Shown in pieces: positions 1 to 64,000 of a stretch of 64,000 bases of DNA. The translations under genes were made by a program, and so were the position numbers. The stretch covers positions 186,001-250,000 of the forward strand of contig NZ_LR593887.1 of NCBI RefSeq assembly GCF_901538355.1, written 5' to 3'. Within the stretch, counting starts at the first letter, position 1. Each line of letters starts with the position of its first letter. The notes beneath the pieces are model-generated. The model was not told the DNA's origin. It ran no database searches and saw nothing but the letters and a program-made list of their open reading frames with translations. This stretch comes from Tuwongella immobilis. Its GTDB lineage: Bacteria; Planctomycetota; Planctomycetia; Gemmatales; Gemmataceae.

Positions 1-540
1 ACGGGCGTCTTCTTCCAGAGTGGATTCCACCCGATGGAGCGCCAGCCCCATCAGCAGCACGACCCAGGGGATGCCATGCACGGTGTGAATGAGGATGGCC
101 GGGAGGATGCCTTGATCCCAGGGTTGATACGGCGAGTCGCACTGGAGCATCAGCCGCAACCACCCGCCGACACCCAGCGAGCCTTGCCAGACAATGGCGA
201 GAATGGGGAGCGGAATCACCAGCCCCAACCGCAACGCGAATCGCAGGAGCAATCGGCCCGGAAGCGGACTGCGTTCGAGCAGAATCGCGGTGGGCAGGCC
301 GATCAGCAGTGCCAAGCTGGCGGATGCGGTGGCGAGAAGCAGCGATTGGCCACCCAATCGGGCGAGTCGGCCCCCTTCCAGCAGACTTTGCCAGGCGTCT
401 GGAGTGCTGAACAGGGTGACAATGGGAAACCACAACGGACTGACCGCAAGAATCAGGGCCGATCCGATGAGCCAAGGAGCCGACCACCGCACGGGGAAAC
501 TCCCAAAATCGGTGCCCGAAAACGAACTCGAGTGACCCAT
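1..540 (-). CDS. ABC transporter permease (FbpB/ThiP-like), C-terminal part beyond the window
   Basis: An open frame runs from ATG at 540 (complement) off the left edge, giving the first 180 codons. It starts MGHSSSFSGTDFG and shows strongly hydrophobic stretches at about residues 21-43, 62-82 and 92-110, and more near 140-160. The last visible residues, VESTLEEDAR after a hydrophobic helix, match the start of the cytoplasmic EAA loop of binding-protein-dependent permeases, through which the permease contacts its ATPase. The pattern (hydrophobic helix, Q-S-L-x-x-A-x-A-x-x-x-A entry, EAA loop) fits the first half of a two-part ferric iron, thiamine or sulfate type permease. The substrate cannot be told. 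It follows the PQQ propeller gene with a gap of about 70 bases on the same strand. The plus-strand frame over the same DNA is a shadow. Confidence 0.72.
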   Translation of the reverse strand, partial: MGHSSSFSGTDFGSFPVRWSAPWLIGSALILAVSPLWFPIVTLFSTPDAWQSLLEGGRLARLGGQSLLLATASASLALLIGLPTAILLERSPLPGRLLLRFALRLGLVIPLPILAIVWQGSLGVGGWLRLMLQCDSPYQPWDQGILPAILIHTVHGIPWVVLLMGLALHRVESTLEEDAR

Positions 541-610
541 CTCTTGTTCGGAAGATGAACAAGCGATGGTCACTCGGGAAAATCCGATTCACCCGAATCG
601 GGAATCGAGG

Positions 611-2251
611 TCAATTATCGTCTTTTTTCGGTTCGGCGTCCATGGGTGCCTCGGCGTCCTTTTTCGGGGCCGCTTCCACTGGCGGTGGCGGAGCCAATCG
701 CACGGGGTCCAAATAGGTGCGGTCGTGCAGGCTGATGATGGTGCCGTCGTTGGCCGCCAGATACAGTCGATCGTCGTATTCGTTGACCACCGGCACGGGG
801 AATTGGCCGATTTCCAGCGAGGCGAGATCGACCCCGATCGAACCGACCGAGCGGTTGCGGTCGAGAATGAACAGCTTGCCTCGATTGTTGGCCGCGTAGA
901 CAAACTTGGGATTGATGGCGCGGATCGATCCGGCAAGCGGGAAACTCCACATTGTTTCGCCGGTGGTGCGATTCAATCGGGCGATGCCGATTCCGTGGCC
1001 GCCCAGGAACAATTCGCGGTCGCTGGCGACGGGTTTTTCCGGATACGGGCCACCGGGTTGCCGCCACAGAATGCGGCCGGTGTTCATTTCCATCGCATAG
1101 GTTTGGGCATTCAGCGTGCTCGTATAGGCCGTGTCACCGTAGCGGCTGAGGGCCGATGGAACTTGCCCGTCGAGATCGATGGAGAAATCCAGAACTCGCT
1201 CGTCCAGCGTCAGGGCGATCATGCGGCCTTCGTTTTCCAGCGCCCCAGTCGAGGTGATCGGAGCGAACAGGTAGATTTCGGTCAGCAGCGGGCTGGAGGT
1301 GACGCGGCGAGGCGAGGCGTATTTCCACACTTTGTCGGCCCCGTAATTGGTGCCGCGAATGTCGTTAAGCGTCTCCGCGCGGGCAATGCTGGGCGGAATG
1401 ACGGCGATGCTGGGCGTGCGCGTGCCCTTGCGGGGGGGCAGATACGGCTGCCGCAGCGATTCGAGAATCACGATCGATTCCGTCCGCGAGCCGGTGTCCA
1501 CCGTATACGGCGGTCGCAGCGATGGCAGCACAGCCAGCGACGGGGACTTGTTCTCGCCTTCGCTTCCCGAGCCGATTGTCCGCATTCGCGTGGGGCGCGT
1601 GTACGAATCAAATTGCGTCGGGCCGCCAATCGGATTCGAGCCGACAAATCGCGGCGAGCGACTTTCCGGGGAGAGGGGCAAATCTTCGGGCTGACTGCTT
1701 TGCTTGCGGCCGTTGCGGTAGGTCGATTGCTTCAAGACCCCGCGCACGGGAAGCCGCAATTTGTAAATTGAATTATCGCCCAGGCAGACGAAGACTTCGT
1801 TGTCTCGTGCGGCAGGGCCGACGATGGGCGTGGAGCCCATGTCCATTTCGAAGAACAGAACGCCGTTCGCGCGGTTGTAGCAATACAACCGGGTGCCGTT
1901 GACCTGATAGACGTAAGCATCGGTTTCGGCGATGGGGAAGATGTTGGTGTACGGCACCCCCACGGAGGCGGCCCAGAGATAGCGGCCATTGCTGGCATCC
2001 AGCACGACGAGGCTGCCGCTGGTCATCTGCACATAGAGCCGATCCCGCAGCGGCTGCACCAGGGCAATGCCGTTGGCGCGGGAATCCATGGGGAGTTTGA
2101 TGCGCCAGCTCTGGGTCAGGTTCAGCCGATCCAAGGTGGCGGCTGTCAGCGCCGGGGGATCGGTGACCAGCCGGGCATATTCATCAGCAAAGGTCGCGCC
2201 AACGGGCAGCAACCACAGCGTGGCGAGCAGGACAGCCCTTCCCAATCGCAT
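611..2251 (-). CDS. Exported PQQ-type beta-propeller protein
   Basis: This 546-residue protein starts at an ATG preceded by GAGGAA six bases upstream. Residues 1-22 form a signal peptide ending at ATFA-D. Repeats such as LVVLDASNGRYLWAASVG, TYAMEMNTGRILWR and IARLNRTTGETMWSF are the PQQ-like blade signature (x-x-x-L-D-x-x-x-G-x-x-x-W), spread over the N-terminal and C-terminal thirds. Between about residues 170 and 300 lies a Pro/Arg/Ser-rich low-complexity insert, and the protein ends in a Pro/Lys/Asp tail. The family includes BamB-like scaffold proteins and quinoprotein dehydrogenases. No catalytic cofactor residues are evident here, so a structural or sensory role in the periplasm is more likely than an enzyme. 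It lies downstream of tadA on the same strand. Confidence 0.75.
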   Translation of the reverse strand: MRLGRAVLLATLWLLPVGATFADEYARLVTDPPALTAATLDRLNLTQSWRIKLPMDSRANGIALVQPLRDRLYVQMTSGSLVVLDASNGRYLWAASVGVPYTNIFPIAETDAYVYQVNGTRLYCYNRANGVLFFEMDMGSTPIVGPAARDNEVFVCLGDNSIYKLRLPVRGVLKQSTYRNGRKQSSQPEDLPLSPESRSPRFVGSNPIGGPTQFDSYTRPTRMRTIGSGSEGENKSPSLAVLPSLRPPYTVDTGSRTESIVILESLRQPYLPPRKGTRTPSIAVIPPSIARAETLNDIRGTNYGADKVWKYASPRRVTSSPLLTEIYLFAPITSTGALENEGRMIALTLDERVLDFSIDLDGQVPSALSRYGDTAYTSTLNAQTYAMEMNTGRILWRQPGGPYPEKPVASDRELFLGGHGIGIARLNRTTGETMWSFPLAGSIRAINPKFVYAANNRGKLFILDRNRSVGSIGVDLASLEIGQFPVPVVNEYDDRLYLAANDGTIISLHDRTYLDPVRLAPPPPVEAAPKKDAEAPMDAEPKKDDN

Positions 2252-2391
2252 AGGTGTTCCTCGATGCAGGCAAATGATTCGATCGGCTGGAATGGTATGG
2301 ACCGCCGGTTTATGCGTTAGTCTACCACTCGAACTTGGCGAGTTGCATCGAGAAATCGGACGCGATCAATCCTCCGAAGGCAGAAACCGTG

Positions 2392-2922
2392 TCAATTATG
2401 CGGGTCGTGCGGTTGTCGCAGCTTGGCTCGACGTTTCGCCGCAAAAAATTCTGAAAGCATCGCCGCACAGCGGTCTGAATACACCCCGCCAATCGTCTGA
2501 CAACGATGGTTCAATCGCGGATCTTGCGTGATCTGATACAACGTGTGACAGGCACCCGCCTTGGGATCGGTGCAGCCATACACCACCATCGGCACCCGTG
2601 CCTGGACAATCGCCCCGGCACACATCGGGCAGGGTTCCAACGTCACGTACAAAATCGTCCGCTCCAGCCGCCAGGATTGCAACGTCCGGGCCGCCTGGGT
2701 GAGCGCGATCATTTCCGCGTGTGCGGTGGGGTCCATGAGTTGCTCGCGCTGGTTGTGGGCCTTGGCAATCACGCCTTGATCCAGCGAGATAATCACCGCC
2801 CCCACGGGCACCTCATCTTCGCTGGCGGCAATCGCGGCCTCTTCCAACGCCATCTCCATATGCGCCAAGTGGATCGGATGACGGGGATCACTCAGCGGAA
2901 GCTCAAACGCAGATAAATCCAT
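2392..2922 (-). CDS. tadA: tRNA-specific adenosine deaminase / nucleoside deaminase
   Basis: At 176 residues this is close to the usual TadA length. The zinc and catalytic signature of the cytidine deaminase fold is complete: H68-A-E70 and P97-C98-P-M-C101, so His68, Cys98 and Cys101 bind zinc and Glu70 is the proton shuttle. PVGAVI (39-44) and the HN at 56-57 also match TadA, which converts adenosine to inosine at the wobble position of tRNA-Arg(ACG). Some planctomycetes have paralogous guanine or nucleoside deaminases with the same motif, so a free-base deaminase remains possible. ATG at 2922 has a GGAG about ten bases upstream. The next gene on the strand starts 140 bases downstream. Confidence 0.82.
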
Positions 2923-3055
2923 GACCGGCGCGCTCCGTCCGAACCTCTGACGAATTCACCCGATCGCGTGATCGGGCGGGGCAGCGCCTGCCGATTCCGA
3001 GGGGAGAAATCGGCAGGGATCATCGGGATTCGTTATACAAGCCACCCCACCCGAG

Positions 3056-3098
3056 GACGACCCCTGAGTTGGTGACGACCCCTGAGTTGGTGACGACC
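3056..3098. repeat. 18-bp tandem repeat, about 2.4 copies
   Basis: The unit GACGACCCCTGAGTTGGT occurs perfectly at 3056-3073 and 3074-3091, with a third partial copy GACGACC. It lies just past the stop codon of the amidinotransferase-fold gene (stop at 3104-3106 on the complement), in its 3' untranslated region. The copies are identical, so the duplication looks recent. Confidence 0.85.
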
Positions 3099-3103
3099 GG
3101 CGA

Positions 3104-3928
3104 TCATTCCAATCGCAAGGTCAAGCATTTGCACGCGCCGCCGGCTTTGATGAATTCCGTGACCGGCGTTTCGATGGCCTCGAATCCCGCGGATCGCAGC
3201 AATTCGCGGGTGGCACCGCACCCCGCCGGGATGACCACGGAATGATCCACACAGACGGCATTGCATGCGAATTTTCGGGCATCTGCCTCGGGGACTTTCA
3301 GCAAGGTCAGCCCATGTTCCTGTTCCAGGCAGGCGATTTGTTCCGGCAAAAACGCCGGCGGATAGATCAACGCAATGCCCCGCTGTAGCGGACAAAAGCA
3401 GGTATCCAAATGATAGAAATAGGGATCGACTAATTTGAGCGGGTAGACGCGATGCGTTGGCAGAAAGGTGCGCCACCCCGGATGCGTCACCGCCTGCCAA
3501 TCGGAGCGGAAATCGTGGCCCAGATACAGATATTCCGGCTGCCCATTCGGGGCGGCCCCCACGAGCGAATCCCCGGCCCCTTCCCAGGAATGGTCGTCTA
3601 AAAAGTCGACAATCGTGTAGCCGTGCGTCGCAAACCAATCCCCGAAGAAGTGTCGCTCGGGTTGGCGTTCCGGATGCTTGAATCGGGCAAGGACCACTCG
3701 CTTGCCGCTGACCAGACCGGCATTGGCAGTGAACACCATGTCCGGCAGATTCGCCCGTCCGGGGATGACTTCCACCCGAACGCCCAGATCGGTAAAGGTT
3801 TGCACCAATTGATCCCATTGTCGCTGCGCCAGGGAGCGGTCGGTGGGAACTTCGGTGGGGCGCATCCAGGGGTTAATCGAATAGGTCACATCGTAGAACA
3901 GCGGGTTGCACATCAGCAACGTAGCCAT
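3104..3928 (-). CDS. Dimethylarginine dimethylaminohydrolase / amidinotransferase family protein
   Basis: The protein has 274 residues with the guanidino-modifying (pentein) active site visible in order: PDMVFTAN (Asp63), the WEGAGD block (Glu116 and Asp120), YHLDTCF (His173) and a C-terminal GACKCLTL with the presumed nucleophile Cys268. Family members hydrolyse arginine or methylarginines through a Cys-thiouronium intermediate, giving citrulline or ornithine. The organisation resembles the N-terminal domain of cyanobacterial arginine dihydrolase as much as DDAH, so the exact substrate is open. ATG at 3928 has GGAG six bases upstream, which fixes the start. The gene sits between tadA and a kinase on the same strand, and the 270 bases upstream show no other convincing gene. 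Confidence 0.8.
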   Translation of the reverse strand: MATLLMCNPLFYDVTYSINPWMRPTEVPTDRSLAQRQWDQLVQTFTDLGVRVEVIPGRANLPDMVFTANAGLVSGKRVVLARFKHPERQPERHFFGDWFATHGYTIVDFLDDHSWEGAGDSLVGAAPNGQPEYLYLGHDFRSDWQAVTHPGWRTFLPTHRVYPLKLVDPYFYHLDTCFCPLQRGIALIYPPAFLPEQIACLEQEHGLTLLKVPEADARKFACNAVCVDHSVVIPAGCGATRELLRSAGFEAIETPVTEFIKAGGACKCLTLRLE

Positions 3929-4198
3929 GCAGGACTCCGGTTGATGAGCGGCGGGATTCGTTTCTTCTTCAACGCAGGGCGTGATGCGAACCAGGCGAAT
4001 GGGCGGTTGTTCCGGTGGCCGAAATGTCTCGCGTCCCCATCACCGGGCCAAATGCCGGGCGGGGGGCTCAGGAGCGGGAAGCGGCCCCTGATGGACCTTG
4101 GAATCGGCCAGCACATCACCACGCGAACCGCAGCTCGGAAGGGAACCTGACGAATGACATCTCGGGCGTCCGAAATCGCCATTCGCAGAAGCGTTGAA

Positions 4199-7100
4199 TT
4201 AGCGGCTTCCACGGCTGGGGCGATGGATTCGCTCGCCGGGATGCCACTCCAACAATGTATTGAGATCCATTTGTGTGGCGAGTCGTTTCCCATCCGGCGA
4301 AAACTGCACCGGTCGCGCTCCAGTCCGGGGCAGATCGATTGAGAGTGTCGCCACGCCTTGCTGAAGATCCCAAAATCGCAGAAATCGCTCGCTTCCCGAT
4401 GTGACCAACGTGCGATTGTCGTTGCGACAATGGAGGTATTCCACCGGGTTGCTCAGCACCATTCGTTGCTGGATGGCGTGGTTGGCAAGTCGGATTTGGA
4501 CCAAGCCATCTTGCACGCGGTCGGTGGTCACCAGCAGCGATTCCCCGTTCGGGGTGAGCAGGATATTCGTGATTCGCCCGGTGAATTGAGCGATTTCGAC
4601 GGTCTGGCGAGTCGCGCGGTCCAGCCGCAGAATTTGCCCACGCGCGGTGCCCACGAGAAACGCGGTTCCATCCGGCGACACGACCAGCGAGCGGATGCCC
4701 GGAATCTGGGTTTGAATGGGTGGCAGCGGTTTGCCGGTGAGCGTTGACCAGACCTGGATGTCGGTGGTTTGAAGTGTGCCCATCAACTCCGAGCCATCCG
4801 GTGAAAAAATCAATTGATTCGGGATGGGGTTGGCATCGACGATTTGGCTTTGCACCCGGCCAGTCTGGGTGTCAACAATCGCAATGTGCCCATGAACGGT
4901 GCTAACGGCCAGCCGCGCTCCATCCGGCGAATAGACCATGGAGCGAATTTCCTTGGCCTGGATGATTTCGATTGGCGGATTCATTCCAACAAGCGGAATG
5001 ATGCGGAGAGAGCCGCTGCTGTCACCCATGGCAAGTTGCGTCATCTTTGGATGATAGGCAATTTGGGTGATTCGCCCGCGAGTGCCGGTGAAGTGGCGAC
5101 GCTGATGCGGGCGTTGGTGCAAGTCCCAGGCAAAAATTTCGCCCTGACTGGTCAAGCTGAATGCCCGGTCGCCGCGCAGGGTCGTTAGCACTTTCAACAC
5201 CGAACTGCGATGCCCCGTCAGCAGGGTGTGCCCTTTTTGGTTGTCGGGAATCGGCCAAATGCGCACGGCCTGATCGTTGCTGCTGGTCAGCAAGGTGCCA
5301 ATGCCCGCAGGCATGCAGATGGATAAAATGCGTGCCGGGGGGGTGGGAATGATCGGAAACGGCGGCCGACTCATCTCCGGCGTTGGGAACAGCAACATCT
5401 GGTAAATGGGGCCATCTTGCGTGACGATAAATGCTGTGCGCGCGTCTGGAGACAATTCGATATCGGTAATCGGGCCTGCCAGTGGTTCGGTGGTGTGCTG
5501 CAGTTGCCAGGTTTGCGTGCTCCAAAATCGCAAGCGACGATCGTGCCCACCCGTGAGGAAATAGTCCATGCGCGGTGCGGTCGCCACACAGCGCACCGCG
5601 CTGCTTTGCCGCTCCAGCGTGGTCAGCACGTTCCGGGTTGCCAGGCTCCAAACGCGAATGGTTTGGTCTTCGCTGGTGGTGACAATTTGATCGGTGGTGA
5701 GCATCGCCACATCGGTCACCGGGCCATCATGCTTCCCCAGGTGAATGGGGCGCCGATTCTCGGCAGGAATCAAAAAGACGTCACCTGCGCGGGTGCCGAC
5801 GATGATCATTTGATTGTGACTGAGCACCGTCATGCATTGCGCGTCGAGAATTCCCAAGGGCACATTCACCAGGGGGATTCCCGATTGCGGATGGATCGAT
5901 CGCAGGGTGCCTCGCGTGTCGATTGCCCACAAGTGGTCATTGCGAGGATCGATGGCGAATGCACCCAACGAGTCGGCCTGGAGGTTGGATTTCCAGGCGG
6001 ATTGATCGCACAACGATTGCACGAGTTCCCATTCCCAGCCGCGGAATTCGGGCGGGCAGGTTTCGAGCAATCGCTCGGCGCTGGCCACAGCCGGCACCAA
6101 GGTTTGACGATACGCTAATTCCACGGTGTGGTGGGCATCCATGCGCAGCAGTCGGCCAACGGCGGCTTGCTCGGCTTGTCGCGCGGCGATGGCCTCATCT
6201 CGGGCGCGGGCGGCAGCATCGCGGTCGGCTTCGGCCTGTTTTCGGGCGAGTTCCTCGTTGTGACGGGCGGTTTCCGTGGCTTGTTGCAAGTCGCTCAGCT
6301 GTTGCCGCGCTTCTTCTTCCCGAGCCAGCGATTGGATCGCACTGACGGCGAAAATCAACAACCCCGTCACGGTCACCGACAGAATGTAGGCAATCGCAAT
6401 CGTCGGCTTGCGACGCACCCATTTATTGATGCGCTCAAAGATGCCTGGTGGCCGAATCTTCAACGGCTCATCGTTGAGCCAGCGCTGCAACTCGTCGGCC
6501 AATTCGCCGGCGCTTGCGAAGCGTTCGGAGGGGATTTTCGCCAGGCAAGTGCTGACGATGCGCTCCAAATCCAGAGAGATTCCCGGCACTTTCTGCCGCA
6601 GCGACGGTGGATCATCGAATTGTACTTTGCTGAGCAATTTCCAAACGTCGGCATGTTCAAACGGCGGCTTTCCGCAGAGCATTTCGTACAGAATCACGCC
6701 CAATGCGTACACATCGGCGGCGGGGCCAACCGATTGGGTGCCGCCCCGCGCCTGCTCCGGAGACATGTAGACTGGCGTGCCCAGCACATCTTCGGCCTGG
6801 GTGAGATTGGAGCCGCCGTCGATTTTCGCCAACCCGAAATCGACGATCTTCGGTTGCCCATGGCCATCGAACAGCACGTTGGCGGGCTTCAAATCGCGGT
6901 GGACGATCCCGGCATCGTGGGCCGCTTGAATGCCGCGGGCGAGCTTTTCGAGAATGATTCCCGCCACACGAGATGGAATCGGCCCCTCGCGCTGCAAGCG
7001 ATCCGCCAGCGAACCACCGGGCAGATATTCCATCGCCAGGTACGGTTGCCCCTGGGCTTCGCCGAATTCGTAAATCCGCACGACGGATGGATGGTCAATC

Positions 7101-7597
7101 GCGGCAATTGCTTCGGCTTCCGCCAGAAAGCGAACCAGGTCAATGGTTTGCGCACGCTGATCGACCATCTTCAGCGCCACCGGCCGATTGATGGGCTGCT
7201 GCACCGCGTGGTAGACCCGCCCCATGCCGCCGCGACCCAACAGCCCCAGCAAGTGGTAGCCGGGAATCGTGATTCGGTTGGTCGGGAGCGGCTCGACGGA
7301 GTCGCCTTGGGCCAAGGGGGAGAATCCGCCTTCGAGCATCACCATCGAGGTGACATGCGTGATGGGTTGGGCCGGACTCGCATAATCACTTGTGGATCCA
7401 TACCGGGCCACACGAGAGGGGTGCAGCGCTTCCAGGACATCATCGGTCGATTCGTAAGCGATGTTCCCACGCGAGGAATGCTCGGTGGGTGCCGGAGGTG
7501 TTGGCGGGACGACGTGTAACCCGGTCGAGGAGAGATGCTCCGGCTTGCGCGGAGAATCTGGCAGGGTATGATCGGAATCCGAGTGTGGTACCGTCAT
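4199..7597 (-). CDS. Membrane Ser/Thr protein kinase with WD40-type propeller sensor
   Basis: Reading from ATG at 7666 (1155 residues), the kinase domain spans about 136-400: glycine loop GLLGRGGMGRV, Lys166, HRDLKPAN (Asp258), DFG (Asp276) and GTPVYMSPEQ, all intact. A transmembrane helix follows at about 421-443, then a charged coiled coil (about 445-505), then a long C-terminal region of WD40-like blades (DQTIRVWSL, DRRLRFWS, DQAVRIWPI) reaching the end. The kinase faces the cytoplasm and the propeller the outside or periplasm, a common planctomycete design. I prefer the second ATG at 7597, because the first overlaps a 15-bp palindrome and has no ribosome site; the choice is not settled. 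The pseudo-caspase gene is 170 bases upstream on the same strand. Confidence 0.88.
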   Translation of the reverse strand: MTVPHSDSDHTLPDSPRKPEHLSSTGLHVVPPTPPAPTEHSSRGNIAYESTDDVLEALHPSRVARYGSTSDYASPAQPITHVTSMVMLEGGFSPLAQGDSVEPLPTNRITIPGYHLLGLLGRGGMGRVYHAVQQPINRPVALKMVDQRAQTIDLVRFLAEAEAIAAIDHPSVVRIYEFGEAQGQPYLAMEYLPGGSLADRLQREGPIPSRVAGIILEKLARGIQAAHDAGIVHRDLKPANVLFDGHGQPKIVDFGLAKIDGGSNLTQAEDVLGTPVYMSPEQARGGTQSVGPAADVYALGVILYEMLCGKPPFEHADVWKLLSKVQFDDPPSLRQKVPGISLDLERIVSTCLAKIPSERFASAGELADELQRWLNDEPLKIRPPGIFERINKWVRRKPTIAIAYILSVTVTGLLIFAVSAIQSLAREEEARQQLSDLQQATETARHNEELARKQAEADRDAAARARDEAIAARQAEQAAVGRLLRMDAHHTVELAYRQTLVPAVASAERLLETCPPEFRGWEWELVQSLCDQSAWKSNLQADSLGAFAIDPRNDHLWAIDTRGTLRSIHPQSGIPLVNVPLGILDAQCMTVLSHNQMIIVGTRAGDVFLIPAENRRPIHLGKHDGPVTDVAMLTTDQIVTTSEDQTIRVWSLATRNVLTTLERQSSAVRCVATAPRMDYFLTGGHDRRLRFWSTQTWQLQHTTEPLAGPITDIELSPDARTAFIVTQDGPIYQMLLFPTPEMSRPPFPIIPTPPARILSICMPAGIGTLLTSSNDQAVRIWPIPDNQKGHTLLTGHRSSVLKVLTTLRGDRAFSLTSQGEIFAWDLHQRPHQRRHFTGTRGRITQIAYHPKMTQLAMGDSSGSLRIIPLVGMNPPIEIIQAKEIRSMVYSPDGARLAVSTVHGHIAIVDTQTGRVQSQIVDANPIPNQLIFSPDGSELMGTLQTTDIQVWSTLTGKPLPPIQTQIPGIRSLVVSPDGTAFLVGTARGQILRLDRATRQTVEIAQFTGRITNILLTPNGESLLVTTDRVQDGLVQIRLANHAIQQRMVLSNPVEYLHCRNDNRTLVTSGSERFLRFWDLQQGVATLSIDLPRTGARPVQFSPDGKRLATQMDLNTLLEWHPGERIHRPSRGSR

Positions 7598-7652
7598 GAC
7601 GCAGGCTCGACCATGGGCCAACGAATCACCCGAAGGCTGCTCCGAAGTATTG

Positions 7653-7667
7653 TATGCTCGGAGCATA
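7653..7667. promoter_or_regulatory. Perfect 15-bp palindrome at the 5' end of the kinase gene
   Basis: TATGCTC-G-GAGCATA is a perfect inverted repeat with a one-base centre. It lies about 56 bases upstream of the preferred kinase start (7597) and covers the alternative ATG. Its length and symmetry fit a dimeric repressor operator. No matching copy was noticed elsewhere in the window. Confidence 0.35.
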
Positions 7668-7838
7668 ATTCTGTGGGGAGCCTAGCACGGAAAAACCGAA
7701 GAAACGGTCGGAAATTGAGGATCTTTCACGAGTTTCGCGAGATTTGTTTCGGTGAAATGCGAATCCGGCCCGACAAGAGCCACCTCAATGGGCAGTCTCG
7801 TCGAGCCGGAGTGTGCGACCCGCATGGGCAACCGGCAA

Positions 7839-10265
7839 TCAGCGTTGGCCGAAGCTGCTCGGTTGCCATTCCAGCCCCAGCATGACGTTCTTATCACGCT
7901 TGGCGAGGACGGCAAACGGCGTATCCTTATGGTTCTCAATCAAGGAATTGAGCGTATCGCGGGCTTCCTTGACCAATTCGCGGATTTCCGACGGAGCACG
8001 CATCTTTTCCGTGGACGCGAGTCGCCAGCCCTTGTGGCCCTTTTCCATATCCAATGGCGGCAGTTCGTCTTTGCGGACTTTGCCGAGCATCAGATTATAT
8101 TCCACCAGGTATGCCAATCGAATCTTGGTTTGTGCGACGGCGAAATCGTAGCTGGCTAACCATCGCTTGGACTTTTCCATGTCTCGATATTGTTCGACGG
8201 TGATTAATTCCTTGAGCAAGGATTCGAGCATCGTTTGCCGCACGGCGGGGATGCGCTGCAACGCGAGAATTTGCTTCTTGGCGGCATCGCTGGTTTCGCC
8301 GGTGAATTCTTCGGGCAGTTCGGCATCGTTGCCGCTTTCCGAGGTCGATTCACGCAATTCCCGCAGCGTTCGCAGGGCCATCAGCGTCCAGAATCGCAGC
8401 GGATATTTGTCCGGGTTGGCGTAAATCGTGGCATCGTCCACGTTATCCGGTGCGTAGTCTTTCATGACTTCCACCGGGAAGGGATAAATCTTCTCGAATT
8501 GCGGGGCAATCCCGTCTTTGCGGGCAATCTTAATCGATGGCACTTCGATGGTTTTGAGCAGCTTGGCAATCTCTTCCACGGCCACGCCTTGCGGAGGTTG
8601 CGGTAGTGTGAAGGTCTTGGCCGGTTCCGAGGGGTTGTACGACACTTGCGTGACTGGTGCCTCACCCGCGAGCACGGGCGTTTGCGTGCCGTCTTTCAGG
8701 AAGTTCATCGTTTCCGTCACTCGACTATTGACCGTTTCGGTCAAACCAGAGAGCGGCAACGGATCTTCCGGCCTCGGAATCCCGCCTCCGAGTTTCCCCT
8801 TGATGCTGGCATAGAAGAACGTGCTGAAAAAGACGCTGCCAAAGATTTCGTGCCCGCCATACCCCTGATAATCGTATTCATGCGAGTATTCTTTGGCCGA
8901 GCAGGAGGTCCACACTTGCACGCCTAGTGGGGGCGTGTGCAGGATTTTGGCCAATTCTTCGCTCATCGGCCCCGCGCTGGGGCGTTCCGTGCCGCGACCC
9001 GGATCGTATCGGTTGACATCCAGCACCAGCAATTTTTGGTTGGCGGTGCAGCGGTTGAGTTGATCGAACACCCATTCCATCGGAATCAGCGTTTCAACAT
9101 CATCGAGTTCGCCTTCCATGGGCACCAAATAGGCTTTGCCGTCTTTGGCGATGGCGTGACCAGCAAACAGCAGAATGATTCGGTCTTGAGCGCGGGTTGT
9201 CTGCACGAAGCGATCGATGGTATCCATGACCATCTTTTTCAACGGCGGACGCGAATCCTTGCCTCGCAAGCTGTCCGACAGTTCGTACACCTGATCCTTC
9301 GGAATCCACCAGAGTTTGGCGATTTTGGAGACGACGCCGTGAATATCACGCTGGTCGTTTTCTTCCGCGAACGGACTGCGACCGTTGTGGATGGGGTTGG
9401 CATACAAATAGTTGCAAATGTTGATCGCCAGCAATCGTCGGGGGAAGGTTCCACCGATCCCCGCCGGGGCATTATTGGCAGCATTCTCGGCTGCGGGGTC
9501 GTTCTTATTGTCGTTGTTGGCGACTTCCGTACTTTCGCCGTTGATCGATTGTTTAATCTTGCTGGTAATGTCGGGATTCAGAATCGCGACCACCAGCACC
9601 GTCACCACCATCAGCAGAAACATCATGCCGCCGCCCAGAAGCAGCACCAGTTTGTTGCTGCCGGTCTTGGCGGTGTATTTGCCTTTGCCACGATGCTTGG
9701 AGGATGCGGTGGAGAACGCCGGCTTGAATTCGCTGTTGGTCGAGGGAGCCTCGGTCGGCGGCGTGGGATAGCCCGGACCCGGCATCCCCGGCAGCATCGG
9801 GCCAGCGGCGTTTGGATCGTTCGGGTAGCCCGGCATTCCCGGATATGGCGGCAGAACCGGTTGGCCCGCTTGCGGATAGCCCGGTGGTGGGTAGCCAGGC
9901 GGATATCCCGGCGGCGGATACCCTTGCGGATAGCCCGGCGGGGTGGGGGGCATTCCGGGCACCGCGTTGGGGGCCATTCCCGGCGGCAGATCGAGTGTTG
10001 GCATCGGCCCAGCCATTGGCCCGGCTGCTGGCGGCATTCCCGGCGCGGGGGGCATCCCTGGCATGGGGACTTGCGCGGCGATTGGCGCGGGGATCGCACC
10101 GGCAGCCGCAGCCGCAGCCGCTTCGGGGATCGGCATCGGCGGACGCTTTTGCATTTGGATAAACGTGCCGCAGAATTTGCACCGCAGCGGCTGGCCAAGC
10201 CAATCCAGCGGAATCCGCAGACCTTGGCCACACGCGGGGCAGTTGGTTTGGACCCGTGTACTCAT
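7839..10265 (-). CDS. Caspase-fold (peptidase C14-like) membrane protein with zinc ribbon; nucleophile Cys replaced by Asn
   Basis: From ATG at 10265 (808 residues; a further 22 upstream codons look spurious), the N-terminus is a zinc ribbon (Cys9, 12, 29, 32: CPACG...CKFCG). A Pro/Gly/Met-rich linker (about 40-180) with GYPPPGYPPGYPP repeats follows, then one transmembrane helix (205-229), and a caspase-like domain (about 270-460). The histidine motif is present as LLFAGHAIAKDGKAYLVP (His370). The second motif, normally LDACR in bacterial C14 peptidases, reads LDVNRYDP, so the Cys position is Asn418. Proteolysis is therefore doubtful; binding or scaffolding is more likely. The last 300 residues are uncharacterised and largely helical. 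The WD40 kinase gene follows on the same strand. Confidence 0.78.
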   Translation of the reverse strand: MSTRVQTNCPACGQGLRIPLDWLGQPLRCKFCGTFIQMQKRPPMPIPEAAAAAAAGAIPAPIAAQVPMPGMPPAPGMPPAAGPMAGPMPTLDLPPGMAPNAVPGMPPTPPGYPQGYPPPGYPPGYPPPGYPQAGQPVLPPYPGMPGYPNDPNAAGPMLPGMPGPGYPTPPTEAPSTNSEFKPAFSTASSKHRGKGKYTAKTGSNKLVLLLGGGMMFLLMVVTVLVVAILNPDITSKIKQSINGESTEVANNDNKNDPAAENAANNAPAGIGGTFPRRLLAINICNYLYANPIHNGRSPFAEENDQRDIHGVVSKIAKLWWIPKDQVYELSDSLRGKDSRPPLKKMVMDTIDRFVQTTRAQDRIILLFAGHAIAKDGKAYLVPMEGELDDVETLIPMEWVFDQLNRCTANQKLLVLDVNRYDPGRGTERPSAGPMSEELAKILHTPPLGVQVWTSCSAKEYSHEYDYQGYGGHEIFGSVFFSTFFYASIKGKLGGGIPRPEDPLPLSGLTETVNSRVTETMNFLKDGTQTPVLAGEAPVTQVSYNPSEPAKTFTLPQPPQGVAVEEIAKLLKTIEVPSIKIARKDGIAPQFEKIYPFPVEVMKDYAPDNVDDATIYANPDKYPLRFWTLMALRTLRELRESTSESGNDAELPEEFTGETSDAAKKQILALQRIPAVRQTMLESLLKELITVEQYRDMEKSKRWLASYDFAVAQTKIRLAYLVEYNLMLGKVRKDELPPLDMEKGHKGWRLASTEKMRAPSEIRELVKEARDTLNSLIENHKDTPFAVLAKRDKNVMLGLEWQPSSFGQR

Positions 10266-10435
10266 GTTTCTGCTTCTCCAACACGCCCGACGGGCTTCCG
10301 ATTGGAACAATCCTAACGGTTCAGACGCCATTGTATCACATTCGGTTCCCGGAAGTGGCCACCCGATTGACGCGATTTTGATGGGGAGCGGTCGAGTTCC
10401 TTGGAGGCATTTGGGATTTTTTTCACGAAATCCAC

Positions 10436-10464
10436 TTGCGGTCTGCCACCAAATCGATTAGTCT
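10436..10464 (+). promoter_or_regulatory. Possible promoter of the DUF1559 gene
   Basis: TTGCGG (10436-10441) and TAGTCT (10459-10464) are separated by 17 bases about 95 bases upstream of the start. Both boxes match the sigma-70 consensus only partly. It is the best candidate I found in this divergent 294-base spacer, which holds nothing else recognisable. Confidence 0.2.
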
Positions 10465-10559
10465 CCAAATTACCTCTCCACTTCCACCGACTTTTCGGTG
10501 AACCTTCCTAATTTTATGCGTTTCCCCCATACGCATCCACCGCTTGAAGGAGTCTATCG

Positions 10560-11510
10560 TTGACTCGAATGCTTGCTCTTACGATGTTTCGTCGTCTGCG
10601 TGCCTTCACGCTGATTGAGCTGTTGGTGGTGATCGCGATTATCGCCATCCTCATCGGTCTGCTTCTTCCCGCCGTTCAAAAGGTCCGCGAAGCTGCTGCT
10701 CGGATGAAGTGTCAAAACAACATCAAGCAAATTGGCCTGGCGCTGCACAACTATGAAGGCGCGTATGGCAAGTTCCCCCGTGGACAGAATTCGCCCGCGA
10801 CTGCTCCCAACTGGCGACTCACGCTGTTCCCCTACATGGAACAAGAAAACGTCTATCGCCAAGTGAATCTGGCGAATGTTTGGACCAGCACGGTGCTCAA
10901 CAATCTCACCATTCAGACCTGGGTGTGCCCGTCGAGCAATCTGCCGACCAACCCGACCGATGCCAGCTACAACAACGGTAGCCTGGGACCAAACGGCCAC
11001 CAAGTGCCGGGTTATGTCGGTGTGGCGGGTGCGTTCCCCGATCCGGCGGGCCGCGGCGTGTTTGCCTCCAACTACGGCGGCTGGTGGGCGACGACTGGCA
11101 TTCTGCTCGCCAATCAAGATGTGAAGATTACCGACATTACCGATGGCACTTCGAATACGTATGCCGTGCTGGAACAATCCGGCCGCGTGGGCACCGCGGA
11201 TCTGCGCAGCCGCTATTACAGCCCCTGGGCTGGGGTGACGTTCAGCTTCATTCCGACGACTGCTCAATCGGGCACCGATTCGTGGGGCATGGGCATCACC
11301 ACGGTGGCCTACGCCATCAACGCCCGTACTGCCGCTGCGGGTAGCGACAACGTGTGGGACGGCAGCACGGTGGCCAACTCGTTCCATACCGGCGGCATCA
11401 ACGCGCTAATGGGCGATGGCTCGGTGCGATTTATCACCGACAACACCAACTTCACCAACCTGCAAGCCATGTGCAGCCGCGATGATGGTGTGGTGACGAC
11501 CGATCCTTGA
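10560..11510 (+). CDS. DUF1559 domain protein (type II pseudopilin-like)
   Basis: The 316-residue protein has a prepilin-type N-terminus, [18 protein letters not shown], with the class III cleavage context before F-T-L-I-E and a single hydrophobic helix. The planctomycete DUF1559 region follows ([26 protein letters not shown]), and the characteristic C-terminal [17 protein letters not shown] (H-x9-DG) motif closes it. Such proteins occur in dozens of copies per planctomycete genome and are thought to form or decorate pseudopilus-like or surface structures; the function is unproven. AAGGAG lies seven bases before a TTG at 10560, which supports the non-ATG start; ATGs at 10569 and 10584 are alternatives. 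Confidence 0.9.
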
Positions 11511-11532
11511 TCGATTGTTGATCCGAGAATGA

Positions 11533-12852
11533 TTACTTCGGGGATTTTGTGGAGCCTGTCAAGCCGTCGGCGGTTGCCGATGCTTGGCGGGCTTCTTCCA
11601 TTTTGCCCTGTTTTTCGAGAATCACGGCCAATTCTCGATATGCGCCGACCAATTCCGGACGAGCGGCGATGGCTTGTCGGGCGGCGGATTCTGCTTCGGG
11701 CAGTTGGCCCAGGATGCGATAGGCGCGTGCCCGATACAGATCGGCCAAGCCCTGCTCGCTGGGGCTGACCGCGCTTTGCTGCAATTCCTGAATGGCGGCG
11801 GTGAGTTTCTTCTGGGCAGATTCCGCTTGGCCGCGTTGCGTCAACTGTTCGCTTTGCCCCAAAAAGACAATGCCCAGATAAAATCGGGCCATGCCATGGG
11901 CCGGATTCTGTTCCAAGAGTGATCGCAATTCGGATTCCGCCTCGGCGAATTGGCCCATTTCGGCCAAGGTGCTGCCGATTTTCATGCGGGTGAGTTCATC
12001 CGGTTGGGTGGCGAAACATTCGCGGTACAACGCCAAGGCGGGTTCGTAACGTCGGGCTGCCGTTAGTGCATCGGCCTGCTGCAATTTCCGTCGCCGACCC
12101 ACTTCCCGCGTGCTAATTTCGATCAGCGGATCGTTCTCCCACAGCGCATCTTGCGGAATGCTATTCGCAATCGCTTGGTAGGATTGGGCTTGCGTCGCGT
12201 TCCCTTGTCGATAGGCAATCGTTGCCAGGGCAATGGCCGCTTTCTTGCGTGCAGCCGGGGCCGGCAGCGCCTGTTGAAAGAACGCTTCCGCTTCGGGGAG
12301 TTGATCCCGCCACAGTGCGAGCGCACCCCGATTCATCGCCAAGCGGGGATGGTTGGGCGTGCTGGCTTCTTCTTCACGCAAGAATTGTTCGGCCTCATCA
12401 AAGCGATTGGCATCGAGCAGCGTTTCCACCAGCCGCATCCGCAGGGCCGAGCGTTCGCCATCGCCTTTGGCCCGCTCCAGTGCTTGTTGCAGATAGCCAA
12501 TGGCCGCCTGCGGATCGGTCCCCAACAGGAAGATGCCGCGCAAATACGGCCACCGGCACTCGGTGGGATTGAGCCGCATCGCCTGGGCATAGCACGCATC
12601 CGCCTCTGGATGAAAGGCGTGGGCGTTGAAGCGCATGGCCAGTTCGCCCCAATCTTTGGCGGAATCCGGCTTGGATTGCACGGTTTTTCGCTGCGATTCC
12701 AGTGCATCGCGGATTTCCGGATCGCTCAATCCTGCGGGCAGGCTGGGCGGAATCACCGGCAGCGGACGCAGGCGTTGCCAGGCGAGAAATCCACCGGGAA
12801 TGCCCACCAGCAACAGACTGCCCAGCAGCCACTTGCGCAGTCGCGGTTTCAT
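11533..12852 (-). CDS. Membrane-anchored tetratricopeptide repeat protein
   Basis: The start ATG at 12852 overlaps the upstream stop (ATGA, four-base overlap), giving 439 residues; the longer upstream frame is spurious. Residues about 7-26 are a signal anchor (LLGSLLLVGIPGGFLAW). The rest is built of TPR helices (for example DACYAQAMRLNP, ALALYRECFATQPDE, LADLYRARAYRILGQ) from about residue 60 to 430. A periplasmic scaffold role is likely. Translational coupling to the CRTAC lipoprotein gene suggests they act in the same complex: planctomycete CRTAC/UnbV proteins are frequently paired with TPR proteins. Confidence 0.82.
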   Translation of the reverse strand: MKPRLRKWLLGSLLLVGIPGGFLAWQRLRPLPVIPPSLPAGLSDPEIRDALESQRKTVQSKPDSAKDWGELAMRFNAHAFHPEADACYAQAMRLNPTECRWPYLRGIFLLGTDPQAAIGYLQQALERAKGDGERSALRMRLVETLLDANRFDEAEQFLREEEASTPNHPRLAMNRGALALWRDQLPEAEAFFQQALPAPAARKKAAIALATIAYRQGNATQAQSYQAIANSIPQDALWENDPLIEISTREVGRRRKLQQADALTAARRYEPALALYRECFATQPDELTRMKIGSTLAEMGQFAEAESELRSLLEQNPAHGMARFYLGIVFLGQSEQLTQRGQAESAQKKLTAAIQELQQSAVSPSEQGLADLYRARAYRILGQLPEAESAARQAIAARPELVGAYRELAVILEKQGKMEEARQASATADGLTGSTKSPK

Positions 12853-14609
12853 GGCGACACCTTGGTTCCTTGGCCTTGGGTGAGGGTGATTCGCCGATCG
12901 ACGGCCCCGCCGGGGAACCGCTCGAATTGTCCGTCTGGCCAACGAATGGTGATCGCATCCACCTGCGTGGAATCGCCCAGGCCGAATGTCGCAATCGGCG
13001 AGCTGGCGCTGAGGTAACTTTCTGCGGATTGAATGAGCCGAAATTGGCTCTGATTCCCGATCGTCAGCCGCACTTCGGCCCCGAGTGCATCGCGCTTGGC
13101 ACTGCCGAGCATCGCCCGAATTTGCAGCCAATGTCCGGAATGCTCCCCGACATTGCGCAGCAGTCGGGCTGGCTCACCAATCGCGGTCATGAGCAGATCA
13201 TCCCGGCCATCGTGGTCCCAATCCGCACTCGCCAACCCGCGGGCAACCGTGAAATGCCCCGCAATGGCTGGCTCATTTCGGGAGCGATCCGCAAATTGGC
13301 CGTTGCCCCGATTGCGGAGCAGTTGATTGCGTTCCGCGTAGGGTTGCCAATGCTCGGCAATCCCTGGCTTGGGCGTCGGGACCGATTCCCGACTGACTCG
13401 CCCGTTGACTATCGCCAGATCCAGCCAGCCATCGCGGTCAAAATCGCGCATGAGTGTGCCGAAGCCAGTCCCCCTCCAGCGCGTTTGTGTCAGCCCGGCC
13501 AGCGGGGTCACATCCTTGAACACACCGGCGGGCTTCTGCTTCCACAATGTGTTCATTTCCACGGTCAAATGCGTCATGTACACATCCAAGAGCGAGTCGT
13601 TATCGACATCGCCCAGTGCGATGCCCATCCCCGCTTGCGCCTGTCCCATGAGCGTGTAGGCGATGCCACGCGGAATGCCCTCTTCGCGGAAGGTGCCATT
13701 TCGCTGGTTGATCCAGAGATGATTCGGCTTGCCGTCGTTGGCGATGAGCAGATCCGGCCAGCCATCGCCGGTGAAGTCGGCGGCGACGATTCCCAATCCG
13801 GGGCCGGGAGATTGGGCCAATCCCGCGGGAACGGTGCGATCCTCGAATTGCAGCGATTCCGGGGCGGCGAGCGGGGAGATGCCCAAATTCCGGTACAACT
13901 TGGTGACGGTGCCCGCAAAATTTTTCGGATTGCAATAGTCTGGCTCGTTCGTCGCCCCGCGACAGACCCAATGTTCGACAAAATCGACGTAGTTGGTCAC
14001 GGCCAAATCCAGCCAGCCATCCCGATCGTAATCGACCATCACTGCCGAAGTCGCCCAGAGCGGGTTATTCAGCTTCGCCGATGCGGTAATGTCCAGAAAT
14101 TTCAGCCCGCCGCGATTCAGGAACAATTTCACGGAACGGTATTGCGTGATGAGAATTTCGGGCAATCCATCGTTGGTCAGATCGCCAATGGCAACGCCCA
14201 TGTGATAGCCGGGAATTTCCAGGCCGGAATCGAGCGTGACTTCGGCGAATTTCCCGTCATCGAGTTGGCGAAACAGGGCAATCGATGGTGTCGGTCCGCC
14301 GTTGCCCAGCAGGAGAATCTCTTCGCGGCCATCGCCATCAAGATCGTGCAAGGCACAGCCGGAGCCGATGATTTGCGGCATGGCATAGCGTTCCAGATCG
14401 GTGACGGCATGCTGCCAACGAACGCCGCGCTCGGCGGTGACATCCGCGAACCACGCGGGGCCATCGTCCGGGACAGGGGTGAGTTCCGTCGCGGTCCCCG
14501 GAGGAGACCCAGCGGCAGCGGAATCGAGCGGGGCCACGCTTGGCTGGCATCCGACGAGGATCAATCCGGCCAATAGCGGCATTAGCATGCGGGCAGGCAC
14601 TGCGACCAT
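12849..14609 (-). CDS. CRTAC1-family FG-GAP/ASPIC-UnbV lipoprotein
   Basis: GGAG seven bases upstream supports ATG at 14609 (586 residues) over the first in-frame ATG at 14648. The N-terminus is a lipoprotein signal (LLAGLILVG-C, lipobox Cys about residue 21). Several FG-GAP blades with Ca-binding D-x-D-x-D-G motifs follow (DLDGDGREE, DYDRDGWLDLAV, DFDRDGWLDLAI, DWDHDGRDDLLM). The C-terminal ASPIC/UnbV domain (about 500-586) contains LGAEVRLTIG and ITIRWPDGQFERF. The family is secreted and predicted to be a calcium-stabilised beta-propeller; the biochemical role is unknown. It precedes and overlaps the TPR gene, and follows the phosphatase gene by about 110 bases. Confidence 0.85.
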   Translation of the reverse strand: MVAVPARMLMPLLAGLILVGCQPSVAPLDSAAAGSPPGTATELTPVPDDGPAWFADVTAERGVRWQHAVTDLERYAMPQIIGSGCALHDLDGDGREEILLLGNGGPTPSIALFRQLDDGKFAEVTLDSGLEIPGYHMGVAIGDLTNDGLPEILITQYRSVKLFLNRGGLKFLDITASAKLNNPLWATSAVMVDYDRDGWLDLAVTNYVDFVEHWVCRGATNEPDYCNPKNFAGTVTKLYRNLGISPLAAPESLQFEDRTVPAGLAQSPGPGLGIVAADFTGDGWPDLLIANDGKPNHLWINQRNGTFREEGIPRGIAYTLMGQAQAGMGIALGDVDNDSLLDVYMTHLTVEMNTLWKQKPAGVFKDVTPLAGLTQTRWRGTGFGTLMRDFDRDGWLDLAIVNGRVSRESVPTPKPGIAEHWQPYAERNQLLRNRGNGQFADRSRNEPAIAGHFTVARGLASADWDHDGRDDLLMTAIGEPARLLRNVGEHSGHWLQIRAMLGSAKRDALGAEVRLTIGNQSQFRLIQSAESYLSASSPIATFGLGDSTQVDAITIRWPDGQFERFPGGAVDRRITLTQGQGTKVSP

Positions 14610-14719
14610 ACGAACGCTCCGAAGGGCCGATCGAAATCGATTGCGCATTCCGAGTCAACGAGAAGCCGATTTCGGACTTCGGATTGCGCGGCGGAATGCA
14701 AATGCCTTGTCGAGATGGG

Positions 14720-15421
14720 TTATTCGCTGCGATGGCGGGATTCATACGGATCGAGCCAATCGCGACGCGATTGCCCGGCGGCATTCACCTGCCAATATTC
14801 CCCCGAATGCACATCCAAACAGGTCAACCAACCCGTGGGCGAATAGGCCCAAGTATCGATGCAAATGGTGTGCATGCAATCCAGCGGCATGCCGGATCGC
14901 TGATGCGTGTGCCCACAGATGACAATTTTTCCCGAGTGGTGCGCGGTCGGGTCGTTGAGTTTTTCCCAATACAGCCAGAGGTCGTCTTGTTCCTCCATCG
15001 GCAGCGACGGGGAGACGCCCGCATGCACAAAGATATGCGTGCCGGTTTCAAAATACGGACGACAGGTTTGTTCGAGAAAATCAATATCCACCTGGGGAAT
15101 ATCGCTCATCGAACCTTCGCGGTAGGCGGGGGCATAACTGGCGAGCGTATCGATGCCGCCGTAGCGTCGCCAGGATTCGGCGTAATCCGGCGAGTGCCGC
15201 GCTTCCAACAGCATGACTTCGTGATTGCCACGCAGCGCAACCGCCGAGCCGCGATCGACCCATTCCCGCACCCGTTGGATGACCCCTTTGGAATCGGGGC
15301 CGCGATCGACGTAGTCGCCCAGAAACACCAGTTGATCGCTGGCTTTGGGGCCGACTCGGCTCAGCAGTTGATCCAACATTTGGCGTTGGCCATGAATGTC
15401 GCCAATGGCGAGCGTTCGCAT
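14720..15421 (-). CDS. Metallophosphoesterase, PrpA/lambda-type Ser/Thr protein phosphatase
   Basis: The 233-residue protein carries the three phosphoesterase blocks at expected spacing: GDIHG (7-11), GDYVDRG (about 35-41) and RGNHE (about 64-68), with downstream metal ligands in IFVHAGVSPS and VICGHTHQRSG. This binuclear metal centre is that of the bacterial PP1-like phosphatases (PrpA, PrpB, lambda phosphatase), which dephosphorylate Ser/Thr/Tyr-phosphorylated proteins. Given three Hanks kinases in this window, protein dephosphorylation is plausible. It is the first gene of a minus-strand group with the CRTAC and TPR genes. Confidence 0.85.
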   Translation of the reverse strand: MRTLAIGDIHGQRQMLDQLLSRVGPKASDQLVFLGDYVDRGPDSKGVIQRVREWVDRGSAVALRGNHEVMLLEARHSPDYAESWRRYGGIDTLASYAPAYREGSMSDIPQVDIDFLEQTCRPYFETGTHIFVHAGVSPSLPMEEQDDLWLYWEKLNDPTAHHSGKIVICGHTHQRSGMPLDCMHTICIDTWAYSPTGWLTCLDVHSGEYWQVNAAGQSRRDWLDPYESRHRSE

Positions 15422-15938
15422 GAATCAATACCCTTGAGTGCCTTTGGGCCGATTCGGGAAACAGTCTGCGAAACTGTTCGAGTTGTTCCGAGTATACGGG
15501 ATTCCCGGTGCCGCTTCCAAGCTCTCCTGGGCAGGAAATCCCACTCTTGACCGGGATTAGGGTCTATTGTGAAGCGTGAGCCAATTGGATCGCACCCATC
15601 AGCGAGGTTGGGAACCGATTGGTAGGGGTTAGGAAGTTCGGTGCGATTCGTTCGATCCTATCGATTCGTGAAACCAATGGGCTTGCGCCTGTTTGAAGGA
15701 TCTCCTCAGCCAACATCGGGATTCTAGCACGGTTTGAAGTGCGTGCAGGAATTGGTATCGGCCGATGGAATGATTGTGAATCGTGCTTGCGAATGACTCG
15801 CCCCATGCTCGAGTGCGGGATTTCACGTCGGTGAACGGATCACCGACGTTCGAATGGATTCTTTCAAGCCATGGAATGGCGTCGAGGGAATGATGCGAAA
15901 ACACATGGAACCGTCCCGGTTAGCCAAGGAAGCCTTGC
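15422..15938. other. 517-base divergent intergenic region
   Basis: It separates the minus-strand phosphatase gene from the plus-strand glycosidase-like gene. Two minus-strand frames of 80-91 codons overlap each other here, but neither has a ribosome site or recognisable motifs. No tRNA cloverleaf was found. The clearest element is the perfect hairpin at 15825-15849. Confidence 0.5.
15825..15849. promoter_or_regulatory. Perfect 10-bp inverted repeat upstream of the glycosidase-like gene
   Basis: ACGTCGGTGA, a five-base spacer ACGGA, then TCACCGACGT. It lies about 90 bases before ATG 15939 and is not behind any stop codon, so it is not a simple terminator. It could be an operator or a leader hairpin. 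Confidence 0.4.
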
Positions 15939-18900
15939 ATGAACCGACCCACCCCCCCTCGTGGCAATCGCCTCACGGTTGAATCGCTGGAAACTCGTGA
16001 AGTCCTGTCGACGACACAGAGTTTCAACTTTGAGATGCCCACGGCACCGGCGTTGCCGTTGGATTGGTCCACCTGGAGCAGCCAAGCCAGTCAGCCTACC
16101 GGCGGCTATGTCACCAGCACCGTGCGGGCGACCAGTGGGGTGCAATCGCTGGCGAGCACTGGCAATAGCACACTTTCCGCGCGATTCTGGCAAAATGGAC
16201 TCCACCCGTCGGATGTCGTCATTTCCGCCAATGTCCGCGTCGATTCGCTCATTCCCACGGAATTATTCACCCGCGGCAGCAATCTCGGCAGTGCCACCCC
16301 CACCTATTATGGCGTTTCGGTGGTGCGGGGAACTCAACTCGAATTGTTCTCGATGGTCAACGGCCAGCGCACCGTCTTGGCCACGCTGAAAACCAGCAAC
16401 TATCTCAGCGGCGTCTGGATGCGAATCAGCCTGCGCACGGAAGGGCCGCAGATTAGCGTGCGGGCTCAGCGCTTGGATACCCAACAATGGCTGACCAACA
16501 CGGGCACCTGGGCGACGCTGGCCAGTGACGCCATCCGCCTGAGTGATCGCACCATCAGCGGCGATGGCCATGTCGGGGTGGCGCGGCCGAATTCGTACAG
16601 CGGAACCGTCTACCTGGATGATCTGGAAATCCGCTCCATTGGCATTCCGGATCGCGTGGAAAATTTCGATAGCGACCCGCTTGGCCAAGTCCCCAGCGAC
16701 TGGCGAAGTTTCAACAGCTCCTCGACCACGGGCAACGGATTCCGTGTCGATGGCAGTGGCACCGCGACCAGCGGCGGCCAAACGCTGATTTCCACGGGCC
16801 GCTCCAACGAAACCTCCCGAGCGTGGCTCGATGCATCGCAGTCGCCGAATGTCGAAATTAGCTCCGCTCTGTTTCTAGACTCGCTACTGCCCGCCCAAAT
16901 GATTGTTCGCGGGCAAGGGCTGGATACCAATGCCCCGACGTATTATGCCGCCACGTTGACCCGCGGGTTGAACCTGCAAATCGTTAAAGTCGAAAATGGT
17001 GCCGAAACCGTCATCGGCTCCCTGCGATCGGTCGGCTATTTCAGCGGTCGCTGGGTGCGCGTCAACATGGTTGCCGAGGGCGATCAACTCCGCGTCCGCA
17101 TTCAGCGGTTAGACACCAATCAATGGCTGAATTCCAGCGGGCAATGGCAGACTGCCGAAACCGTGGCCCTGCAAGTGACCGACCGCAGTATCGTCAATGG
17201 CGGCGATGTCGGGCTGGGACGCAAGGCCCAATACGCGGGCACACTGCGATTCGATGACTTCGTTCTGCTCGGCCACCAAGCCGATGTCGATGATCCGGTG
17301 GTGGTCATCAACACGCCTGCGCCGAACGTGACCGCTGCGGGCAGTGTGACCGTTTCCGCGTCTGTGACCGATCCCGGCGGGGTGCAGCGGGTCGAATTTC
17401 TGCTCAACGGCGTGGTGCGAGCCACCATGTTGCAGGGGCCGTTTTCGTGGACGTTCGATAGCCGTGGCCTGCCCGATGGCACCTACACGCTGATGGTGCG
17501 AGCGTATGATCGCTCCGGGAACATCGGCGTCAGCACGCAGACGCTGCGATTGGATAATTCCAGCCAGCGGCCGGCGATTCCCGAAATCCCCCGCAAATAC
17601 TCGCATATTCGAGTGGCACAACTCGCCTACAGCGCCACCCCGGTGGGCGAATTCGAAGCGGAATTGTACCGCACCAGCATCGATTTGGTCGTAGCCAGCC
17701 AGCGATTCTTCGACACCTTCGAGGCCGCATCGCCAGATACGCCCAAGCTGGTCTATACCAACTTGTCGAATCTGTATCTGAATCTGCTGACCGATTGGCT
17801 CGCGTATGCCGATTCCAAGGGCGTTTCGCGGGAAGAAGCGTTCTATCATGTGGAGCAAGCGACGGCGTTCTTCGGTGATAGTCCATCGTCGGTGCCGGTG
17901 ACGTGGCTGTGGAATGCGGCCCGTGGTTCGGCCAATCCCGCCAGTTGGCAAAGCGGCATGACCGATCTGCTCAACGCCAGCCGAGGGGTGAATTCGGATG
18001 CAATCGCCTTTGGTGCGCTCAACGAAGCTGTCTACCTGGGCTACACCGACAAGTTCAACGAACTCAATCTCACGGTGCAGAAAGCGGCTCAATTCGGCTG
18101 GAGCGGCATTGTCGAATATGTTTCCGCCGTCGATGCCCAGGGGAATCCCACCCAGTGGAAATCGTTGTTTGTCCGCGATACCACCGGCGGTCTGACGCGA
18201 TCCGGCCAATGGCGATTCGACCCACCCGCCGATTGGGTGGCATCCTCGATCAATGGCAGTGCCCGATTGTTCCATCTGCGGGTGCGGACGATGAGCGGCG
18301 ATTCCAGCGTCGCCCCCGTTGCTGGCACGATTTTCACGCCCGATTATGTGCAAGCGACCCGCGTGAATGGGCAAATTCGCGGCACGATTCCCGCATTTGA
18401 TCGCGCTGCCGATCTGGACGGGGACGGCTTTTTGAACGACCGCGAATATGCGGGCCGCGCCGCCGGGAAAGATGCCCGGTTTGATTATCAATCGCGGGTG
18501 TTTTATCCCGCTTACGGGCAGATGCGGTTTGTCGTGAATCCCAGCTCGAAAGCGGTGCGGGATTGGTTTGTGGACCGCCACGTGGCCGAGGCCGAACAGA
18601 TCGGCGAACTCGATGGCTTCTTTGTGGATAATTCCAACGGGCGGCTCATTATCAGCGGCATTGCCCTCCGCGAATCGACCGCATCGTATGCCCTCGATTA
18701 CAGCGGCTTACTCGGCGAATTGAGCCAAGCCTTGCAGCCCCGGTGGTTGTTGGCCAACACATCGCCAGCCGTCGCGGAGACCGATAACGTCGTCCGCCAG
18801 ACTGCCGCCACCATGGAAGAATTCGCCATTCGGGCGGAAAATCATAGCTGGCAGATGTTCCAAAATACGGCCAACATGGTCCAACGGCGGCTCTCGCTGC

Positions 18901-19382
18901 TCTCCCCCACGCCGTATGTCATTCTCGATTCCGTTGCATCGACCGAGGCGAATCAGACCAATCCCGATACGCTCATGGCGACGTTGGCGTATTACTATCT
19001 GATTGGCGATGCCGATCGCACCTTCTTGATGCTGTTCGGCGGCCAGAATCCCTCGACCACCTGGAAGGAACACTGGACCGACGCGATTCGCTACGATGTC
19101 GGGCAAGCGCTCGATACCTGGTCGCAGTTCGCTTCCGGGGCCGATCCCACGAATTCCCGGTTGGAATATCGCATCTACCAACGCAATTATCAGAATGCGT
19201 TGGTGCTGTATAAACCGCTCTCGTTCGGCAGCAATGTCACGGGGCAACTTGGCGGCAACACCAGTACCACGCACCAACTCAACGGCCAATATCGCGAGTT
19301 GCGTTCCGATGGCACGCTGGGGCCGGTTGTCTCGTCGATCACCTTGGCCAATGGGCGGGGCGCGGTGATGGTTCGGGCGTGA
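15939..19382 (+). CDS. Exported multi-domain protein: LEPR-XLL-like N-terminus, duplicated LamG-like domains, Ig-like domain, glycosidase-like module
   Basis: AAGGA eight bases before ATG fixes the start (1147 residues). The N-terminal LTVESLETREVLS is the planctomycete LEPR-XLL-type segment. Residues about 25-230 and 240-445 are two copies of one domain: VDSLIPTELFTRG...TYYGVSVVRG matches VDSLLPAQMIVRG...TYYAATLTRG, and IQRLDTNQWLNSSGQW matches AQRLDTQQWLTNTGTW, consistent with concanavalin-like carbohydrate binding. An Ig-like domain follows (about 450-535: VEFLLNGVV...DGTYTLMVRAYDRSGN). The remaining 600 residues resemble the putative glycoside hydrolase family PF14885 (VFYPAYGQMRFVVNPSSKAVRDWFVD, then GFFVDNSN). 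Carbohydrate binding and cleavage at the surface is an inference; catalytic residues were not assigned. Confidence 0.72.
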   Translation: MNRPTPPRGNRLTVESLETREVLSTTQSFNFEMPTAPALPLDWSTWSSQASQPTGGYVTSTVRATSGVQSLASTGNSTLSARFWQNGLHPSDVVISANVRVDSLIPTELFTRGSNLGSATPTYYGVSVVRGTQLELFSMVNGQRTVLATLKTSNYLSGVWMRISLRTEGPQISVRAQRLDTQQWLTNTGTWATLASDAIRLSDRTISGDGHVGVARPNSYSGTVYLDDLEIRSIGIPDRVENFDSDPLGQVPSDWRSFNSSSTTGNGFRVDGSGTATSGGQTLISTGRSNETSRAWLDASQSPNVEISSALFLDSLLPAQMIVRGQGLDTNAPTYYAATLTRGLNLQIVKVENGAETVIGSLRSVGYFSGRWVRVNMVAEGDQLRVRIQRLDTNQWLNSSGQWQTAETVALQVTDRSIVNGGDVGLGRKAQYAGTLRFDDFVLLGHQADVDDPVVVINTPAPNVTAAGSVTVSASVTDPGGVQRVEFLLNGVVRATMLQGPFSWTFDSRGLPDGTYTLMVRAYDRSGNIGVSTQTLRLDNSSQRPAIPEIPRKYSHIRVAQLAYSATPVGEFEAELYRTSIDLVVASQRFFDTFEAASPDTPKLVYTNLSNLYLNLLTDWLAYADSKGVSREEAFYHVEQATAFFGDSPSSVPVTWLWNAARGSANPASWQSGMTDLLNASRGVNSDAIAFGALNEAVYLGYTDKFNELNLTVQKAAQFGWSGIVEYVSAVDAQGNPTQWKSLFVRDTTGGLTRSGQWRFDPPADWVASSINGSARLFHLRVRTMSGDSSVAPVAGTIFTPDYVQATRVNGQIRGTIPAFDRAADLDGDGFLNDREYAGRAAGKDARFDYQSRVFYPAYGQMRFVVNPSSKAVRDWFVDRHVAEAEQIGELDGFFVDNSNGRLIISGIALRESTASYALDYSGLLGELSQALQPRWLLANTSPAVAETDNVVRQTAATMEEFAIRAENHSWQMFQNTANMVQRRLSLLSPTPYVILDSVASTEANQTNPDTLMATLAYYYLIGDADRTFLMLFGGQNPSTTWKEHWTDAIRYDVGQALDTWSQFASGADPTNSRLEYRIYQRNYQNALVLYKPLSFGSNVTGQLGGNTSTTHQLNGQYRELRSDGTLGPVVSSITLANGRGAVMVRA

Positions 19383-19410
19383 GATTGTGACGGTCCGCGC
19401 GAGCGTAGGT

Positions 19411-19436
19411 TTGAGGAAATTGGAAAATTTTCTCAA
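19411..19436 (+). terminator. Hairpin between two surface-protein genes
   Basis: TTGAGGAAATT and AATTTTCTCAA pair over 11 positions (one G-U) with loop GGAA, about 30 bases past the stop at 19382. It probably ends the glycosidase-like transcript. There is no T-run. Confidence 0.5.
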
Positions 19437-19480
19437 GCCCGTCGCGCAAGTCTCGCAGGGCGGGGGATTCCTACCGTAAA

Positions 19481-21241
19481 ATGGTAGCAGTCCCCACACC
19501 GCGAGATTCTCCCATGCTCACTCACTGGCTCCAACGCTTGATCGGCAAGGCTCCGCAGCAAGCCCCGCGCACCCAGCGGCGTTCCGCGCTCGGGGTGGAG
19601 CGGTTGGAAGATCGTGCCAATCCCGCTTCCTTTCGTGCGGATGCGTTTATCGTGACCGCGGCCGATGCCGGTGCCCCGCCGGAAGTGCGCGTGTTGGATC
19701 CGAATACTGGATCGGTGATTAGTCAATTCTTGGCCTTTGATGGATCCTTTCGCGGTGGCGTTCGGGTAACTGTGGGCGATTTCGACGGCGATGCCCTGCC
19801 GGATTTGGCGGTTGCCGCTGGGCCTGGCGGTGGGCCGATTGTCCGCGTGTTCCGTGGCTATGATGCCGCCGAATTGGTCACGTTCAACGCCTATCCCACG
19901 AATGGCAGCGACTTTACGGGCGGATTGTTTCTGGCGTCTGCCGATCTCGACGGCGACGGCCGCGATGAAATCATCACCGGCACCGGGGCTGGCGGCGGGC
20001 CGCTTGTCCGCGCCTTTGATGGCACCAATGGCCAGATGACCACGCAATTTTTGGCGTATGACCCATCGTTTATCGGTGGAGTCCGCGTGGCGGCGGGCGA
20101 TGTCGATGGCAACGGCTTGCCCGAAATCATCACGGCGGCAGGCTACGGCGGCGGACCGCATATTCAAATTTGGGGTGCTACCCGAATCGGCGATTATCGA
20201 TCCGTTGGCAGCTTTTTCGCCTATGCCCCCAGTTTCATCAATGGGCTGTATGTCACCACCGGCGATGTGAACGGTGACGGCATCGATGAAATCATCACCG
20301 GCGCGGGCATTGGTGGTGGGCCGCATGTCCGCGTGATGAGCGGCTTCAACGGCGCTCCTTATGCCGGGAATTTAGAGAGCTTTTTCGCCTACGATGCCAG
20401 TTTCACCGGGGGCGTGCGTGTCGCAGCGGCCGACCTCAACGGCGACGGTGCCGCCGAGATTATCACCACCCCCGGCCCCGGCGGCGGCAGCATCGTCCGC
20501 GTCTTCGAGGAATCGACCGCCAGCGAGTTGTCTTCGCTCCCGGCCTTTGCCGCCAATATGTTCACCGGCCTGCAGGTCGATGCCGGCGTGGGATACTCCC
20601 GATTTCCAATCACGCCCACGCAGACCATCGAACAAGCCTATCGCTATTTGCAATATGATTTGGTCCGCAGCCAACGTAATTTAGCACCGGCCAACCAAAT
20701 CACGGTCGTGAATGTCAACAATGTGAATACCGCCTATTACGGCTATGGCTTGTATCCGCCGTTTTGGGTGAACCCGTGGTTCTATGATGCACCCGCGTTA
20801 TATTGGGGAATGAACTTCTTCTACGCCCCCGATTTCTACACGGATGTCTACTTCTTCGACGAATTTAATTATTACTACGGCGCCGATTTCGTGCCCGATT
20901 ACGGGTATTATGATCCCGGCTTCTCCACGGTTCCATACGGCTATTTCGATCCGTACATCTACGATGGCGGTGCCTACTACATCGACCCCGCCGATGACGG
21001 AAGTTTCTACCTCGACCCGGCTTATGGCGATGGCTACTACGATCCGTACTACGATTCCGGCTATTATGATGATGGCTATTATTATGATGATAGCTGGGCC
21101 TATGATGATAGCGGATTCTCCGACGGCTGGTACGATGTCGGGTATTATGATGACAGCTACTACTACGACGATGGATATTACTACGACGACGGCTACTACT
21201 ACGATGATGGATATTATTACGATGACGGGTATTGGTATTAA
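19481..21241 (+). CDS. Exported FG-GAP repeat protein with Tyr/Asp-rich C-terminal tail
   Basis: The protein has 586 residues from ATG 19481; ATG 19514 (575 residues) is an equally plausible start. The N-terminus contains GVERLEDRANPASF, a LEPR-XLL-like segment. Residues about 50-370 hold six FG-GAP-type units with Ca-binding signatures (DFDGDALPD, DLDGDGRDE, DVDGNGLPE, DVNGDGIDE, DLNGDGAAE) alternating with AGPGGGP or GAGGGP turns. A short linker (about 370-425) follows. The last 159 residues (428-586) contain 46 Tyr and no Lys, Arg or His, and end in four six-residue YYYDDG-type repeats. The propeller part resembles the neighbouring protease gene's C-terminus. I do not know a named family for the tail. 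Confidence 0.78.
   Translation: MVAVPTPRDSPMLTHWLQRLIGKAPQQAPRTQRRSALGVERLEDRANPASFRADAFIVTAADAGAPPEVRVLDPNTGSVISQFLAFDGSFRGGVRVTVGDFDGDALPDLAVAAGPGGGPIVRVFRGYDAAELVTFNAYPTNGSDFTGGLFLASADLDGDGRDEIITGTGAGGGPLVRAFDGTNGQMTTQFLAYDPSFIGGVRVAAGDVDGNGLPEIITAAGYGGGPHIQIWGATRIGDYRSVGSFFAYAPSFINGLYVTTGDVNGDGIDEIITGAGIGGGPHVRVMSGFNGAPYAGNLESFFAYDASFTGGVRVAAADLNGDGAAEIITTPGPGGGSIVRVFEESTASELSSLPAFAANMFTGLQVDAGVGYSRFPITPTQTIEQAYRYLQYDLVRSQRNLAPANQITVVNVNNVNTAYYGYGLYPPFWVNPWFYDAPALYWGMNFFYAPDFYTDVYFFDEFNYYYGADFVPDYGYYDPGFSTVPYGYFDPYIYDGGAYYIDPADDGSFYLDPAYGDGYYDPYYDSGYYDDGYYYDDSWAYDDSGFSDGWYDVGYYDDSYYYDDGYYYDDGYYYDDGYYYDDGYWY
21158..21229 (+). repeat. 18-bp tandem coding repeat (4 units) encoding Y-Y-Y-D-D-G
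   Basis: Units at 21158-21175, 21176-21193, 21194-21211 and 21212-21229 encode the same hexapeptide with mixed TAT/TAC and GAT/GAC codons, so the protein repeat is kept while synonymous positions have drifted. Confidence 0.85.
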
Positions 21242-21289
21242 TCCGCCCAAAAATCGTTGACCCATCGAATCAAATCGATGCAAACTCGG

Positions 21290-21324
21290 AACGCCTCCCT
21301 CTCCCACTCGGAGAAGGGGGCGTT
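21290..21324 (+). terminator. Strong hairpin after the Tyr-rich protein gene
   Basis: AACGCCTCCCTCTCC and GGAGAAGGGGGCGTT pair over 15 positions with two mismatched or wobble pairs and loop CACTC, 50 bases past the stop, followed by a modestly T-containing stretch. A Rho-independent terminator is the simplest reading. Confidence 0.6.
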
Positions 21325-21460
21325 TCGCCGTTTCAGGGCCGTGGAATCCATCTTCGCAAATTCGATTTTGCAGAAGAATTTCTGTTGACAGAATATTCGC
21401 GTTTCGACAATTCTAATCAGTGTTCATCACGAAGCAGAGTCGCAACGCAGGAGTTTCGTC

Positions 21461-24031
21461 ATGGGGTGTGCGGATTGTCGTTCGGTTCGGTTGCTGGGGA
21501 TGGTAGAGCCGCTCGAAGACCGGATCACGCCCTCTGGCCCGGATTTGATCTCGAATACCGAGGTTTCTCCCTATCGGCGTGTGGTGCAGATTGAGACGGT
21601 CTGGGACTCTGATGGCAACGGCCGAATTAGCGATGGCGATTTTTTCAGCCAAGGCTCCGGGGCGATGATCGGTCGCAACGCGGTGCTGTCGGCCGCCCAT
21701 GTGCTGTACAGCGAGGATCTCGGTGGATGGTACGATTGGGCCTTTGTGCATCCCGGTCGCGATGGCCGCTACGATCGCCCGTATGGCGAGGTGCAGGTGG
21801 TCGAGACGACCGTTCCAAGTCAATATGTGAATGGCGATAACCGATACGATATTGCCGTGTTAGAATTAGACCGCAATATCGGCGATTATACCGGCTGGTT
21901 TGGTTATGGATATTTGTCGGGATCGGAGATGACGGCGTTGGCCGCTCGTGGCGTGGCCGAGGGCAAACTCGATCAATATCTCCCATTTTTGCCTCAAAAT
22001 GTCCGCGATGGTCTGGCCGATGTGTACAACGTCGGCGTGGATGTTGGGACGCAAATTTATGACGGCTTAACGGGCTTATTATCACTCACTTCCAGCGATC
22101 GAATCGCGGATGTCAAAGTCTATCATTATCCTGGAGAGTACGACTTTTCTGGCGAGCAGATGCACGTTTCATATGCCGATGAAGATGATGGCCCCATCTT
22201 TGCCTACGATGCATATACCATTTATGCAGATATGGAAAATTTGTGGACTTCCGGCGGCTCAAGCGGCAGTCCGTTAGTGGTGACTTCTCCCGGATCATTA
22301 GGCGGTCTCATCATCGGTGTGCTTTCGCGTGGGGATCGCACGGAGCCGGGGGGATCTGGAATCGATCAATATACGCGGATTGATGATGATTATTTTAATT
22401 TCATCGGTTCCGTGATCAGCGAAATGGGCAATCCCAATGATCGCCCGGAATTGGTCAGTGCGGACGCCTGGAATGGCGTGCGTGAGGGGAGTTCCCCGAC
22501 TCAGTTGACCTATGATGAAGGCGAATCGACTCCCGTTTCCATTGGCGTGCGCAATGTTGGCACCGCGACGGCATTCAACGTGAAAGTGCGATTTGCCCTC
22601 TCCAAAAATGCCCGGTTTGGCTCGGATGATATTCTGTTAGGCACCGGCACCATCGCTCGGATCGATCCGTTTACGACCGAAACCTTAAATATCGATCTCA
22701 CATTCCCCGATGGTGCCGATGATTCCGGCTGGCGGATTGTCTATAAGATTGATCCCTCCAATGCCATTTCGGAATATGGCACCGAGTTGGAAAACTATGC
22801 ATATCGGGATCGCTTCAACCGCCCGAATGATACCAATTTCGGTCTCAATTATGGGCAGGAACTGAACTATCGCTACACGATTCTCAATACCATCACATCC
22901 GGGTTTGGATTAACGGGAAATAGTTATGTGAGCGATCCGGATGATAATGATTTGTTCCTGTATGGGCAATCGATTGTTCGGCCGCAGTTTTCGGCCATTT
23001 CTGCGGAAGGATCATTCGAGGAACAGTTGCGGGAACTGCGCAATAGTCCGTTTCATCCGCGAGCGGTGTTGAATCGCGTCGGGGCAGAAGAATTTGCCGT
23101 CTCGTCGGATTCGCTGGGCGAGGTGCAATTGCTCAATTCCGATGGCAGCACGCGGTTTACGCTCACGCCGTTTGCGAATTCGCAGCCGGGCGTGCGGGTC
23201 GCATCCGCCGATTTCAACGGCGATGGCGTGGCGGATCTGGTCGTCGGCACCGCTCCAGGACAAGCCACCCGCGTGCAGATTTTCGATGGCGTGACCCAAG
23301 CGGTACTGTTTTCGTTGGATGTGTTCGAAGCCTCCTTTTTGGGGGGAGTCTTCGTCGCGGCGGGCGATCTGAACGGCGATGGCCGCGCCGATTTGGCGAT
23401 TACGCCGGATCAGGGCGGCGGGCCGCGCGTGCGCATTTTCAGCGGCGATGGCTTCATTCAGTTGGCCGATTTCTTTGCCATTGAGGATCCGAATTTCTTT
23501 GGCGGGGCACGTGCCGCACTCGGAGACATCAACGGGGACGGCGTCGCGGATTTGGTCGTCGCGGCGGGATTCGGCGGTGGGCCTCGCGTCGCGGCATTCT
23601 CCGGACGATCGATTGCGGGCAGCTCGCCGGAAAAGTTGTTCCCGGATTTTCTCGCCTTTGAAGAGGGATTGCGCAACGGCGTGTATGTCGCCGTCGGCGA
23701 TTTGGACGGCGATGGCAAAAGCGAAGTGATCGCCGGTGGTGGGCCGGGGGGCGGGCCTCGCGTGTCGGCGTTTGCCGGGGCGGATCTGCTGCAATCGGTG
23801 GTCAATCGCACGGTGAATTTCTTCGCAGGCGACCCGGAAAATCGCGGTGGGGTTCGCCTCACGGTCAAGAATCTCGACGGCGATCGACTCGCGGATTTGA
23901 TCACCGGCACCGGACCAACCGCCGCCCCGAATGTCCGCAGTTTCCGCGGCGCGGCTCTTTCCACCGACACCAGCGGCATCACCATGACCCTGGATGCCTT
24001 CGCCGGGGCCAACGGAATTTTCGTTGGCTAA
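21461..24031 (+). CDS. Exported trypsin-fold serine protease with CARDB-like and FG-GAP domains
   Basis: AGGAG seven bases before ATG sets the start (856 residues). The N-terminus carries VEPLEDRITPSG, a LEPR-XLL-like segment. The chymotrypsin-fold triad is visible: SAAH (His80), YDIAVLELD (Asp130) and SGGSSGSP (Ser268), a pattern closest to V8/glutamyl endopeptidase-like enzymes. About 70 extra residues lie between the Asp and Ser strands (about 145-215). A CARDB-like beta domain follows (about 345-450: STPVSIGVRNVGTATAFNVKV). From about 570 to 850 come FG-GAP blades (DFNGDGVADLVVG, DLNGDGRADLAI, DINGDGVADLVV, DLDGDGKSEVI). It is likely a cell-surface or secreted protease held by its propeller. 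It is the third gene of the LEPR-type cluster. Confidence 0.82.
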   Translation: MGCADCRSVRLLGMVEPLEDRITPSGPDLISNTEVSPYRRVVQIETVWDSDGNGRISDGDFFSQGSGAMIGRNAVLSAAHVLYSEDLGGWYDWAFVHPGRDGRYDRPYGEVQVVETTVPSQYVNGDNRYDIAVLELDRNIGDYTGWFGYGYLSGSEMTALAARGVAEGKLDQYLPFLPQNVRDGLADVYNVGVDVGTQIYDGLTGLLSLTSSDRIADVKVYHYPGEYDFSGEQMHVSYADEDDGPIFAYDAYTIYADMENLWTSGGSSGSPLVVTSPGSLGGLIIGVLSRGDRTEPGGSGIDQYTRIDDDYFNFIGSVISEMGNPNDRPELVSADAWNGVREGSSPTQLTYDEGESTPVSIGVRNVGTATAFNVKVRFALSKNARFGSDDILLGTGTIARIDPFTTETLNIDLTFPDGADDSGWRIVYKIDPSNAISEYGTELENYAYRDRFNRPNDTNFGLNYGQELNYRYTILNTITSGFGLTGNSYVSDPDDNDLFLYGQSIVRPQFSAISAEGSFEEQLRELRNSPFHPRAVLNRVGAEEFAVSSDSLGEVQLLNSDGSTRFTLTPFANSQPGVRVASADFNGDGVADLVVGTAPGQATRVQIFDGVTQAVLFSLDVFEASFLGGVFVAAGDLNGDGRADLAITPDQGGGPRVRIFSGDGFIQLADFFAIEDPNFFGGARAALGDINGDGVADLVVAAGFGGGPRVAAFSGRSIAGSSPEKLFPDFLAFEEGLRNGVYVAVGDLDGDGKSEVIAGGGPGGGPRVSAFAGADLLQSVVNRTVNFFAGDPENRGGVRLTVKNLDGDRLADLITGTGPTAAPNVRSFRGAALSTDTSGITMTLDAFAGANGIFVG

Positions 24032-24139
24032 TCGCACGAGCCGCTCGTGGGAGGCGATCACGGAAAATCACCCGTACCGAGATGCAGCCTCCCCCGAGCG
24101 GAACGCTTCAAGTTCGGAATGAATCCCAACAAACACGCA

Positions 24140-24183
24140 CACCGCGAAGGCGAATTCCAGAATTTGGAATCGGCTTCGCGGTG
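24140..24183. terminator. Bidirectional terminator hairpin between convergent genes
   Basis: Outer arms CACCGCGAAG / CTTCGCGGTG pair perfectly (10 bp), and an inner stem ATTCCA / TGGAAT stacks inside. It sits between the stops of the protease gene (24031, plus) and the sugar dehydrogenase (24209, minus), so it can serve both. Confidence 0.62.
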
Positions 24184-24208
24184 CTGGATTGTCAACCGGC
24201 GGCAATCC

Positions 24209-25534
24209 TTATGCCCGGACGATTTGGTCGCGGGGGACGGTGATATTCTTGGTGGCGTTGCGGGTGTCGATCACCAGGCCGGCGTTGGCGACGATCCAGT
24301 TGTAGTCGTAGGCGGTGTGATCGGTGGCGATCAGCACAGCGTCTTGTTCGGCCAGCCAGTCGGCGGTCAGCGGTTGGCTGTCCATCGCCAGGTGCGGATA
24401 ATGGCGCATGCGGGGCAGCGTCGGAATGTGCGGATCGTTGTACGAGACGATCGCGCCTTTCTTCAGCAGCAGGTCCATCAATTCGAAGCCGGGCGATTCA
24501 CGCGGGTCATCCACATCTTTCTTGTATGCCATGCCAAGAATGGCAACCTTGCTGCCCTTCACGGGCTTGCAGCGGTCGTTCAGCGCTTCGGCCAAGCGGT
24601 TGATGACATACGTTGGCATGGCGGTGTTGACTTCGCCGGCCAATTCGATGAAGCGAGTCGTCATGCCGTATTGGCGAGCCACCCAACTGAGGTAGAACGG
24701 ATCGATGGGGATGCAGTGCCCGCCGAGGCCGGGGCCGGGGTAGAAGGCTTGGAAGCCGAACGGCTTGGTTTTGGCCGCATCGATGACTTCCCACACATCA
24801 ATGCCCATGCGATCGTAGAGCATCTTCAGCTCGTTGACCAGCGCGATGTTGATGCAGCGATAGGTGTTTTCGAGAATTTTGCAGGCTTCGGCGATTTCCG
24901 GGGAGGAGACGCGAACGACATTCACCACAGCGGAACTGTACAGGTTCGCCGCCAATTCCGTGCTGGCTTCGTCGATGCCGCCGACCACCTTGGGGATATT
25001 CGTCACGGAGTGGGTGACGTTGCCCGGATCTTCGCGTTCGGGGCTGAAGGCGACGAAGAAATCTTGCCCGGCGACCAAGCCGGTGGCTTCCAATTGCGGC
25101 AGCAGCACCTTGCGCGTTGTCGTGGGGTAGGTGGTGCTTTCCAGCACGATGAGTTGGCCCGGACGCAGGGCGGCGGCGATGGATTGGCCGGAATTCACGA
25201 CATACGACAAATCCGGTTCCCGCGAGTCGGTCAGCGGTGTCGGCACGCAGATCAGCACCGCATCGGCTTCCCGCAATCGCTCGAAGTTGTCTGTGGCTTC
25301 AAAGCCTTGTTCCCGCATGGTTTCGATGATGGTATTCGGGAACTGCTTGATGTAGCTTTCGCCCGCATTCAGACGGGTAATTTTGGACGAATCCACGTCG
25401 AACCCGAGCACACGGAAGCCCTTGGCGGAGAATGCCCGCGCCAGCGGAAGCCCCACATAGCCAAGGCCGATGATGCCAACGATGGCGGTTTTGGTACGAA
25501 TCCGTTCGAGTAAGTCGGCAAATCGCTCGGACAT
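24209..25534 (-). CDS. Nucleotide-sugar dehydrogenase (UDP-N-acetylglucosamine/mannosamine 6-dehydrogenase type)
   Basis: The 441-residue protein starts at an ATG with AAGGA nine bases upstream. It has the Rossmann motif GLGYVG (23-28) with Asp46 at the end of strand 2, VPTPL (98-101), the ESTTYP substrate segment, and the catalytic block GPGLGGHCIPIDPFYL with Cys274. A C-terminal UDP-binding domain follows (KVAILGMAYKKDVDDPRESP). These enzymes oxidise the C6 hydroxyl of UDP-HexNAc or UDP-hexose in two NAD-dependent steps, supplying uronic acids for surface polysaccharide. The sequence pattern (SPERXDPGN, FYPGPGLGGHC) is that of the WbpA/WecC-type HexNAc enzymes rather than UDP-glucose dehydrogenase, though the substrate is an inference. 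Confidence 0.88.
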   Translation of the reverse strand: MSERFADLLERIRTKTAIVGIIGLGYVGLPLARAFSAKGFRVLGFDVDSSKITRLNAGESYIKQFPNTIIETMREQGFEATDNFERLREADAVLICVPTPLTDSREPDLSYVVNSGQSIAAALRPGQLIVLESTTYPTTTRKVLLPQLEATGLVAGQDFFVAFSPEREDPGNVTHSVTNIPKVVGGIDEASTELAANLYSSAVVNVVRVSSPEIAEACKILENTYRCINIALVNELKMLYDRMGIDVWEVIDAAKTKPFGFQAFYPGPGLGGHCIPIDPFYLSWVARQYGMTTRFIELAGEVNTAMPTYVINRLAEALNDRCKPVKGSKVAILGMAYKKDVDDPRESPGFELMDLLLKKGAIVSYNDPHIPTLPRMRHYPHLAMDSQPLTADWLAEQDAVLIATDHTAYDYNWIVANAGLVIDTRNATKNITVPRDQIVRA

Positions 25535-25711
25535 CCGTTTTCGTCCTTGAAAAGGAAGTCGGGAAGTTCAGGGTAGTGGGGGTAATATCACCCATGCGCT
25601 CAACTCGTGTCAATACCGACTGAGATTCGATTCCAGAAAGTTTTCGCTGTCGCATCGCCCGCGCTTCGGTGCCGATCCACCGCTCGCAACGATGAAAAAT
25701 CTGCGACATTG

Positions 25712-25739
25712 TTGCAAGGTTCGACCGCAAGGGTATACT
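25712..25739 (+). promoter_or_regulatory. Sigma-70-type promoter of the kinase gene
   Basis: TTGCAA (25712-25717) and TATACT (25734-25739), 16 bases apart, lie about 33 bases before ATG 25773. The match is four of six and five of six. It lies downstream of the first in-frame ATG (25692) and so argues for the later start. Confidence 0.5.
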
Positions 25740-25772
25740 ATTGGTCATCTCCATCCCGAGAGGTGCGCCGCG

Positions 25773-27740
25773 ATGCCTTCCCTACTCAAAATTGTCAACT
25801 TTGTTGTCGTCTCGGCGGTCGATTTGTTGCTTCCGGATTTCATTGATAAGCCCATTCGCGTGTGCCAACATTTTTACCGGCACTTCCTGGCGACCTCGCC
25901 CAATGAGCAATTGCAACTGCTGGCCGAGGGGCGGGAGTTGAGCGCGGCCCAAATCGATGACTGCGTGCAGCAAATTCTCGCCGGCTGGAAAGCCGCACTG
26001 CCACCAGGCGAATCGCTGCATCCGCAAGCGTCCATCTTGGCCTGGGAAATGGTGCAAGCGCTGTGCAAATCCGCCAGCAGCTCGCAACCCGCCGAGACAT
26101 TGCGTAAAACCTTGAACGAAACGACATTACGGCGAACCGGCGCATCCCTGGCCGCCGAGTCGATCACCCCCGAACAAGCGCGATTGGGCCGATTGTTGCT
26201 CACCACCCAATCGCAGCGGACGAAATCGGCATCCGCCACCAAAGCGACCGGTCCATTGCCCCAAGTGCCGGGCTACCGTCTGGAGCGACTGTTGGGTTCG
26301 GGCGGATTCGCGCAAGTGTTTCTGGCCCAACAGGAAGCGACGGGCGAATGGTGTGCCGTGAAGGTCGGCGCACTGCTGAACGAGACCCGATTCCGCCGCG
26401 AAAGCAGCATCGCCTTGTCGTTGCAGTCGCCGCGATTGGCACAATGTTTCGAAGCCGGAACGATTGCGGGCGATTTACCGCAATTCTGGCTGGCGATGGA
26501 ATATCTGCCGGGCCGGACATTGGCCGAAATTCTCTCCATCTCCCACGCTCGCCCCGATGCCGAAACCGCACTGGCCATCGCCTGCGAAATTTTGCAGGGA
26601 TTGGCAGCCATGCATCAGAAAGGCTTGATCCATCGCGATTTGAAGCCGGAAAACATCATGATTGATGATCGATTTTCCGTCAAATTAATCGACTTTGGAT
26701 TGGCCCGCCCGATCGAAGAATTATCCGTCACGCAAGACCGCCCCACCATTGCCGGTGACCTGCTGGGCACGCCCTTTTACATGAGTCCCGAACAGGCCGA
26801 CGGCGACGTGAATCTGACACCTACAACCGACTTATGGTCATTCGGCATCGTGGTTTACGAATTGCTCGTGGGCAAATTACCGTTCACAGGCCGCACGATT
26901 ATGGCCGTTGGCCGAGAAATCCACACCCGCGACATCGACTGGGACCAACCCGCAATCCCCGCCGAACTTCGCCCTATCCTGAAACGCTGCACCCAACGCG
27001 ACGTGGCGAAGCGACCCAATATCGCCACAGCGATCGTGACCGATTTGCAACGTGCCGTCGAGAATGCCGAAGCTCGGTTGCGGCAAGACCGACTGAGCGG
27101 AATGTGGGATCAATTGGTTGCGTCGGGGCTGTTGGAAAAACTGGTCGTGCATTGGCATGGGCAACTGCCGGAAAACGCCTTGGATCAAGTCGCTCGGCAA
27201 GCCGCAAAACGGGGGATTCCTGAAATCGATCGCAAACGCGTGGCGAAAGTGCTCAAACCACTTTGCGATGCTCAGCTTGAGGTCGAAACGAGCAACCGCC
27301 GACTGGTGGAATTGAAACAACAATTGTCGAGCGATTTGGTCGGGCTGTCGGGTGCGCAGTTGCAGATTCGCTCGCAGGAAGTGCAATCCGCCGAATCCGT
27401 AGCCGAAAAGGCCCAGCGGAAATTTGACAGTGTGGTCAAAAAATCACTCGGGAGTGCGTCGTCGGACACATTTCAGAGTTCGACGCAGTCACAGAATTCG
27501 ACTTCGAGTTCGAGTTCGAGTGGTTCTCGCAAACGACTGCCGTTGATTTTTCGCGTGATGGTGGCGATTGCAATCTTCGGGATCGGATGTTCTGGGATCA
27601 CAATCGTCATGGTTTCGCTGTTCTCAGGTGGCGTATCCGCCACCGCTTCCGGCGAAAAAAAGTGGGGAGCCTATCCAACCACTCTGTCCACTCCGACCAC
27701 ATCGTACCAGTATTTTCCGTATGATGTTCAGAAGAAGTGA
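25773..27740 (+). CDS. Ser/Thr protein kinase with C-terminal membrane anchor
   Basis: GAGAGG nine bases upstream and the promoter at 25712 support ATG 25773 (655 residues). The first 150 residues form an uncharacterised helical domain. The kinase domain (about 167-430) has RLLGSGGFAQVF, the AVKV lysine, HRDLKPEN, DFGLA and GTPFYMSPEQ, all intact. A helical, coiled-coil-prone region follows (about 435-590), then a Ser/Thr/Gln-rich linker and one transmembrane helix near the C-terminus (LIFRVMVAIAIFGIGCSGITIVMVSLF region). The outside part is only about 35 residues, so unlike the WD40 kinase it has no external sensor. Its activity is probably controlled by the N-terminal domain. The small membrane protein gene starts 73 bases downstream. 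Confidence 0.87.
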   Translation: MPSLLKIVNFVVVSAVDLLLPDFIDKPIRVCQHFYRHFLATSPNEQLQLLAEGRELSAAQIDDCVQQILAGWKAALPPGESLHPQASILAWEMVQALCKSASSSQPAETLRKTLNETTLRRTGASLAAESITPEQARLGRLLLTTQSQRTKSASATKATGPLPQVPGYRLERLLGSGGFAQVFLAQQEATGEWCAVKVGALLNETRFRRESSIALSLQSPRLAQCFEAGTIAGDLPQFWLAMEYLPGRTLAEILSISHARPDAETALAIACEILQGLAAMHQKGLIHRDLKPENIMIDDRFSVKLIDFGLARPIEELSVTQDRPTIAGDLLGTPFYMSPEQADGDVNLTPTTDLWSFGIVVYELLVGKLPFTGRTIMAVGREIHTRDIDWDQPAIPAELRPILKRCTQRDVAKRPNIATAIVTDLQRAVENAEARLRQDRLSGMWDQLVASGLLEKLVVHWHGQLPENALDQVARQAAKRGIPEIDRKRVAKVLKPLCDAQLEVETSNRRLVELKQQLSSDLVGLSGAQLQIRSQEVQSAESVAEKAQRKFDSVVKKSLGSASSDTFQSSTQSQNSTSSSSSSGSRKRLPLIFRVMVAIAIFGIGCSGITIVMVSLFSGGVSATASGEKKWGAYPTTLSTPTTSYQYFPYDVQKK

Positions 27741-27813
27741 CAAGCGATTCCCGAGTGGGGGGCGGGAATTTGCGAGTTGATGGAACTGCTTCCCACAACA
27801 GGAGGGATGTGCG

Positions 27814-28371
27814 ATGGGTGATTGGAATGCGTCTGCGTTGTCGGAGCCGGTTGTGCGGAAATCCGATGGCACATCCCGATCGCTCAACGGGGCGATGGCC
27901 GATTCTTGGCAACGGATGTGGGCCGGGGTGCGGGTCAGTTTGCGATGGTGGTTGCTCATGGGGGCGGTCATTGGAATGAGTGCCTCCTGGGGCGTTGGGG
28001 CGATTCTGATGGGCGGAATGGCGATTATCGATCGCTGGGCGAATGGGCGATCGGTGGTGATTTTCAACCGCTTGCATTTGGTGATTTTCCCCATCATTGG
28101 AGCGATCACGGGGCTCATCGGCGCACAGGCCATGTCTGGCTGGGACAGTATCAGCCAGCAGGTCATTTCCCGCATCCTTTCGGGCGCTTTGGCCATGGTG
28201 AGTCTGATGATCGGTTTGGCGATGGTTCAACGCGAAATTCGTCGCTTGCGCCGTCGCAAATCCGAACGAATGAACCGGATTCGCGGCCCCATTCCCACTT
28301 CGCCCAATCGCAACGACGGGGTGACTTCACACCAAGGCGGGAAAAATTCGCGCATCGGCAAGTGGAAATGA
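27814..28371 (+). CDS. Small membrane protein of unknown function
   Basis: GGAGGG seven bases before ATG supports this frame (185 residues) over the overlapping +2 frame. Four hydrophobic helices are visible: about 46-66 (LLMGAVIGMSASWGVGAILM), 81-102, 115-128 and 130-147, followed by a strongly basic segment (REIRRLRRRKSERMNRIRG) and a polar tail. The basic segment after the last helix places the C-terminus in the cytoplasm. I do not recognise a family. Its position just behind the anchored kinase suggests a shared transcript. Confidence 0.6.
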   Translation: MGDWNASALSEPVVRKSDGTSRSLNGAMADSWQRMWAGVRVSLRWWLLMGAVIGMSASWGVGAILMGGMAIIDRWANGRSVVIFNRLHLVIFPIIGAITGLIGAQAMSGWDSISQQVISRILSGALAMVSLMIGLAMVQREIRRLRRRKSERMNRIRGPIPTSPNRNDGVTSHQGGKNSRIGKWK

Positions 28372-28543
28372 CGAATTGGCGGAAAAACCGAAAGAGTTCC
28401 CCTAGAGGAAACAGTTGCGGGGGTGTACAATCGCTAATAGGGTTGATTGGTAGCGTCGGGCAAGTGTCTTGACCCAATCCATCCCACGAACTCTTTTTTG
28501 ATGAAGCTCCGGCGTTGTGCCGGGGATTGGAAACCCTTCCCTT

Positions 28544-30397
<1,854 letters not shown>

Positions 30398-30796
30398 GCG
30401 ATTCGGAATTCCCAAGATCGTTGGATCTTGGGCCGTGCTTCACTGGTGTTTCCATCCCGTGAACGCACGCGGACGATTCTTTCTGGGAAAATCGCCGAAA
30501 GACGTGAGTTTTTCGGCGGTTGTCCTGGATTTGCGGGTGGAACGGAATCTCCCGATTGTGCGGACTGGGACTGATTGATCGGATGGAGCGGATTGTTCCC
30601 CGTGCACAGCCTCAGTTCCGGCTTGTCTTTGGCTCTTGCGTCGGACTGACTTTCAGCAACCGGCTTTTTCAGCCGATACCTGGAGTGTGAAGTCGGCGCG
30701 GTTTGCCAGGATGGCGACCTGCCAGGTCGTGGTGAACTTGGTTCGCCCGATCGCTGACCAGGCCCGGAAATTTCGTTTCGCGTGGGAATCGCCGCC
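30398..30796 (+). other. 399-base leader between rpsA and the sigma factor gene
   Basis: No gene is seen. It holds the rpsA terminator (30411-30432), a second hairpin CGCCGAAA/TTTCGGCG with a 10-base loop (30493-30518), and a short CGGCT-TTTTC-AGCCG hairpin (30661-30675) about 120 bases before the sigma gene. No convincing -35/-10 pair was found. Confidence 0.5.
30411..30432 (+). terminator. rpsA terminator hairpin
   Basis: CCCAAGATC-GTTG-GATCTTGGG is a perfect 9-bp stem with a 4-base loop directly behind the rpsA stop at 30397. A T-run is lacking. Confidence 0.62.
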
Positions 30797-31633
30797 ATGA
30801 CACGACCACGTCGATTGTCGTCTGATACCGTACAATCGCCCTTGGAAACGTATCTTCGTGAGATCAACGAGACCGCTCTGTTGACCGCCGACGAAGAAAA
30901 GCAACTTGCCTATCGCATTAGCGATGGCGACTCCGAAGCCCGCGATCGCATGGTGCGAGCCAACCTCCGCCTTGTCGTCAACATCGCTCGGGGCTACACC
31001 GGCAAAGGTCTGGTGCTCCAAGATTTGATCGAAGAAGGGAATCTCGGGCTGCTTCGAGCCGTCGAAGGCTTCGATCCCCGAATGAACACCCGCTTCAGCA
31101 CGTATGCCAGCTACTGGATTAAACAGTCCATCAAGCGGGCGTTGGTGAATACGGCCAAGACCATTCGCATTCCTGCGTATATGGTCGAACTCCTCGCCAA
31201 ATGGCGTCGGGCCACCAACAAGCTCACCGACGAATTGGGCCGCGCTCCCACGCATGAGGAAGTCGCCAAGCTGCTCGGCTTGCCCAAGAAAAAGCTGAAT
31301 ATCATCAAAAAAGCAATTCGCGTCTACAACTCCGCACCCCAGACCGACCAAACCGAAAGCGGTTGGACGATCGAAGAAATGCTCATGGATGGCCGCTCGA
31401 AGCCGCCTGAGTTGGAGATGGTCGAATCCGATGATCTGCACCAAGTCTTGCACTTGCTCGAAAAGATGGACAAGCGCGAAGCTACGGTGCTCCGAATGCG
31501 GTTCGGTCTCGATTACGAAGAACCGAAGACGCTCAAAGAGATCGGCGAAAGTCTGGGCCTGACTCGGGAACGGGTCCGCCAAATCGAGGCCGAAGCCCTC
31601 GCTCGACTGGGCGAAAGTCTGAATGCTGACTAA
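30797..31633 (+). CDS. RNA polymerase sigma-70 family factor (RpoD/SigA-like, without region 1.1)
   Basis: From ATG 30797 there are 278 residues (a GTG 15 bases earlier is possible). Region 1.2 (SPLETYLREINETALLTADEE), region 2 (MVRANLRLVVNIARGYTGKGLVLQDLIEEGNLGLLRAV, then FSTYASYWIKQSIKRAL) and region 3 (IRIPAYMVELLAKW...APTHEEVAKLLG) are followed by region 4 with the helix-turn-helix (TLKEIGESLGLTRERVRQIEAEALARL). Region 2.4 (RFSTYASYWIKQSI) is primary-like, so it should read housekeeping-type promoters. The short N-terminus suggests a group 2 or compact primary sigma. It follows rpsA on the same strand, with a hairpin terminator after it. Confidence 0.92.
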   Translation: MTRPRRLSSDTVQSPLETYLREINETALLTADEEKQLAYRISDGDSEARDRMVRANLRLVVNIARGYTGKGLVLQDLIEEGNLGLLRAVEGFDPRMNTRFSTYASYWIKQSIKRALVNTAKTIRIPAYMVELLAKWRRATNKLTDELGRAPTHEEVAKLLGLPKKKLNIIKKAIRVYNSAPQTDQTESGWTIEEMLMDGRSKPPELEMVESDDLHQVLHLLEKMDKREATVLRMRFGLDYEEPKTLKEIGESLGLTRERVRQIEAEALARLGESLNAD

Positions 31634-31661
31634 TCCTTGAAGATAATCTGGATGTCGAAGA

Positions 31662-31694
31662 ACCCTCGCTCATCGATGCGGATGTCGCGAGGGT
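31662..31694 (+). terminator. Terminator of the sigma factor gene
   Basis: ACCCTCGC (31662-31669) pairs perfectly with GCGAGGGT (31687-31694) across a 17-base loop, followed by GTTTCGTTTC. It lies 29 bases past the stop, before the convergent HEAT gene. Confidence 0.62.
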
Positions 31695-31768
31695 GTTTCG
31701 TTTCAATGGGCGAAATCGCTGCCGAAATCGCTGCCGAATTCGGTCCAATCCCACCCCGCGCGTCAGGC

Positions 31769-33361
31769 TCACCAATTCCAATTGTTGTCCGGTTTGGGCG
31801 GTGGTGGGGGGGGAGTCGGATTGCTCGGAGTTTGACGCACATCGGGCGGAACTTCTGGCTGGGAGCTGGCTTGCGTCGGTCGCGGAGGAGTGCCCGGTGC
31901 CGCTCCACCCAGCAGCGGATTGGGGCGAATGAGCAGCGAACCCAGACTATTCAAGCTGGTTTGTGACGTTGCCGGCGAATGCAGCTCATCGTTGGCCCAT
32001 TGCATCACCCGGCGCGTGACTTCCGCCGCTTCTCGGGTATGCAGTTGGGGCAACGGCTGATTGCGTGGTAAACCCAGATCGATTTTCAGATAGCGCTGCA
32101 CAATCGCGGCGGTTTGCAGGGCCAGTTCGCGGTTCGGTTGCCGGGCGATTTCTCGAAGCGTCTCCACCGAGTTGGAGTGCGGATCGCGACTGAGCAGAAT
32201 CTCGACCGCCAGCAATCGCAGTGGAGAGGGTTCACCGGATTTGAGCATTTGTTCTAACAATTGCTGATCCAATGCATCGTAATCGCGGAGTAATTGGGCC
32301 GCATCGATCCGGAAAATCACGGCTAACTTTGCATCCAAAACCCGCATGCGTAATTCCGCAAGTACCATCGCGGCATTGCCTTCGGTCAATGCCTGACGAT
32401 AGTGGCGCATCAACGTCGCCGTGGCACGCGGGGCGATCACATTCCCCTCGCTGCTCCAGTGCAGCAGATCGACGACCACCGGCGGTGGGAGCACCGGTCC
32501 GCTCCAGGGCAGGGGGCCATCCGGCGAAAATCGCGGATCGCTGAGCATGACATGGATCGGTTGGCGGATCGTCGGCCAGCGTCGTTCGGGTTTGGTCATC
32601 AGCGATTCGAGGGCCGCTAATCGCACGGATGCCAGACTGTCGCCCAAAAAATGAATCATGGTATCGATGACTCGCGGGTCATCAATCCAAGATAAGGCGC
32701 GAATCGCCGCAGCCCGAGTGATCGGCTCCTCAGCGGATTCGAGGTATTTCAACACGAGTTCGGCTTGGCCTGGTGCCCAGGTGCTGCGGCCTTCCAAGAC
32801 GGCAAGGGCCGCCAGTTGCACGGGGCGTCGGGAGTCGCGCAGCAGATGCAGGGCGGGCAGGGCATCCTCAATCGTCGCTTCTCGCAGTCCGATGACTTCG
32901 GGAAGCTGTTGGATTTCGACCGTCGTGCGAGGCCATTGACTGCGCGACACAATCATTTTCGTCCAGCGGTGGGCCGGTCGCAAATGTGCCAGCATGGAAC
33001 TCCCCAGCACGTCGCCAATCAGGACCAATCCGGGGGTGAGCCATGCGATTCCCAGCACCAGCATGCGCGTATTTTCCCCGAGGGTGGTTCGGTCGGTTTC
33101 CAGCCATAACAGCAAGGGAATCGACGTGAAGAGCACCTGCCCACTGAGGGGGATTCGACCGCGAACGCTGGTCCACCCCAAGAGGGCGAGCAGGAGGGTG
33201 ATACACAGGCGAACAATCAGGACTGTGCGCTGCGCAGGTGCGACCACTCCGAGGAGACTGGCGAGCAAAATCGTGGGCGACAAGAGAACCAGCGCTTCAA
33301 TCCCCACAGGCCAGGTGGTGATCCGGCTGGGGCGACGACGCCAGGCGCTGGTGGTTTGCAT
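31769..33361 (-). CDS. Membrane protein with HEAT-like repeats and proline-rich tail
   Basis: ATG 33361 is preferred (530 residues); a GTG at 33373 would add four. Four hydrophobic helices lie in the first 130 residues (ALVLLSPTILLASLLGVV; VLIVRLCITLLLALLGW; VLFTSIPLLLWL; MLVLGIAWLTPGLVLIGDVL). The rest is soluble and built of helical repeats of HEAT/Armadillo type (PVQLAALAVLEG, ITRAAAIRALSWIDDPRVIDTMIHFL, SVRLAALESLMTKP). The last 60 residues are Pro-rich (PTPPPPPPKP) and end NWNW. It is probably a membrane-attached scaffold. Family and partner are unknown. Confidence 0.68.
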   Translation of the reverse strand: MQTTSAWRRRPSRITTWPVGIEALVLLSPTILLASLLGVVAPAQRTVLIVRLCITLLLALLGWTSVRGRIPLSGQVLFTSIPLLLWLETDRTTLGENTRMLVLGIAWLTPGLVLIGDVLGSSMLAHLRPAHRWTKMIVSRSQWPRTTVEIQQLPEVIGLREATIEDALPALHLLRDSRRPVQLAALAVLEGRSTWAPGQAELVLKYLESAEEPITRAAAIRALSWIDDPRVIDTMIHFLGDSLASVRLAALESLMTKPERRWPTIRQPIHVMLSDPRFSPDGPLPWSGPVLPPPVVVDLLHWSSEGNVIAPRATATLMRHYRQALTEGNAAMVLAELRMRVLDAKLAVIFRIDAAQLLRDYDALDQQLLEQMLKSGEPSPLRLLAVEILLSRDPHSNSVETLREIARQPNRELALQTAAIVQRYLKIDLGLPRNQPLPQLHTREAAEVTRRVMQWANDELHSPATSQTSLNSLGSLLIRPNPLLGGAAPGTPPRPTQASSQPEVPPDVRQTPSNPTPPPPPPKPDNNWNW

Positions 33362-33629
33362 CGGGTTACTCACAGGATTGTGTGCAGGGCGACAGCACCC
33401 CTATCGTAAATTCTTCTGCTTTCGGCGTCAAATCTCAGATCCGACAAATCTGATTTCCAAAATGATGCGGGATTTCCGACGGAATCTGCTCGCCGGAATC
33501 AAATTTTGTGTGCTACGATCATCAAACGCTCCTGATTGTTCGCGGCATTGCTGACGATGCGGTTCTTGGTGGTTTCCCACACAAGAGATTTTTCAAGTCA
33601 CGACCGGTTTCCCGGGGTTGGCTCATATC

Positions 33630-35840
33630 ATGAAACAGCCACCTGATCGTTGGTTGGAACAACTGCTCCTCGAAGGGGTGCTGATCCCCGAGGATTGGGA
33701 GGCACTTTCGGAAGACAAGCGCGCGGATATCTGCCGACTCACCAATCGAGATGCGGCGATTAGTGCGTTGGTGGAAGCGAAACTGCTGACGACCTTTCAG
33801 GCGTACCGTCTTCGCTATGGGAGTTGCGAAGGACTGGTGCTGGGGAATTATCGCTTAATTGATCGAATTGGTGCCGGTGGCATGGCGACGGTGTTTCGTG
33901 CCGAGCATCGCCGACTGCGTCAAGCGGTGGCCATCAAGGTGTATGTGGCCTCGGCCGATCAGGATCCGCGGTCGCTGACCCGCTTCTATACCGAAGCCCG
34001 CGCCATTGCCCGATTGCAGCATCCGCACATTCTGCATGCCATCGATGCCGGTGAAGTATTGGTGCAACAGGTTCCCTGGCATTACTTTGTGACGGAACTC
34101 ATTCCCGGTCGCAATCTCGAAACCATCGTCCAAGATGATGGTCCGCTCGATCCGCCGCAGGCATGTTCGCTGATTCATCAGATTGCCGATGCCCTTCAGG
34201 CCGCCCATGAAGCTGGGCTCATTCATCGGGATATCAAACCGTCGAATATTATGGTGACGCCCGATGGACAGGCCAAATTGCTCGATTTCGGTCTGACACT
34301 CGCTCCGGGGTCGCGGCGAGTGACCGATCCCGGGGCAATTCTGGGAACGGTGGGATACATCGCCCCCGAACAGGTGCGCGACGCCACACGAGTCGATGCA
34401 CGGGCCGATTTGTTTTCGCTTGGTTGTACGCTATTTTGGGCATTGACGGGGACCGATCCATTTCCATCGCATACGGGTGCGATCCAGGATTTGTTGCGGC
34501 GTTTGAATCAAGCCCCCCCGTCCGCTCGGGCCATTCGTCCCAGTTTACCGTTGGCATTGGACTTGTTGATTCAGCGGCTGATGGACCCAAACCCTGATCT
34601 GCGTTACCCTTCCGCTCAAGCGGTGATGGGGGTGTTGTATCCGTTTTGGGATGCTCGCCATCACGATTTGCCCGTCTCGCTGCCGACGATTGCGGAGAGT
34701 CGCGGGCCGGTTGCGCTGCCGACGTTCGCTTCCGGGGCTCCTCGCCAACATCGAGTGCTGATCGCCGATGATGAACGCTCCATTCGCATGCTCTGTTCCA
34801 GTGCTTTGCAGAACGACCGAATGCTCGTAGATGTGGTGGATAATGGCCGAGATGCGATTGATTATTTGATGAAGCAGTCGGCAGATTTGCTGTTGCTGGA
34901 CATCAACATGCCGGAAATCAACGGCGTGGAGGTGTTGCGGTATGTTCGAGAATTGAATCAACACACGCATCTGAAAGTGATGATGTTCTCGGGGCACTCT
35001 TCCAGTGACGAATTGGCCCGGTTACTGTCAGAAGGTGCCGATGACTTTCTCATTAAACCCTTTAGCATTGTGCAGTTACGCGCACGGGTCCGAAATGTGC
35101 TGCGGCTCAAAGATGTGCAAGAGCGATCGGATCAACTCAATCAGCATCTCTTGGCGGTGAATTCGGAGTTGGAGCGAAATCTGCAAATTCACGACGGCGA
35201 TCTGTTGCGGTCCCGGGGGGCGTTGGTGCTGGCCGTTACCAAATTGGTCGAGCAACGCACGCATGAATCCGCAGCGCATCTCCTTCGCCTGCAACGGAAT
35301 GCGCGATTGCTCTGCGAAGAAGCGGCACAAATGGCCGGCTTCCAAGGGCTGATGGATGAGACATTCATTCGCACACTTGAGGACAGCATCCCACTTCACG
35401 ATATTGGTAAGATCGCGCTGCCGGATTACATCCTCTTGAAGCCGGGCCGGTTGGATGCGGAGGAGCGGTTATATATGGAGGCACACACCACGATTGGAGC
35501 GACGACCTTGGCGGAAGTTGTTCGTGTGCATGGGTTTGCGGCGGGGTTCCTGCAAATGGCCGTCGATGTGGCGCGGCATCATCATGAACGCTGGGACGGC
35601 AACGGCTATCCGGATCGGCTTTCGGGGATTGACATTCCCCTCGCCGCGCGGATTACCACCATCGTCGATGTCTACGATGCCCTTCGTTCGCAACGGAATT
35701 ATAAGCCGGCATTGTCCCATCATTCGGCGATGGCCGCGATGTTGCAGGCATCCGAAGGGCAATTCGATCCACAATTGCTGCAAGCCTTTGCGCGAATTGC
35801 CCCGCAGATGGAGCGGATATTTCGAGAGATGCCCAATTAA
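33630..35840 (+). CDS. Ser/Thr kinase - response regulator receiver - HD-GYP fusion protein
   Basis: From ATG 33630 there are 736 residues (a TTG at 33618 is an alternative). A short helical N-terminal domain (about 1-65) is followed by a complete Hanks kinase (72-335: GAGGMATVF, Lys103, HRDIKPSN Asp201, DFG Asp219, GTVGYIAPEQ). Next is a CheY-like receiver (about 374-492: acidic pair Asp380/Asp381, phosphoacceptor Asp424 in LLLLDINMPE, FSGHSS, Lys476). A helical linker leads to an HD-GYP domain (about 530-730: HDIGKIALPD with His590/Asp591, ILLKPGRL, HHERWDGNGYPDRLSG). All key catalytic residues are present in all three modules. HD-GYP domains hydrolyse cyclic di-GMP (or cGAMP). No transmembrane segment is seen. 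The gene faces the epimerase-like gene with only 6 bases between stops. Confidence 0.9.
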   Translation: MKQPPDRWLEQLLLEGVLIPEDWEALSEDKRADICRLTNRDAAISALVEAKLLTTFQAYRLRYGSCEGLVLGNYRLIDRIGAGGMATVFRAEHRRLRQAVAIKVYVASADQDPRSLTRFYTEARAIARLQHPHILHAIDAGEVLVQQVPWHYFVTELIPGRNLETIVQDDGPLDPPQACSLIHQIADALQAAHEAGLIHRDIKPSNIMVTPDGQAKLLDFGLTLAPGSRRVTDPGAILGTVGYIAPEQVRDATRVDARADLFSLGCTLFWALTGTDPFPSHTGAIQDLLRRLNQAPPSARAIRPSLPLALDLLIQRLMDPNPDLRYPSAQAVMGVLYPFWDARHHDLPVSLPTIAESRGPVALPTFASGAPRQHRVLIADDERSIRMLCSSALQNDRMLVDVVDNGRDAIDYLMKQSADLLLLDINMPEINGVEVLRYVRELNQHTHLKVMMFSGHSSSDELARLLSEGADDFLIKPFSIVQLRARVRNVLRLKDVQERSDQLNQHLLAVNSELERNLQIHDGDLLRSRGALVLAVTKLVEQRTHESAAHLLRLQRNARLLCEEAAQMAGFQGLMDETFIRTLEDSIPLHDIGKIALPDYILLKPGRLDAEERLYMEAHTTIGATTLAEVVRVHGFAAGFLQMAVDVARHHHERWDGNGYPDRLSGIDIPLAARITTIVDVYDALRSQRNYKPALSHHSAMAAMLQASEGQFDPQLLQAFARIAPQMERIFREMPN

Positions 35841-35846
35841 GCGAGC

Positions 35847-36323
35847 TTAGATCAGTTTGTAAATGGAATCCGCGTGTTCTTCGTGACGGATTTCATCCAC
35901 CGGCTCGGTTTTGCCCCAACCCTTGTACAAGCGATTGGCTGCATTCAGGACGATTCCCTGGACATCGCCTGCATTTTTGTACGCATGCACAACCCCAGGC
36001 GGCACCACCAACGCATACGGATCATCGGCCCCGACCAGGCGAATTTCGCGGTTCCCATACGTCGGCGAACTGGGACGATTGTCCCACAAATACACCTTGA
36101 AATTCGATGGGCCGTAGAAGCAGAAATAATCGGCCTGATCGACATGCTCATGCGGGCCGCGGGCAACTCCCGGCTCGGTCATCGAGACATACGCCATCAC
36201 CGGGTGCCATTGCGCATCGAGTTCATCGTGCCGAAACAATTCGACCAGCCAACCGCGATGATCCTTGAAAAATCGCAGGGATTTCCAAATGATGCCGTCA
36301 ATCGGTCCGTCACGAAATTCCAC
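35847..36323 (-). CDS. dTDP-4-dehydrorhamnose 3,5-epimerase-like (RmlC-type cupin) protein
   Basis: GTG at 36323 with AAGGA seven bases upstream gives 158 residues, a little short for RmlC (about 180). The cupin-like order RFFKDHRGWLVELFRHDEL, then RGPHEHVDQADYFCFYGP, then VVPPGVVHAYKNAG resembles RmlC-related proteins. His58 and His60 of the PHEH motif lie where RmlC has its catalytic His region. Without the full catalytic dyad assigned, it may be an isomerase for another sugar nucleotide or a divergent sugar-binding cupin. It follows mutS by about 36 bases on the same strand, probably in one transcript. Confidence 0.7.
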   Translation of the reverse strand: MEFRDGPIDGIIWKSLRFFKDHRGWLVELFRHDELDAQWHPVMAYVSMTEPGVARGPHEHVDQADYFCFYGPSNFKVYLWDNRPSSPTYGNREIRLVGADDPYALVVPPGVVHAYKNAGDVQGIVLNAANRLYKGWGKTEPVDEIRHEEHADSIYKLI

Positions 36324-36359
36324 GGTAGAATCCTTCCAATTCCGAGGTAATGATCGCCG

Positions 36360-38963
36360 TTAACTCTGCGGATTGTGCGCATCGGCTCCCGTTTCGTCAA
36401 CTCCACCAAACAACGATGGCCCTGCTGGCATCGCGCGGCGGCGACGGGGGCGTTCCGGGGGCATGGTGACACCGTCTGTTGCAGATGGATCTGCTGATAC
36501 CACAACGGGTTGCGGCATATCGATAGGAACGGGGCGAGGTTCGACCGGCGGGCGAGGCGTGGTCGGAAGTTGGTGCCGAGTTTCGAGCGTGCCCAAAATC
36601 GAACCCGCACGCTGCAACACCATCTCCGGCACCCCTGCCAATTTGGCAACGTGGATGCCGTAACTTTTCGCCGCGCTGCCTGGCCCAATTTGGTGCAGGA
36701 AGATGACTTCGTGATCCAATTCTCGCACCTGAACGTGATAATTCCGCAGTCGAGGTAGTGAGTCGGCGAGTTGCGACAATTCGTGATAGTGGGTGGCGAA
36801 TAATGCTCGGCACTGGATTTGATCGTGGAGGTATTCGGTGATCGCCCACGCCAGCGACACGCCGTCGTAAGTGCTGGTGCCACGGCCGATTTCGTCCAAA
36901 ATGACCAGGCTTCGCGGGCTGGCGTTGTTCAGAATGTTGGCGGCTTCGGTCATTTCGACCATGAACGTGCTTTGCCCGCGACTCAATTCGTCAGACGCTC
37001 CGACGCGGGTGAAAATGCGGTCGGTGATGCCAACTCGCGCAGCCTTCGCGGGGACAAAACTACCCAGATGGGCCATCAGGGTCAGCAGGGCAACTTGGCG
37101 AATAAAGGTCGATTTGCCGCTCATGTTCGGGCCGGTAATCAGCCAGAAATGCCCAACATCGGGCCCCAGAATCGCGTCGTTGGGCACAAACGTCCCCGGT
37201 GGTAGCGTCTGATCCAGCACCGGGTGGCGGGCATCGCGGAGTTCCAGAATCGGCTCATCGTGCAGTTGCGGGCGAACGTAATTGCGGGTGGCGGCGAGTT
37301 CGGCCAATCCGGTCAGAAAGTCAATGGTGGCAAGCACTTCCGCGGTATTGAGCAAGCGGGCGGTCTGCCCGGCAACGGCATCTCGAATTTCCGTAAATAG
37401 TTCCACTTCCAGGGCTTGCGACTTTTCCTCGGCGGAGAGGACTTTCTCTTCGTATTCCTTCAATTCGGGGGTGATGTAGCGTTCGCAATTCTTGAGCGTT
37501 TGTTTCCGAATGTATTCGGGTGGCACCTTCGTCGAATGCGTATTCGTAATTTCGATGTAGTATCCGAAGACCTGATTGAACCCGACTTTTAAGCTAGGGA
37601 TATTCGTGCGAGTAATTTCGGCTGCCTGATAGCGGGCAATCCAATCTTTGCCATTGCGTGCGAGGTCGCGCAGTTCGTCCAAGCCACGATGGAAGCCGGG
37701 GCGGATGACGCCGCCATCCCGCGGATTCATCGGCGGCTCATCGGCCAGGGCGCGATCCAGCAGTTCACGCAGGTCGGGGCAGAGTTCGATCTGCGATTCT
37801 AACTCGTTCAGCAATGGGGATTTGCGCGAGGTGATCTTGGCTTTGACACGGGGCAATAATCGCAAGGCACGCCCCACGGCGGTGAGGTCGCGGGGGGTGG
37901 CGCGGCCGGTGCTGACGCGGGAGGTCAGCCGTTGAAGGTCGGGCACTTGTTCGAGTAATTCGCGGAGTTCCGAACGGAGGGTGTGTTCGCGGACACATTC
38001 ATCGACCGCATCGAGCCGGGCTTCGATTGTCGCACGATCGGTCAGTGGGGCGAGAATGGCATCGTGCAGCATGCGTGCCCCCATGGCGGTGACGGTGCGA
38101 TCCATCACCGCCAGCAGCGAGCCATCGCGTTGTCCGTCGCGCAGGGTGCGGGTCAGTTCCAGGCTGCGGCGGGTGGTTTCGTCCAAGAGCAGCACGGTTT
38201 CCGCACGATAGGGGCGCAGTTGTCGCAAATGCTTGAGGCTGGCTTTGAGTGTTTCTTGCAGGTAGATCAGGAGCGCCCCCGCAGCAATGACGCACGCCTG
38301 ATCGTCATGAAATCCGTAGCCGGTCATCGTCGCCACTTGGAAGTGACTGTGCAGGGCCGCCTTGGTGGTTTCGGGGTCGAAGGTCCAATCGGGGCGGCTG
38401 GCGAGTGTGCGCGGGAGTCGGCGGGAGAGGGTTTCGTCGAGACGGTCAAACTCACTTTGGGCTAAAAGTGCCTCAGCGGCGTGGAGGCGGCTGATTTCGT
38501 CGGCAGCGTGGGATTTCGGGAAATCGGCGGCAAAGAAGAAGCCGGTGGATAACTCAACCCATGCCACGCCAACGGTTTGCCGCGATGGGACAATCGCCAG
38601 AAGATGATTGGGCCGGCGTGGGTCGAGCATCTCATCTTCGGTGATGGTGCCCGGTGTGACGACTCGAGTGACCTCGCGGCGGACGAGCCCTTTGGCTTGG
38701 GCGGGGTCTTCGACCTGGTCGCAGATGGAGACGCGCAGGCCAGCGGCGAGGAGTTTGCGAAGGTGGTTTTCCAGTGCGGGATGCGGGAACCCGGCCATGG
38801 GCATCGACTTATCGCGGCTGGTGAGGGTCAGACCGAGGACGCGAGCGGCGATTTCGGCATCTTCGCCGAAGGTTTCGTAGAAATCACCCATGCGAAAGAG
38901 CAGCAGCATGCCTGGATGTTGGGCTTTGGCGGCGTGATACTGCTGCATCATGGGGGTGGTCAT
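36360..38963 (-). CDS. mutS: DNA mismatch repair protein MutS
   Basis: The protein has 867 residues from ATG 38963 with AGGGA about eight bases upstream (GTG 38969 is possible). The mismatch-reading F-x-E motif is present near the N-terminus (MGDFYETF). The connector, core and clamp regions have normal length. The ABC-type ATPase has Walker A GPNMSGKST at about residue 612, the signature STFMVEMTEAANIL and Walker B LVILDEIGRGTSTYDG, then FATHYHEL. The C-terminus carries a Pro-rich linker and a short basic patch (RPRRRRAM). This is a MutS1-type repair protein. No mutL is in the window. Confidence 0.96.
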   Translation of the reverse strand: MTTPMMQQYHAAKAQHPGMLLLFRMGDFYETFGEDAEIAARVLGLTLTSRDKSMPMAGFPHPALENHLRKLLAAGLRVSICDQVEDPAQAKGLVRREVTRVVTPGTITEDEMLDPRRPNHLLAIVPSRQTVGVAWVELSTGFFFAADFPKSHAADEISRLHAAEALLAQSEFDRLDETLSRRLPRTLASRPDWTFDPETTKAALHSHFQVATMTGYGFHDDQACVIAAGALLIYLQETLKASLKHLRQLRPYRAETVLLLDETTRRSLELTRTLRDGQRDGSLLAVMDRTVTAMGARMLHDAILAPLTDRATIEARLDAVDECVREHTLRSELRELLEQVPDLQRLTSRVSTGRATPRDLTAVGRALRLLPRVKAKITSRKSPLLNELESQIELCPDLRELLDRALADEPPMNPRDGGVIRPGFHRGLDELRDLARNGKDWIARYQAAEITRTNIPSLKVGFNQVFGYYIEITNTHSTKVPPEYIRKQTLKNCERYITPELKEYEEKVLSAEEKSQALEVELFTEIRDAVAGQTARLLNTAEVLATIDFLTGLAELAATRNYVRPQLHDEPILELRDARHPVLDQTLPPGTFVPNDAILGPDVGHFWLITGPNMSGKSTFIRQVALLTLMAHLGSFVPAKAARVGITDRIFTRVGASDELSRGQSTFMVEMTEAANILNNASPRSLVILDEIGRGTSTYDGVSLAWAITEYLHDQIQCRALFATHYHELSQLADSLPRLRNYHVQVRELDHEVIFLHQIGPGSAAKSYGIHVAKLAGVPEMVLQRAGSILGTLETRHQLPTTPRPPVEPRPVPIDMPQPVVVSADPSATDGVTMPPERPRRRRAMPAGPSLFGGVDETGADAHNPQS

Positions 38964-39148
38964 GGTCACATCCCTGTTGGAATAATGAGTGCGCGAGGGA
39001 GAATCCCACCAACGGCATGCACGACCACCGTCGCGGGGCGACGCGATGGTGTGCTCATCGTCTCGAGCATACCGCAGAAATGGAGATCACGCGAGGATCG
39101 CCGTACGGGAAACCGCTCGCGTGGTGGGAAAGCGAGACCGACTGGTCG

Positions 39149-39568
39149 TCATTCGCGGGTCTTGGTCATGGTGACGACATTGCCTTTGCCGTGGTAGACC
39201 AATTCGGTCATGTAATAGCGCATGAGCAGCAGTCCACGCCCGCATTCCCGTTCGAGGTTTTCCGGGTCGCAGGGGTCGGGGACATCATCGGGATCGAAGC
39301 CTGGGCCTTCGTCGGCGATGCGAATATGGAAGCGATTGGGCGAGATTTGGTAGAGGATTTCCACGCGTTTGGCGGGGTCCATCTGGTTGCCATGCTTGAT
39401 TGCGTTGACGAGTGCTTCTTCAACTGCCAATTTGATGGCAAAGACGTCTTCTTCGGCGTATCCTTGGTTTTGGAGGGCTTCGGCGACGTCGGCTTGAATG
39501 CGGCGTGCCTCGCCGAGGTCGCTTGGAATGTTCTCTTCTCGATGGATTGGGCCGTTCGCAATCGACAT
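39149..39568 (-). CDS. Anti-sigma regulatory factor (RsbW/SpoIIAB-type serine kinase)
   Basis: The 139-residue protein is the full length of this family. The GHKL ATPase boxes are present: N-box EEALVNAIKHGN, G1 box DEGPGFDPDDVP and the G2-type CGRGLLLMRYYMTEL. In partner switching such a kinase binds a sigma factor or response module and phosphorylates a STAS antagonist. The STAS gene lies upstream on the same strand 204 bases away, supporting a pair. No PP2C phosphatase is adjacent. Confidence 0.85.
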   Translation of the reverse strand: MSIANGPIHREENIPSDLGEARRIQADVAEALQNQGYAEEDVFAIKLAVEEALVNAIKHGNQMDPAKRVEILYQISPNRFHIRIADEGPGFDPDDVPDPCDPENLERECGRGLLLMRYYMTELVYHGKGNVVTMTKTRE

Positions 39569-39772
39569 AGCAAGCTGCTCTCAAAAACACGAGAATCGCG
39601 CGGAGACGGAATCGAAAGAAATCGCCCCGAACGGGGTGTAACGATCGGCGCAACTGCCGCCCATGGTTCGCCATCCGAGGCGAAGCAACGGGGTGTGTTC
39701 GAGTCGTAAACCCATCGCAAGAAGCGGTTTCGGCTGATCGACGTGGATCAACCCAAACCGCTTGGAGCAGGC

Positions 39773-40135
39773 TTAGAAGGAAGCCAGTGCTTCGGATTCT
39801 GTGGCTTTGATTTTGAACAGCTTGTCTAAGCGGGTGATCTTAAAGACTTCGCTGATTTCCTTGGAGATGCCGCAGAGCACGAGCGTGCCTTTGACGCCTT
39901 GCAGCTTGCGGTTGAGGTTAATCAGCTTCCCCAGGGCGGCGGAGGAGAGGAATTCGACGCGGCTGAAGTTCAAGAGAATCTTTCGGCGGCCGAGTTCTTC
40001 CACCAGACGCACCAGATCTTCCCCAATGGCATTGATGTTTTGTTCGTCGATGATTTTATTGTCGATGAACGTGACCACTGCGATATCGCCGTGATCTTCG
40101 ACATCGAGACGCCGCTTGCGGGGTTGCGAAGTCAT
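39773..40135 (-). CDS. STAS-domain anti-sigma factor antagonist (SpoIIAA-type)
   Basis: The 120-residue single STAS domain starts at an ATG with GGGAG ten bases upstream. The strand-helix pattern is typical: VVTFIDNKIIDEQNINAIGEDLVRLVEE, then KILLNFSRVEFLSSAALGKLINLNRKL, then GTLVLCGISKEISEVFKITRL. The phosphorylatable serine aligns with Ser65 in FLSSAALG, where SpoIIAA has DSSGLG; the preceding Asp is Ser64 here. It is expected to bind the anti-sigma factor encoded downstream. Confidence 0.86.
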   Translation of the reverse strand: MTSQPRKRRLDVEDHGDIAVVTFIDNKIIDEQNINAIGEDLVRLVEELGRRKILLNFSRVEFLSSAALGKLINLNRKLQGVKGTLVLCGISKEISEVFKITRLDKLFKIKATESEALASF

Positions 40136-40358
40136 TGTGGGTACACTCCCTGCGGGCTATGGCAAGCTCAGATGGGGACGAGAGCATTTGTGCGGCGGCT
40201 AATCGCCACAATTGTTGTTGATTGTTCTGGGAATTGCCCATGCTGTCAAGCAGGATAGGAAGAATTCCGCATGAATCTCGAAATTTTTGCCCCGCTGGAA
40301 TCGAAAATCTCTTCCCAGGCTCCGCCAAGCTCGGCTTTCTTTCCCGCGTGAGTTTCCT

Positions 40359-40364
40359 TAGAAT
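40359..40364 (+). promoter_or_regulatory. Possible -10 box of the PfpI-like gene
   Basis: TAGAAT, five of six to TATAAT, lies about 50 bases before ATG 40414. The matching -35 (TTTCTT) is poor. Confidence 0.25.
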
Positions 40365-40413
40365 ACCCTCGTCTTTCTCCTTCCACTGCAATTCCTGCCG
40401 ATGAGGTGCGCTC

Positions 40414-40923
40414 ATGAAAGCGCTGATTCTGCTGGCTGACGGGTTTGAAGACCTCCAGTTATTTGCCCCGTGGTATCGGCTTCGAGAAGAGAATGTCCGC
40501 ATTACCATTGCAACGCCCTGGGGGCAGGAGGCAACGGGCAGCCATGGCTATGTGGTGGAGGCAGATTCGCCCATTGCTGAGATCAATCCCAACGAATATG
40601 ATCTGCTCGTGATCCCCGGTGGCCAAGCGCCGGCTCGACTTCGGTTGCGGGAAGATGCGGTTGGCATCGCTCGCACGTTCCTCGAAGATGGTCGGCGGGT
40701 GGCGGCCATCGATCACGGTGTGCAGCTGCTGATTAGTGCGGGGGGGCTGGATAGCCGCAAGGTGACGTGCCATCCCTCGATTCGGGACGATGTCCGGTTT
40801 GCGGGCGCGAACTACCGCGATGAGGCGGTCGTGGTCGATGGCTCGCTGTTGACCGGGCGTGGCAATGAGGATCTGCCGCAATTCTGCCGAAGCCTGGTTG
40901 CGGGCTTGGCGGTGCGAGCGTAA
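40414..40923 (+). CDS. DJ-1/PfpI superfamily protein with Asp in place of the nucleophile Cys
   Basis: GAGG seven bases before ATG sets the start (169 residues, normal for PfpI/YhbO). The fold landmarks are clear: MKALILLADGFEDLQL (conserved Glu12), LLVIPGGQAPARLR and RRVAAIDHGVQLLISAGGL. In PfpI, YhbO and DJ-1 the last block is AAICHGPxLL with a nucleophilic Cys on the elbow. Here residue 100 is Asp (codon GAT) followed by His101. The rest is well conserved, so a sequencing error is unlikely (two base changes from a Cys codon). The protein cannot act as a Cys-dependent protease or glyoxalase; a ligand-binding role is possible. Confidence 0.83.
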   Translation: MKALILLADGFEDLQLFAPWYRLREENVRITIATPWGQEATGSHGYVVEADSPIAEINPNEYDLLVIPGGQAPARLRLREDAVGIARTFLEDGRRVAAIDHGVQLLISAGGLDSRKVTCHPSIRDDVRFAGANYRDEAVVVDGSLLTGRGNEDLPQFCRSLVAGLAVRA

Positions 40924-40965
40924 TTCGGCGGTTGCCGTCGAATGATTCGGAATCGATGATCCAAT

Positions 40966-41007
40966 CAGCCTTGGGGAGTTCGGGAATGACCGGACTTTCC
41001 AAGGCTG
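40966..41007. terminator. Bidirectional terminator between convergent PfpI-like and FHA genes
   Basis: CAGCCTTGGGGAGTTCGG and CCGGACTTTCCAAGGCTG pair over 18 positions with two G-U pairs and one mismatch, loop GAATGA. It sits between stops at 40923 (plus) and 41051 (minus). Confidence 0.65.
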
Positions 41008-41050
41008 GTTCGTTGCTGGCGGCGATCTGGCCGTTAGTCGAGGCGGCGGA

Positions 41051-41731
41051 TTACGATTCCGTTGGTTCGGCGATTTCCCGCGAATATTGGGCCAGGAATT
41101 TCTGCACGGCTTGCAGGGTTTGCCATTCCCCGAAGCTCATTTTGATCTGCTGACGGTCGTCGGTCGCTTCGATGGTTTCCATCGCTTGGCTGATTCCGCG
41201 ATGCAGAAAATCGAAGACTTCCGCGAGTCGGGCCGATTGCGCCGCGTTCAATTTTTGCGGCAGCGGCGGGCGATCGGTATCGGAGGCATTCCAATTCGGT
41301 GGCAGCGGCGCACCGTCCAGGTTGACCGCAAATCCTGCATCATCCGGCAGTTCGCCCAGGTGGGTTTTCCCGTCGGGAATATTCAGCGGTGCCCCCCCCT
41401 GCGAGGCGCGTTGCGCGGCCTGATAATTGGCAATTTCTTCGGTGGTGCCGAACATCAACGTGGAGCGGCCGATGATGATTTGATCGCCGGGACGAAGGCG
41501 GCGGATCTGCACTGGCTGCCCATTCACACGGGTGCCGTTGGTGCTGTCCAGATCCGTCAGGATCACGTCGCCATCTTCCAATTGCACTTTGGCGTGATAG
41601 CGGCTGACTCGTTCATCATTGAGGCGCAACAAGTTGCCTTCTTCGCGGCCAATGGTGACCGGAATCGCCATGTCGCGGAAGACGCGGCCCTTGTCGATGC
41701 CATCGAGAACCTGAAACGTCACAGTCTTCAT
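41051..41731 (-). CDS. FHA domain protein
   Basis: ATG 41731 overlaps the miaA stop as ATGA; the longer frame upstream is a shadow of miaA. The 226-residue protein has an N-terminal FHA domain (about 20-95) with the phosphothreonine-binding residues GR (Arg29), RVSRYHAKV (Ser43, His46) and DLDSTNGTRVNG (Asn65). The remainder (about 100-226) is a polar linker and a helical segment. FHA domains read pThr in proteins phosphorylated by Hanks-type kinases, several of which are encoded nearby. Translational coupling to a tRNA modification gene is unexpected. Confidence 0.88.
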   Translation of the reverse strand: MKTVTFQVLDGIDKGRVFRDMAIPVTIGREEGNLLRLNDERVSRYHAKVQLEDGDVILTDLDSTNGTRVNGQPVQIRRLRPGDQIIIGRSTLMFGTTEEIANYQAAQRASQGGAPLNIPDGKTHLGELPDDAGFAVNLDGAPLPPNWNASDTDRPPLPQKLNAAQSARLAEVFDFLHRGISQAMETIEATDDRQQIKMSFGEWQTLQAVQKFLAQYSREIAEPTES

Positions 41732-42822
41732 GATGACCCCGGCGGCAGAAACGACGCGGTACGGCTGGCGATCGACGCCGATCCGACCGAGTGTCGGCGG
41801 AGTTCGTCGGTGCGTTGGGCTTGCTCTATTTTGGGGTTCCACAGAGTGGATGTCAAATGCCCTTCGCAAAATCGGCAAGCGGGCATGCCCCGAAACCAAG
41901 TCAGTTGATGCTTGGCAAATTGTCGCGTTCGTGCCTGGATGCGATCAATCGCCTGCGGCAAGGTCATTTCGCCTCGCAGATGCGCGGCCAGTTCCGCGTA
42001 GCCCACCGCTTGGGCGGCTTCTCGACTCAGCGGATGGGGCAGCGCCAGCAAGGCCCGCACTTCGTCCAACCAGCCCGCGTCGAGCATCGCCAGCACCCGG
42101 GCGTTGATGCGCTCGTGCATCTCCGCGCGTGGTCGATCGATCACCAAACATCGTGGGACAGTTGGTTCATCGTTGGGCCGTGGCTCACGATTGGCGGGGG
42201 ACCATTGCGTTTGTCGGGCTGAAATCGGGGTACCTGTCAGCGTGAATACTTCTAGCGCGCGCACGATGCGGCGGGTATCGTTGGGGTGCAGTTTGGCCGC
42301 GGCGACGGGATCGACTTCCGCCAACCGTCGATGCAAAGCCAGTGCGCCGTGTTCGTCGCCGAAGGCGGTGAGTTCGGCGCGGAGTTGGGCATCGGCGGGC
42401 GGGGACTCAAACAGTCCTTCCAATAATGCCTTCAGATACATCGGCGTCCCCCCGACAAACAGCGATTGTTTGCCACGAGAGTGGATGTCTTGCACACAAG
42501 CGGCCGCCTGTTCGAGCCAAGCCACAACGCTGCTGGATTCCCAGGGATCGAGCGTATCCAACAAGTGATGCGGAATTCGGGCCTGATCGGACAGACTCGG
42601 CTTGGCGGTGCCAATGTCCATGCCCCGATACAAGGTCATCGAATCCAGCGCAATGATTTCGGCATTCAACTGCTCGGCCAATTCCAGCGACAATGCCGAT
42701 TTGCCCGAAGCGGTTGGCCCGGTGAGAATCAACGAATCGGCAAAAATTGCGGGATCCACCACCACGTCGGTTTGCTCGCCAAAGGTTCTTGCACCGATTT
42801 TTCGCCGCTTGGCCCAATCCAC
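41728..42822 (-). CDS. miaA: tRNA dimethylallyltransferase
   Basis: GTG at 42822 with GGAGG about ten bases upstream (364 residues). The P-loop GPTASGKS (34-41), DSMTLYRGMDIGTAKPS, the HHLLD segment, GGTPMYLKALLEGL and the RQFAKHQLTWFRG motif near the C-terminus are diagnostic of MiaA, which adds the isopentenyl group to A37 of tRNAs reading UNN codons. The C-terminus continues about 40 residues past the usual end with a polar tail. It shares four bases with the FHA gene and is divergent from the HAD gene. Confidence 0.95.
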   Translation of the reverse strand: MDWAKRRKIGARTFGEQTDVVVDPAIFADSLILTGPTASGKSALSLELAEQLNAEIIALDSMTLYRGMDIGTAKPSLSDQARIPHHLLDTLDPWESSSVVAWLEQAAACVQDIHSRGKQSLFVGGTPMYLKALLEGLFESPPADAQLRAELTAFGDEHGALALHRRLAEVDPVAAAKLHPNDTRRIVRALEVFTLTGTPISARQTQWSPANREPRPNDEPTVPRCLVIDRPRAEMHERINARVLAMLDAGWLDEVRALLALPHPLSREAAQAVGYAELAAHLRGEMTLPQAIDRIQARTRQFAKHQLTWFRGMPACRFCEGHLTSTLWNPKIEQAQRTDELRRHSVGSASIASRTASFLPPGSS

Positions 42823-42891
42823 CCTATTTTATCCTCCGATCGTTTGCGGTACAGTTGCAATTGGGCCAGAATTTTCGGGAAAATGACCATC

Positions 42892-43713
42892 ATGAGCGAA
42901 TTTCCTGCCAGTGTCGAGGTGGTGCGGTCGCTGCGGCCACGAGGCGGCTTTCGCGCGGTGATGTTCGACTTCGATGGCACGCTGTCGCTGGTGCGCGGCG
43001 GCTGGATGGAGCTCATGACCGAGCAAATGCTCACGGTCCTCCGCGATGCCGGTAGCCAAGAACCCGAGCCAATGCTGCGCCATCGCATTGTGCAATTCAT
43101 TCTCGACTTGGTCGGCCAGCCGACGATGCGGCAAATGGAACGGCTCGCCGATGAGGTCGCCCGACTCGGGGCCACTCCCCAATCGCCGGATGTCTATCTG
43201 AGGAATTTCCTGCGGGAGTTGAAAATTCGCGTCGAAGCGCGCATGACCGCCATGACCGTTCAAGGCGAAGATCCCGAGCGATTCCGGGTGCCCCATGCCA
43301 TTCCGATGTTGGATTGGCTGCAAGGGCGGCAAGTGCCCTGTGTGCTGGCCAGCGGCACCGAGCGCATTCATGTGGTGCGCGAAGCTCGGGCCTTGCAGTT
43401 GGTGCCGTTCTTCGGCGAGCGCATTTACGGGCCGGGTGATGGCCACGTCTTTTCCAAGCGGGCCGTCATCGAGCAGATGATGCACGAATGGGGCATTCCC
43501 GGCGAGCAGATTCTCGGCTTTGGCGACGGGGTCAGCGAAACCGAGGAAATCCACCGCGTCGGCGGAATTGCTGTGGCGGTGGCCTCCGATGAGTCCGGCG
43601 GCGGAATCGTTGATCCCATCAAACGCGAACGCCTGATTCGGGCGGGTGCCGACCTCGTGATTCCCGATTACCGCGATGCACTGCCGTTGTTGCATTGGCT
43701 CTCCACCCATTGA
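42892..43713 (+). CDS. HAD-superfamily phosphatase
   Basis: ATG 42892 is preferred (273 residues; ATG 42883 adds three); the longer upstream frame overlaps miaA and is spurious. The HAD motifs are FDFDGTLS (Asp26, Asp28), the LASGT segment (motif II), a Lys in the FSKRAVI region and ILGFGDGVSETEEI (motif IV). A cap domain of about 100 residues lies between motifs I and II, as in phosphoglycolate-type phosphatases. It is the first gene of a five-gene plus-strand run with the DHS-like protein, PfkB kinase, PnuC and NadR, so its substrate is probably a phosphorylated intermediate of that pathway. Confidence 0.8.
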   Translation: MSEFPASVEVVRSLRPRGGFRAVMFDFDGTLSLVRGGWMELMTEQMLTVLRDAGSQEPEPMLRHRIVQFILDLVGQPTMRQMERLADEVARLGATPQSPDVYLRNFLRELKIRVEARMTAMTVQGEDPERFRVPHAIPMLDWLQGRQVPCVLASGTERIHVVREARALQLVPFFGERIYGPGDGHVFSKRAVIEQMMHEWGIPGEQILGFGDGVSETEEIHRVGGIAVAVASDESGGGIVDPIKRERLIRAGADLVIPDYRDALPLLHWLSTH

Positions 43714-43724
43714 GAATGGTTCCC

Positions 43725-44714
43725 ATGCCCTACCCGCAATTTGATCGTTCGCAACTGCGGATTCAGCCGTTGGCCAATCGCCAGCACGATTTGACGCTGG
43801 CGCATCTGGTGCCACTGGGGACGACCGCCCCGGATTGGAGTCACCCGTCTGTGCCGATCCTCGGCGAGCGACTCGCCCAGGCGAAGCGTCGCGGGGCGGC
43901 ACGCATGTTGGTCATGGGGGCACACGTCCTGCGGGCCGGGGTGCAGGCCCAACTCATCGACCTGATGGAACGCGGCCTGATTGACCATGTCGCCGTCAAC
44001 GGAGCCGGGCCGATTCACGATTGGGAATTCGCTCTCATCGGTGCCAGCACCGAAAGCGTCGCCCGCTATGTTTCCAGCGGGGAATTCGGCCTCTGGCAAG
44101 AAACCGGCCGCATCAACGACGCGGTGCGCGATGGCGTCGCCGCCGGCATCGGCATGGGCGAAGCCATTGGCAAGGTCATCCACGAGGGGGATTTCCCCCA
44201 CAAATCCGTCAGCATTTTGGCGGCGGCGTATCGGCTGCGGGTGCCGTTGACCGTCCACATCGGCCTGGGATACGACATTATCCACGAGCATCCCAATGCC
44301 GATGGCGCGATGCTGGGGCAGGCCAGCTACACCGATTTTCTGATTCTCGCCCAGGCGATTACGCGGCTGGAAGGTGGCGTCTGTCTAAATTTTGGCTCGG
44401 CGGTAATGGGGCCGGAAGTCTATCTCAAGGCGCTGGCCATGGCCCGAAATGTCGCCCATCAGCGCGGGGAAGCCATCCGCAAATTCACCACTGCCGTCTT
44501 CGATCTCGTTCCGTTGGATGATGATTACCGCAAGCAGGCGCCGAAGACCGACCCCCGCTATTACTTCCGCCCCTGGAAGACGATTTTGGTGCGAACCGTC
44601 GCCGATGGTGGGGAAAGCTATTACGTCCAAGGCGATCACGCGGTGACGTTCCCGCATCTGCACGCGGCGGCAGTTCAGGCCGATGCCACCCTCCCGAATG
44701 GAGGTGCCGCATGA
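43725..44714 (+). CDS. Deoxyhypusine synthase-like protein
   Basis: From ATG 43725 there are 329 residues (ATG 43716 adds three). The sequence aligns by eye with deoxyhypusine synthase: [11 protein letters not shown] for [27 protein letters not shown] for [41 protein letters not shown] for the GMIILGGGVVKHHI block, and [10 protein letters not shown]...[13 protein letters not shown] for the SWGKI...ASLVFPLLVA end. In that alignment Lys285 falls on the catalytic lysine. True DHS is NAD-dependent and acts on eIF5A, absent in bacteria, so the substrate here is unknown; homospermidine synthase-type chemistry is an alternative. Its stop overlaps the PfkB start (ATGA). Confidence 0.6.
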   Translation: [329 protein letters not shown]

Positions 44715-45736
44715 CCCGCGATCATTTGCAACGCATTCTGGATGCCTTGCCCGGAAAAACCATCGGCCTCATCGGGGATCTATTTTTGGATCGATACTTG
44801 GAAATCGATCCCGCGTTGGATGAGCCGTCCATCGAGACGGGCCTGACGGCGTATCAGGTCACGCGTGTGCGCTCGGTGCCCGGTGCGCTCGGCACGGTGA
44901 TGAACAATCTCGTGGCGCTGGGCGTCGGGCGGATCATCCCGATTACCCTCATCGGCGACGATGGCGAAGGCTACGAACTTCGGCAAGCCCTTGCCGCTCA
45001 ACTGCCAATCGTCACGCATGCCGTGCGCGATCGCTCCCAAGGCCGCACCCCCACCTACACCAAGCCGCTGCGCATCTCCCCGAATGGGCCACCGGTTGAG
45101 TTGAATCGGCTGGATATCAAAAATCGACAACCGACGCCGCCTGCCGATGAACAATTGATGATCGATGCACTCGAGCAATTGTGGCCGACATTGGATGCGC
45201 TGATGGTGCTGGATCAGGTCAGCGAGCCAAATTGCGGGGTGATTACCACGCGGGTTCGGCAGCGCATCTCGGAATTGGCAAGCGAGAATCCCGAGCGATT
45301 TGTGCTGGCCGATAGCCGCGAATTGTTCTCGGAATTCCGGGATATGGCGATCAAACCCAATCGCCGCGAAGCGCTCAGCCATGTGCCCGAAGGGACCGAT
45401 TTCGATTCCGCCCTGCGGATGATGAGTCTGCGGTCGGGTGGATTGGTTTTCGGCACCGATAGCGAGCAGGGCATTCGCTTGGTGACGCGCGATGGCACGC
45501 TGACTGTGGTGCCGGGCTACCCCGTGACTGGGCCGATTGATCCGGTGGGAGCGGGGGACAGCACCAGCGCGGGGATTCTCTGCGGCATGGCCGTGGGAGC
45601 GACGCCGGAGCAGGCCGCCGCCTTGGGCAATCTCGTCGCCAGCATTACCGTCCAGCAGATTGGCACCACCGGCACCGCCACGCCGGAGCAGGTGTTGGCC
45701 CGCTGGGACGAAGTCACCGCCCGGAATTCGAGCTGA
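44711..45736 (+). CDS. PfkB-family carbohydrate kinase (HldE/RfaE-like)
   Basis: The 341-residue protein starts in the ATGA overlap. The PfkB signatures are present: an N-terminal IGLIGDLFLDRYLEIDP block, the VPGALGTVMNNLVALGV glycine region and the C-terminal anion hole DPVGAGDSTSAGI with catalytic Asp at about residue 283. The order and spacing resemble the heptose-7-phosphate kinase domain of HldE more than ribokinase, but there is no cytidylyltransferase domain. Paired with a HAD phosphatase in the same operon it could handle a sugar phosphate. The real sugar is unknown. Confidence 0.78.
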   Translation: MTRDHLQRILDALPGKTIGLIGDLFLDRYLEIDPALDEPSIETGLTAYQVTRVRSVPGALGTVMNNLVALGVGRIIPITLIGDDGEGYELRQALAAQLPIVTHAVRDRSQGRTPTYTKPLRISPNGPPVELNRLDIKNRQPTPPADEQLMIDALEQLWPTLDALMVLDQVSEPNCGVITTRVRQRISELASENPERFVLADSRELFSEFRDMAIKPNRREALSHVPEGTDFDSALRMMSLRSGGLVFGTDSEQGIRLVTRDGTLTVVPGYPVTGPIDPVGAGDSTSAGILCGMAVGATPEQAAALGNLVASITVQQIGTTGTATPEQVLARWDEVTARNSS

Positions 45737-45745
45737 AAGCGCCGC

Positions 45746-46324
45746 ATGAGCATCATCGAATGGATCGCCGCCATTACCGGCGTCATCAGCGTCGTCCTCA
45801 CCGCCCGCGTCCACCTATGGGCGTGGCCGATTGGCATCGTCAACGTGCTGCTCTACTTCTGGATCTTCTGGAACGAGCGACTGTATAGCGATGCGCTGCT
45901 GCAAGTCTATTTTCTGGCGATGTCGATTTACGGCTGGTGGCATTGGCTGCGCCGCGGTTCGCAGACCGATGCCCGCCAGGATGCGCTGCCCGTGCAGTGG
46001 CTACCCACCCGGCGCATGTTCGGAATGCTGCTGCTGACGCTGCTGGCAGCGCTGGGGTGGGGGGCGATCATGGCCCGCTGGACCGACGCCGATTTTCCGA
46101 TTCTGGATGCCATCATTGCCATGTTCAGCGTGTTGGCCCAATTTTGGATGGCCCGCAAACTGCTCCAGGCGTGGCCGGTCTGGATCGCTGTCGACGTCCT
46201 GGCCGTCGGCGTCTATTCCGCCAAGGGGATGGTGCCGACGACGATTCTGTACGCGCTGTTTTTGCTACTCGCAATCGGGGGATGGTGGCAATGGCGGGCC
46301 CGATACCGACTCGCCCAGGGGTGA
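45746..46324 (+). CDS. pnuC: Nicotinamide riboside/NMN transporter PnuC
   Basis: The 192-residue protein is the usual PnuC size, with about seven hydrophobic helices (IIEWIAAITGVISVVL, LWAWPIGIVNVLLYFWIF, LLQVYFLAMSIYGWWHWL and more). The WPIGIVN...LYSDALLQVYFLAMSIYGWWHW block is the PnuC ligand-channel signature. PnuC takes up nicotinamide riboside, which NadR then phosphorylates. The gap to the PfkB stop is nine bases. Its stop overlaps nadR's start as TGATG, within a 15-bp tandem repeat. Confidence 0.93.
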   Translation: MSIIEWIAAITGVISVVLTARVHLWAWPIGIVNVLLYFWIFWNERLYSDALLQVYFLAMSIYGWWHWLRRGSQTDARQDALPVQWLPTRRMFGMLLLTLLAALGWGAIMARWTDADFPILDAIIAMFSVLAQFWMARKLLQAWPVWIAVDVLAVGVYSAKGMVPTTILYALFLLLAIGGWWQWRARYRLAQG

Positions 46325-46342
46325 TGCGCCCAGGGGTGATGC
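46313..46342 (+). repeat. 15-bp tandem repeat across the pnuC stop and nadR start
   Basis: GCCCAGGGGTGATGC occurs twice in tandem (46313-46327, 46328-46342) and a third degenerate copy follows. Each copy contains AGGGG and TGATG, so pnuC ends in the first copy while both copies offer an ATG for nadR. Confidence 0.85.
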
Positions 46343-47310
46343 GCACAGGGCTGATTCTGGGCAAATTCATGCCCCCGCATCAGGGGCATCTGCTCTGCAT
46401 CGAGATGGCCAAGCGATTGGTCGATCGGTTGACGGTGCTGGTCTGCTCGCTGCCGGATGAGCCGATTCCCGGCGAGCGGCGCTTTGCCTGGCTGCGTGAG
46501 CGATTTCCCGATTGCGAGGTGCGCTGGTTGAACGAGGTTGTGCCGTCCGAGCCAAGTCAGCATCCCGACTTTTGGTCGATCTGGAAGGCGACTATCCGCC
46601 GATTTGTGCCGACTGGGCCAGACTATATCTTTGCCAGCGACGACTACGGCGCGACTTTGGCCGACTTGCTGGGTGCCCAGTGGGTGCCGGTCGATCGGGA
46701 TCGCGTGCTGATGCCAATCTCCGGGACCGCCATCCGCAATGCTCCGCTCACCCATTGGGAGCATCTGCCGGAATTCGTGCGGCCGTACTATCTGCGGCGA
46801 GTCTGCATCTTTGGCCCGGAATCGACCGGCAAAACCACACTCGCCCGGCAGTTGGCCGCGCACTATCGCACGCAGTGGGTGCCCGAATTCGCACGCGGCT
46901 GGATCGACGCCAACCCCCGCGACTTGGCCCCCGACGATTTCCCGTTCATCGCTCAAGGACAAATTGCCTTGGAAGATGCGCTCGCCCGGCAAGCCAATCG
47001 CGTGTTGTTCTGCGATACCGATCCGCTCACGACCACGCTTTGGGCGATGGAATTTCTCGGGCGGATTCCCGACCCCGTCTCCCAACTGGCCGCCGAGCGA
47101 CGCTACGATCTGACGCTGTTGCTGCAAGTGGATGTCCCCTGGGTGGCGGATTCGCAGCGATTCTTGCCGCATGCGCGTCGGGAATTCTTCCAAAAGTGCG
47201 AACAGGCGTTGCAGCAAGCCGGGCGAGCGTATGTGACCATCACCGGCGATTGGGCCGAACGCTGGCAGCAAGCGTGTGCCGCGATCGATGCGTTGCTCGC
47301 CAGAACGTAA
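46324..47310 (+). CDS. nadR: Bifunctional NMN adenylyltransferase / nicotinamide riboside kinase
   Basis: From ATG 46324 there are 328 residues (ATG 46339 in the second repeat unit also fits). The N-terminal nucleotidyltransferase domain has GLILGKFMPPHQGH (H19-x-x-H22) and the ISGTAIR motif (132-138). The C-terminal P-loop kinase has GPESTGKTT (164-172). There is no N-terminal helix-turn-helix, so unlike enterobacterial NadR it should not repress. The two domains make NMN from nicotinamide riboside and NAD from NMN. Coupled to pnuC it forms a complete NR salvage unit. Confidence 0.92.
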   Translation: MRPGVMRTGLILGKFMPPHQGHLLCIEMAKRLVDRLTVLVCSLPDEPIPGERRFAWLRERFPDCEVRWLNEVVPSEPSQHPDFWSIWKATIRRFVPTGPDYIFASDDYGATLADLLGAQWVPVDRDRVLMPISGTAIRNAPLTHWEHLPEFVRPYYLRRVCIFGPESTGKTTLARQLAAHYRTQWVPEFARGWIDANPRDLAPDDFPFIAQGQIALEDALARQANRVLFCDTDPLTTTLWAMEFLGRIPDPVSQLAAERRYDLTLLLQVDVPWVADSQRFLPHARREFFQKCEQALQQAGRAYVTITGDWAERWQQACAAIDALLART

Positions 47311-47371
47311 AATCCGAGGAAAATGTCGGGAATTGGGGAGACTTCCGGTTCCTGTTGGGGTTCAATCATTA

Positions 47372-47401
47372 CGGGTCGTTCTATCGCTGCCACACGACCC
47401 G
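47372..47401 (+). promoter_or_regulatory. Leader hairpin before the DUF1592 gene
   Basis: CGGGTCGT (47372-47379) pairs perfectly with ACGACCCG (47394-47401), six bases before the GGAGG ribosome site of the next gene. It may end the nadR transcript or affect translation. Confidence 0.4.
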
Positions 47402-47422
47402 CCTGCCGGAGGAACCTGCCCC

Positions 47423-49882
47423 ATGTCGTTGCGGACCATTTTACTGCTTGCTGGCCTTGTTGCGGTGAGTGCCTCCGGGATCACCGTCCTGCGGCTGCGC
47501 TCCCAAGCGAAGTCCACGTTTGATGCCGTTGCTTCGCCGCAATCGCTTGCATCATCGGGGGTTGCGCCGAATGCGGCTTCCGGGACTGGGCCGGATTCGT
47601 CTGCCTTGGCGGCGACTCCGAGTTTGCCCGGAGTCACCCAGCCGGTGGCCTTCCAAAAGCAGCCAAGCGAATATGATACCGTATTGCAGCCGTTCCTGGC
47701 AAAATATTGCAACACTTGCCATAATGATGTCAAGCAGTCGGCTGGGCTGATCCTCACCGATTACGTCAACGAAGCCGTCGCCAAGAAGCGGCGCGAAGTC
47801 TGGTTGCTGGTGGCGGATAACGTCGCGAGCAAGGCGATGCCGCCCAAGAATGGGCCGCAACCCACGCAGGCGGAACGGGATGCGGTGCTGAAGTATCTCA
47901 CCGGCAAACTCACCGCCATCGAATGCGGTGTGGAGCACAACCCCGGCCGCGTGACCCTGCGTCGGCTCAACCGCGCCGAGTACAACAATACCATCCGCGA
48001 CCTCATCGGCATCGATTTCACTCCCGCCGATGATTTCCCGTCCGACGATGTTGGCTACGGATTCGACAACATTGGCGATGTGCTGTCGCTGCCGCCGATT
48101 CTGCTCGAAAAGTATCTCAACGCCGCGGAACAGGTCATGAATCGGGCCATTGTCGATGAAGGGAATATCGCCTCATCGAAGCAAATGTATCGGCCCCAAA
48201 ATCTGATCGTCTCGAATCGGGAATTCAAGCAGCGCGGCATGATTAGCTTCCATAGCAATGGCACCGCGCACATTCCGTTCAACTTCCCCGGTACGAGCGA
48301 ATACATCATCCGCATTCGCGCCTGGGGCGATCTGGCTGGGCCGGACTTGCCGCGACTGACCGTGCGGCTGGAAGACAAAGTCATCAAAACCTTTGCGGTG
48401 AACGCCACCCCCAGCAAGCCGATGATTTGCGAGGTGAAGGTGCGTGTCGATGGTGGCACGCGGAAAGTCACCGCCGAATTTGACAATGACTATTACGAAG
48501 ATGTCAAGCCGCGACCCAAAGACCGCAATTTGTACATCGGCGGCATCGAAATCGAAGGCCCGTTGTCGCCGGTGCAGAAGCTGCTGCCGGAATCGCATCA
48601 GCGCATCATGATCGCGCGGCCGACCACGCCGGGCAGTGGCGAAATTGCCGCTCGCAAAGTGCTGACGGCATTCGTGACGCGCGCCTATCGCCGCCCCGCG
48701 AAGCCGCAAGAAATCGAGCGACTGCTGGCATTGGTTCGCAAGATGGCCGCGCAAGGGGAGCGATTCGAGGAGCAAATCCGCATCGCCTGCCGAGCCGTGT
48801 TGGTGTCGCCGCATTTCTTGTTCCGCGTCGAGGCCGATCCGCCTGCCGGTCAAGAAGTCCGCAAACTCAACGACTACGAATTGGCCAGCCGGTTGTCCTA
48901 CTTCCTTTGGTCGAGCATGCCGGATGCGGAGCTATTCCGGGTGGCGGATCGCGGGGAGTTGAGTCGGCCCGAGGTGTTGCAGGCGCAAGTGAAGCGGATG
49001 CTGGCCGATCCCAAATCGCGGGCGCTGGTCGAGAATTTCGCCGGGCAGTGGCTGCAACTGCGGAATCTGCAAACGATTGCGCCAGATCGTCGTCAATTTC
49101 GCGGCTTCGATGAATCGCTCCGCGATGCCATGCGTCAAGAAACCGAACGGTTCTTTGAGCATGTGATGCGAGAGAATCGTTCGGTGTTGGAATTTTTGGA
49201 TTCTGATTACACCTTCGTCAATGATCGCTTGGCAAAGCACTACGGATTTGTGAATATCAGCGGATCGGAATTCCGAAAGGTGAAATTGCCGGATGCACGT
49301 CGTGGGGGCATTCTCACGCATGCGAGTGTGTTGACGGTAACCTCGAACCCGACTCGGACGAGTCCGGTGAAACGCGGTAAGTGGGTGCTGGATAACATTT
49401 TGGGCACGCCACCGCCACCGCCGCCGCCGGATGTGCCGGAACTGGAAGATTCCAAGCAGTTGACTGGCACGCTTCGGCAAAAGATGGAGCAGCACCGGGC
49501 CAACCCCACCTGCGCGAGTTGCCATCAACGCATGGATCCGCTCGGGTTTGGTTTCGAGAATTTCGATGCGGTCGGAGCGTGGCGCAGTCGCGATGGCGGC
49601 GATGCGATCGATCCCTCGGGAGTGCTCCCCGCCGGCGAGAAATTCCAAGGGCCAGCCGAACTGCGTAAAATTCTTCTGGGCAAGGCCGACCTGTTCCGAC
49701 GCTGTTTGGCCGAGAAGATGCTCACCTTCAGCCTGGGCCGCGGACTGGAATTTTATGACAAATGTGCGCTCGATGAGATTGTGACGAAATTGAAAGCGGA
49801 AGACGATCGCTTCGCCGCCCTGGTGATGGGGATTGTCCAAAGCGAACCATTCCAAAAACGACGCAATAAGCGAGGGGAATAA
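47423..49882 (+). CDS. Planctomycete DUF1587/DUF1592/DUF1588/DUF1585 c-type cytochrome protein
   Basis: GGAGG ten bases before ATG 47423 sets the start (819 residues; the 49 codons before it are spurious). Residues 1-20 are a signal anchor. A haem-binding CNTCH lies at 96-100. The core carries the DUF1587/1595-like start (VTLRRLNRAEYNNTIRDLIGI), DUF1592 (YELASRLSYFLWSSMPDAELF) and DUF1588 (RRGGILTHASVLTVTSNPTRTSPVKRGKWVLDN). Next comes CASCHQRMDPLGFGFENFD, a second CxxCH, and a DUF1585 end. These proteins are periplasmic and regularly paired with a DUF1552 protein, as here. The function is unproven; extracellular redox or polymer oxidation has been suggested by the domain type only. Confidence 0.92.
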   Translation: MSLRTILLLAGLVAVSASGITVLRLRSQAKSTFDAVASPQSLASSGVAPNAASGTGPDSSALAATPSLPGVTQPVAFQKQPSEYDTVLQPFLAKYCNTCHNDVKQSAGLILTDYVNEAVAKKRREVWLLVADNVASKAMPPKNGPQPTQAERDAVLKYLTGKLTAIECGVEHNPGRVTLRRLNRAEYNNTIRDLIGIDFTPADDFPSDDVGYGFDNIGDVLSLPPILLEKYLNAAEQVMNRAIVDEGNIASSKQMYRPQNLIVSNREFKQRGMISFHSNGTAHIPFNFPGTSEYIIRIRAWGDLAGPDLPRLTVRLEDKVIKTFAVNATPSKPMICEVKVRVDGGTRKVTAEFDNDYYEDVKPRPKDRNLYIGGIEIEGPLSPVQKLLPESHQRIMIARPTTPGSGEIAARKVLTAFVTRAYRRPAKPQEIERLLALVRKMAAQGERFEEQIRIACRAVLVSPHFLFRVEADPPAGQEVRKLNDYELASRLSYFLWSSMPDAELFRVADRGELSRPEVLQAQVKRMLADPKSRALVENFAGQWLQLRNLQTIAPDRRQFRGFDESLRDAMRQETERFFEHVMRENRSVLEFLDSDYTFVNDRLAKHYGFVNISGSEFRKVKLPDARRGGILTHASVLTVTSNPTRTSPVKRGKWVLDNILGTPPPPPPPDVPELEDSKQLTGTLRQKMEQHRANPTCASCHQRMDPLGFGFENFDAVGAWRSRDGGDAIDPSGVLPAGEKFQGPAELRKILLGKADLFRRCLAEKMLTFSLGRGLEFYDKCALDEIVTKLKAEDDRFAALVMGIVQSEPFQKRRNKRGE

Positions 49883-49884
49883 CC

Positions 49885-51243
49885 ATGGCGATGCATTCGA
49901 TCACACGCCGAACGATGCTCCGCGGGCTGGGCACCGCCTTGGCCTTGCCGATGCTCGAAGCGATGCCGATGGTCTCGGCAGCCCCGATCACGACGGCGGC
50001 AGCGGCGGCAGGGAAGAAATCGCCGCTGCGCGTGGCGTTTCTGTATGTGCCCAACGGCGTCAACATGGCCGACTGGAAGCCGACCGCCGAAGGGGCCAAC
50101 TTCGAGCTGCCGGATATTCTCAAGCCGTTGCAACCGTTCCGCAACAAAATCAACGTCCTCACCGGCCTGACGCTGGACAAGGCCCGCGCCAACGGCGATG
50201 GTCCGGGCGACCACGCGCGGGCGATGTCGGCGTTCTTGACCGGGCGACAGCCACGCAAGACGCACGGGGCGGATATTCGCGCCGGTCAATCGGCGGATCA
50301 GTACATTGCCACGCGGTTGAGCGAAGAGACGCAATTCCGCTCGCTGGAATTGGGCATCGAACGCGGCCAACAAGCCGGAAACTGCGATAGCGGTTACAGT
50401 TGCGCGTATTCGTCGAATCTGTCCTGGCACGCCGAATCGACGCCCAACGCCAAGGAAACCGATCCCAAGCAAGTGTTCGAGCGATTGTTCGGCAATGGCT
50501 CCGCCGAAGAACGGGCTGCGAGCCGCGCCAAACGCGATCGCACCAATCAGAGCATTCTCGACTTTGTGCGGGAAGATGTGTCGTCGCTGAAGCGGGAACT
50601 CGGGGCCGGCGATCAACGCAAGCTCGACGAGTATTTCTCCGCCGTCCGCGAATTGGAACTGCGCATCGAACGCATGCGCACGCAGTTGACGCGCACCGCG
50701 CCGAAGCCGAATATGCCGACACCGACTGGGGTTCCCAGCGAAGTGAAAGAGCATATTCGCATCATGATCGATCTGATGGTGCTGGCCTTCCAAACCGACC
50801 TGACTCGCGTGATTACATTGCCATTTGCGAATGATGGCAGCAATCGCCCGTACACGATGATCGGCGTGCGCGAAGGGCATCACGATCTGTCGCACCACGG
50901 CCGCGATGCCAACAAGATGCAGAAGATCAAGCAGATCAACACCTTCCACACCGAGCAACTGGCGTACATGCTCGCCAAATTGTCATCGGTGCAGGAGAAC
51001 GGCAAGTCGCTGCTGGATCAATCGATGATCGTTTACGGATCTGGCATCAGCGACGGCGACCGCCACAATCACGACGATCTGCCGATTCTGCTCATGGGCG
51101 GCGGCGGTGGTCAGATTCAAGGGGGACGCCACATTGTCTACCCCAAGGAAACCCCGCTGATGAATCTGTACATGGCCCTGTTCGAAAAGATGGGCACGCC
51201 TGCCAAGTCGTTCGGCGATAGCACCGGCACGCTGAAACTGTAA
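49885..51243 (+). CDS. DUF1552 protein with twin-arginine-type signal
   Basis: It starts two bases after the DUF1592 gene stop (452 residues). The N-terminus ITRRTMLRGLGTALALPMLEA is a Tat-like signal. The body is the DUF1552 family (FLYVPNGVNMADWKP, GPGDHARAMSAFLTGRQP, SIDQYIA-type block, IMIDLMVLAFQTDLTRVITLPFANDGS, SMIVYGSGISDGDRHNHDDLPILLMGG). It resembles the alkaline-phosphatase/sulfatase-like DUF1501 group. The tight spacing and shared planctomycete distribution say it works with the DUF1592 cytochrome. Confidence 0.92.
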   Translation: MAMHSITRRTMLRGLGTALALPMLEAMPMVSAAPITTAAAAAGKKSPLRVAFLYVPNGVNMADWKPTAEGANFELPDILKPLQPFRNKINVLTGLTLDKARANGDGPGDHARAMSAFLTGRQPRKTHGADIRAGQSADQYIATRLSEETQFRSLELGIERGQQAGNCDSGYSCAYSSNLSWHAESTPNAKETDPKQVFERLFGNGSAEERAASRAKRDRTNQSILDFVREDVSSLKRELGAGDQRKLDEYFSAVRELELRIERMRTQLTRTAPKPNMPTPTGVPSEVKEHIRIMIDLMVLAFQTDLTRVITLPFANDGSNRPYTMIGVREGHHDLSHHGRDANKMQKIKQINTFHTEQLAYMLAKLSSVQENGKSLLDQSMIVYGSGISDGDRHNHDDLPILLMGGGGGQIQGGRHIVYPKETPLMNLYMALFEKMGTPAKSFGDSTGTLKL

Positions 51244-51417
51244 GCGATTCGCCGAATCCGAGCGAACGGAAACCGCGATCACGCCAGGAGTTGAGAGCCA
51301 CGCTCTTGCTTCTGGCGTGTCGTCATTTCTGGTGGGATGCCCCGATTCCGAGATGGCATTGGCATGGGAGCGGGAGTCGGCTCCGAAATCGGTTCCATTT
51401 GCGGTGCCGGAAATGGC

Positions 51418-51458
51418 ATTCGCCGCGGACGATCATTTCCAGATCATCCGCGGCGAAT
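51418..51458. terminator. Long hairpin between convergent DUF1552 and LptF/G genes
   Basis: ATTCGCCGCGGACGATC (51418-51434) and GATCATCCGCGGCGAAT (51442-51458) pair over 17 positions with one mismatch, loop ATTTCCA. It is probably a bidirectional terminator; no T-run follows on either strand. Confidence 0.62.
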
Positions 51459-51500
51459 GGTGAGATCAATCGGATTGCTGCGATTGCAGCGGATTCGGGA

Positions 51501-52724
51501 TCATCGACGGATCATGCGGCGAATCAAAAACAGCGATGCCAAGAAGAGGACCGCGTTGGGAATCCACAGCGTGCCCACCGCCGGAGCTTTGCCTTCGCGG
51601 GCCAGGTTGGTGGCGGAGAGCAGCAGCGGATAGTAGACGAAGATAATCGGTAGAAAACACGAGACGAACGAACTCAGATAGTCCGACCGACTCGCCCAGA
51701 TGCCAACCGGGCAGCCGATCAGCACGAAGCAAAGGCAGCCGAAGGCGATGGCAGGCCGAGCGTTGAGTTCGGTGGCCAGTCCGGAAATCACCCGCTTTTG
51801 ATCCTTCAGACGATTGTCCAAATTGCTGAGATGCAACTTAATTTCGTTGGCACGCTCGGGGGTGTTGTCTGGGCGTTGGGCCTCTTTTTGGGCGTTGGCC
51901 ATTTCGCGGGTGAGGTCGTTGAGAATCGTGGCTTGCTTGACCTGCTCGATTCGCAATTCGGGAATGGTGAGCGCCATCGGCTTGGGGCGATCATCTTTGC
52001 CGAACAGCGTTTCGGGCAGCGGAATCGGGAACGAGCGGTGCAGCAGGTTGCCGACCACGTCTTTGTCGCTTTCGAAGACGGAACAGCGGTCCATATCAAT
52101 ATGGATGATGTTGTTCTCTTGATCGACCCGCAGTCGAGCTTCGCGGGCTTGGGCGACGAGGTCGTACCCCACATAGATGCCGCCCATTTTGACGCGGCGC
52201 TTGAAAATCACGTCGATCAGTCGCCGACCTTGAATCTCTCGCACGAACATCGCGTAGGGGAAATTCGGGAACACGAGCCGCCGTTCGCGCTTCAGGACGT
52301 TGTAAATGACTTCTTCGCCATCGCTGAGAAATCGCGTGCGCATGATTTGATGCGTTTGCGGAATCACGCTGTAATAGAGTGTTGCGGTGACAACGCTAGT
52401 GCCAATGCCCAGCAGCAGCGCGGGCTTGAGCAGCATGATCGGGTTGACCCCGGCGGCTTTGATGGCGGTGACTTCGTTGTCGGCAGACAATCGGCCATAG
52501 ACCACGCAGGTGGCAAACAGCGTTGTCGCGGGGATGGTGTAGGGCAGCGTGTTGGGAATCAACAACGGAATCGCCGCCAGAATTTGCGACGGAGATAGCC
52601 CCCGCTGCGAGGCTTCTTGAATGAGCCCAGCAATGAGGAACAACCCGGTTAAGCCCAGGAGTGCCAGCACGAAAACCTTGATGAGTTCCATCAAGATGGT
52701 GCGTTGCAAGATGTTCAGCAACAC
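51501..52724 (-). CDS. LptF/LptG-family (YjgP/YjgQ) permease
   Basis: GTG at 52724 with GGAGGAGG seven bases upstream (407 residues). Three helices in the first 115 residues (VFVLALLGLTGLFLIAGLI; a second near LPYTIPATTLFATCVVYGRLSADNEVTAIKAAG; MLLKPALLLGIGTSVV) are followed by a periplasmic beta-jellyroll-like region (about 125-320) and three C-terminal helices (AIAFGCLCFVLIGCPVGIW and others). SADNEVTAIKAAGV is the LptF/G coupling-helix signature. In LPS transport LptF and LptG form the channel with LptB. Only one is here, and it lies 36 bases behind the AsmA-like gene. Confidence 0.88.
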   Translation of the reverse strand: MLLNILQRTILMELIKVFVLALLGLTGLFLIAGLIQEASQRGLSPSQILAAIPLLIPNTLPYTIPATTLFATCVVYGRLSADNEVTAIKAAGVNPIMLLKPALLLGIGTSVVTATLYYSVIPQTHQIMRTRFLSDGEEVIYNVLKRERRLVFPNFPYAMFVREIQGRRLIDVIFKRRVKMGGIYVGYDLVAQAREARLRVDQENNIIHIDMDRCSVFESDKDVVGNLLHRSFPIPLPETLFGKDDRPKPMALTIPELRIEQVKQATILNDLTREMANAQKEAQRPDNTPERANEIKLHLSNLDNRLKDQKRVISGLATELNARPAIAFGCLCFVLIGCPVGIWASRSDYLSSFVSCFLPIIFVYYPLLLSATNLAREGKAPAVGTLWIPNAVLFLASLFLIRRMIRR

Positions 52725-52760
52725 GAGCGAGCCTCCTCCATAAGGCAGAATCTCCCGAAC

Positions 52761-55700
52761 TTAACGCAATCGCGGCACCCACGAGGGGAGCAGGGGGGAT
52801 CGTTCCATTGGCCGTTCCGTGGCCGAGGGCGAATTCGTTGCGGGCATGGGCGATGCGGGCATGGGCGAAATCGGACGGCCCACGGTCGGCATCGCTGGGA
52901 TCGGGGAACCATCCAAACCGATTCCACTCACCGGAATCGTCGGCGTCACCGCATTGGGCACTCCGCCCGGTATCCCATTCGGCGACATCTCCGGCGGCAA
53001 ATTCGACGGTGGGGCGATCGTTGGGGCAATTGCTGGATCGTCGCGTTCGGCTGGGCCGTCGATCGCGCCATCGACCGCATTCGGGGCCGCTGCGCCGGTG
53101 CGTGTTGATCGCATGCGCTCCATCACTCGATTCAGCGGATCGACCACACGCGGCACCGCCACCTTGCGATACGTCAATTCGCCAAAGATATCGCCTTCCA
53201 TCTCCAGTTTGAATAGCTCTCGGCTCAAACTCGCCCCCACTTGGCCCAGGGGGGTACTCAGCCAGTATTTCATCATCCGCGACCAGATCGTGTAAAACTC
53301 GAATTTGACACGACTTCGGGCGAAATCGAACTCGCCTTCACCGCCCAGACTAATGGCGTTGCCCAGAAGATCCAATTGCTGCACGCTCATGCGGTCGCCC
53401 AGGATGGTGAAGCGGGCGTGGGCCTCCTCGAAGGCGGTGCGATCTGGGGCGCGCATGTTGAGCACCTTCAGTAAGTCGATCAACTTGGGCAAGTTGAGCA
53501 TGCGGCCGTTCTCGACATCGACACTGCCGTTGCCCTTGATGAGCGGCTTGCCCGTGCGAAGATCGAGGATTCGCCCCAGATACAAGCGAGCCTGAGCCTG
53601 CCCCTCCATGGAGACGGTCGGCCCCAGCCGATTCATGCGGGCGATTTCTTCCAGCGATAAGCCGACGCCGGTGACATCCAGATCAAATAGCACACCGGCG
53701 GGGTGCATGACCATGCGAGCTTCGGTGGCCAATCGACCATTGTAGACGCGACCATGCCCCAGCACTTTGACAACATCCGGCTCGTTGGGATGAATCTCGA
53801 ACTGAGCGCGGACATCTTCGACGCGCTGCTTCAACGTCGTGGTGGAATGAATGTGGAGATTGCCCAGCGTGCTGCCAAAGCGATCGCCCAGCCAGATACC
53901 CCGACAACCGATGCGGCCTTGCATTTCTTGCCAAGTCAGCCCGGCTTGCAGTTCCACACTGTGCAGCCCCAGCGAACCATCCCAATAGACGGTCGGCTCA
54001 TCCAGCACCGCCGGACGAACGGCCCGACCGGTGGCATCATACGGACTGGTGGCCGGCAGCGCAGCGCGTCCCGACGCGATCCCCGGATTCGCCATCCCCG
54101 GATTCGCCGCGCCAGGATTCGCCGGATCATTCGACGGGATCGGGACTTGCGCGGCAGTTTGCAGAATCGGTGATCCATCTCGCGGAGCAATCTGCGGCGC
54201 GATACTCGGTAAAACCGGCGAATTCGGCTGGCCTGGCGCAGGCGATGGCGCTCCTGATGCTGGCAGCGGACCTTTCGGCACATCCACCACGAATTCCGTC
54301 AGATTCAGGCTGACCATTCCGCGAGGCGAAAGGCTTTCCACCGAGCGACGCAGACCACTGGGCAGCGCTTGCACCAAATCGGTATCGATGGGCAGCGCAT
54401 CGGTGGTGATCTGTTGGAGTTTTGCCCAGATGCCATCATCGGCCCGTTCGCGGATTTCGCCCTGCTGAATCTTCAGCGTCGAGCCATGATGCGTCGCCTG
54501 CAAATTCGTCAGCAGCAGTTGTCCGAATTGGTAATTGATTTTCCCGCGCATCTGCTCCATGCGATACGGGAAAAATTTGGGCTGGATCGCACCACCGGCG
54601 ACGGTCATTTCCACTTTCAAATCTTGCATCGGATCAAACGGCAGATCACCGGGCTTGCGTGGCGGCGCATTCTTGGGCAATGGCCGATCGTGCAGCCCGA
54701 GTTTGACGTGCAGCGTCGATTGCCCCGTTGGCGCAAGAATCCGCCACGTCTTTTCCAGCTTCAGCGGCTTCACCGCGTTCGCAACCGCTTCATCCAGCGG
54801 GAGTTGCTCCGCATCCAAGGTTAGATTGACCATCGCACCAACGCGAGCCGGACCCTTGCGGCCATTCAGACGGACCAGCGAACCACGATGATACCCCCGC
54901 ACATCGACAATTTCGATAATGTCGTTATCCGTATTGTCTTTCTCTTCTTGCGTCAGCGGAATCAGCACATCGCGCGGGTTGGGGCGGATGACCACGGTGC
55001 CAGTGATATTGTTCAACGGCAGTGGAAATAGCTCGTATCGGGCGGTCGCGTCGTGGATGCGAATGCGGAAAATCTTGTGCAGTTCCGGCTTCCCGGCCAA
55101 CGTGAACAGATCCACCACTAAGTCGCCTTCGCCCGTGGCGTTGAGACTGCGGACAAATCGCGGGCTATTCCCCGGCAGGGCATTGACGAGCGTGTCGTCC
55201 AGCGGAATGCGCTCGCCAGACATCTGCAAGCGGGCCATCAGCGGGCCACCGCGACGATGCACCGTCCCGCGAGCCGTCACCGGGCGAGTCTGCGCCATCG
55301 TATCGATGTTCACCACCGCATCCCAAGTATCCAGGCTGGCGGCGGTCAATTCGATCGCGCCTTGGGTCTGGCTGAACGGATAGCGAAAATCTTCATAGCG
55401 GATGGTCATGCCATCGGGCCGCAGGGTGACGCGATGCAGCCAGCGCCCCGTCTCGCGGGTCAATTTGTAATCGACATTCAACTTGCCCACCGGGTCGATG
55501 GTGTCCCATTGCGATTGCAGCGATGGCGGCAATCTGCGGTATAAGTCCGGTCCCAGATTGAGGTTGCGCACATGCAGTTCAATCTGCCGCAGTTTTTCCA
55601 AGAGCATCGGCGGCAGCCCCTCCAATCCGGCGGGAGCGGCGATTGATTCGGGATTCGATCCATCAGGTTGAGTGGCGATCTTCAGATTGATGGTGGCATC

Positions 55701-56630
55701 GCCCCATTTCGCCTCGGCGCGCGTCAGTTCCCAGGATTGATCGTGAGCGTGTAATTCCACTTCCACGCCGTGGATCGGCAGCGGCGATTGCGGCACATCC
55801 AGCGTGCCGTTGCGCAATTGCACTTGCGCATCGTAATGCAGCGGAATCGAGGTGCCCGGACGATAGTCCGCTTGAATGTTCACTCGTGCCGTCGCCTTCA
55901 ACGGCATCGGCGAATCCGGAATCCATTCCGGGGCCAGCCGTTGGGCCACTTCCCACAGCGGATCGCCAATGGGAATCGACGGAAGATCCACGGTCACTTG
56001 TGCTTGCATCGGCGTGCGGTTGACCTTCGCGGTCACGGCGATTGGCCCGGCGGGGTGACTTTGGGCGTGCAGCTCCAGCCGAAGTTGGCCGGGTGGATCG
56101 TCCAGCAGGGTCGCCCGAAGCTGATCCAGCCGCGCCAGTGGGGTGCTGCCGGTGCGGTGATCCAACACTTGCACACTCGCTTGGCGGATCACCAGCGTGG
56201 GCAACGGTTTGCCATCATCGGTGCTGACCACTTGCAATTGCGACCAATCGAATTGTCCATCGGCCAATCGGGTGAGTCGAACAATCGCCGAATCGATTTC
56301 CATCTTGTGGAAATGGAGTTCGCCTTGTTGCGTGAGCAATTGCTTATCGTGCTGCAACGACCCGCGGGAGATTTCCAGCATGGGCCGTTCCGGCATGTCC
56401 GGCGGCGGATTCTTGGAGAAGATGCGCAGATTGGAAAAGCCAATGCCGCCCAGAATTCGGAGGTGAGCCTCTTCGACTTCGACTCGAACATTCGGCAGCT
56501 TGCTAGAGAGTTTGGCGATGAGCAACGCGCGGACCATATCGGGGCGGGTATACCAATACCCCGACCATGCTGCGAAGCCACCGGCTACCAGCACAAGCAG
56601 TCCCACGAGTCGGATCATCCACGTTCGCAA
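52761..56630 (-). CDS. Large AsmA/TamB-like envelope protein
   Basis: TTG at 56630 lies eight bases behind GGAGG and is the best supported start (1289 residues); GTG 56684 and ATG 56618 are alternatives. One N-terminal transmembrane helix (LVGLLVLVAGGFAAWSGYWY) is followed by a very long periplasmic region. Its start (LRILGGIGFSNLRIFSK, then LEISRGSLQHDKQLLTQQGELHFHKMEID) and repeated beta-strand pattern match AsmA-like proteins such as AsmA, TamB and YhdP, which form hydrophobic grooves carrying phospholipids between membranes. Two Pro/Ala/Gly-rich linkers interrupt it, one with a 15-bp repeat, and the last 90 residues are Pro-rich. Its position just upstream of an LptF/G permease supports lipid traffic. 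Confidence 0.72.
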   Translation of the reverse strand: MRTWMIRLVGLLVLVAGGFAAWSGYWYTRPDMVRALLIAKLSSKLPNVRVEVEEAHLRILGGIGFSNLRIFSKNPPPDMPERPMLEISRGSLQHDKQLLTQQGELHFHKMEIDSAIVRLTRLADGQFDWSQLQVVSTDDGKPLPTLVIRQASVQVLDHRTGSTPLARLDQLRATLLDDPPGQLRLELHAQSHPAGPIAVTAKVNRTPMQAQVTVDLPSIPIGDPLWEVAQRLAPEWIPDSPMPLKATARVNIQADYRPGTSIPLHYDAQVQLRNGTLDVPQSPLPIHGVEVELHAHDQSWELTRAEAKWGDATINLKIATQPDGSNPESIAAPAGLEGLPPMLLEKLRQIELHVRNLNLGPDLYRRLPPSLQSQWDTIDPVGKLNVDYKLTRETGRWLHRVTLRPDGMTIRYEDFRYPFSQTQGAIELTAASLDTWDAVVNIDTMAQTRPVTARGTVHRRGGPLMARLQMSGERIPLDDTLVNALPGNSPRFVRSLNATGEGDLVVDLFTLAGKPELHKIFRIRIHDATARYELFPLPLNNITGTVVIRPNPRDVLIPLTQEEKDNTDNDIIEIVDVRGYHRGSLVRLNGRKGPARVGAMVNLTLDAEQLPLDEAVANAVKPLKLEKTWRILAPTGQSTLHVKLGLHDRPLPKNAPPRKPGDLPFDPMQDLKVEMTVAGGAIQPKFFPYRMEQMRGKINYQFGQLLLTNLQATHHGSTLKIQQGEIRERADDGIWAKLQQITTDALPIDTDLVQALPSGLRRSVESLSPRGMVSLNLTEFVVDVPKGPLPASGAPSPAPGQPNSPVLPSIAPQIAPRDGSPILQTAAQVPIPSNDPANPGAANPGMANPGIASGRAALPATSPYDATGRAVRPAVLDEPTVYWDGSLGLHSVELQAGLTWQEMQGRIGCRGIWLGDRFGSTLGNLHIHSTTTLKQRVEDVRAQFEIHPNEPDVVKVLGHGRVYNGRLATEARMVMHPAGVLFDLDVTGVGLSLEEIARMNRLGPTVSMEGQAQARLYLGRILDLRTGKPLIKGNGSVDVENGRMLNLPKLIDLLKVLNMRAPDRTAFEEAHARFTILGDRMSVQQLDLLGNAISLGGEGEFDFARSRVKFEFYTIWSRMMKYWLSTPLGQVGASLSRELFKLEMEGDIFGELTYRKVAVPRVVDPLNRVMERMRSTRTGAAAPNAVDGAIDGPAERDDPAIAPTIAPPSNLPPEMSPNGIPGGVPNAVTPTIPVSGIGLDGSPIPAMPTVGRPISPMPASPMPATNSPSATERPMERSPLLPSWVPRLR
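54078..54122 (-). repeat. 15-bp tandem repeat in the AsmA-like gene
   Basis: Three 15-bp units ending GGATTCGC (54078-54092, 54093-54107, 54108-54122) encode A-N-P-G-x type steps in a flexible linker of the protein. Confidence 0.75.
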
Positions 56631-56787
56631 GCCATTGCCCTCCCACCGGATTTGGTGCTTGCGGTGGACCGAAGAGACTTCCACCGGAGGGCGAACGATA
56701 CCATTCTTGGCCAGAGAATCAATCCCGGCCCGAGTGGATCAATCCGACGTGGGGCGACACGTCGGTAATCCTGGCACCGGTCGGAAG

Positions 56788-57315
56788 TTACGACTGCGGA
56801 TGATAGGTGAGTTGGACCACGCCAGCGGAATAGGATTGCGAGCGAACGAGCGTGAGATTGCGTTGTCGGGTGGCGCTGCCCAACAGCGGCAGACCGCGGC
56901 CTAGCAGAATCGGCATCACCGAAATGCGATATTCGTCAATGCGTCCGAGGTCGTGGAATACTCCGGCGAGTTCGCCACCGCCGAGCATCCAGACTCGCTG
57001 AATTCCCAGGGCATCGATTTCCGCCAGGAGCGATTCCGGATCGGCGGTGGTCATCGTCACATGGCCATTGCCGGTCCGGTTGGCGGTGCGGGTGCAGACC
57101 CAGGCCGGCATGCCTACGTAGGGCCATGGGCCGAAGGTCAGCACCTGCTCATACGTGCGACGACCGAGAATAATTCCTTGGATATTCGCGAGAAAGTCGC
57201 GGTATCCGAAGTCGTCGCCGGATTGTTCAAACGGGCTTAACCAGTCGACGCTACCATTGAGAGGGGCAATGTAGCCGTCGAGACTGGTTGCAACATAATA
57301 CACCACTTGGGGCAC
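56788..57315 (-). CDS. Dihydrofolate reductase-like (RibD C-terminal) reductase
   Basis: GTG at 57315 with AAGGG six bases upstream (175 residues). VVYYVATSLDGYIA, the DFLANIQGIILGRRTYEQVL segment and VWMLGGGELAGVFHDLGRIDEYRISVMPILLGRGLPLL are the family signature of YyaP/YwjB-type proteins, small NADPH-binding reductases related to DHFR and RibD. The residue usually acting in DHFR substrate binding is not conserved, so it is not a folate reductase; the substrate is unknown. It is 24 bases upstream of the cardiolipin synthase stop, on the same strand. Confidence 0.8.
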   Translation of the reverse strand: MPQVVYYVATSLDGYIAPLNGSVDWLSPFEQSGDDFGYRDFLANIQGIILGRRTYEQVLTFGPWPYVGMPAWVCTRTANRTGNGHVTMTTADPESLLAEIDALGIQRVWMLGGGELAGVFHDLGRIDEYRISVMPILLGRGLPLLGSATRQRNLTLVRSQSYSAGVVQLTYHPQS

Positions 57316-57338
57316 GGGTTACCCTTTCCATCTCCTGG

Positions 57339-58808
57339 CTAAAGCACTGGCGACAGGAGCCAGCACACCTTCTCCGCGAATCGGCTCAAATACGGACGGG
57401 TGGCGAACGTCGAGGGGTTGAGCCGAATCGATCCGCTGAGATCCTTCAAAAACTGGGCCGCCAAGCCTTCGATCGAATCCGGCGAATACAGCACCGCATT
57501 GCACTCGAAATTGAGCAGCAAACTGCGATTATCCAAATTCGCCGAGCCGACCGTGGCCCAGCCATCGTCGACAATCATCATCTTGGCATGCATGAAGCCG
57601 CGCGAATACTGGTAAATTTTAACGCCTGCGTCCAGCATGCCTACCCAATAATGTCGGGCCGCTAGAAACGGAATCCATTTATCGGGCCGCAGCGGACAGA
57701 TGATCCGCACATCAATGCCACTGCGAGCGGCGAAATGCAGCGCATCTCGCAGGCCGGCATCGGGGACAAAGTACGGCGTGGTAATCCACACCCGCTTTCG
57801 CGCACGCAGAATCGCCGCAAACAGCACTTCGCGGACGGTCTTCAATTCCTGATCCGGCCCCGAGCGCAGAATCTGCACCCGCTCATGCCCCACCGTCCGC
57901 ACTCTCGGAAAGTATGCCTCGCCTTGGACCGTTTCGCCATCCGCAAAATTCCAATCTTCCAAAAAGGTTCGCTGCAATCCACGCACCGCTGGCCCTTCCA
58001 GCCGCACATGCGAATCTCGCCAGAAGCCAAAGCTGGGGTTCAATCCCAGATATTCTCCGCCGATGTTGAACCCGCCAACGAAGCCGATCCGCCCATCCAC
58101 CACCAGAATTTTCCGGTGATTGCGAAGATTCAGCCGGAATCGCCGCAGCGGATTCAGAATCGGCAAGAAGGCATGCGTTTTGCCCCCCGCCCGTCGTAAT
58201 TGCCGCAGCAGCGATGAGCGCAAATCGTGTCCGCCCACCGCATCGTACAGAAAGCGCACCTCGACTCCCGACTTGGCCTTTTCGCAGAGCAAGTCGATCA
58301 ACTTTCGGCCCGTTTCATCGGAGCGAAAGATGAAAAATTCGATGTGGATATGATGCGTCGCCGCCTGCACCGCATCGAAGAGTGCCGCGAAAAACGGTTC
58401 CCCCTCGTGGTACGCCTCCACCGCGTTGCCATCGGTCGCCGGGAAGCCATCGACACTGCGTGCGTAGTGGACGAGATCCTGCCAGACGGGATCGCCGGGG
58501 TGCGGATGCTCCGCCGTCGGATCGGCATTGCCCGGCCCCGCGGGTTCCTGTTGGCGATAATTCCGCGACTGCTTCTGCTTGCGCTGCAAGGGCCGATGAA
58601 TCGCTTGGTAGCCAAAAATATAAAAAAAGATCGATCCGACAATGGGCAGCAGAATCACCAGCATGCACCACGCAACTGCCGATGTCGATTCGCGCTTGAT
58701 GTTGAGAATGACATTGATGACAAACACGGTGAGCAGCACGTCGAACACGGCAATCCATGCCGTCAGTGCTTCCCACGAATCCCAGACGCTCTCGATGGCG
58801 AATAACAT
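57339..58808 (-). CDS. cls: Cardiolipin synthase (phospholipase D family)
   Basis: ATG 58808 with GAGAGGG just upstream (489 residues, the usual Cls length); the 80 codons before it overlap the MDR gene on the other strand and are spurious. Two N-terminal transmembrane helices (about 15-36 and 42-66) precede two HKD motifs: NHRKILVVD (His231, Lys233, Asp238) and MHAKMMIVD (His407, Lys409, Asp414). The enzyme joins two phosphatidylglycerols to cardiolipin at the inner membrane. It ends 24 bases after the DHFR-like gene's start region in the minus-strand order. Confidence 0.92.
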   Translation of the reverse strand: MLFAIESVWDSWEALTAWIAVFDVLLTVFVINVILNIKRESTSAVAWCMLVILLPIVGSIFFYIFGYQAIHRPLQRKQKQSRNYRQQEPAGPGNADPTAEHPHPGDPVWQDLVHYARSVDGFPATDGNAVEAYHEGEPFFAALFDAVQAATHHIHIEFFIFRSDETGRKLIDLLCEKAKSGVEVRFLYDAVGGHDLRSSLLRQLRRAGGKTHAFLPILNPLRRFRLNLRNHRKILVVDGRIGFVGGFNIGGEYLGLNPSFGFWRDSHVRLEGPAVRGLQRTFLEDWNFADGETVQGEAYFPRVRTVGHERVQILRSGPDQELKTVREVLFAAILRARKRVWITTPYFVPDAGLRDALHFAARSGIDVRIICPLRPDKWIPFLAARHYWVGMLDAGVKIYQYSRGFMHAKMMIVDDGWATVGSANLDNRSLLLNFECNAVLYSPDSIEGLAAQFLKDLSGSIRLNPSTFATRPYLSRFAEKVCWLLSPVL

Positions 58809-58940
58809 ATCCCTCTCCGCGACTGGAAGCCGGCCAATCGAATCCCATAATAATCGGCATGTCGGGCGATTCGTCGTCATGGTGACGTGGAACCGATTCC
58901 GGGGCAAGACCACCCCGACGACTCCGTCAGGAATGCACCC

Positions 58941-59936
58941 ATGCTCGCCTTGCAATTCGATCGCTGTGGACCGCCAACCGAGGTGCTTCGGCTGGTCGAT
59001 TGTCCCGATCGTTCGCTCCGGCCTGGCGAACTCCGCATTCGCATGCACGCGGCACCCATCAACCCGTCCGATTTGTTGTATATTGCCGGCAACTATCCGT
59101 TACCCGCCCAACCGCCGTGCATTGCCGGATTTGAGGGCGTTGGCACCGTCATCGAATCCGGCGGGGGATTCCTCGCTCGCTGGCGAAAGGGGCAGCGCGT
59201 CGTCGTGCTCAGCCCAGAGGGAACTTGGTGCCAGCACGCCATTGCCCCCGCGCTCCGAGTCATTCCAGTCCCTGAAACGCTCCGCGATGAGCAAGCCGCC
59301 ACCTTCTTCGTCAATCCCATGACCGCGCTGGTGATGATCGAGCGCGTGCTCCGCCTGCGTCGTGGTCAATGGCTCGTGCAATCGGCGGCCAATAGTGTGC
59401 TGGGGAAGATGATCATTCGACTGTGCCGTAGTCGAGGAATCCACACGCTGAACCTCGTCCGCCGATCTGCGTCGATTCCCGAACTACTCGAAATCGGGGC
59501 GGATGCGGTGCTGCCATTGGATGCCGCCGGCGGAGAGGCGGCCATCCCCGACTTGGTCCGCCAACAAACCAAGGGCATCGGAGCCGCTGCCGGAATCGAC
59601 GCGGTCGGCGGTACCCTCGCCAGCACACTGCTGGAATCGCTCGCGCCGCGCGGCCGACTGCTGGTCTACGGCCTGCTCTCCGGCCAACCGATTGCCTTCA
59701 ATCCCCGATTGCTCATGACCCAGGGCAAGCAAATCGAAGGATTCTGGCTGGCCGAGTGGTTCCAGCGTCACTCGCCGTTGACCATGCTGGGACTCATTCG
59801 CCAAGTGACCCGCGGCATTCTGGCCGGAACCCTCGCGACTCCCGTGGCCGCGACTTACCCACTCGACGATTATTCCGCCGCGATTGCTCACGCCCAACAA
59901 TCCGACCGTGCAGGTAAAATCCTCTTCCGATTTTGA
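58941..59936 (+). CDS. Zinc-less MDR family reductase (quinone/enoyl-CoA reductase-like)
   Basis: AGGA nine bases before ATG 58941 (331 residues; the longer upstream frame lacks a ribosome site). The GroES-like domain (PPTEVLRL, PINPSDLLYIAGNYPLPAQPPCIAGFEGVGTVIESGG) and Rossmann domain (WLVQSAANSVLGKMIIRLCRSRGI) follow the MDR order. Its FEGVGTV and YPLP blocks resemble trans-2-enoyl-CoA reductase (MECR/Etr1). The structural zinc cysteines are missing. It reduces an enone, enoyl or quinone with NADPH by family analogy; the exact substrate is open. larB follows by 16 bases. Confidence 0.8.
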   Translation: MLALQFDRCGPPTEVLRLVDCPDRSLRPGELRIRMHAAPINPSDLLYIAGNYPLPAQPPCIAGFEGVGTVIESGGGFLARWRKGQRVVVLSPEGTWCQHAIAPALRVIPVPETLRDEQAATFFVNPMTALVMIERVLRLRRGQWLVQSAANSVLGKMIIRLCRSRGIHTLNLVRRSASIPELLEIGADAVLPLDAAGGEAAIPDLVRQQTKGIGAAAGIDAVGGTLASTLLESLAPRGRLLVYGLLSGQPIAFNPRLLMTQGKQIEGFWLAEWFQRHSPLTMLGLIRQVTRGILAGTLATPVAATYPLDDYSAAIAHAQQSDRAGKILFRF

Positions 59937-59952
59937 GAACGCGAGACGCTTC

Positions 59953-60723
59953 ATGACGCCCGACCAACTTCAGACGCTGCTTTCCGCGGTGCAAAATGGC
60001 ACCCTTTCCGTCGAGCAAGCCGCCAGCCAGTTGCACCCCACCGTCGGCGAGTTGGATTTTGCCACCGTCGATCTCCACCGACGTGACCGCTGCGGCTACC
60101 CTGAAGTCATCTTCGCCGAGGGGAAAACTCCCGAGTGGACCGCCGGAGTCGTCGAGCGATTACGCCAAGCCGGGCAAGATTGCTTCGCCACCCGCGTCAA
60201 CGACGATCAAGCTGCCTATCTCGCCACCCGATTTCCAGACGGCATCCAAGACCGCATCGGTCGCACCTTCTGGTACCCCCAATCGACCGAACCCCGCACG
60301 CTCGTCGGCAATGTCCTTGTTCTCACCGCAGGCACCGGCGATCTCCCCGTCGCCCATGAAACGCTCAATACCCTCACCGCCATGGGTGTGCAAAGCCAGC
60401 GCATTGTCGATGTCGGCGTCGCCGGCCTGCACCGCCTCCTGCGACACCTCCCCACCCTGCAATCCGCCGATGTCGTCATCGTCGTTGCCGGCATGGACGG
60501 AGCACTCCCCAGCGTCGTCGGCGGACTCGTCGATTGCCCCGTCATCGCCGTCCCCACCAGCGTCGGCTACGGCACCACCTTCGGCGGCGTCGCACCCCTA
60601 CTCACCATGCTCAACGCCTGCTCCGCCGGCGTCGTCACCGTCAATATCGACGCCGGCTTCAAAGCCGGCTACACCGCCGCCCTCATCGCCCGCCGTGTCG
60701 CAAAAAGAAATGTGAGCGAATGA
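59953..60723 (+). CDS. larB: Nickel-pincer cofactor biosynthesis protein LarB
   Basis: ATG 59953 gives 256 residues; upstream codons overlap the MDR gene. The C-terminal AIR carboxylase-like domain has VLTAGTGDLPVAHE, VVAGMDGALPSVVGGLVDCPVIAVPTSVGYG and GGVAPLLTMLNACSAGVVTVNIDAGFKAGY, the LarB signature. LarB carboxylates and hydrolyses nicotinic acid adenine dinucleotide as the first step to the nickel-pincer nucleotide of lactate racemase and relatives. larC, larE and larA are not in the window. The gene ends just before the structured repeat region. Confidence 0.9.
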   Translation: MTPDQLQTLLSAVQNGTLSVEQAASQLHPTVGELDFATVDLHRRDRCGYPEVIFAEGKTPEWTAGVVERLRQAGQDCFATRVNDDQAAYLATRFPDGIQDRIGRTFWYPQSTEPRTLVGNVLVLTAGTGDLPVAHETLNTLTAMGVQSQRIVDVGVAGLHRLLRHLPTLQSADVVIVVAGMDGALPSVVGGLVDCPVIAVPTSVGYGTTFGGVAPLLTMLNACSAGVVTVNIDAGFKAGYTAALIARRVAKRNVSE

Positions 60724-60762
60724 GTGTGTTGTTCGTGGGTGAAATGTAGGTGGTGTGTGGGT

Positions 60763-60798
60763 GTGGGGGGAAGTGTGGGAGTGGGGGGAAGTGTGGGA
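60763..60798 (+). repeat. 18-bp perfect tandem repeat, G-quadruplex-capable
   Basis: GTGGGGGGAAGTGTGGGA is repeated exactly twice. Together with GGG at 60759-60761 it gives at least four G3 tracts with loops of seven bases or less on the plus strand, about 40 bases behind the larB stop. Confidence 0.75.
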
Positions 60799-60990
60799 CG
60801 CTGTCCGTGTGGTGGCAGGGGCTCTGCCCCTGGAACTCTGGCCAAGGGAACGTGGTCCCCTTGGCGAACCCCGTCTTCGCTCCGGTCATTTTCCGAGACA
60901 GAATTTGTCTGCGACAAATCCCGCCTCGGAAAATGCTCGTCGCGGGGGGCCACTTTGGGCTGATCGGCGGGAGACTTCCGTTGGCTGACG
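60791..60990 (+). repeat. Structured repeat element, copy 1 (plus orientation)
   Basis: Order: GTGTGGGACGCTGTCC, hairpin CAGGGGC-TCT-GCCCCTG (60816-60832), hairpin GCCAAGGG/CCCTTGGC (60841-60865), CCCCGTCTTCGCTCCGG, then a long stem CATTTTCCGAG/CTCGGAAAATG (60887-60897 with 60925-60935) enclosing ATTTGTC-TGC-GACAAAT, then CTCGTCGCGGGGGGCCAC and GGCTGACG. It shares a 54-base identical stretch (60838-60891) and a further 18 bases with copy 2. Confidence 0.85.
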
Positions 60991-61016
60991 CCCCTTGCGC
61001 CGTGCTTGTGCGCGGG

Positions 61017-61238
61017 ATGGTGACACGCATTTGGAATGGCTTATTGGGGTGGCTTGATCCGACTCACACGCAGGCTGCCGATTCTGGTTCCAATTCGCGG
61101 AATCGAGTCAGATTGGTTGCGACCAGTGGAGTCGAGTCGATCGTCGATGGGCGTGATATGATTTCATCGGCAGCCGAATTGCGAAGATGGATCGCAAACC
61201 CCAATCGCACCATCCGCGACATCGTCAAAGTCGGCTGA
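61017..61238 (+). CDS. Possible small protein between the inverted repeats
   Basis: A 73-codon frame from ATG 61017 has a plausible protein-like C-terminal half (ISSAAELRRWIANPNRTIRDIVKVG) but no clear ribosome site, and no family is recognised. It lies exactly between the two repeat copies, as a cargo or a decayed gene might. Confidence 0.25.
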   Translation: MVTRIWNGLLGWLDPTHTQAADSGSNSRNRVRLVATSGVESIVDGRDMISSAAELRRWIANPNRTIRDIVKVG

Positions 61239-61256
61239 GGAGCACCCGAAACGGGT

Positions 61257-61435
61257 CGTCAGCCCACGGGAGTCCCCCGCCTGCAAGCCCCAGACGTGGC
61301 CCCCGCGACGAGCATTTATCGGGGTGAGCGGATTGTCGAAGACAACCGATCGCCCCGATAAATGACCGGAGCGAAGACGGGGTTCGCCAAGGGGACCACG
61401 TTCCCTTGGCCAGGGCGTGGGACAGCGTCCCACAC
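61257..61435 (-). repeat. Structured repeat element, copy 2 (minus orientation)
   Basis: The reverse complement repeats copy 1: GTGTGGGACGCTGTCC, hairpin GTGGGAC-GCT-GTCCCAC, the same GCCAAGGG/CCCTTGGC hairpin and CCCCGTCTTCGCTCCGG. The long stem is CATTTATCGGGG/CCCCGATAAATG (61313-61324 with 61353-61364) enclosing TTGTC-TTC-GACAA, then CTCGTCGCGGGGG and GGCTGACG. The long stem differs from copy 1 in sequence but is fully paired. Confidence 0.85.
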
Positions 61436-61506
61436 CACCACTCACCCAGACAGCGTCTCACACTCACATCTCTCACGAACCTGGCCCACTCTGCCGCAAT
61501 CCTGCA

Positions 61507-61531
61507 GGGCGGGGTGGGGGCGGGGTGGGGG
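61507..61531 (+). repeat. G-rich tract, G-quadruplex-capable, at the end of the fused spermidine synthase-like gene
   Basis: Runs of 3, 4, 5, 4 and 5 G separated by single bases (GGGC, GGGGT, GGGGGC, GGGGT, GGGGG) on the plus strand; on the gene strand it is a C-rich tract directly after the TAA stop. Confidence 0.75.
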
Positions 61532-64000
61532 TTAGCGATTTTCGGCGCGGGCGCGGAAGACTTCGGCCATGAGGTTATCGACGGGGGCGTAGCGATCGGT
61601 GAGTACGGGGGCGGGCCGATTTTGGAGGAGTGATTCCAATTTCTCGGCGGGAATCATGTGAGTCCAGGCCTCATCGTTGCCGTTCGCTTTGGCAATCTGT
61701 TGGATTTTCTCCATGTCTAATGGTTGATTGGAGGCATAAATCACATAGACGGAACGATCGGCGGTGTCCCAATCGGAATCGATTCCCAAGACGGTGACGT
61801 GCGGGAAGGTTTTCCGCAGGGTGTTGACCGATGCACGCCAGAGAAGGCCATTTTCGAGGGAATCGATGATCGAAAGCAGATAGACGCCATCATCTTGCAG
61901 GACGGATTTGAGGTGGTCGTTATATTCTTGAGTCATGAGGTGATACGGGACGGATAAATCGTTGACCGCATCTTGCATGATTAAATCATAATGACCTTTG
62001 GGTGCACGCTCGGCAATGAATTGGCGACCGTCCATGTTATGGGAAATAATCTTGGTATCCCGTGGGAGCAGTAGTTTATCGTAGGCAATTTCGGTGACAC
62101 CGGGGTCAATTTCGACGACTTCCATATCCACCTGACCGGGCAGCACCATTTCGCAATAGTAGGGGAAGGTATAGCCGCCGCCGCCGATGACCAGCACGGG
62201 GGATGGCTTGCCGTTGCGCTTGGCAATGGCGGCCCGCACCAGTTCGCCTTGGATTTCTTCGTGGGCGTAGTAGAGATATTGGGGGTCGCGGGTGAGGCGG
62301 TCTTCGGTTTGGCCGTTGGGCAGTGTGATCGTCTCTTTTTGGTACCGCACTTTCGAGTGAATGAGCATATCCAGGATCAATTCGCGTTCGATGATCCCTT
62401 CTTCGGTTGGGTCGGTTTCGGTCACGCGGATGGCGTAGTAATTGGTCTCCAAATCGTAATGCGGCAGCACGGTAGATTGCAGGGTGACGATGCCGGCGGT
62501 GAGTGCGCCGCTCATCAGACCGACGCCGAACAGCATGACCGCATTTTGCAGCATTTGCCCGATGATGATGGCCAGAATCGCCAGCGAGCAGGCCAAAATC
62601 AGCAGCAGTGGGAAGGTGCCCACTGAGGAGATGAGGACATACCCCGTGGCGAATGTGCCTGCAATTGCGCCCAAGGTGCTGACGGCGTAGATACTTCCGG
62701 TGATTCGGCCCGCGTGTGATACATCCGGCACACTGAGGCGGATCACCTGCGGGGAGACCATCCCCAGCCACATCATCGGCAGGAAGAATAGCCCGAACGT
62801 CCAGGCCATTACTCGATCGACGATGGACAACCCTTCAAGCGTCTCAGAATGCATAAACAGAATCGTGAGCACAATCGACAGCAGCACAAATAACCCGCCG
62901 AGCATCAGGGTGCCGCCCAGGACATAACGCCGCCGTTTTTCGGGGGAATCCTCGAACATCGGCTGCATGAGTTGGACGAGCAATCGCAGCCCGCCCATGC
63001 CAATGAGTCCGAGTTGGCCGCCAATCACGACCCGCACCCAGCGATTGGCGGGAATCGTTTCGGGATAATAAGTCGCCAGCAGCCCACCGACGCTGGGGCC
63101 GAGGAGCGACCCGGTCAGCGCGCCCCACATGAACCAGCCGCCCTTCGCCACCGAGAGCCAGATGCCGAAGGCAAACCAGCCTAGGCCGATCAGGAATCCG
63201 AGGCTTCGCACGGTCCAGGTGAGGCTGTATCGCCCCAATTCGCGGGCCCATTCGGTGTCCCAGCGATCATACAGCGTGGCGGGGGTCATTCCACGCAGCG
63301 ATTCCGGGGAGAATTGCGCCAAGAACAGGCCGAGAATTCCGCGGAGCAACATGGGGGCGAGCATGGCTCCCAGAAATCCGAACGCGAGAAATGCCATGGT
63401 GCGGCCACCGGCCATGACGCCGCGATCGGCCACGACGCCGCCGATGAAATTTCCGCTGGCGGTGCCAGCAAGCATCACGCCGATGATGCCCGTCCAGGTC
63501 CACAGCGACACACCCAGATAGGGTGCCAACACGCGAAAGCCGGCCAATTCCAACGACATGCCGCAGAAACTGGCGATGAATACGGTCAGATAGGCCGTGC
63601 GCAGTTTGAAGCCGGTCTGTTCGACGGGGGCTTCTGCGCGGATGCGTTCGCTGGAAATCAGATTCGGCATCGAGTCGGAATCATCGTTCCGTGCAGCGAA
63701 TCGCACGCCAATCCCCGCGAGTGCCAGGAGCACGGCGGTACCGATGGTGATGGTATCGGTAGTGAATTTCGCCATCAGCGTGAAGCCGGTGAGGTAATTC
63801 CCCAGCAGACAGCCCAGCGTGGAGACGGCAAACATCAGCCCGGCCACCCGCCCCGTTGCTTCCACCTTGGTGAGACAGACACGAATCGCCACCGGGGTGA
63901 CCAAACTCAATACGGTCGCGGGGATGAGGCAAACCATCGCAGAAAGCAACGGAATGCGTGCGCCCAGCGGGATCGATTGATAGAATGGACTTTGTCGGAT
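61532..64000 (-). CDS. Fused multi-helix membrane / spermidine synthase-like methyltransferase-fold protein (N-terminus outside window)
   Basis: The frame stays open to the right edge (17 more codons beyond the TTG at 63949), so the start is missing. More than 820 residues are visible. The first 500 hold about twelve hydrophobic helices in an MFS-like pattern (FAVSTLGCLLGNYLTGF; IFVSTLGAIAGTFATGYVLISSV-type repeats). The C-terminal 270 residues are a spermidine synthase-type domain: VLVIGGGGYTFPYYCEMVLPG, VEIDPGVTEIAYDKL, DGRQFIAE and YDLIMQDAVNDLSVPYHLMTQEY. The domain uses an S-adenosylmethionine-type fold; aminopropyl transfer in this fused family is unproven. A G-rich tract follows the stop. 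Confidence 0.85.
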   Translation of the reverse strand: MRQSPFYQSIPLGARIPLLSAMVCLIPATVLSLVTPVAIRVCLTKVEATGRVAGLMFAVSTLGCLLGNYLTGFTLMAKFTTDTITIGTAVLLALAGIGVRFAARNDDSDSMPNLISSERIRAEAPVEQTGFKLRTAYLTVFIASFCGMSLELAGFRVLAPYLGVSLWTWTGIIGVMLAGTASGNFIGGVVADRGVMAGGRTMAFLAFGFLGAMLAPMLLRGILGLFLAQFSPESLRGMTPATLYDRWDTEWARELGRYSLTWTVRSLGFLIGLGWFAFGIWLSVAKGGWFMWGALTGSLLGPSVGGLLATYYPETIPANRWVRVVIGGQLGLIGMGGLRLLVQLMQPMFEDSPEKRRRYVLGGTLMLGGLFVLLSIVLTILFMHSETLEGLSIVDRVMAWTFGLFFLPMMWLGMVSPQVIRLSVPDVSHAGRITGSIYAVSTLGAIAGTFATGYVLISSVGTFPLLLILACSLAILAIIIGQMLQNAVMLFGVGLMSGALTAGIVTLQSTVLPHYDLETNYYAIRVTETDPTEEGIIERELILDMLIHSKVRYQKETITLPNGQTEDRLTRDPQYLYYAHEEIQGELVRAAIAKRNGKPSPVLVIGGGGYTFPYYCEMVLPGQVDMEVVEIDPGVTEIAYDKLLLPRDTKIISHNMDGRQFIAERAPKGHYDLIMQDAVNDLSVPYHLMTQEYNDHLKSVLQDDGVYLLSIIDSLENGLLWRASVNTLRKTFPHVTVLGIDSDWDTADRSVYVIYASNQPLDMEKIQQIAKANGNDEAWTHMIPAEKLESLLQNRPAPVLTDRYAPVDNLMAEVFRARAENR

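Follow-up and report, generated by a model that had tools for sequence, protein, structure and literature searches.

A putative pseudo-caspase from an order-wide family of membrane-anchored planctomycete proteins

The human pseudo-caspase FLIP(L), a cytosolic protein with death-effector domains whose partner is caspase-8, has no catalytic cysteine and acts by binding. Pseudo-caspases are also already known in Bacteria, and the available sections of the study concerned describe pseudo-orthocaspases from Cyanobacteria and Alphaproteobacteria (PMC6426788). According to these sections, the abundant ones change the catalytic His and Cys together (YS, YN, YA, FS), QC and HA variants being reported as well (PMC6426788). 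A survey of prokaryotic metacaspases gives, in the part consulted, only 64% of intact dyads for Planctomycetes, and notes N-terminal helices and an extracellular location in general terms (PMC3501461). Finally, an established architecture of planctomycetes is that of the kinase-TM-WD40 proteins, in which the kinase lies inside and the WD40 repeats outside (PMC11032199).

Here, we analysed a protein of Tuwongella immobilis encoded in a stretch of 64,000 nucleotides (the window, whose coordinates are used throughout). We propose, with a probability of roughly 0.6, that it is an extracytoplasmic pseudo-caspase, selected for binding and not performing caspase-type cutting, and that it belongs to a family of single-pass membrane proteins present across the order. 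By analogy, it resembles FLIP(L) in having a caspase fold without a catalytic Cys, while FLIP(L) is cytosolic and the window protein is predicted to be extracytoplasmic. With the pseudo-orthocaspases, as described in the sections available, it would share an intact p20 fold and a substituted dyad, and perhaps a retained acidic pocket residue; it differs from them in that the Cys alone is changed, the His being kept in all 30 Cys-less members, and in that the family belongs to one planctomycete order (PMC6426788). The proportion of intact dyads (61 of 92 members) is similar to the 64% of the surveyed metacaspases, but the part of that survey consulted mentions neither a zinc ribbon, nor cytochrome c, nor an order-wide family (PMC3501461). 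Like the kinase-TM-WD40 proteins, as excerpted, it would have a signal domain inside, one helix and a large domain outside, a zinc ribbon replacing the kinase in all cases except one relative, L045 (PMC11032199). Searches of the literature on caspases of Gemmataceae and planctomycetes, covered in part as excerpts, found no description of the present family; within that literature, neither the family nor its retention of the His, its topology or its fusions appear to be described.

The gene (7839..10265) lies on the reverse strand, as do all features of the window given below unless stated otherwise, and its 808 codons are read through with no interruption. An alternative longer start is found at 10331; most relatives start at M..xV.A.CPxC, which corresponds to the start at 10265. 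The protein is composed of a zinc ribbon, a Pro/Gly/Tyr-rich arm, one transmembrane helix, a caspase fold and, at the C-terminus, a helical domain. The zinc ribbon (CPAC...CKFC, residues 9-32, 10170..10241), predicted to be cytoplasmic, carries cysteines C9, C12, C29 and C32, and Pfam Zn_ribbon_4 is matched by 7 of the 36 relatives in our alignment A1. The arm, read from the translation, forms a linker in which GYPP repeats occur (about residues 43-190, 9696..10139), and the helix is a strongly hydrophobic segment (residues 208-226, 9588..9644). An earlier note on this DNA, made from the sequence without database searches, had listed the zinc ribbon, the GYPP repeats, the membrane helix, the His motif LLFAGHAIAKDGKAYLVP and LDVNR, all of which are present. 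Among the 92 aligned members of the family (hereafter rows), 80 have both the zinc ribbon and the helix. These rows are the window protein and 91 proteins from fetched loci, a subset of all matches in the order. The counts leave out L001, which is the window itself, L003, which is another caspase, and the fragments present in L029 and L071. L037 was retained although its local score is low, and L055b, L050 and L081 were read as whole ORFs, as their domain was truncated when the sequence was trimmed to the first Met.

At E 1e-6, the family is matched in 96 of the 102 genomes of the order, and in 89 of the 95 genomes of the taxonomic family. Of 149 genomes sampled evenly across the phylum, 9 were matched at 1e-8, that of T. 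immobilis included. This search for full-length members outside the order gave none in the other eight: seven match the C-terminal domain only, and one the caspase domain only. In the T. immobilis genome, the only full-length match to the window protein is the window protein itself. No gene neighbourhood is common to the whole family, synteny being found only within sub-clades.

The caspase-fold domain (residues 271-539, 8649..9455), predicted to be extracytoplasmic, is supported by an NCBIfam match, a structural model with its structural matches, and a profile of the family aligned with MALT1. For the window protein itself, Pfam gave no match, even at E 10, and the NCBIfam model caspase_w_EACC1 was matched at E 7.1e-6 with 25.7 bits, under the curated cut-off of 140 bits. 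Among the members of alignment A1, Peptidase_C14 matches 14 of 36 (Pfam) and caspase_w_EACC1 matches 31 of 36 at E 0.01 (NCBIfam); a near relative, L010 (39% identity), exceeds the Pfam cut-off for Peptidase_C14. Taken by itself, the window protein has a weak sequence link to caspases, and it is its relatives that carry this link. The AlphaFold model of residues 262-808 is confident, with a pLDDT of 87.3 and a pTM of 0.88. It resembles MALT1 (Foldseek E 7.8e-9) as well as procaspase-6, the latter over 206 aligned residues at 14% identity (Z 19.5, rmsd 2.6). Orthocaspases are by definition without a p10 domain; the structural match to caspase-6 extends to residue 285 of its chain, that is into the small-subunit part. 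As modelled, the caspase fold of the window protein is more than a motif match. While MALT1 and procaspase-6 share this fold, and while the D-x-C-R column falls on LDMCR of MALT1 in a weak profile match, their identity to the window protein is 12-14%, their nucleophile-position residue is not the Asn found here, and neither its membrane anchor nor its C-terminal domain is related to them.

We then considered the catalytic residues. The earlier note had read the protein as keeping the catalytic His with the Cys replaced, and had suggested an alignment with peptidase C14 families to confirm the Cys column. Both readings stand: His370 (9156..9158) occupies the catalytic-His position of caspases, where 91 of the 92 rows have His, and Asn418 (9012..9014) occupies the Cys column, LDVNR standing for LDxCR. 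The family profile puts the DVCR column on LDMCR of MALT1, whose Cys is the nucleophile, although this match is weak (E 0.1). The residues in the column are C in 62 rows, N in 11, F in 10, A in 7, and G and S in one each; F or A in this position is unable to act as a nucleophile. Asp416, the D of DxC (9018..9020), is present in 61 of the 62 Cys rows, and all 30 Cys-less members retain both His370 and Asp416. Glu463 (8877..8879), which the window protein also keeps, is found in 62/62 Cys rows and in 23/30 Cys-less rows. A role of Asp416 and Glu463 in a specificity pocket would be by analogy. The sole change of the His is found in L009, the closest relative (45% identity), which has Gln in its place and retains the Cys. 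One half of the dyad is thus lost in L009, and the other in the window protein. With Asn418 in the nucleophile column, the non-proteolytic, membrane-anchored caspase fold put forward in the earlier note is the most likely reading of this sequence.

Cys455, in the motif TSCSA (8901..8903), is a second conserved cysteine, found in 60/62 Cys rows and 30/30 Cys-less rows. Given this conservation in 90 of the 92 rows, and its place on a strand that presumably adjoins the active site (from the alignment and the topology of caspases), the window protein could in principle still be a protease through Cys455 or another group. We consider this highly improbable, as Cys455 is equally conserved where the normal Cys is present and is thus no replacement, and as the loss of Glu463 in 7 of the 30 Cys-less rows, against none of the 62 Cys rows, suggests a relaxed substrate recognition.

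Whether homologues retain the Cys, a question raised by the earlier note, has a divided answer: most do (62/92), but it was lost repeatedly, including in whole clades, F being fixed in a clade of 9 rows and N in one of 3. On a tree of the 92 rows built with a quick method, the Cys-less label requires 11 parsimony changes, compared with 25.4 when labels are shuffled, and the supported (starred) branches force at least 8 events of Cys change. Assuming no regain, there are 13 losses; with midpoint rooting, parsimony gives 6 losses and 5 gains, so that some changes may run in either direction. A Cys-bearing ancestor would be expected by analogy with caspases at large.

We also estimated dN/dS for 10 pairs among the relatives of the window protein; six gave ratios, three were saturated and one was unreadable. 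The Cys-less pairs gave 0.064, 0.043, 0.081 and 0.151, and the two Cys-bearing pairs 0.036 and 0.167. Judged from these sequences, the Cys-less relatives are under purifying selection, that is, they are maintained proteins. Moreover, His370 and Asp416 are unchanged over 9.3 substitutions per site in Cys-less lineages and 4.6 on the loss branches. Taken together with the low dN/dS, this argues that the role of both residues in Cys-less members is independent of the nucleophile. Of 260 columns, that of Glu463 alone is unchanged in Cys lineages while changing at least 3 times in Cys-less ones. This is in keeping with a residue linked to cutting, but is suggestive only, the 4 changes falling in two or three clades. 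That the window protein is a decaying relic without function, as the loss of its nucleophile might indicate, is barely credible in view of the full-length ORF with all its domains, the retention of the family across the order, and the range of dN/dS in Cys-less pairs of relatives (0.04-0.15).

The pseudo-caspase that we propose would be oriented with its caspase and helical domains outside the cytoplasm, and its zinc ribbon and arm inside. This orientation is the most likely one and has good support from four kinds of sequence evidence that agree. First, the net charge is +6 in the 20 residues before the helix and 0 in the 20 residues after it; the charge is higher before than after the helix in 79 of the 82 rows that could be scored, reverse in 2 and equal in 1. 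Second, paralogues such as L069 and L082 have no zinc ribbon or arm, and their N-terminus is signal-peptide-like. Third, in L045 (1135-4233, on the same contig as L114), a single ORF combines a zinc ribbon, a Hanks kinase, a helix, the caspase domain and the C-terminal domain; the kinase (Pkinase E 4.1e-44), placed after the zinc ribbon and before the helix, looks intact, and kinases require cytosolic ATP. Finally, in L011, L012 and L013, whose genomes are related so that we regard them as a single fusion event, the C-terminal domain is followed by a cytochrome c domain with a CxxCH motif (PSCyt1, E 3e-6 to 3.7e-7), and c-type haem is attached outside the cytoplasm. Named equivalents of these cytochrome c-fused proteins include that of Limnoglobus roseus, L106. 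The membrane scaffold suggested in the earlier note is thus upheld as regards the anchoring by a helix, and changed in that the caspase domain would most likely lie outside the cytoplasm.

The C-terminal domain (residues 541-805, 7851..8645) is TPR-like at best. The closest matches to its mostly helical model are designed helical-peptide binders, 14-3-3 and TPR proteins, all weak (Z no higher than 9.2). A known fold was sought for it and set aside, with a best Foldseek E of 0.17 and Z of at most 9.2, and we claim no family. In L125-L129, which come from the genomes of the phylum sample that match this domain only, it stands behind a VWA-like domain, recognised by eye (Pfam VWA is matched in L125, not in L127), and in L131 a kinase, a helix and the C-terminal domain are fused. 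Across L125-L129 and L130-L135, it was observed behind VWA-like domains, often in tandem genes, behind a kinase and helix, or alone after a signal peptide. From these sequences, it would be an uncharacterised extracytoplasmic module of planctomycetes.

Upstream of the caspase gene, on the forward strand, 10560-11510 (+) is a divergent pilin-like gene (DUF1559/SBP_bac_10) with an N_methyl motif. Long ORFs lie at 12849-14648 (-) and 11533-13131 (-), the former reading by eye as an FG-GAP/ASPIC-type repeat protein and the latter as a TPR protein.

The gene that follows the pseudo-caspase (4199..7666) encodes a Hanks kinase-TM-WD40 protein of 1155 aa (Pkinase E 5.8e-55 and WD40 repeats). On visual inspection, its K, HRD and DFG motifs are intact, as is its helix. 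The earlier note was right that such a kinase adjoins the gene, and had supposed that it might regulate the window protein. The latter could be a dedicated substrate or partner of this kinase, both forming one trans-membrane signalling unit: the genes are on the same strand, 172 nt apart, with no terminator-like site found in the gap, and L045 joins a kinase to the caspase as L131 does to the helix and C-terminal domain. However, the adjacency is not conserved. Save for the L045 fusion, a search up to 1 kb away found no kinase around the 57 rows whose loci span 9 kb or more, and the nearest one stands at 1.9 kb. This count used the kinase domain encoded in the window as query at E 1e-10, and the flank on one side is short in some of these rows, so that a neighbour that is strongly diverged or lies in unsequenced DNA could escape it. 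In addition, the genome has 111 matches to kinase domains, and we estimate a chance kinase neighbour at about 4%, assuming some 5,500 genes. As the caspase domain most likely lies outside, a cytosolic kinase could touch only the zinc-ribbon arm. Regulation by the neighbouring kinase is therefore a weak lead, drawn from one fusion and one adjacency, and a dedicated partnership seems rather unlikely. As for defence, no PADLOC model matched the window protein at E 0.01, and the neighbouring kinase matches generic kinase-bearing models.

By analogy with FLIP(L), the window protein could also pair with a Cys-bearing, active caspase and inhibit or activate it. A candidate exists in the same genome, L136 (G000:C1:735446-736156), which has an intact SGHG / LDACR dyad and a signal-like N-terminus, hence the same compartment. 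However, L136 bears only a distant similarity to the window protein (26% across about 120 residues), and the genome has a single member of the family. Since the Cys-bearing members are found in other species, most pseudo-members have no active sister inside the family, and we regard such a pairing as unlikely. L136 is also the only Pfam-scoring caspase of this genome, with TPR-like repeats by eye. Separately, L002 (G000:C1:85969-86430) is a second caspase fold of the genome without the catalytic Cys, reading LDGVH with the His kept; it has an N-terminal hydrophobic segment and, by eye, a C-terminal FKBP-type prolyl isomerase.

Altogether, sequence and model point most likely to a protein that is not a cysteine protease, but a membrane-anchored scaffold for binding or sensing outside the cytoplasm. 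The caspase groove, with His370, Asp416 and Glu463, and the helical domain would grip a protein or peptide partner on the outer side of the membrane, the bound state being relayed or anchored on the inner side by the zinc-ribbon arm. In the Cys-bearing members, the shared scaffold would probably cut as well; indeed, as most members keep the Cys (62/92), proteolysis is probably within the function of the family. An exception of recent origin may be what the window protein represents, since its pocket residues are intact and L009, its closest relative, has the Cys with Gln for His.

For the family across the order, we offer a more tentative and doubtful picture, in which the extracytoplasmic caspase fold would be the outer receptor of transmembrane signalling, modular with zinc ribbons, kinases and cytochrome c, and would have switched many times from cutting to binding with the catalytic His and Asp kept. 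If this is true, the caspase fold has also evolved, in one of its branches, into a receptor located outside the cell membrane. Within one conserved architecture, the family provides a natural series of caspase folds with and without cutting, and 'caspase' annotations in Planctomycetes need to be checked at the Cys column. It makes testable both the idea of a caspase domain as an extracytoplasmic receptor and the question of what preserves the catalytic His and Asp after the loss of the nucleophile.

Follow-up and report, generated by a model that had tools for sequence, protein, structure and literature searches.

A single gene of the planctomycete Tuwongella immobilis (Gemmataceae), lying in a 64,000-nucleotide stretch of its genome (the window, here the whole of the DNA analysed), encodes one soluble chain of 736 residues in which a Hanks Ser/Thr kinase, a response-regulator receiver (REC) and an HD-GYP domain are all complete – a claim of an earlier note on this DNA that both Pfam and the catalytic residues bear out. 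We read the protein as a two-output response regulator, whose REC would be the shared input to a separable Ser/Thr kinase and a c-di-GMP phosphodiesterase, and give this reading a probability of about one half. Each of the modules is textbook; their combination is apparently undescribed, and the natural series of losses among its relatives is the more interesting part.

The gene is a single intact frame, translated from an ATG at 33630 to a lone stop at 35840 on the + strand; the enclosing open frame begins at 33555, and an alternative TTG start at 33618 would give 740 aa. Since the genes on both sides, for a HEAT-repeat protein and a dTDP-sugar-epimerase-like protein, lie on the opposite strand, it is probably a single-gene unit. 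The parts are arranged as follows.

33630..35840, + strand: complete gene, 736 aa (open reading frame and translation)
33630..33839, + strand: N-terminal helical domain, residues 1–70 (no Pfam match; AlphaFold2 helices at 5–63)
33849..34622, + strand: Hanks Ser/Thr kinase, residues 74–331 (Pfam Pkinase)
34755..35093, + strand: receiver (REC), residues 376–488 (Pfam Response_reg)
35067..35252, + strand: long continuous helix from REC to HD-GYP, residues 480–541 (AlphaFold2, pLDDT about 74–96)
35229..35828, + strand: HD-GYP domain, residues about 534–733 (Pfam HD_5 at 556–716; alignment to 4mcw and 4r8z)

All three Pfam matches of the 736-aa protein exceed the curated cut-offs and are far beyond chance (Pkinase 5e-43, Response_reg 7.7e-28, HD_5 1.9e-25). 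The kinase has the whole Hanks set: a Gly loop (81–86), the VAIK Lys (K103, at 33936), the helix-C Glu (E122), HRDxKxxN (HRD 199–201, K203, N206) and DFG (219–221), with T232 in the place of the PknB activation-loop Thr (the VT position) and conserved in 112 of 115 full-length members. The receiver carries the acidic pair D380 and D381, the acceptor D424 (34899–34901), S454 and K476 (35055–35057). Alignment to 4mcw and 4r8z finds every metal ligand of the HD-GYP domain (E546, H550, H590, D591, H619, H651, H652 and D680), and both the HD pair and HHExxDGxGYP are present, the latter as HHERWDGNGYP at 651–661. K103, D201, D219, D424, K476, H590–D591 and G659–Y660–P661 all stand at the positions first assigned to them. 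Judged by these residues, the three modules would each be active.

Structure prediction with AlphaFold2 (33-sequence alignment) gave well-formed domains at a mean pLDDT of 86, their placement relative to one another being uncertain (pTM 0.49). In Foldseek searches the kinase half matched PknB, and the HD-GYP domain matched PA4781 (4r8z) with a TM score of 0.93 at 1.5 Å. Other kinases of the host genome match the N-terminal region from residues 3–46 onward, and a helical N-terminal domain of about 65 residues without a Pfam match is common to several of them (L007, L008 and others). The window itself holds further Hanks-kinase frames, at 25551–27737 (+, 729 codons, confirmed by Pfam) and at 4202–7681 (−, 1160 codons).

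That a sequencing or assembly artefact fused two genes has a negligible probability: a few relatives are indeed split by frame changes (L129, L130, L131 and L141), but dozens of genomes, several assembled as single contigs, have unbroken frames with the same domain order. Because many genomes have homologues of equal length uninterrupted by a stop, the frameshift or assembly join that the earlier note had named as fatal to its claim is excluded. Nor is the architecture unique to this genome, kinase–REC–HD-GYP proteins having turned up in many planctomycete genomes. Of 102 genomes of the host's order, 72 gave a match at E below 1e-90, and in about 68 at least one homologue spans all three domains. 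By contrast with the order, a further 391 genomes sampled from the phylum gave no match at 1e-80; in a class-wide draw of 297 genomes the full architecture occurred, among the matches listed, in the host's order only; and a scan of genome contigs added two full-length members, both planctomycete, the remaining matches being REC–HD-GYP only. A planctomycete outside the order has a kinase-less REC–HD-GYP protein of 45% identity (L275:3180-4499, +), and one genome, G032, has tandem full-length copies of subfamily II, described below (L123:3317-5614 and L123:5942-8281). Matches over 7–494 were considered as a kinase–REC type with another ending: of these, four (two loci of G032, with G033 and G090) turned out to span the full length, their HD-GYP domain being degenerate, and the remainder are truncated by contig ends or interrupted by a frame change.

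The trees of both halves support, as the simplest reading, a single ancient fusion that probably took place at the base of the host's order. In the kinase tree all fusions form one clade (support 99) against 25 other kinases (23 of this genome and two from relatives), and a second kinase tree recovers the clade at 100/99 against 13 others; in the REC–HD-GYP tree the fusions group with their kinase-less relatives in a single clade (support 95) against 28 other bacterial REC–HD-GYP proteins. One fusion in the order's ancestor, followed by duplication and loss, is the simplest account.

What happened to the fusion afterwards can be followed in an alignment of 115 full-length members and 18 kinase-less forms. 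The kinase residues K/E/D/N/D are all intact in 109 of the 115. Subfamily I (56 members, including the window protein), which is the remainder once subfamilies II and III are removed rather than a clade, keeps the kinase residues in 51/54, the REC site in 54/54 and the HD-GYP core in 51/54. Subfamily II (46 members) keeps the kinase in every copy (46/46) and the REC D/D/K residues in 38/46, with an intact HD-GYP core in none (0/46): D680 is replaced by Ser, Ala or other residues, H590 often by Tyr and K594 often by Leu or Met, while HHE..DG.GYP, D591 and H619 are retained. In subfamily III (12 members) kinase and HD-GYP are intact throughout (12/12 each) and the REC site in 5/12; the host genome's second copy, at C1:2678033-2680150, belongs here, its acceptor Asp and its Lys both having been lost.

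Single domains have also been lost outright. The kinase-less REC–HD-GYP proteins nest inside the fusion clade, within subfamily I, and kinase loss requires at least six changes on the tree, counting deletions together with the dead-kinase copies L199, L209 and L231. Eight kinase-less copies have clean flanks without kinase remains; L129, L130, L131, L134, L141, L196, L235, L237 and L238 were excluded from the clean losses on account of frame splits or contig edges. The kinase-deleted and kinase-dead forms all keep REC and HD-GYP intact, and every kinase-less form counted (15/15) keeps all eight HD-GYP ligands. L132 is a kinase–HD-GYP protein without REC, and L273 and L274, from two genomes outside the host's order, are kinase–REC proteins without HD-GYP that nest inside subfamily I and for that reason were probably acquired from the host's order. 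Among 119 rows there was no double loss of kinase and HD-GYP, a decayed outlier being set aside; in that outlier (L241:729-2837) the sites of kinase, REC and HD-GYP are all degenerate and the frame is still long and open. With few independent events – six losses, about 69% of tree length lying outside subfamily II – the tendency of kinase loss and HD-GYP loss to exclude each other is only suggestive and not significant (roughly 0.1).

Purifying selection acts on all three domains. Across 17 close pairs dN/dS was 0.00–0.26 in every domain, and 0.03–0.17 in the degenerate HD-GYP of subfamily II; as it is at most 0.26, no domain is drifting freely, the degenerate one included. HD-GYP is the more constrained domain in 6/8 pairs of subfamily I and the kinase is as constrained or more so in 7/7 pairs of subfamily II, a comparison that gives an indication rather than a test because the pairs share some sequences.

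It is this pattern – REC–HD-GYP surviving loss of the kinase, the kinase surviving decay of HD-GYP, and no phosphosite tying the one to the other – that makes us prefer a shared receiver with two outputs. A histidine kinase encoded elsewhere, the presumed donor, would phosphorylate Asp424 of REC; the last helix of REC, continuous with a 60-residue linker, would unmask HD-GYP and so allow c-di-GMP hydrolysis; and the same state of REC would control the N-terminal Hanks kinase as well, whose phosphorylation targets would be its own. These outputs would be separable, duplicated copies having specialised by loss of one part. Gating of HD-GYP by REC is suggested by analogy with PA4781, in which the HD-GYP active site is blocked by unphosphorylated REC and acetyl phosphate restores activity (PMC3774798). 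For the kinase, co-retention in the sequences hints at control by REC, because subfamily II and the kinase–REC proteins keep REC where the kinase is the sole apparent catalytic output.

One may tentatively go further and see REC as a two-way hub that switches both Hanks kinase and phosphodiesterase, with the broken HD-GYP of subfamily II turned into a c-di-GMP-binding regulator of the kinase – a possibility we regard as doubtful. If it were true, subfamily II would be a Ser/Thr kinase gated by both a His–Asp phosphorelay and c-di-GMP.

Alternatively, the kinase could be the output proper and HD-GYP a sensor of c-di-GMP, whose binding or hydrolysis would, together with REC, switch Ser/Thr phosphorylation. 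Subfamilies II and III have an intact kinase throughout (58/58 copies), the degenerate HD-GYP of subfamily II is under purifying selection with its motif residues partly kept, and there is a precedent in Pseudomonas PA2572, whose YN-GYP signature marks a catalytically inactive yet regulatory domain (PMC3774798). However, the metal ligands are retained in subfamily I, which includes the window protein and has repeatedly persisted without a kinase, so that sensing for the kinase cannot be the only role of HD-GYP there, and we consider this account unlikely for the protein.

The earlier note had proposed another form of coupling, in which the kinase phosphorylates, or is gated together with, its own REC, linker or HD-GYP, both jointly setting c-di-GMP hydrolysis as a single output. 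In subfamily I the three sites are all intact and HD-GYP is usually the more constrained half, and response regulators such as DosR of M. tuberculosis are reportedly phosphorylated by Hanks kinases (PMC12919924). The loss series nevertheless speaks against joint control of one output, insofar as REC–HD-GYP is left fully intact by at least six kinase losses and 46 relatives (46/46) keep an intact kinase although the metal ligands of their HD-GYP are lost. Moreover, among the Ser and Thr residues of REC, linker and HD-GYP, none is kept in kinase-bearing and lost in kinase-less copies, a comparison of low power, and the idea that the kinase modifies the C-terminal half of its own chain is thus unsupported. 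That the kinase sets hydrolysis within the same molecule is possible, albeit with no support gained here, and we rate the single-output proposal as unlikely.

Still less probable – indeed very unlikely – is mere tethering, in which the modules would have localisation or expression in common but no allosteric coupling. Every two-part combination does exist as a derived form, and interdomain packing is of low confidence at the pTM given above; yet the domain order is conserved across the host's order, a single long helix is predicted for the linker, and domain losses accompany shifts in constraint.

The genomic surroundings offer little guidance to the partners of the proposed two-output regulator: across 37 compared loci there was no conserved neighbourhood or operon and no adjacent histidine kinase, nor was a histidine kinase found near 33630–35840 among the window genes named by Pfam. 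Elsewhere in the window, an RsbW-like HATPase adjoins a STAS protein (39149–39568 and 39773–40135, −) as an anti-sigma/anti-anti-sigma-like pair, and a frame at 28517–30397 (+) with six S1 repeats resembles ribosomal protein S1. As for the second messenger, the host genome, a single contig of 6.69 Mb, has four GGDEF domains (one in a GGDEF–EAL protein), one EAL, two PilZ and four HD-GYP domains, two of the four HD-GYP proteins being of the kinase–REC–HD-GYP kind. Both GG[DE]EF and the guanine-contacting Asp typical of diguanylate cyclases are present in three of the four GGDEF domains; c-di-GMP is therefore likely present in the host and is probably the substrate of the window HD-GYP. Another HD-GYP protein of the genome, in the region G000:C1:679553-680053 (L266:352-2094, +), has the order FHA–GAF–HD-GYP. 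FHA domains read phospho-Thr, and this protein may be a second link from Ser/Thr kinases to c-di-GMP turnover.

Among known systems, the closest are REC–HD-GYP regulators of the RpfG/PA4781 type, which have the same arrangement (the window HD-GYP is 38% identical to PA4781, 4r8z). The window protein differs in adding a helical domain and a whole Hanks kinase before REC, so that it is not REC plus HD-GYP only, and in having no cognate histidine kinase nearby. PknB, PknA and PknE-type kinases are the best sequence and structural matches of the kinase half (about 35% identity), whereas the window protein has no evident PASTA or transmembrane part and is fused to REC–HD-GYP. A Clostridium thermocellum protein with Ser/Thr kinase, TPR and GGDEF (Krupa and Srinivasan 2005, PMC1262709) likewise joins a Hanks kinase to a c-di-GMP enzyme, but one for synthesis and without a receiver. 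Cyanobacterial dual kinases, which are a Hanks kinase plus a histidine kinase (PMC1262709), combine Hanks and two-component parts in one chain, but with a transmitter rather than a receiver with an output enzyme. PA2572 keeps a degenerate HD-GYP for regulation, as proposed for subfamily II, but is not described as joined to a Hanks kinase (PMC3774798). Planctomycete kinases are known for varied architectures (PMC11032199); no description of kinase–REC–HD-GYP was found in the literature, although the supplements of that kinome study may list it.

The kinase-less, receiver-less, HD-GYP-less and active-site-dead relatives together make up a natural set of variants bearing on the mutual control of the parts, and make it testable whether a receiver gates a Hanks kinase and whether a Hanks kinase shares its switch with c-di-GMP turnover. 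The usual view of Ser/Thr kinases, two-component relays and c-di-GMP is one of parallel systems that cross-talk via separate proteins; here, the three appear as one gene product, and have done so since the base of the host's order.
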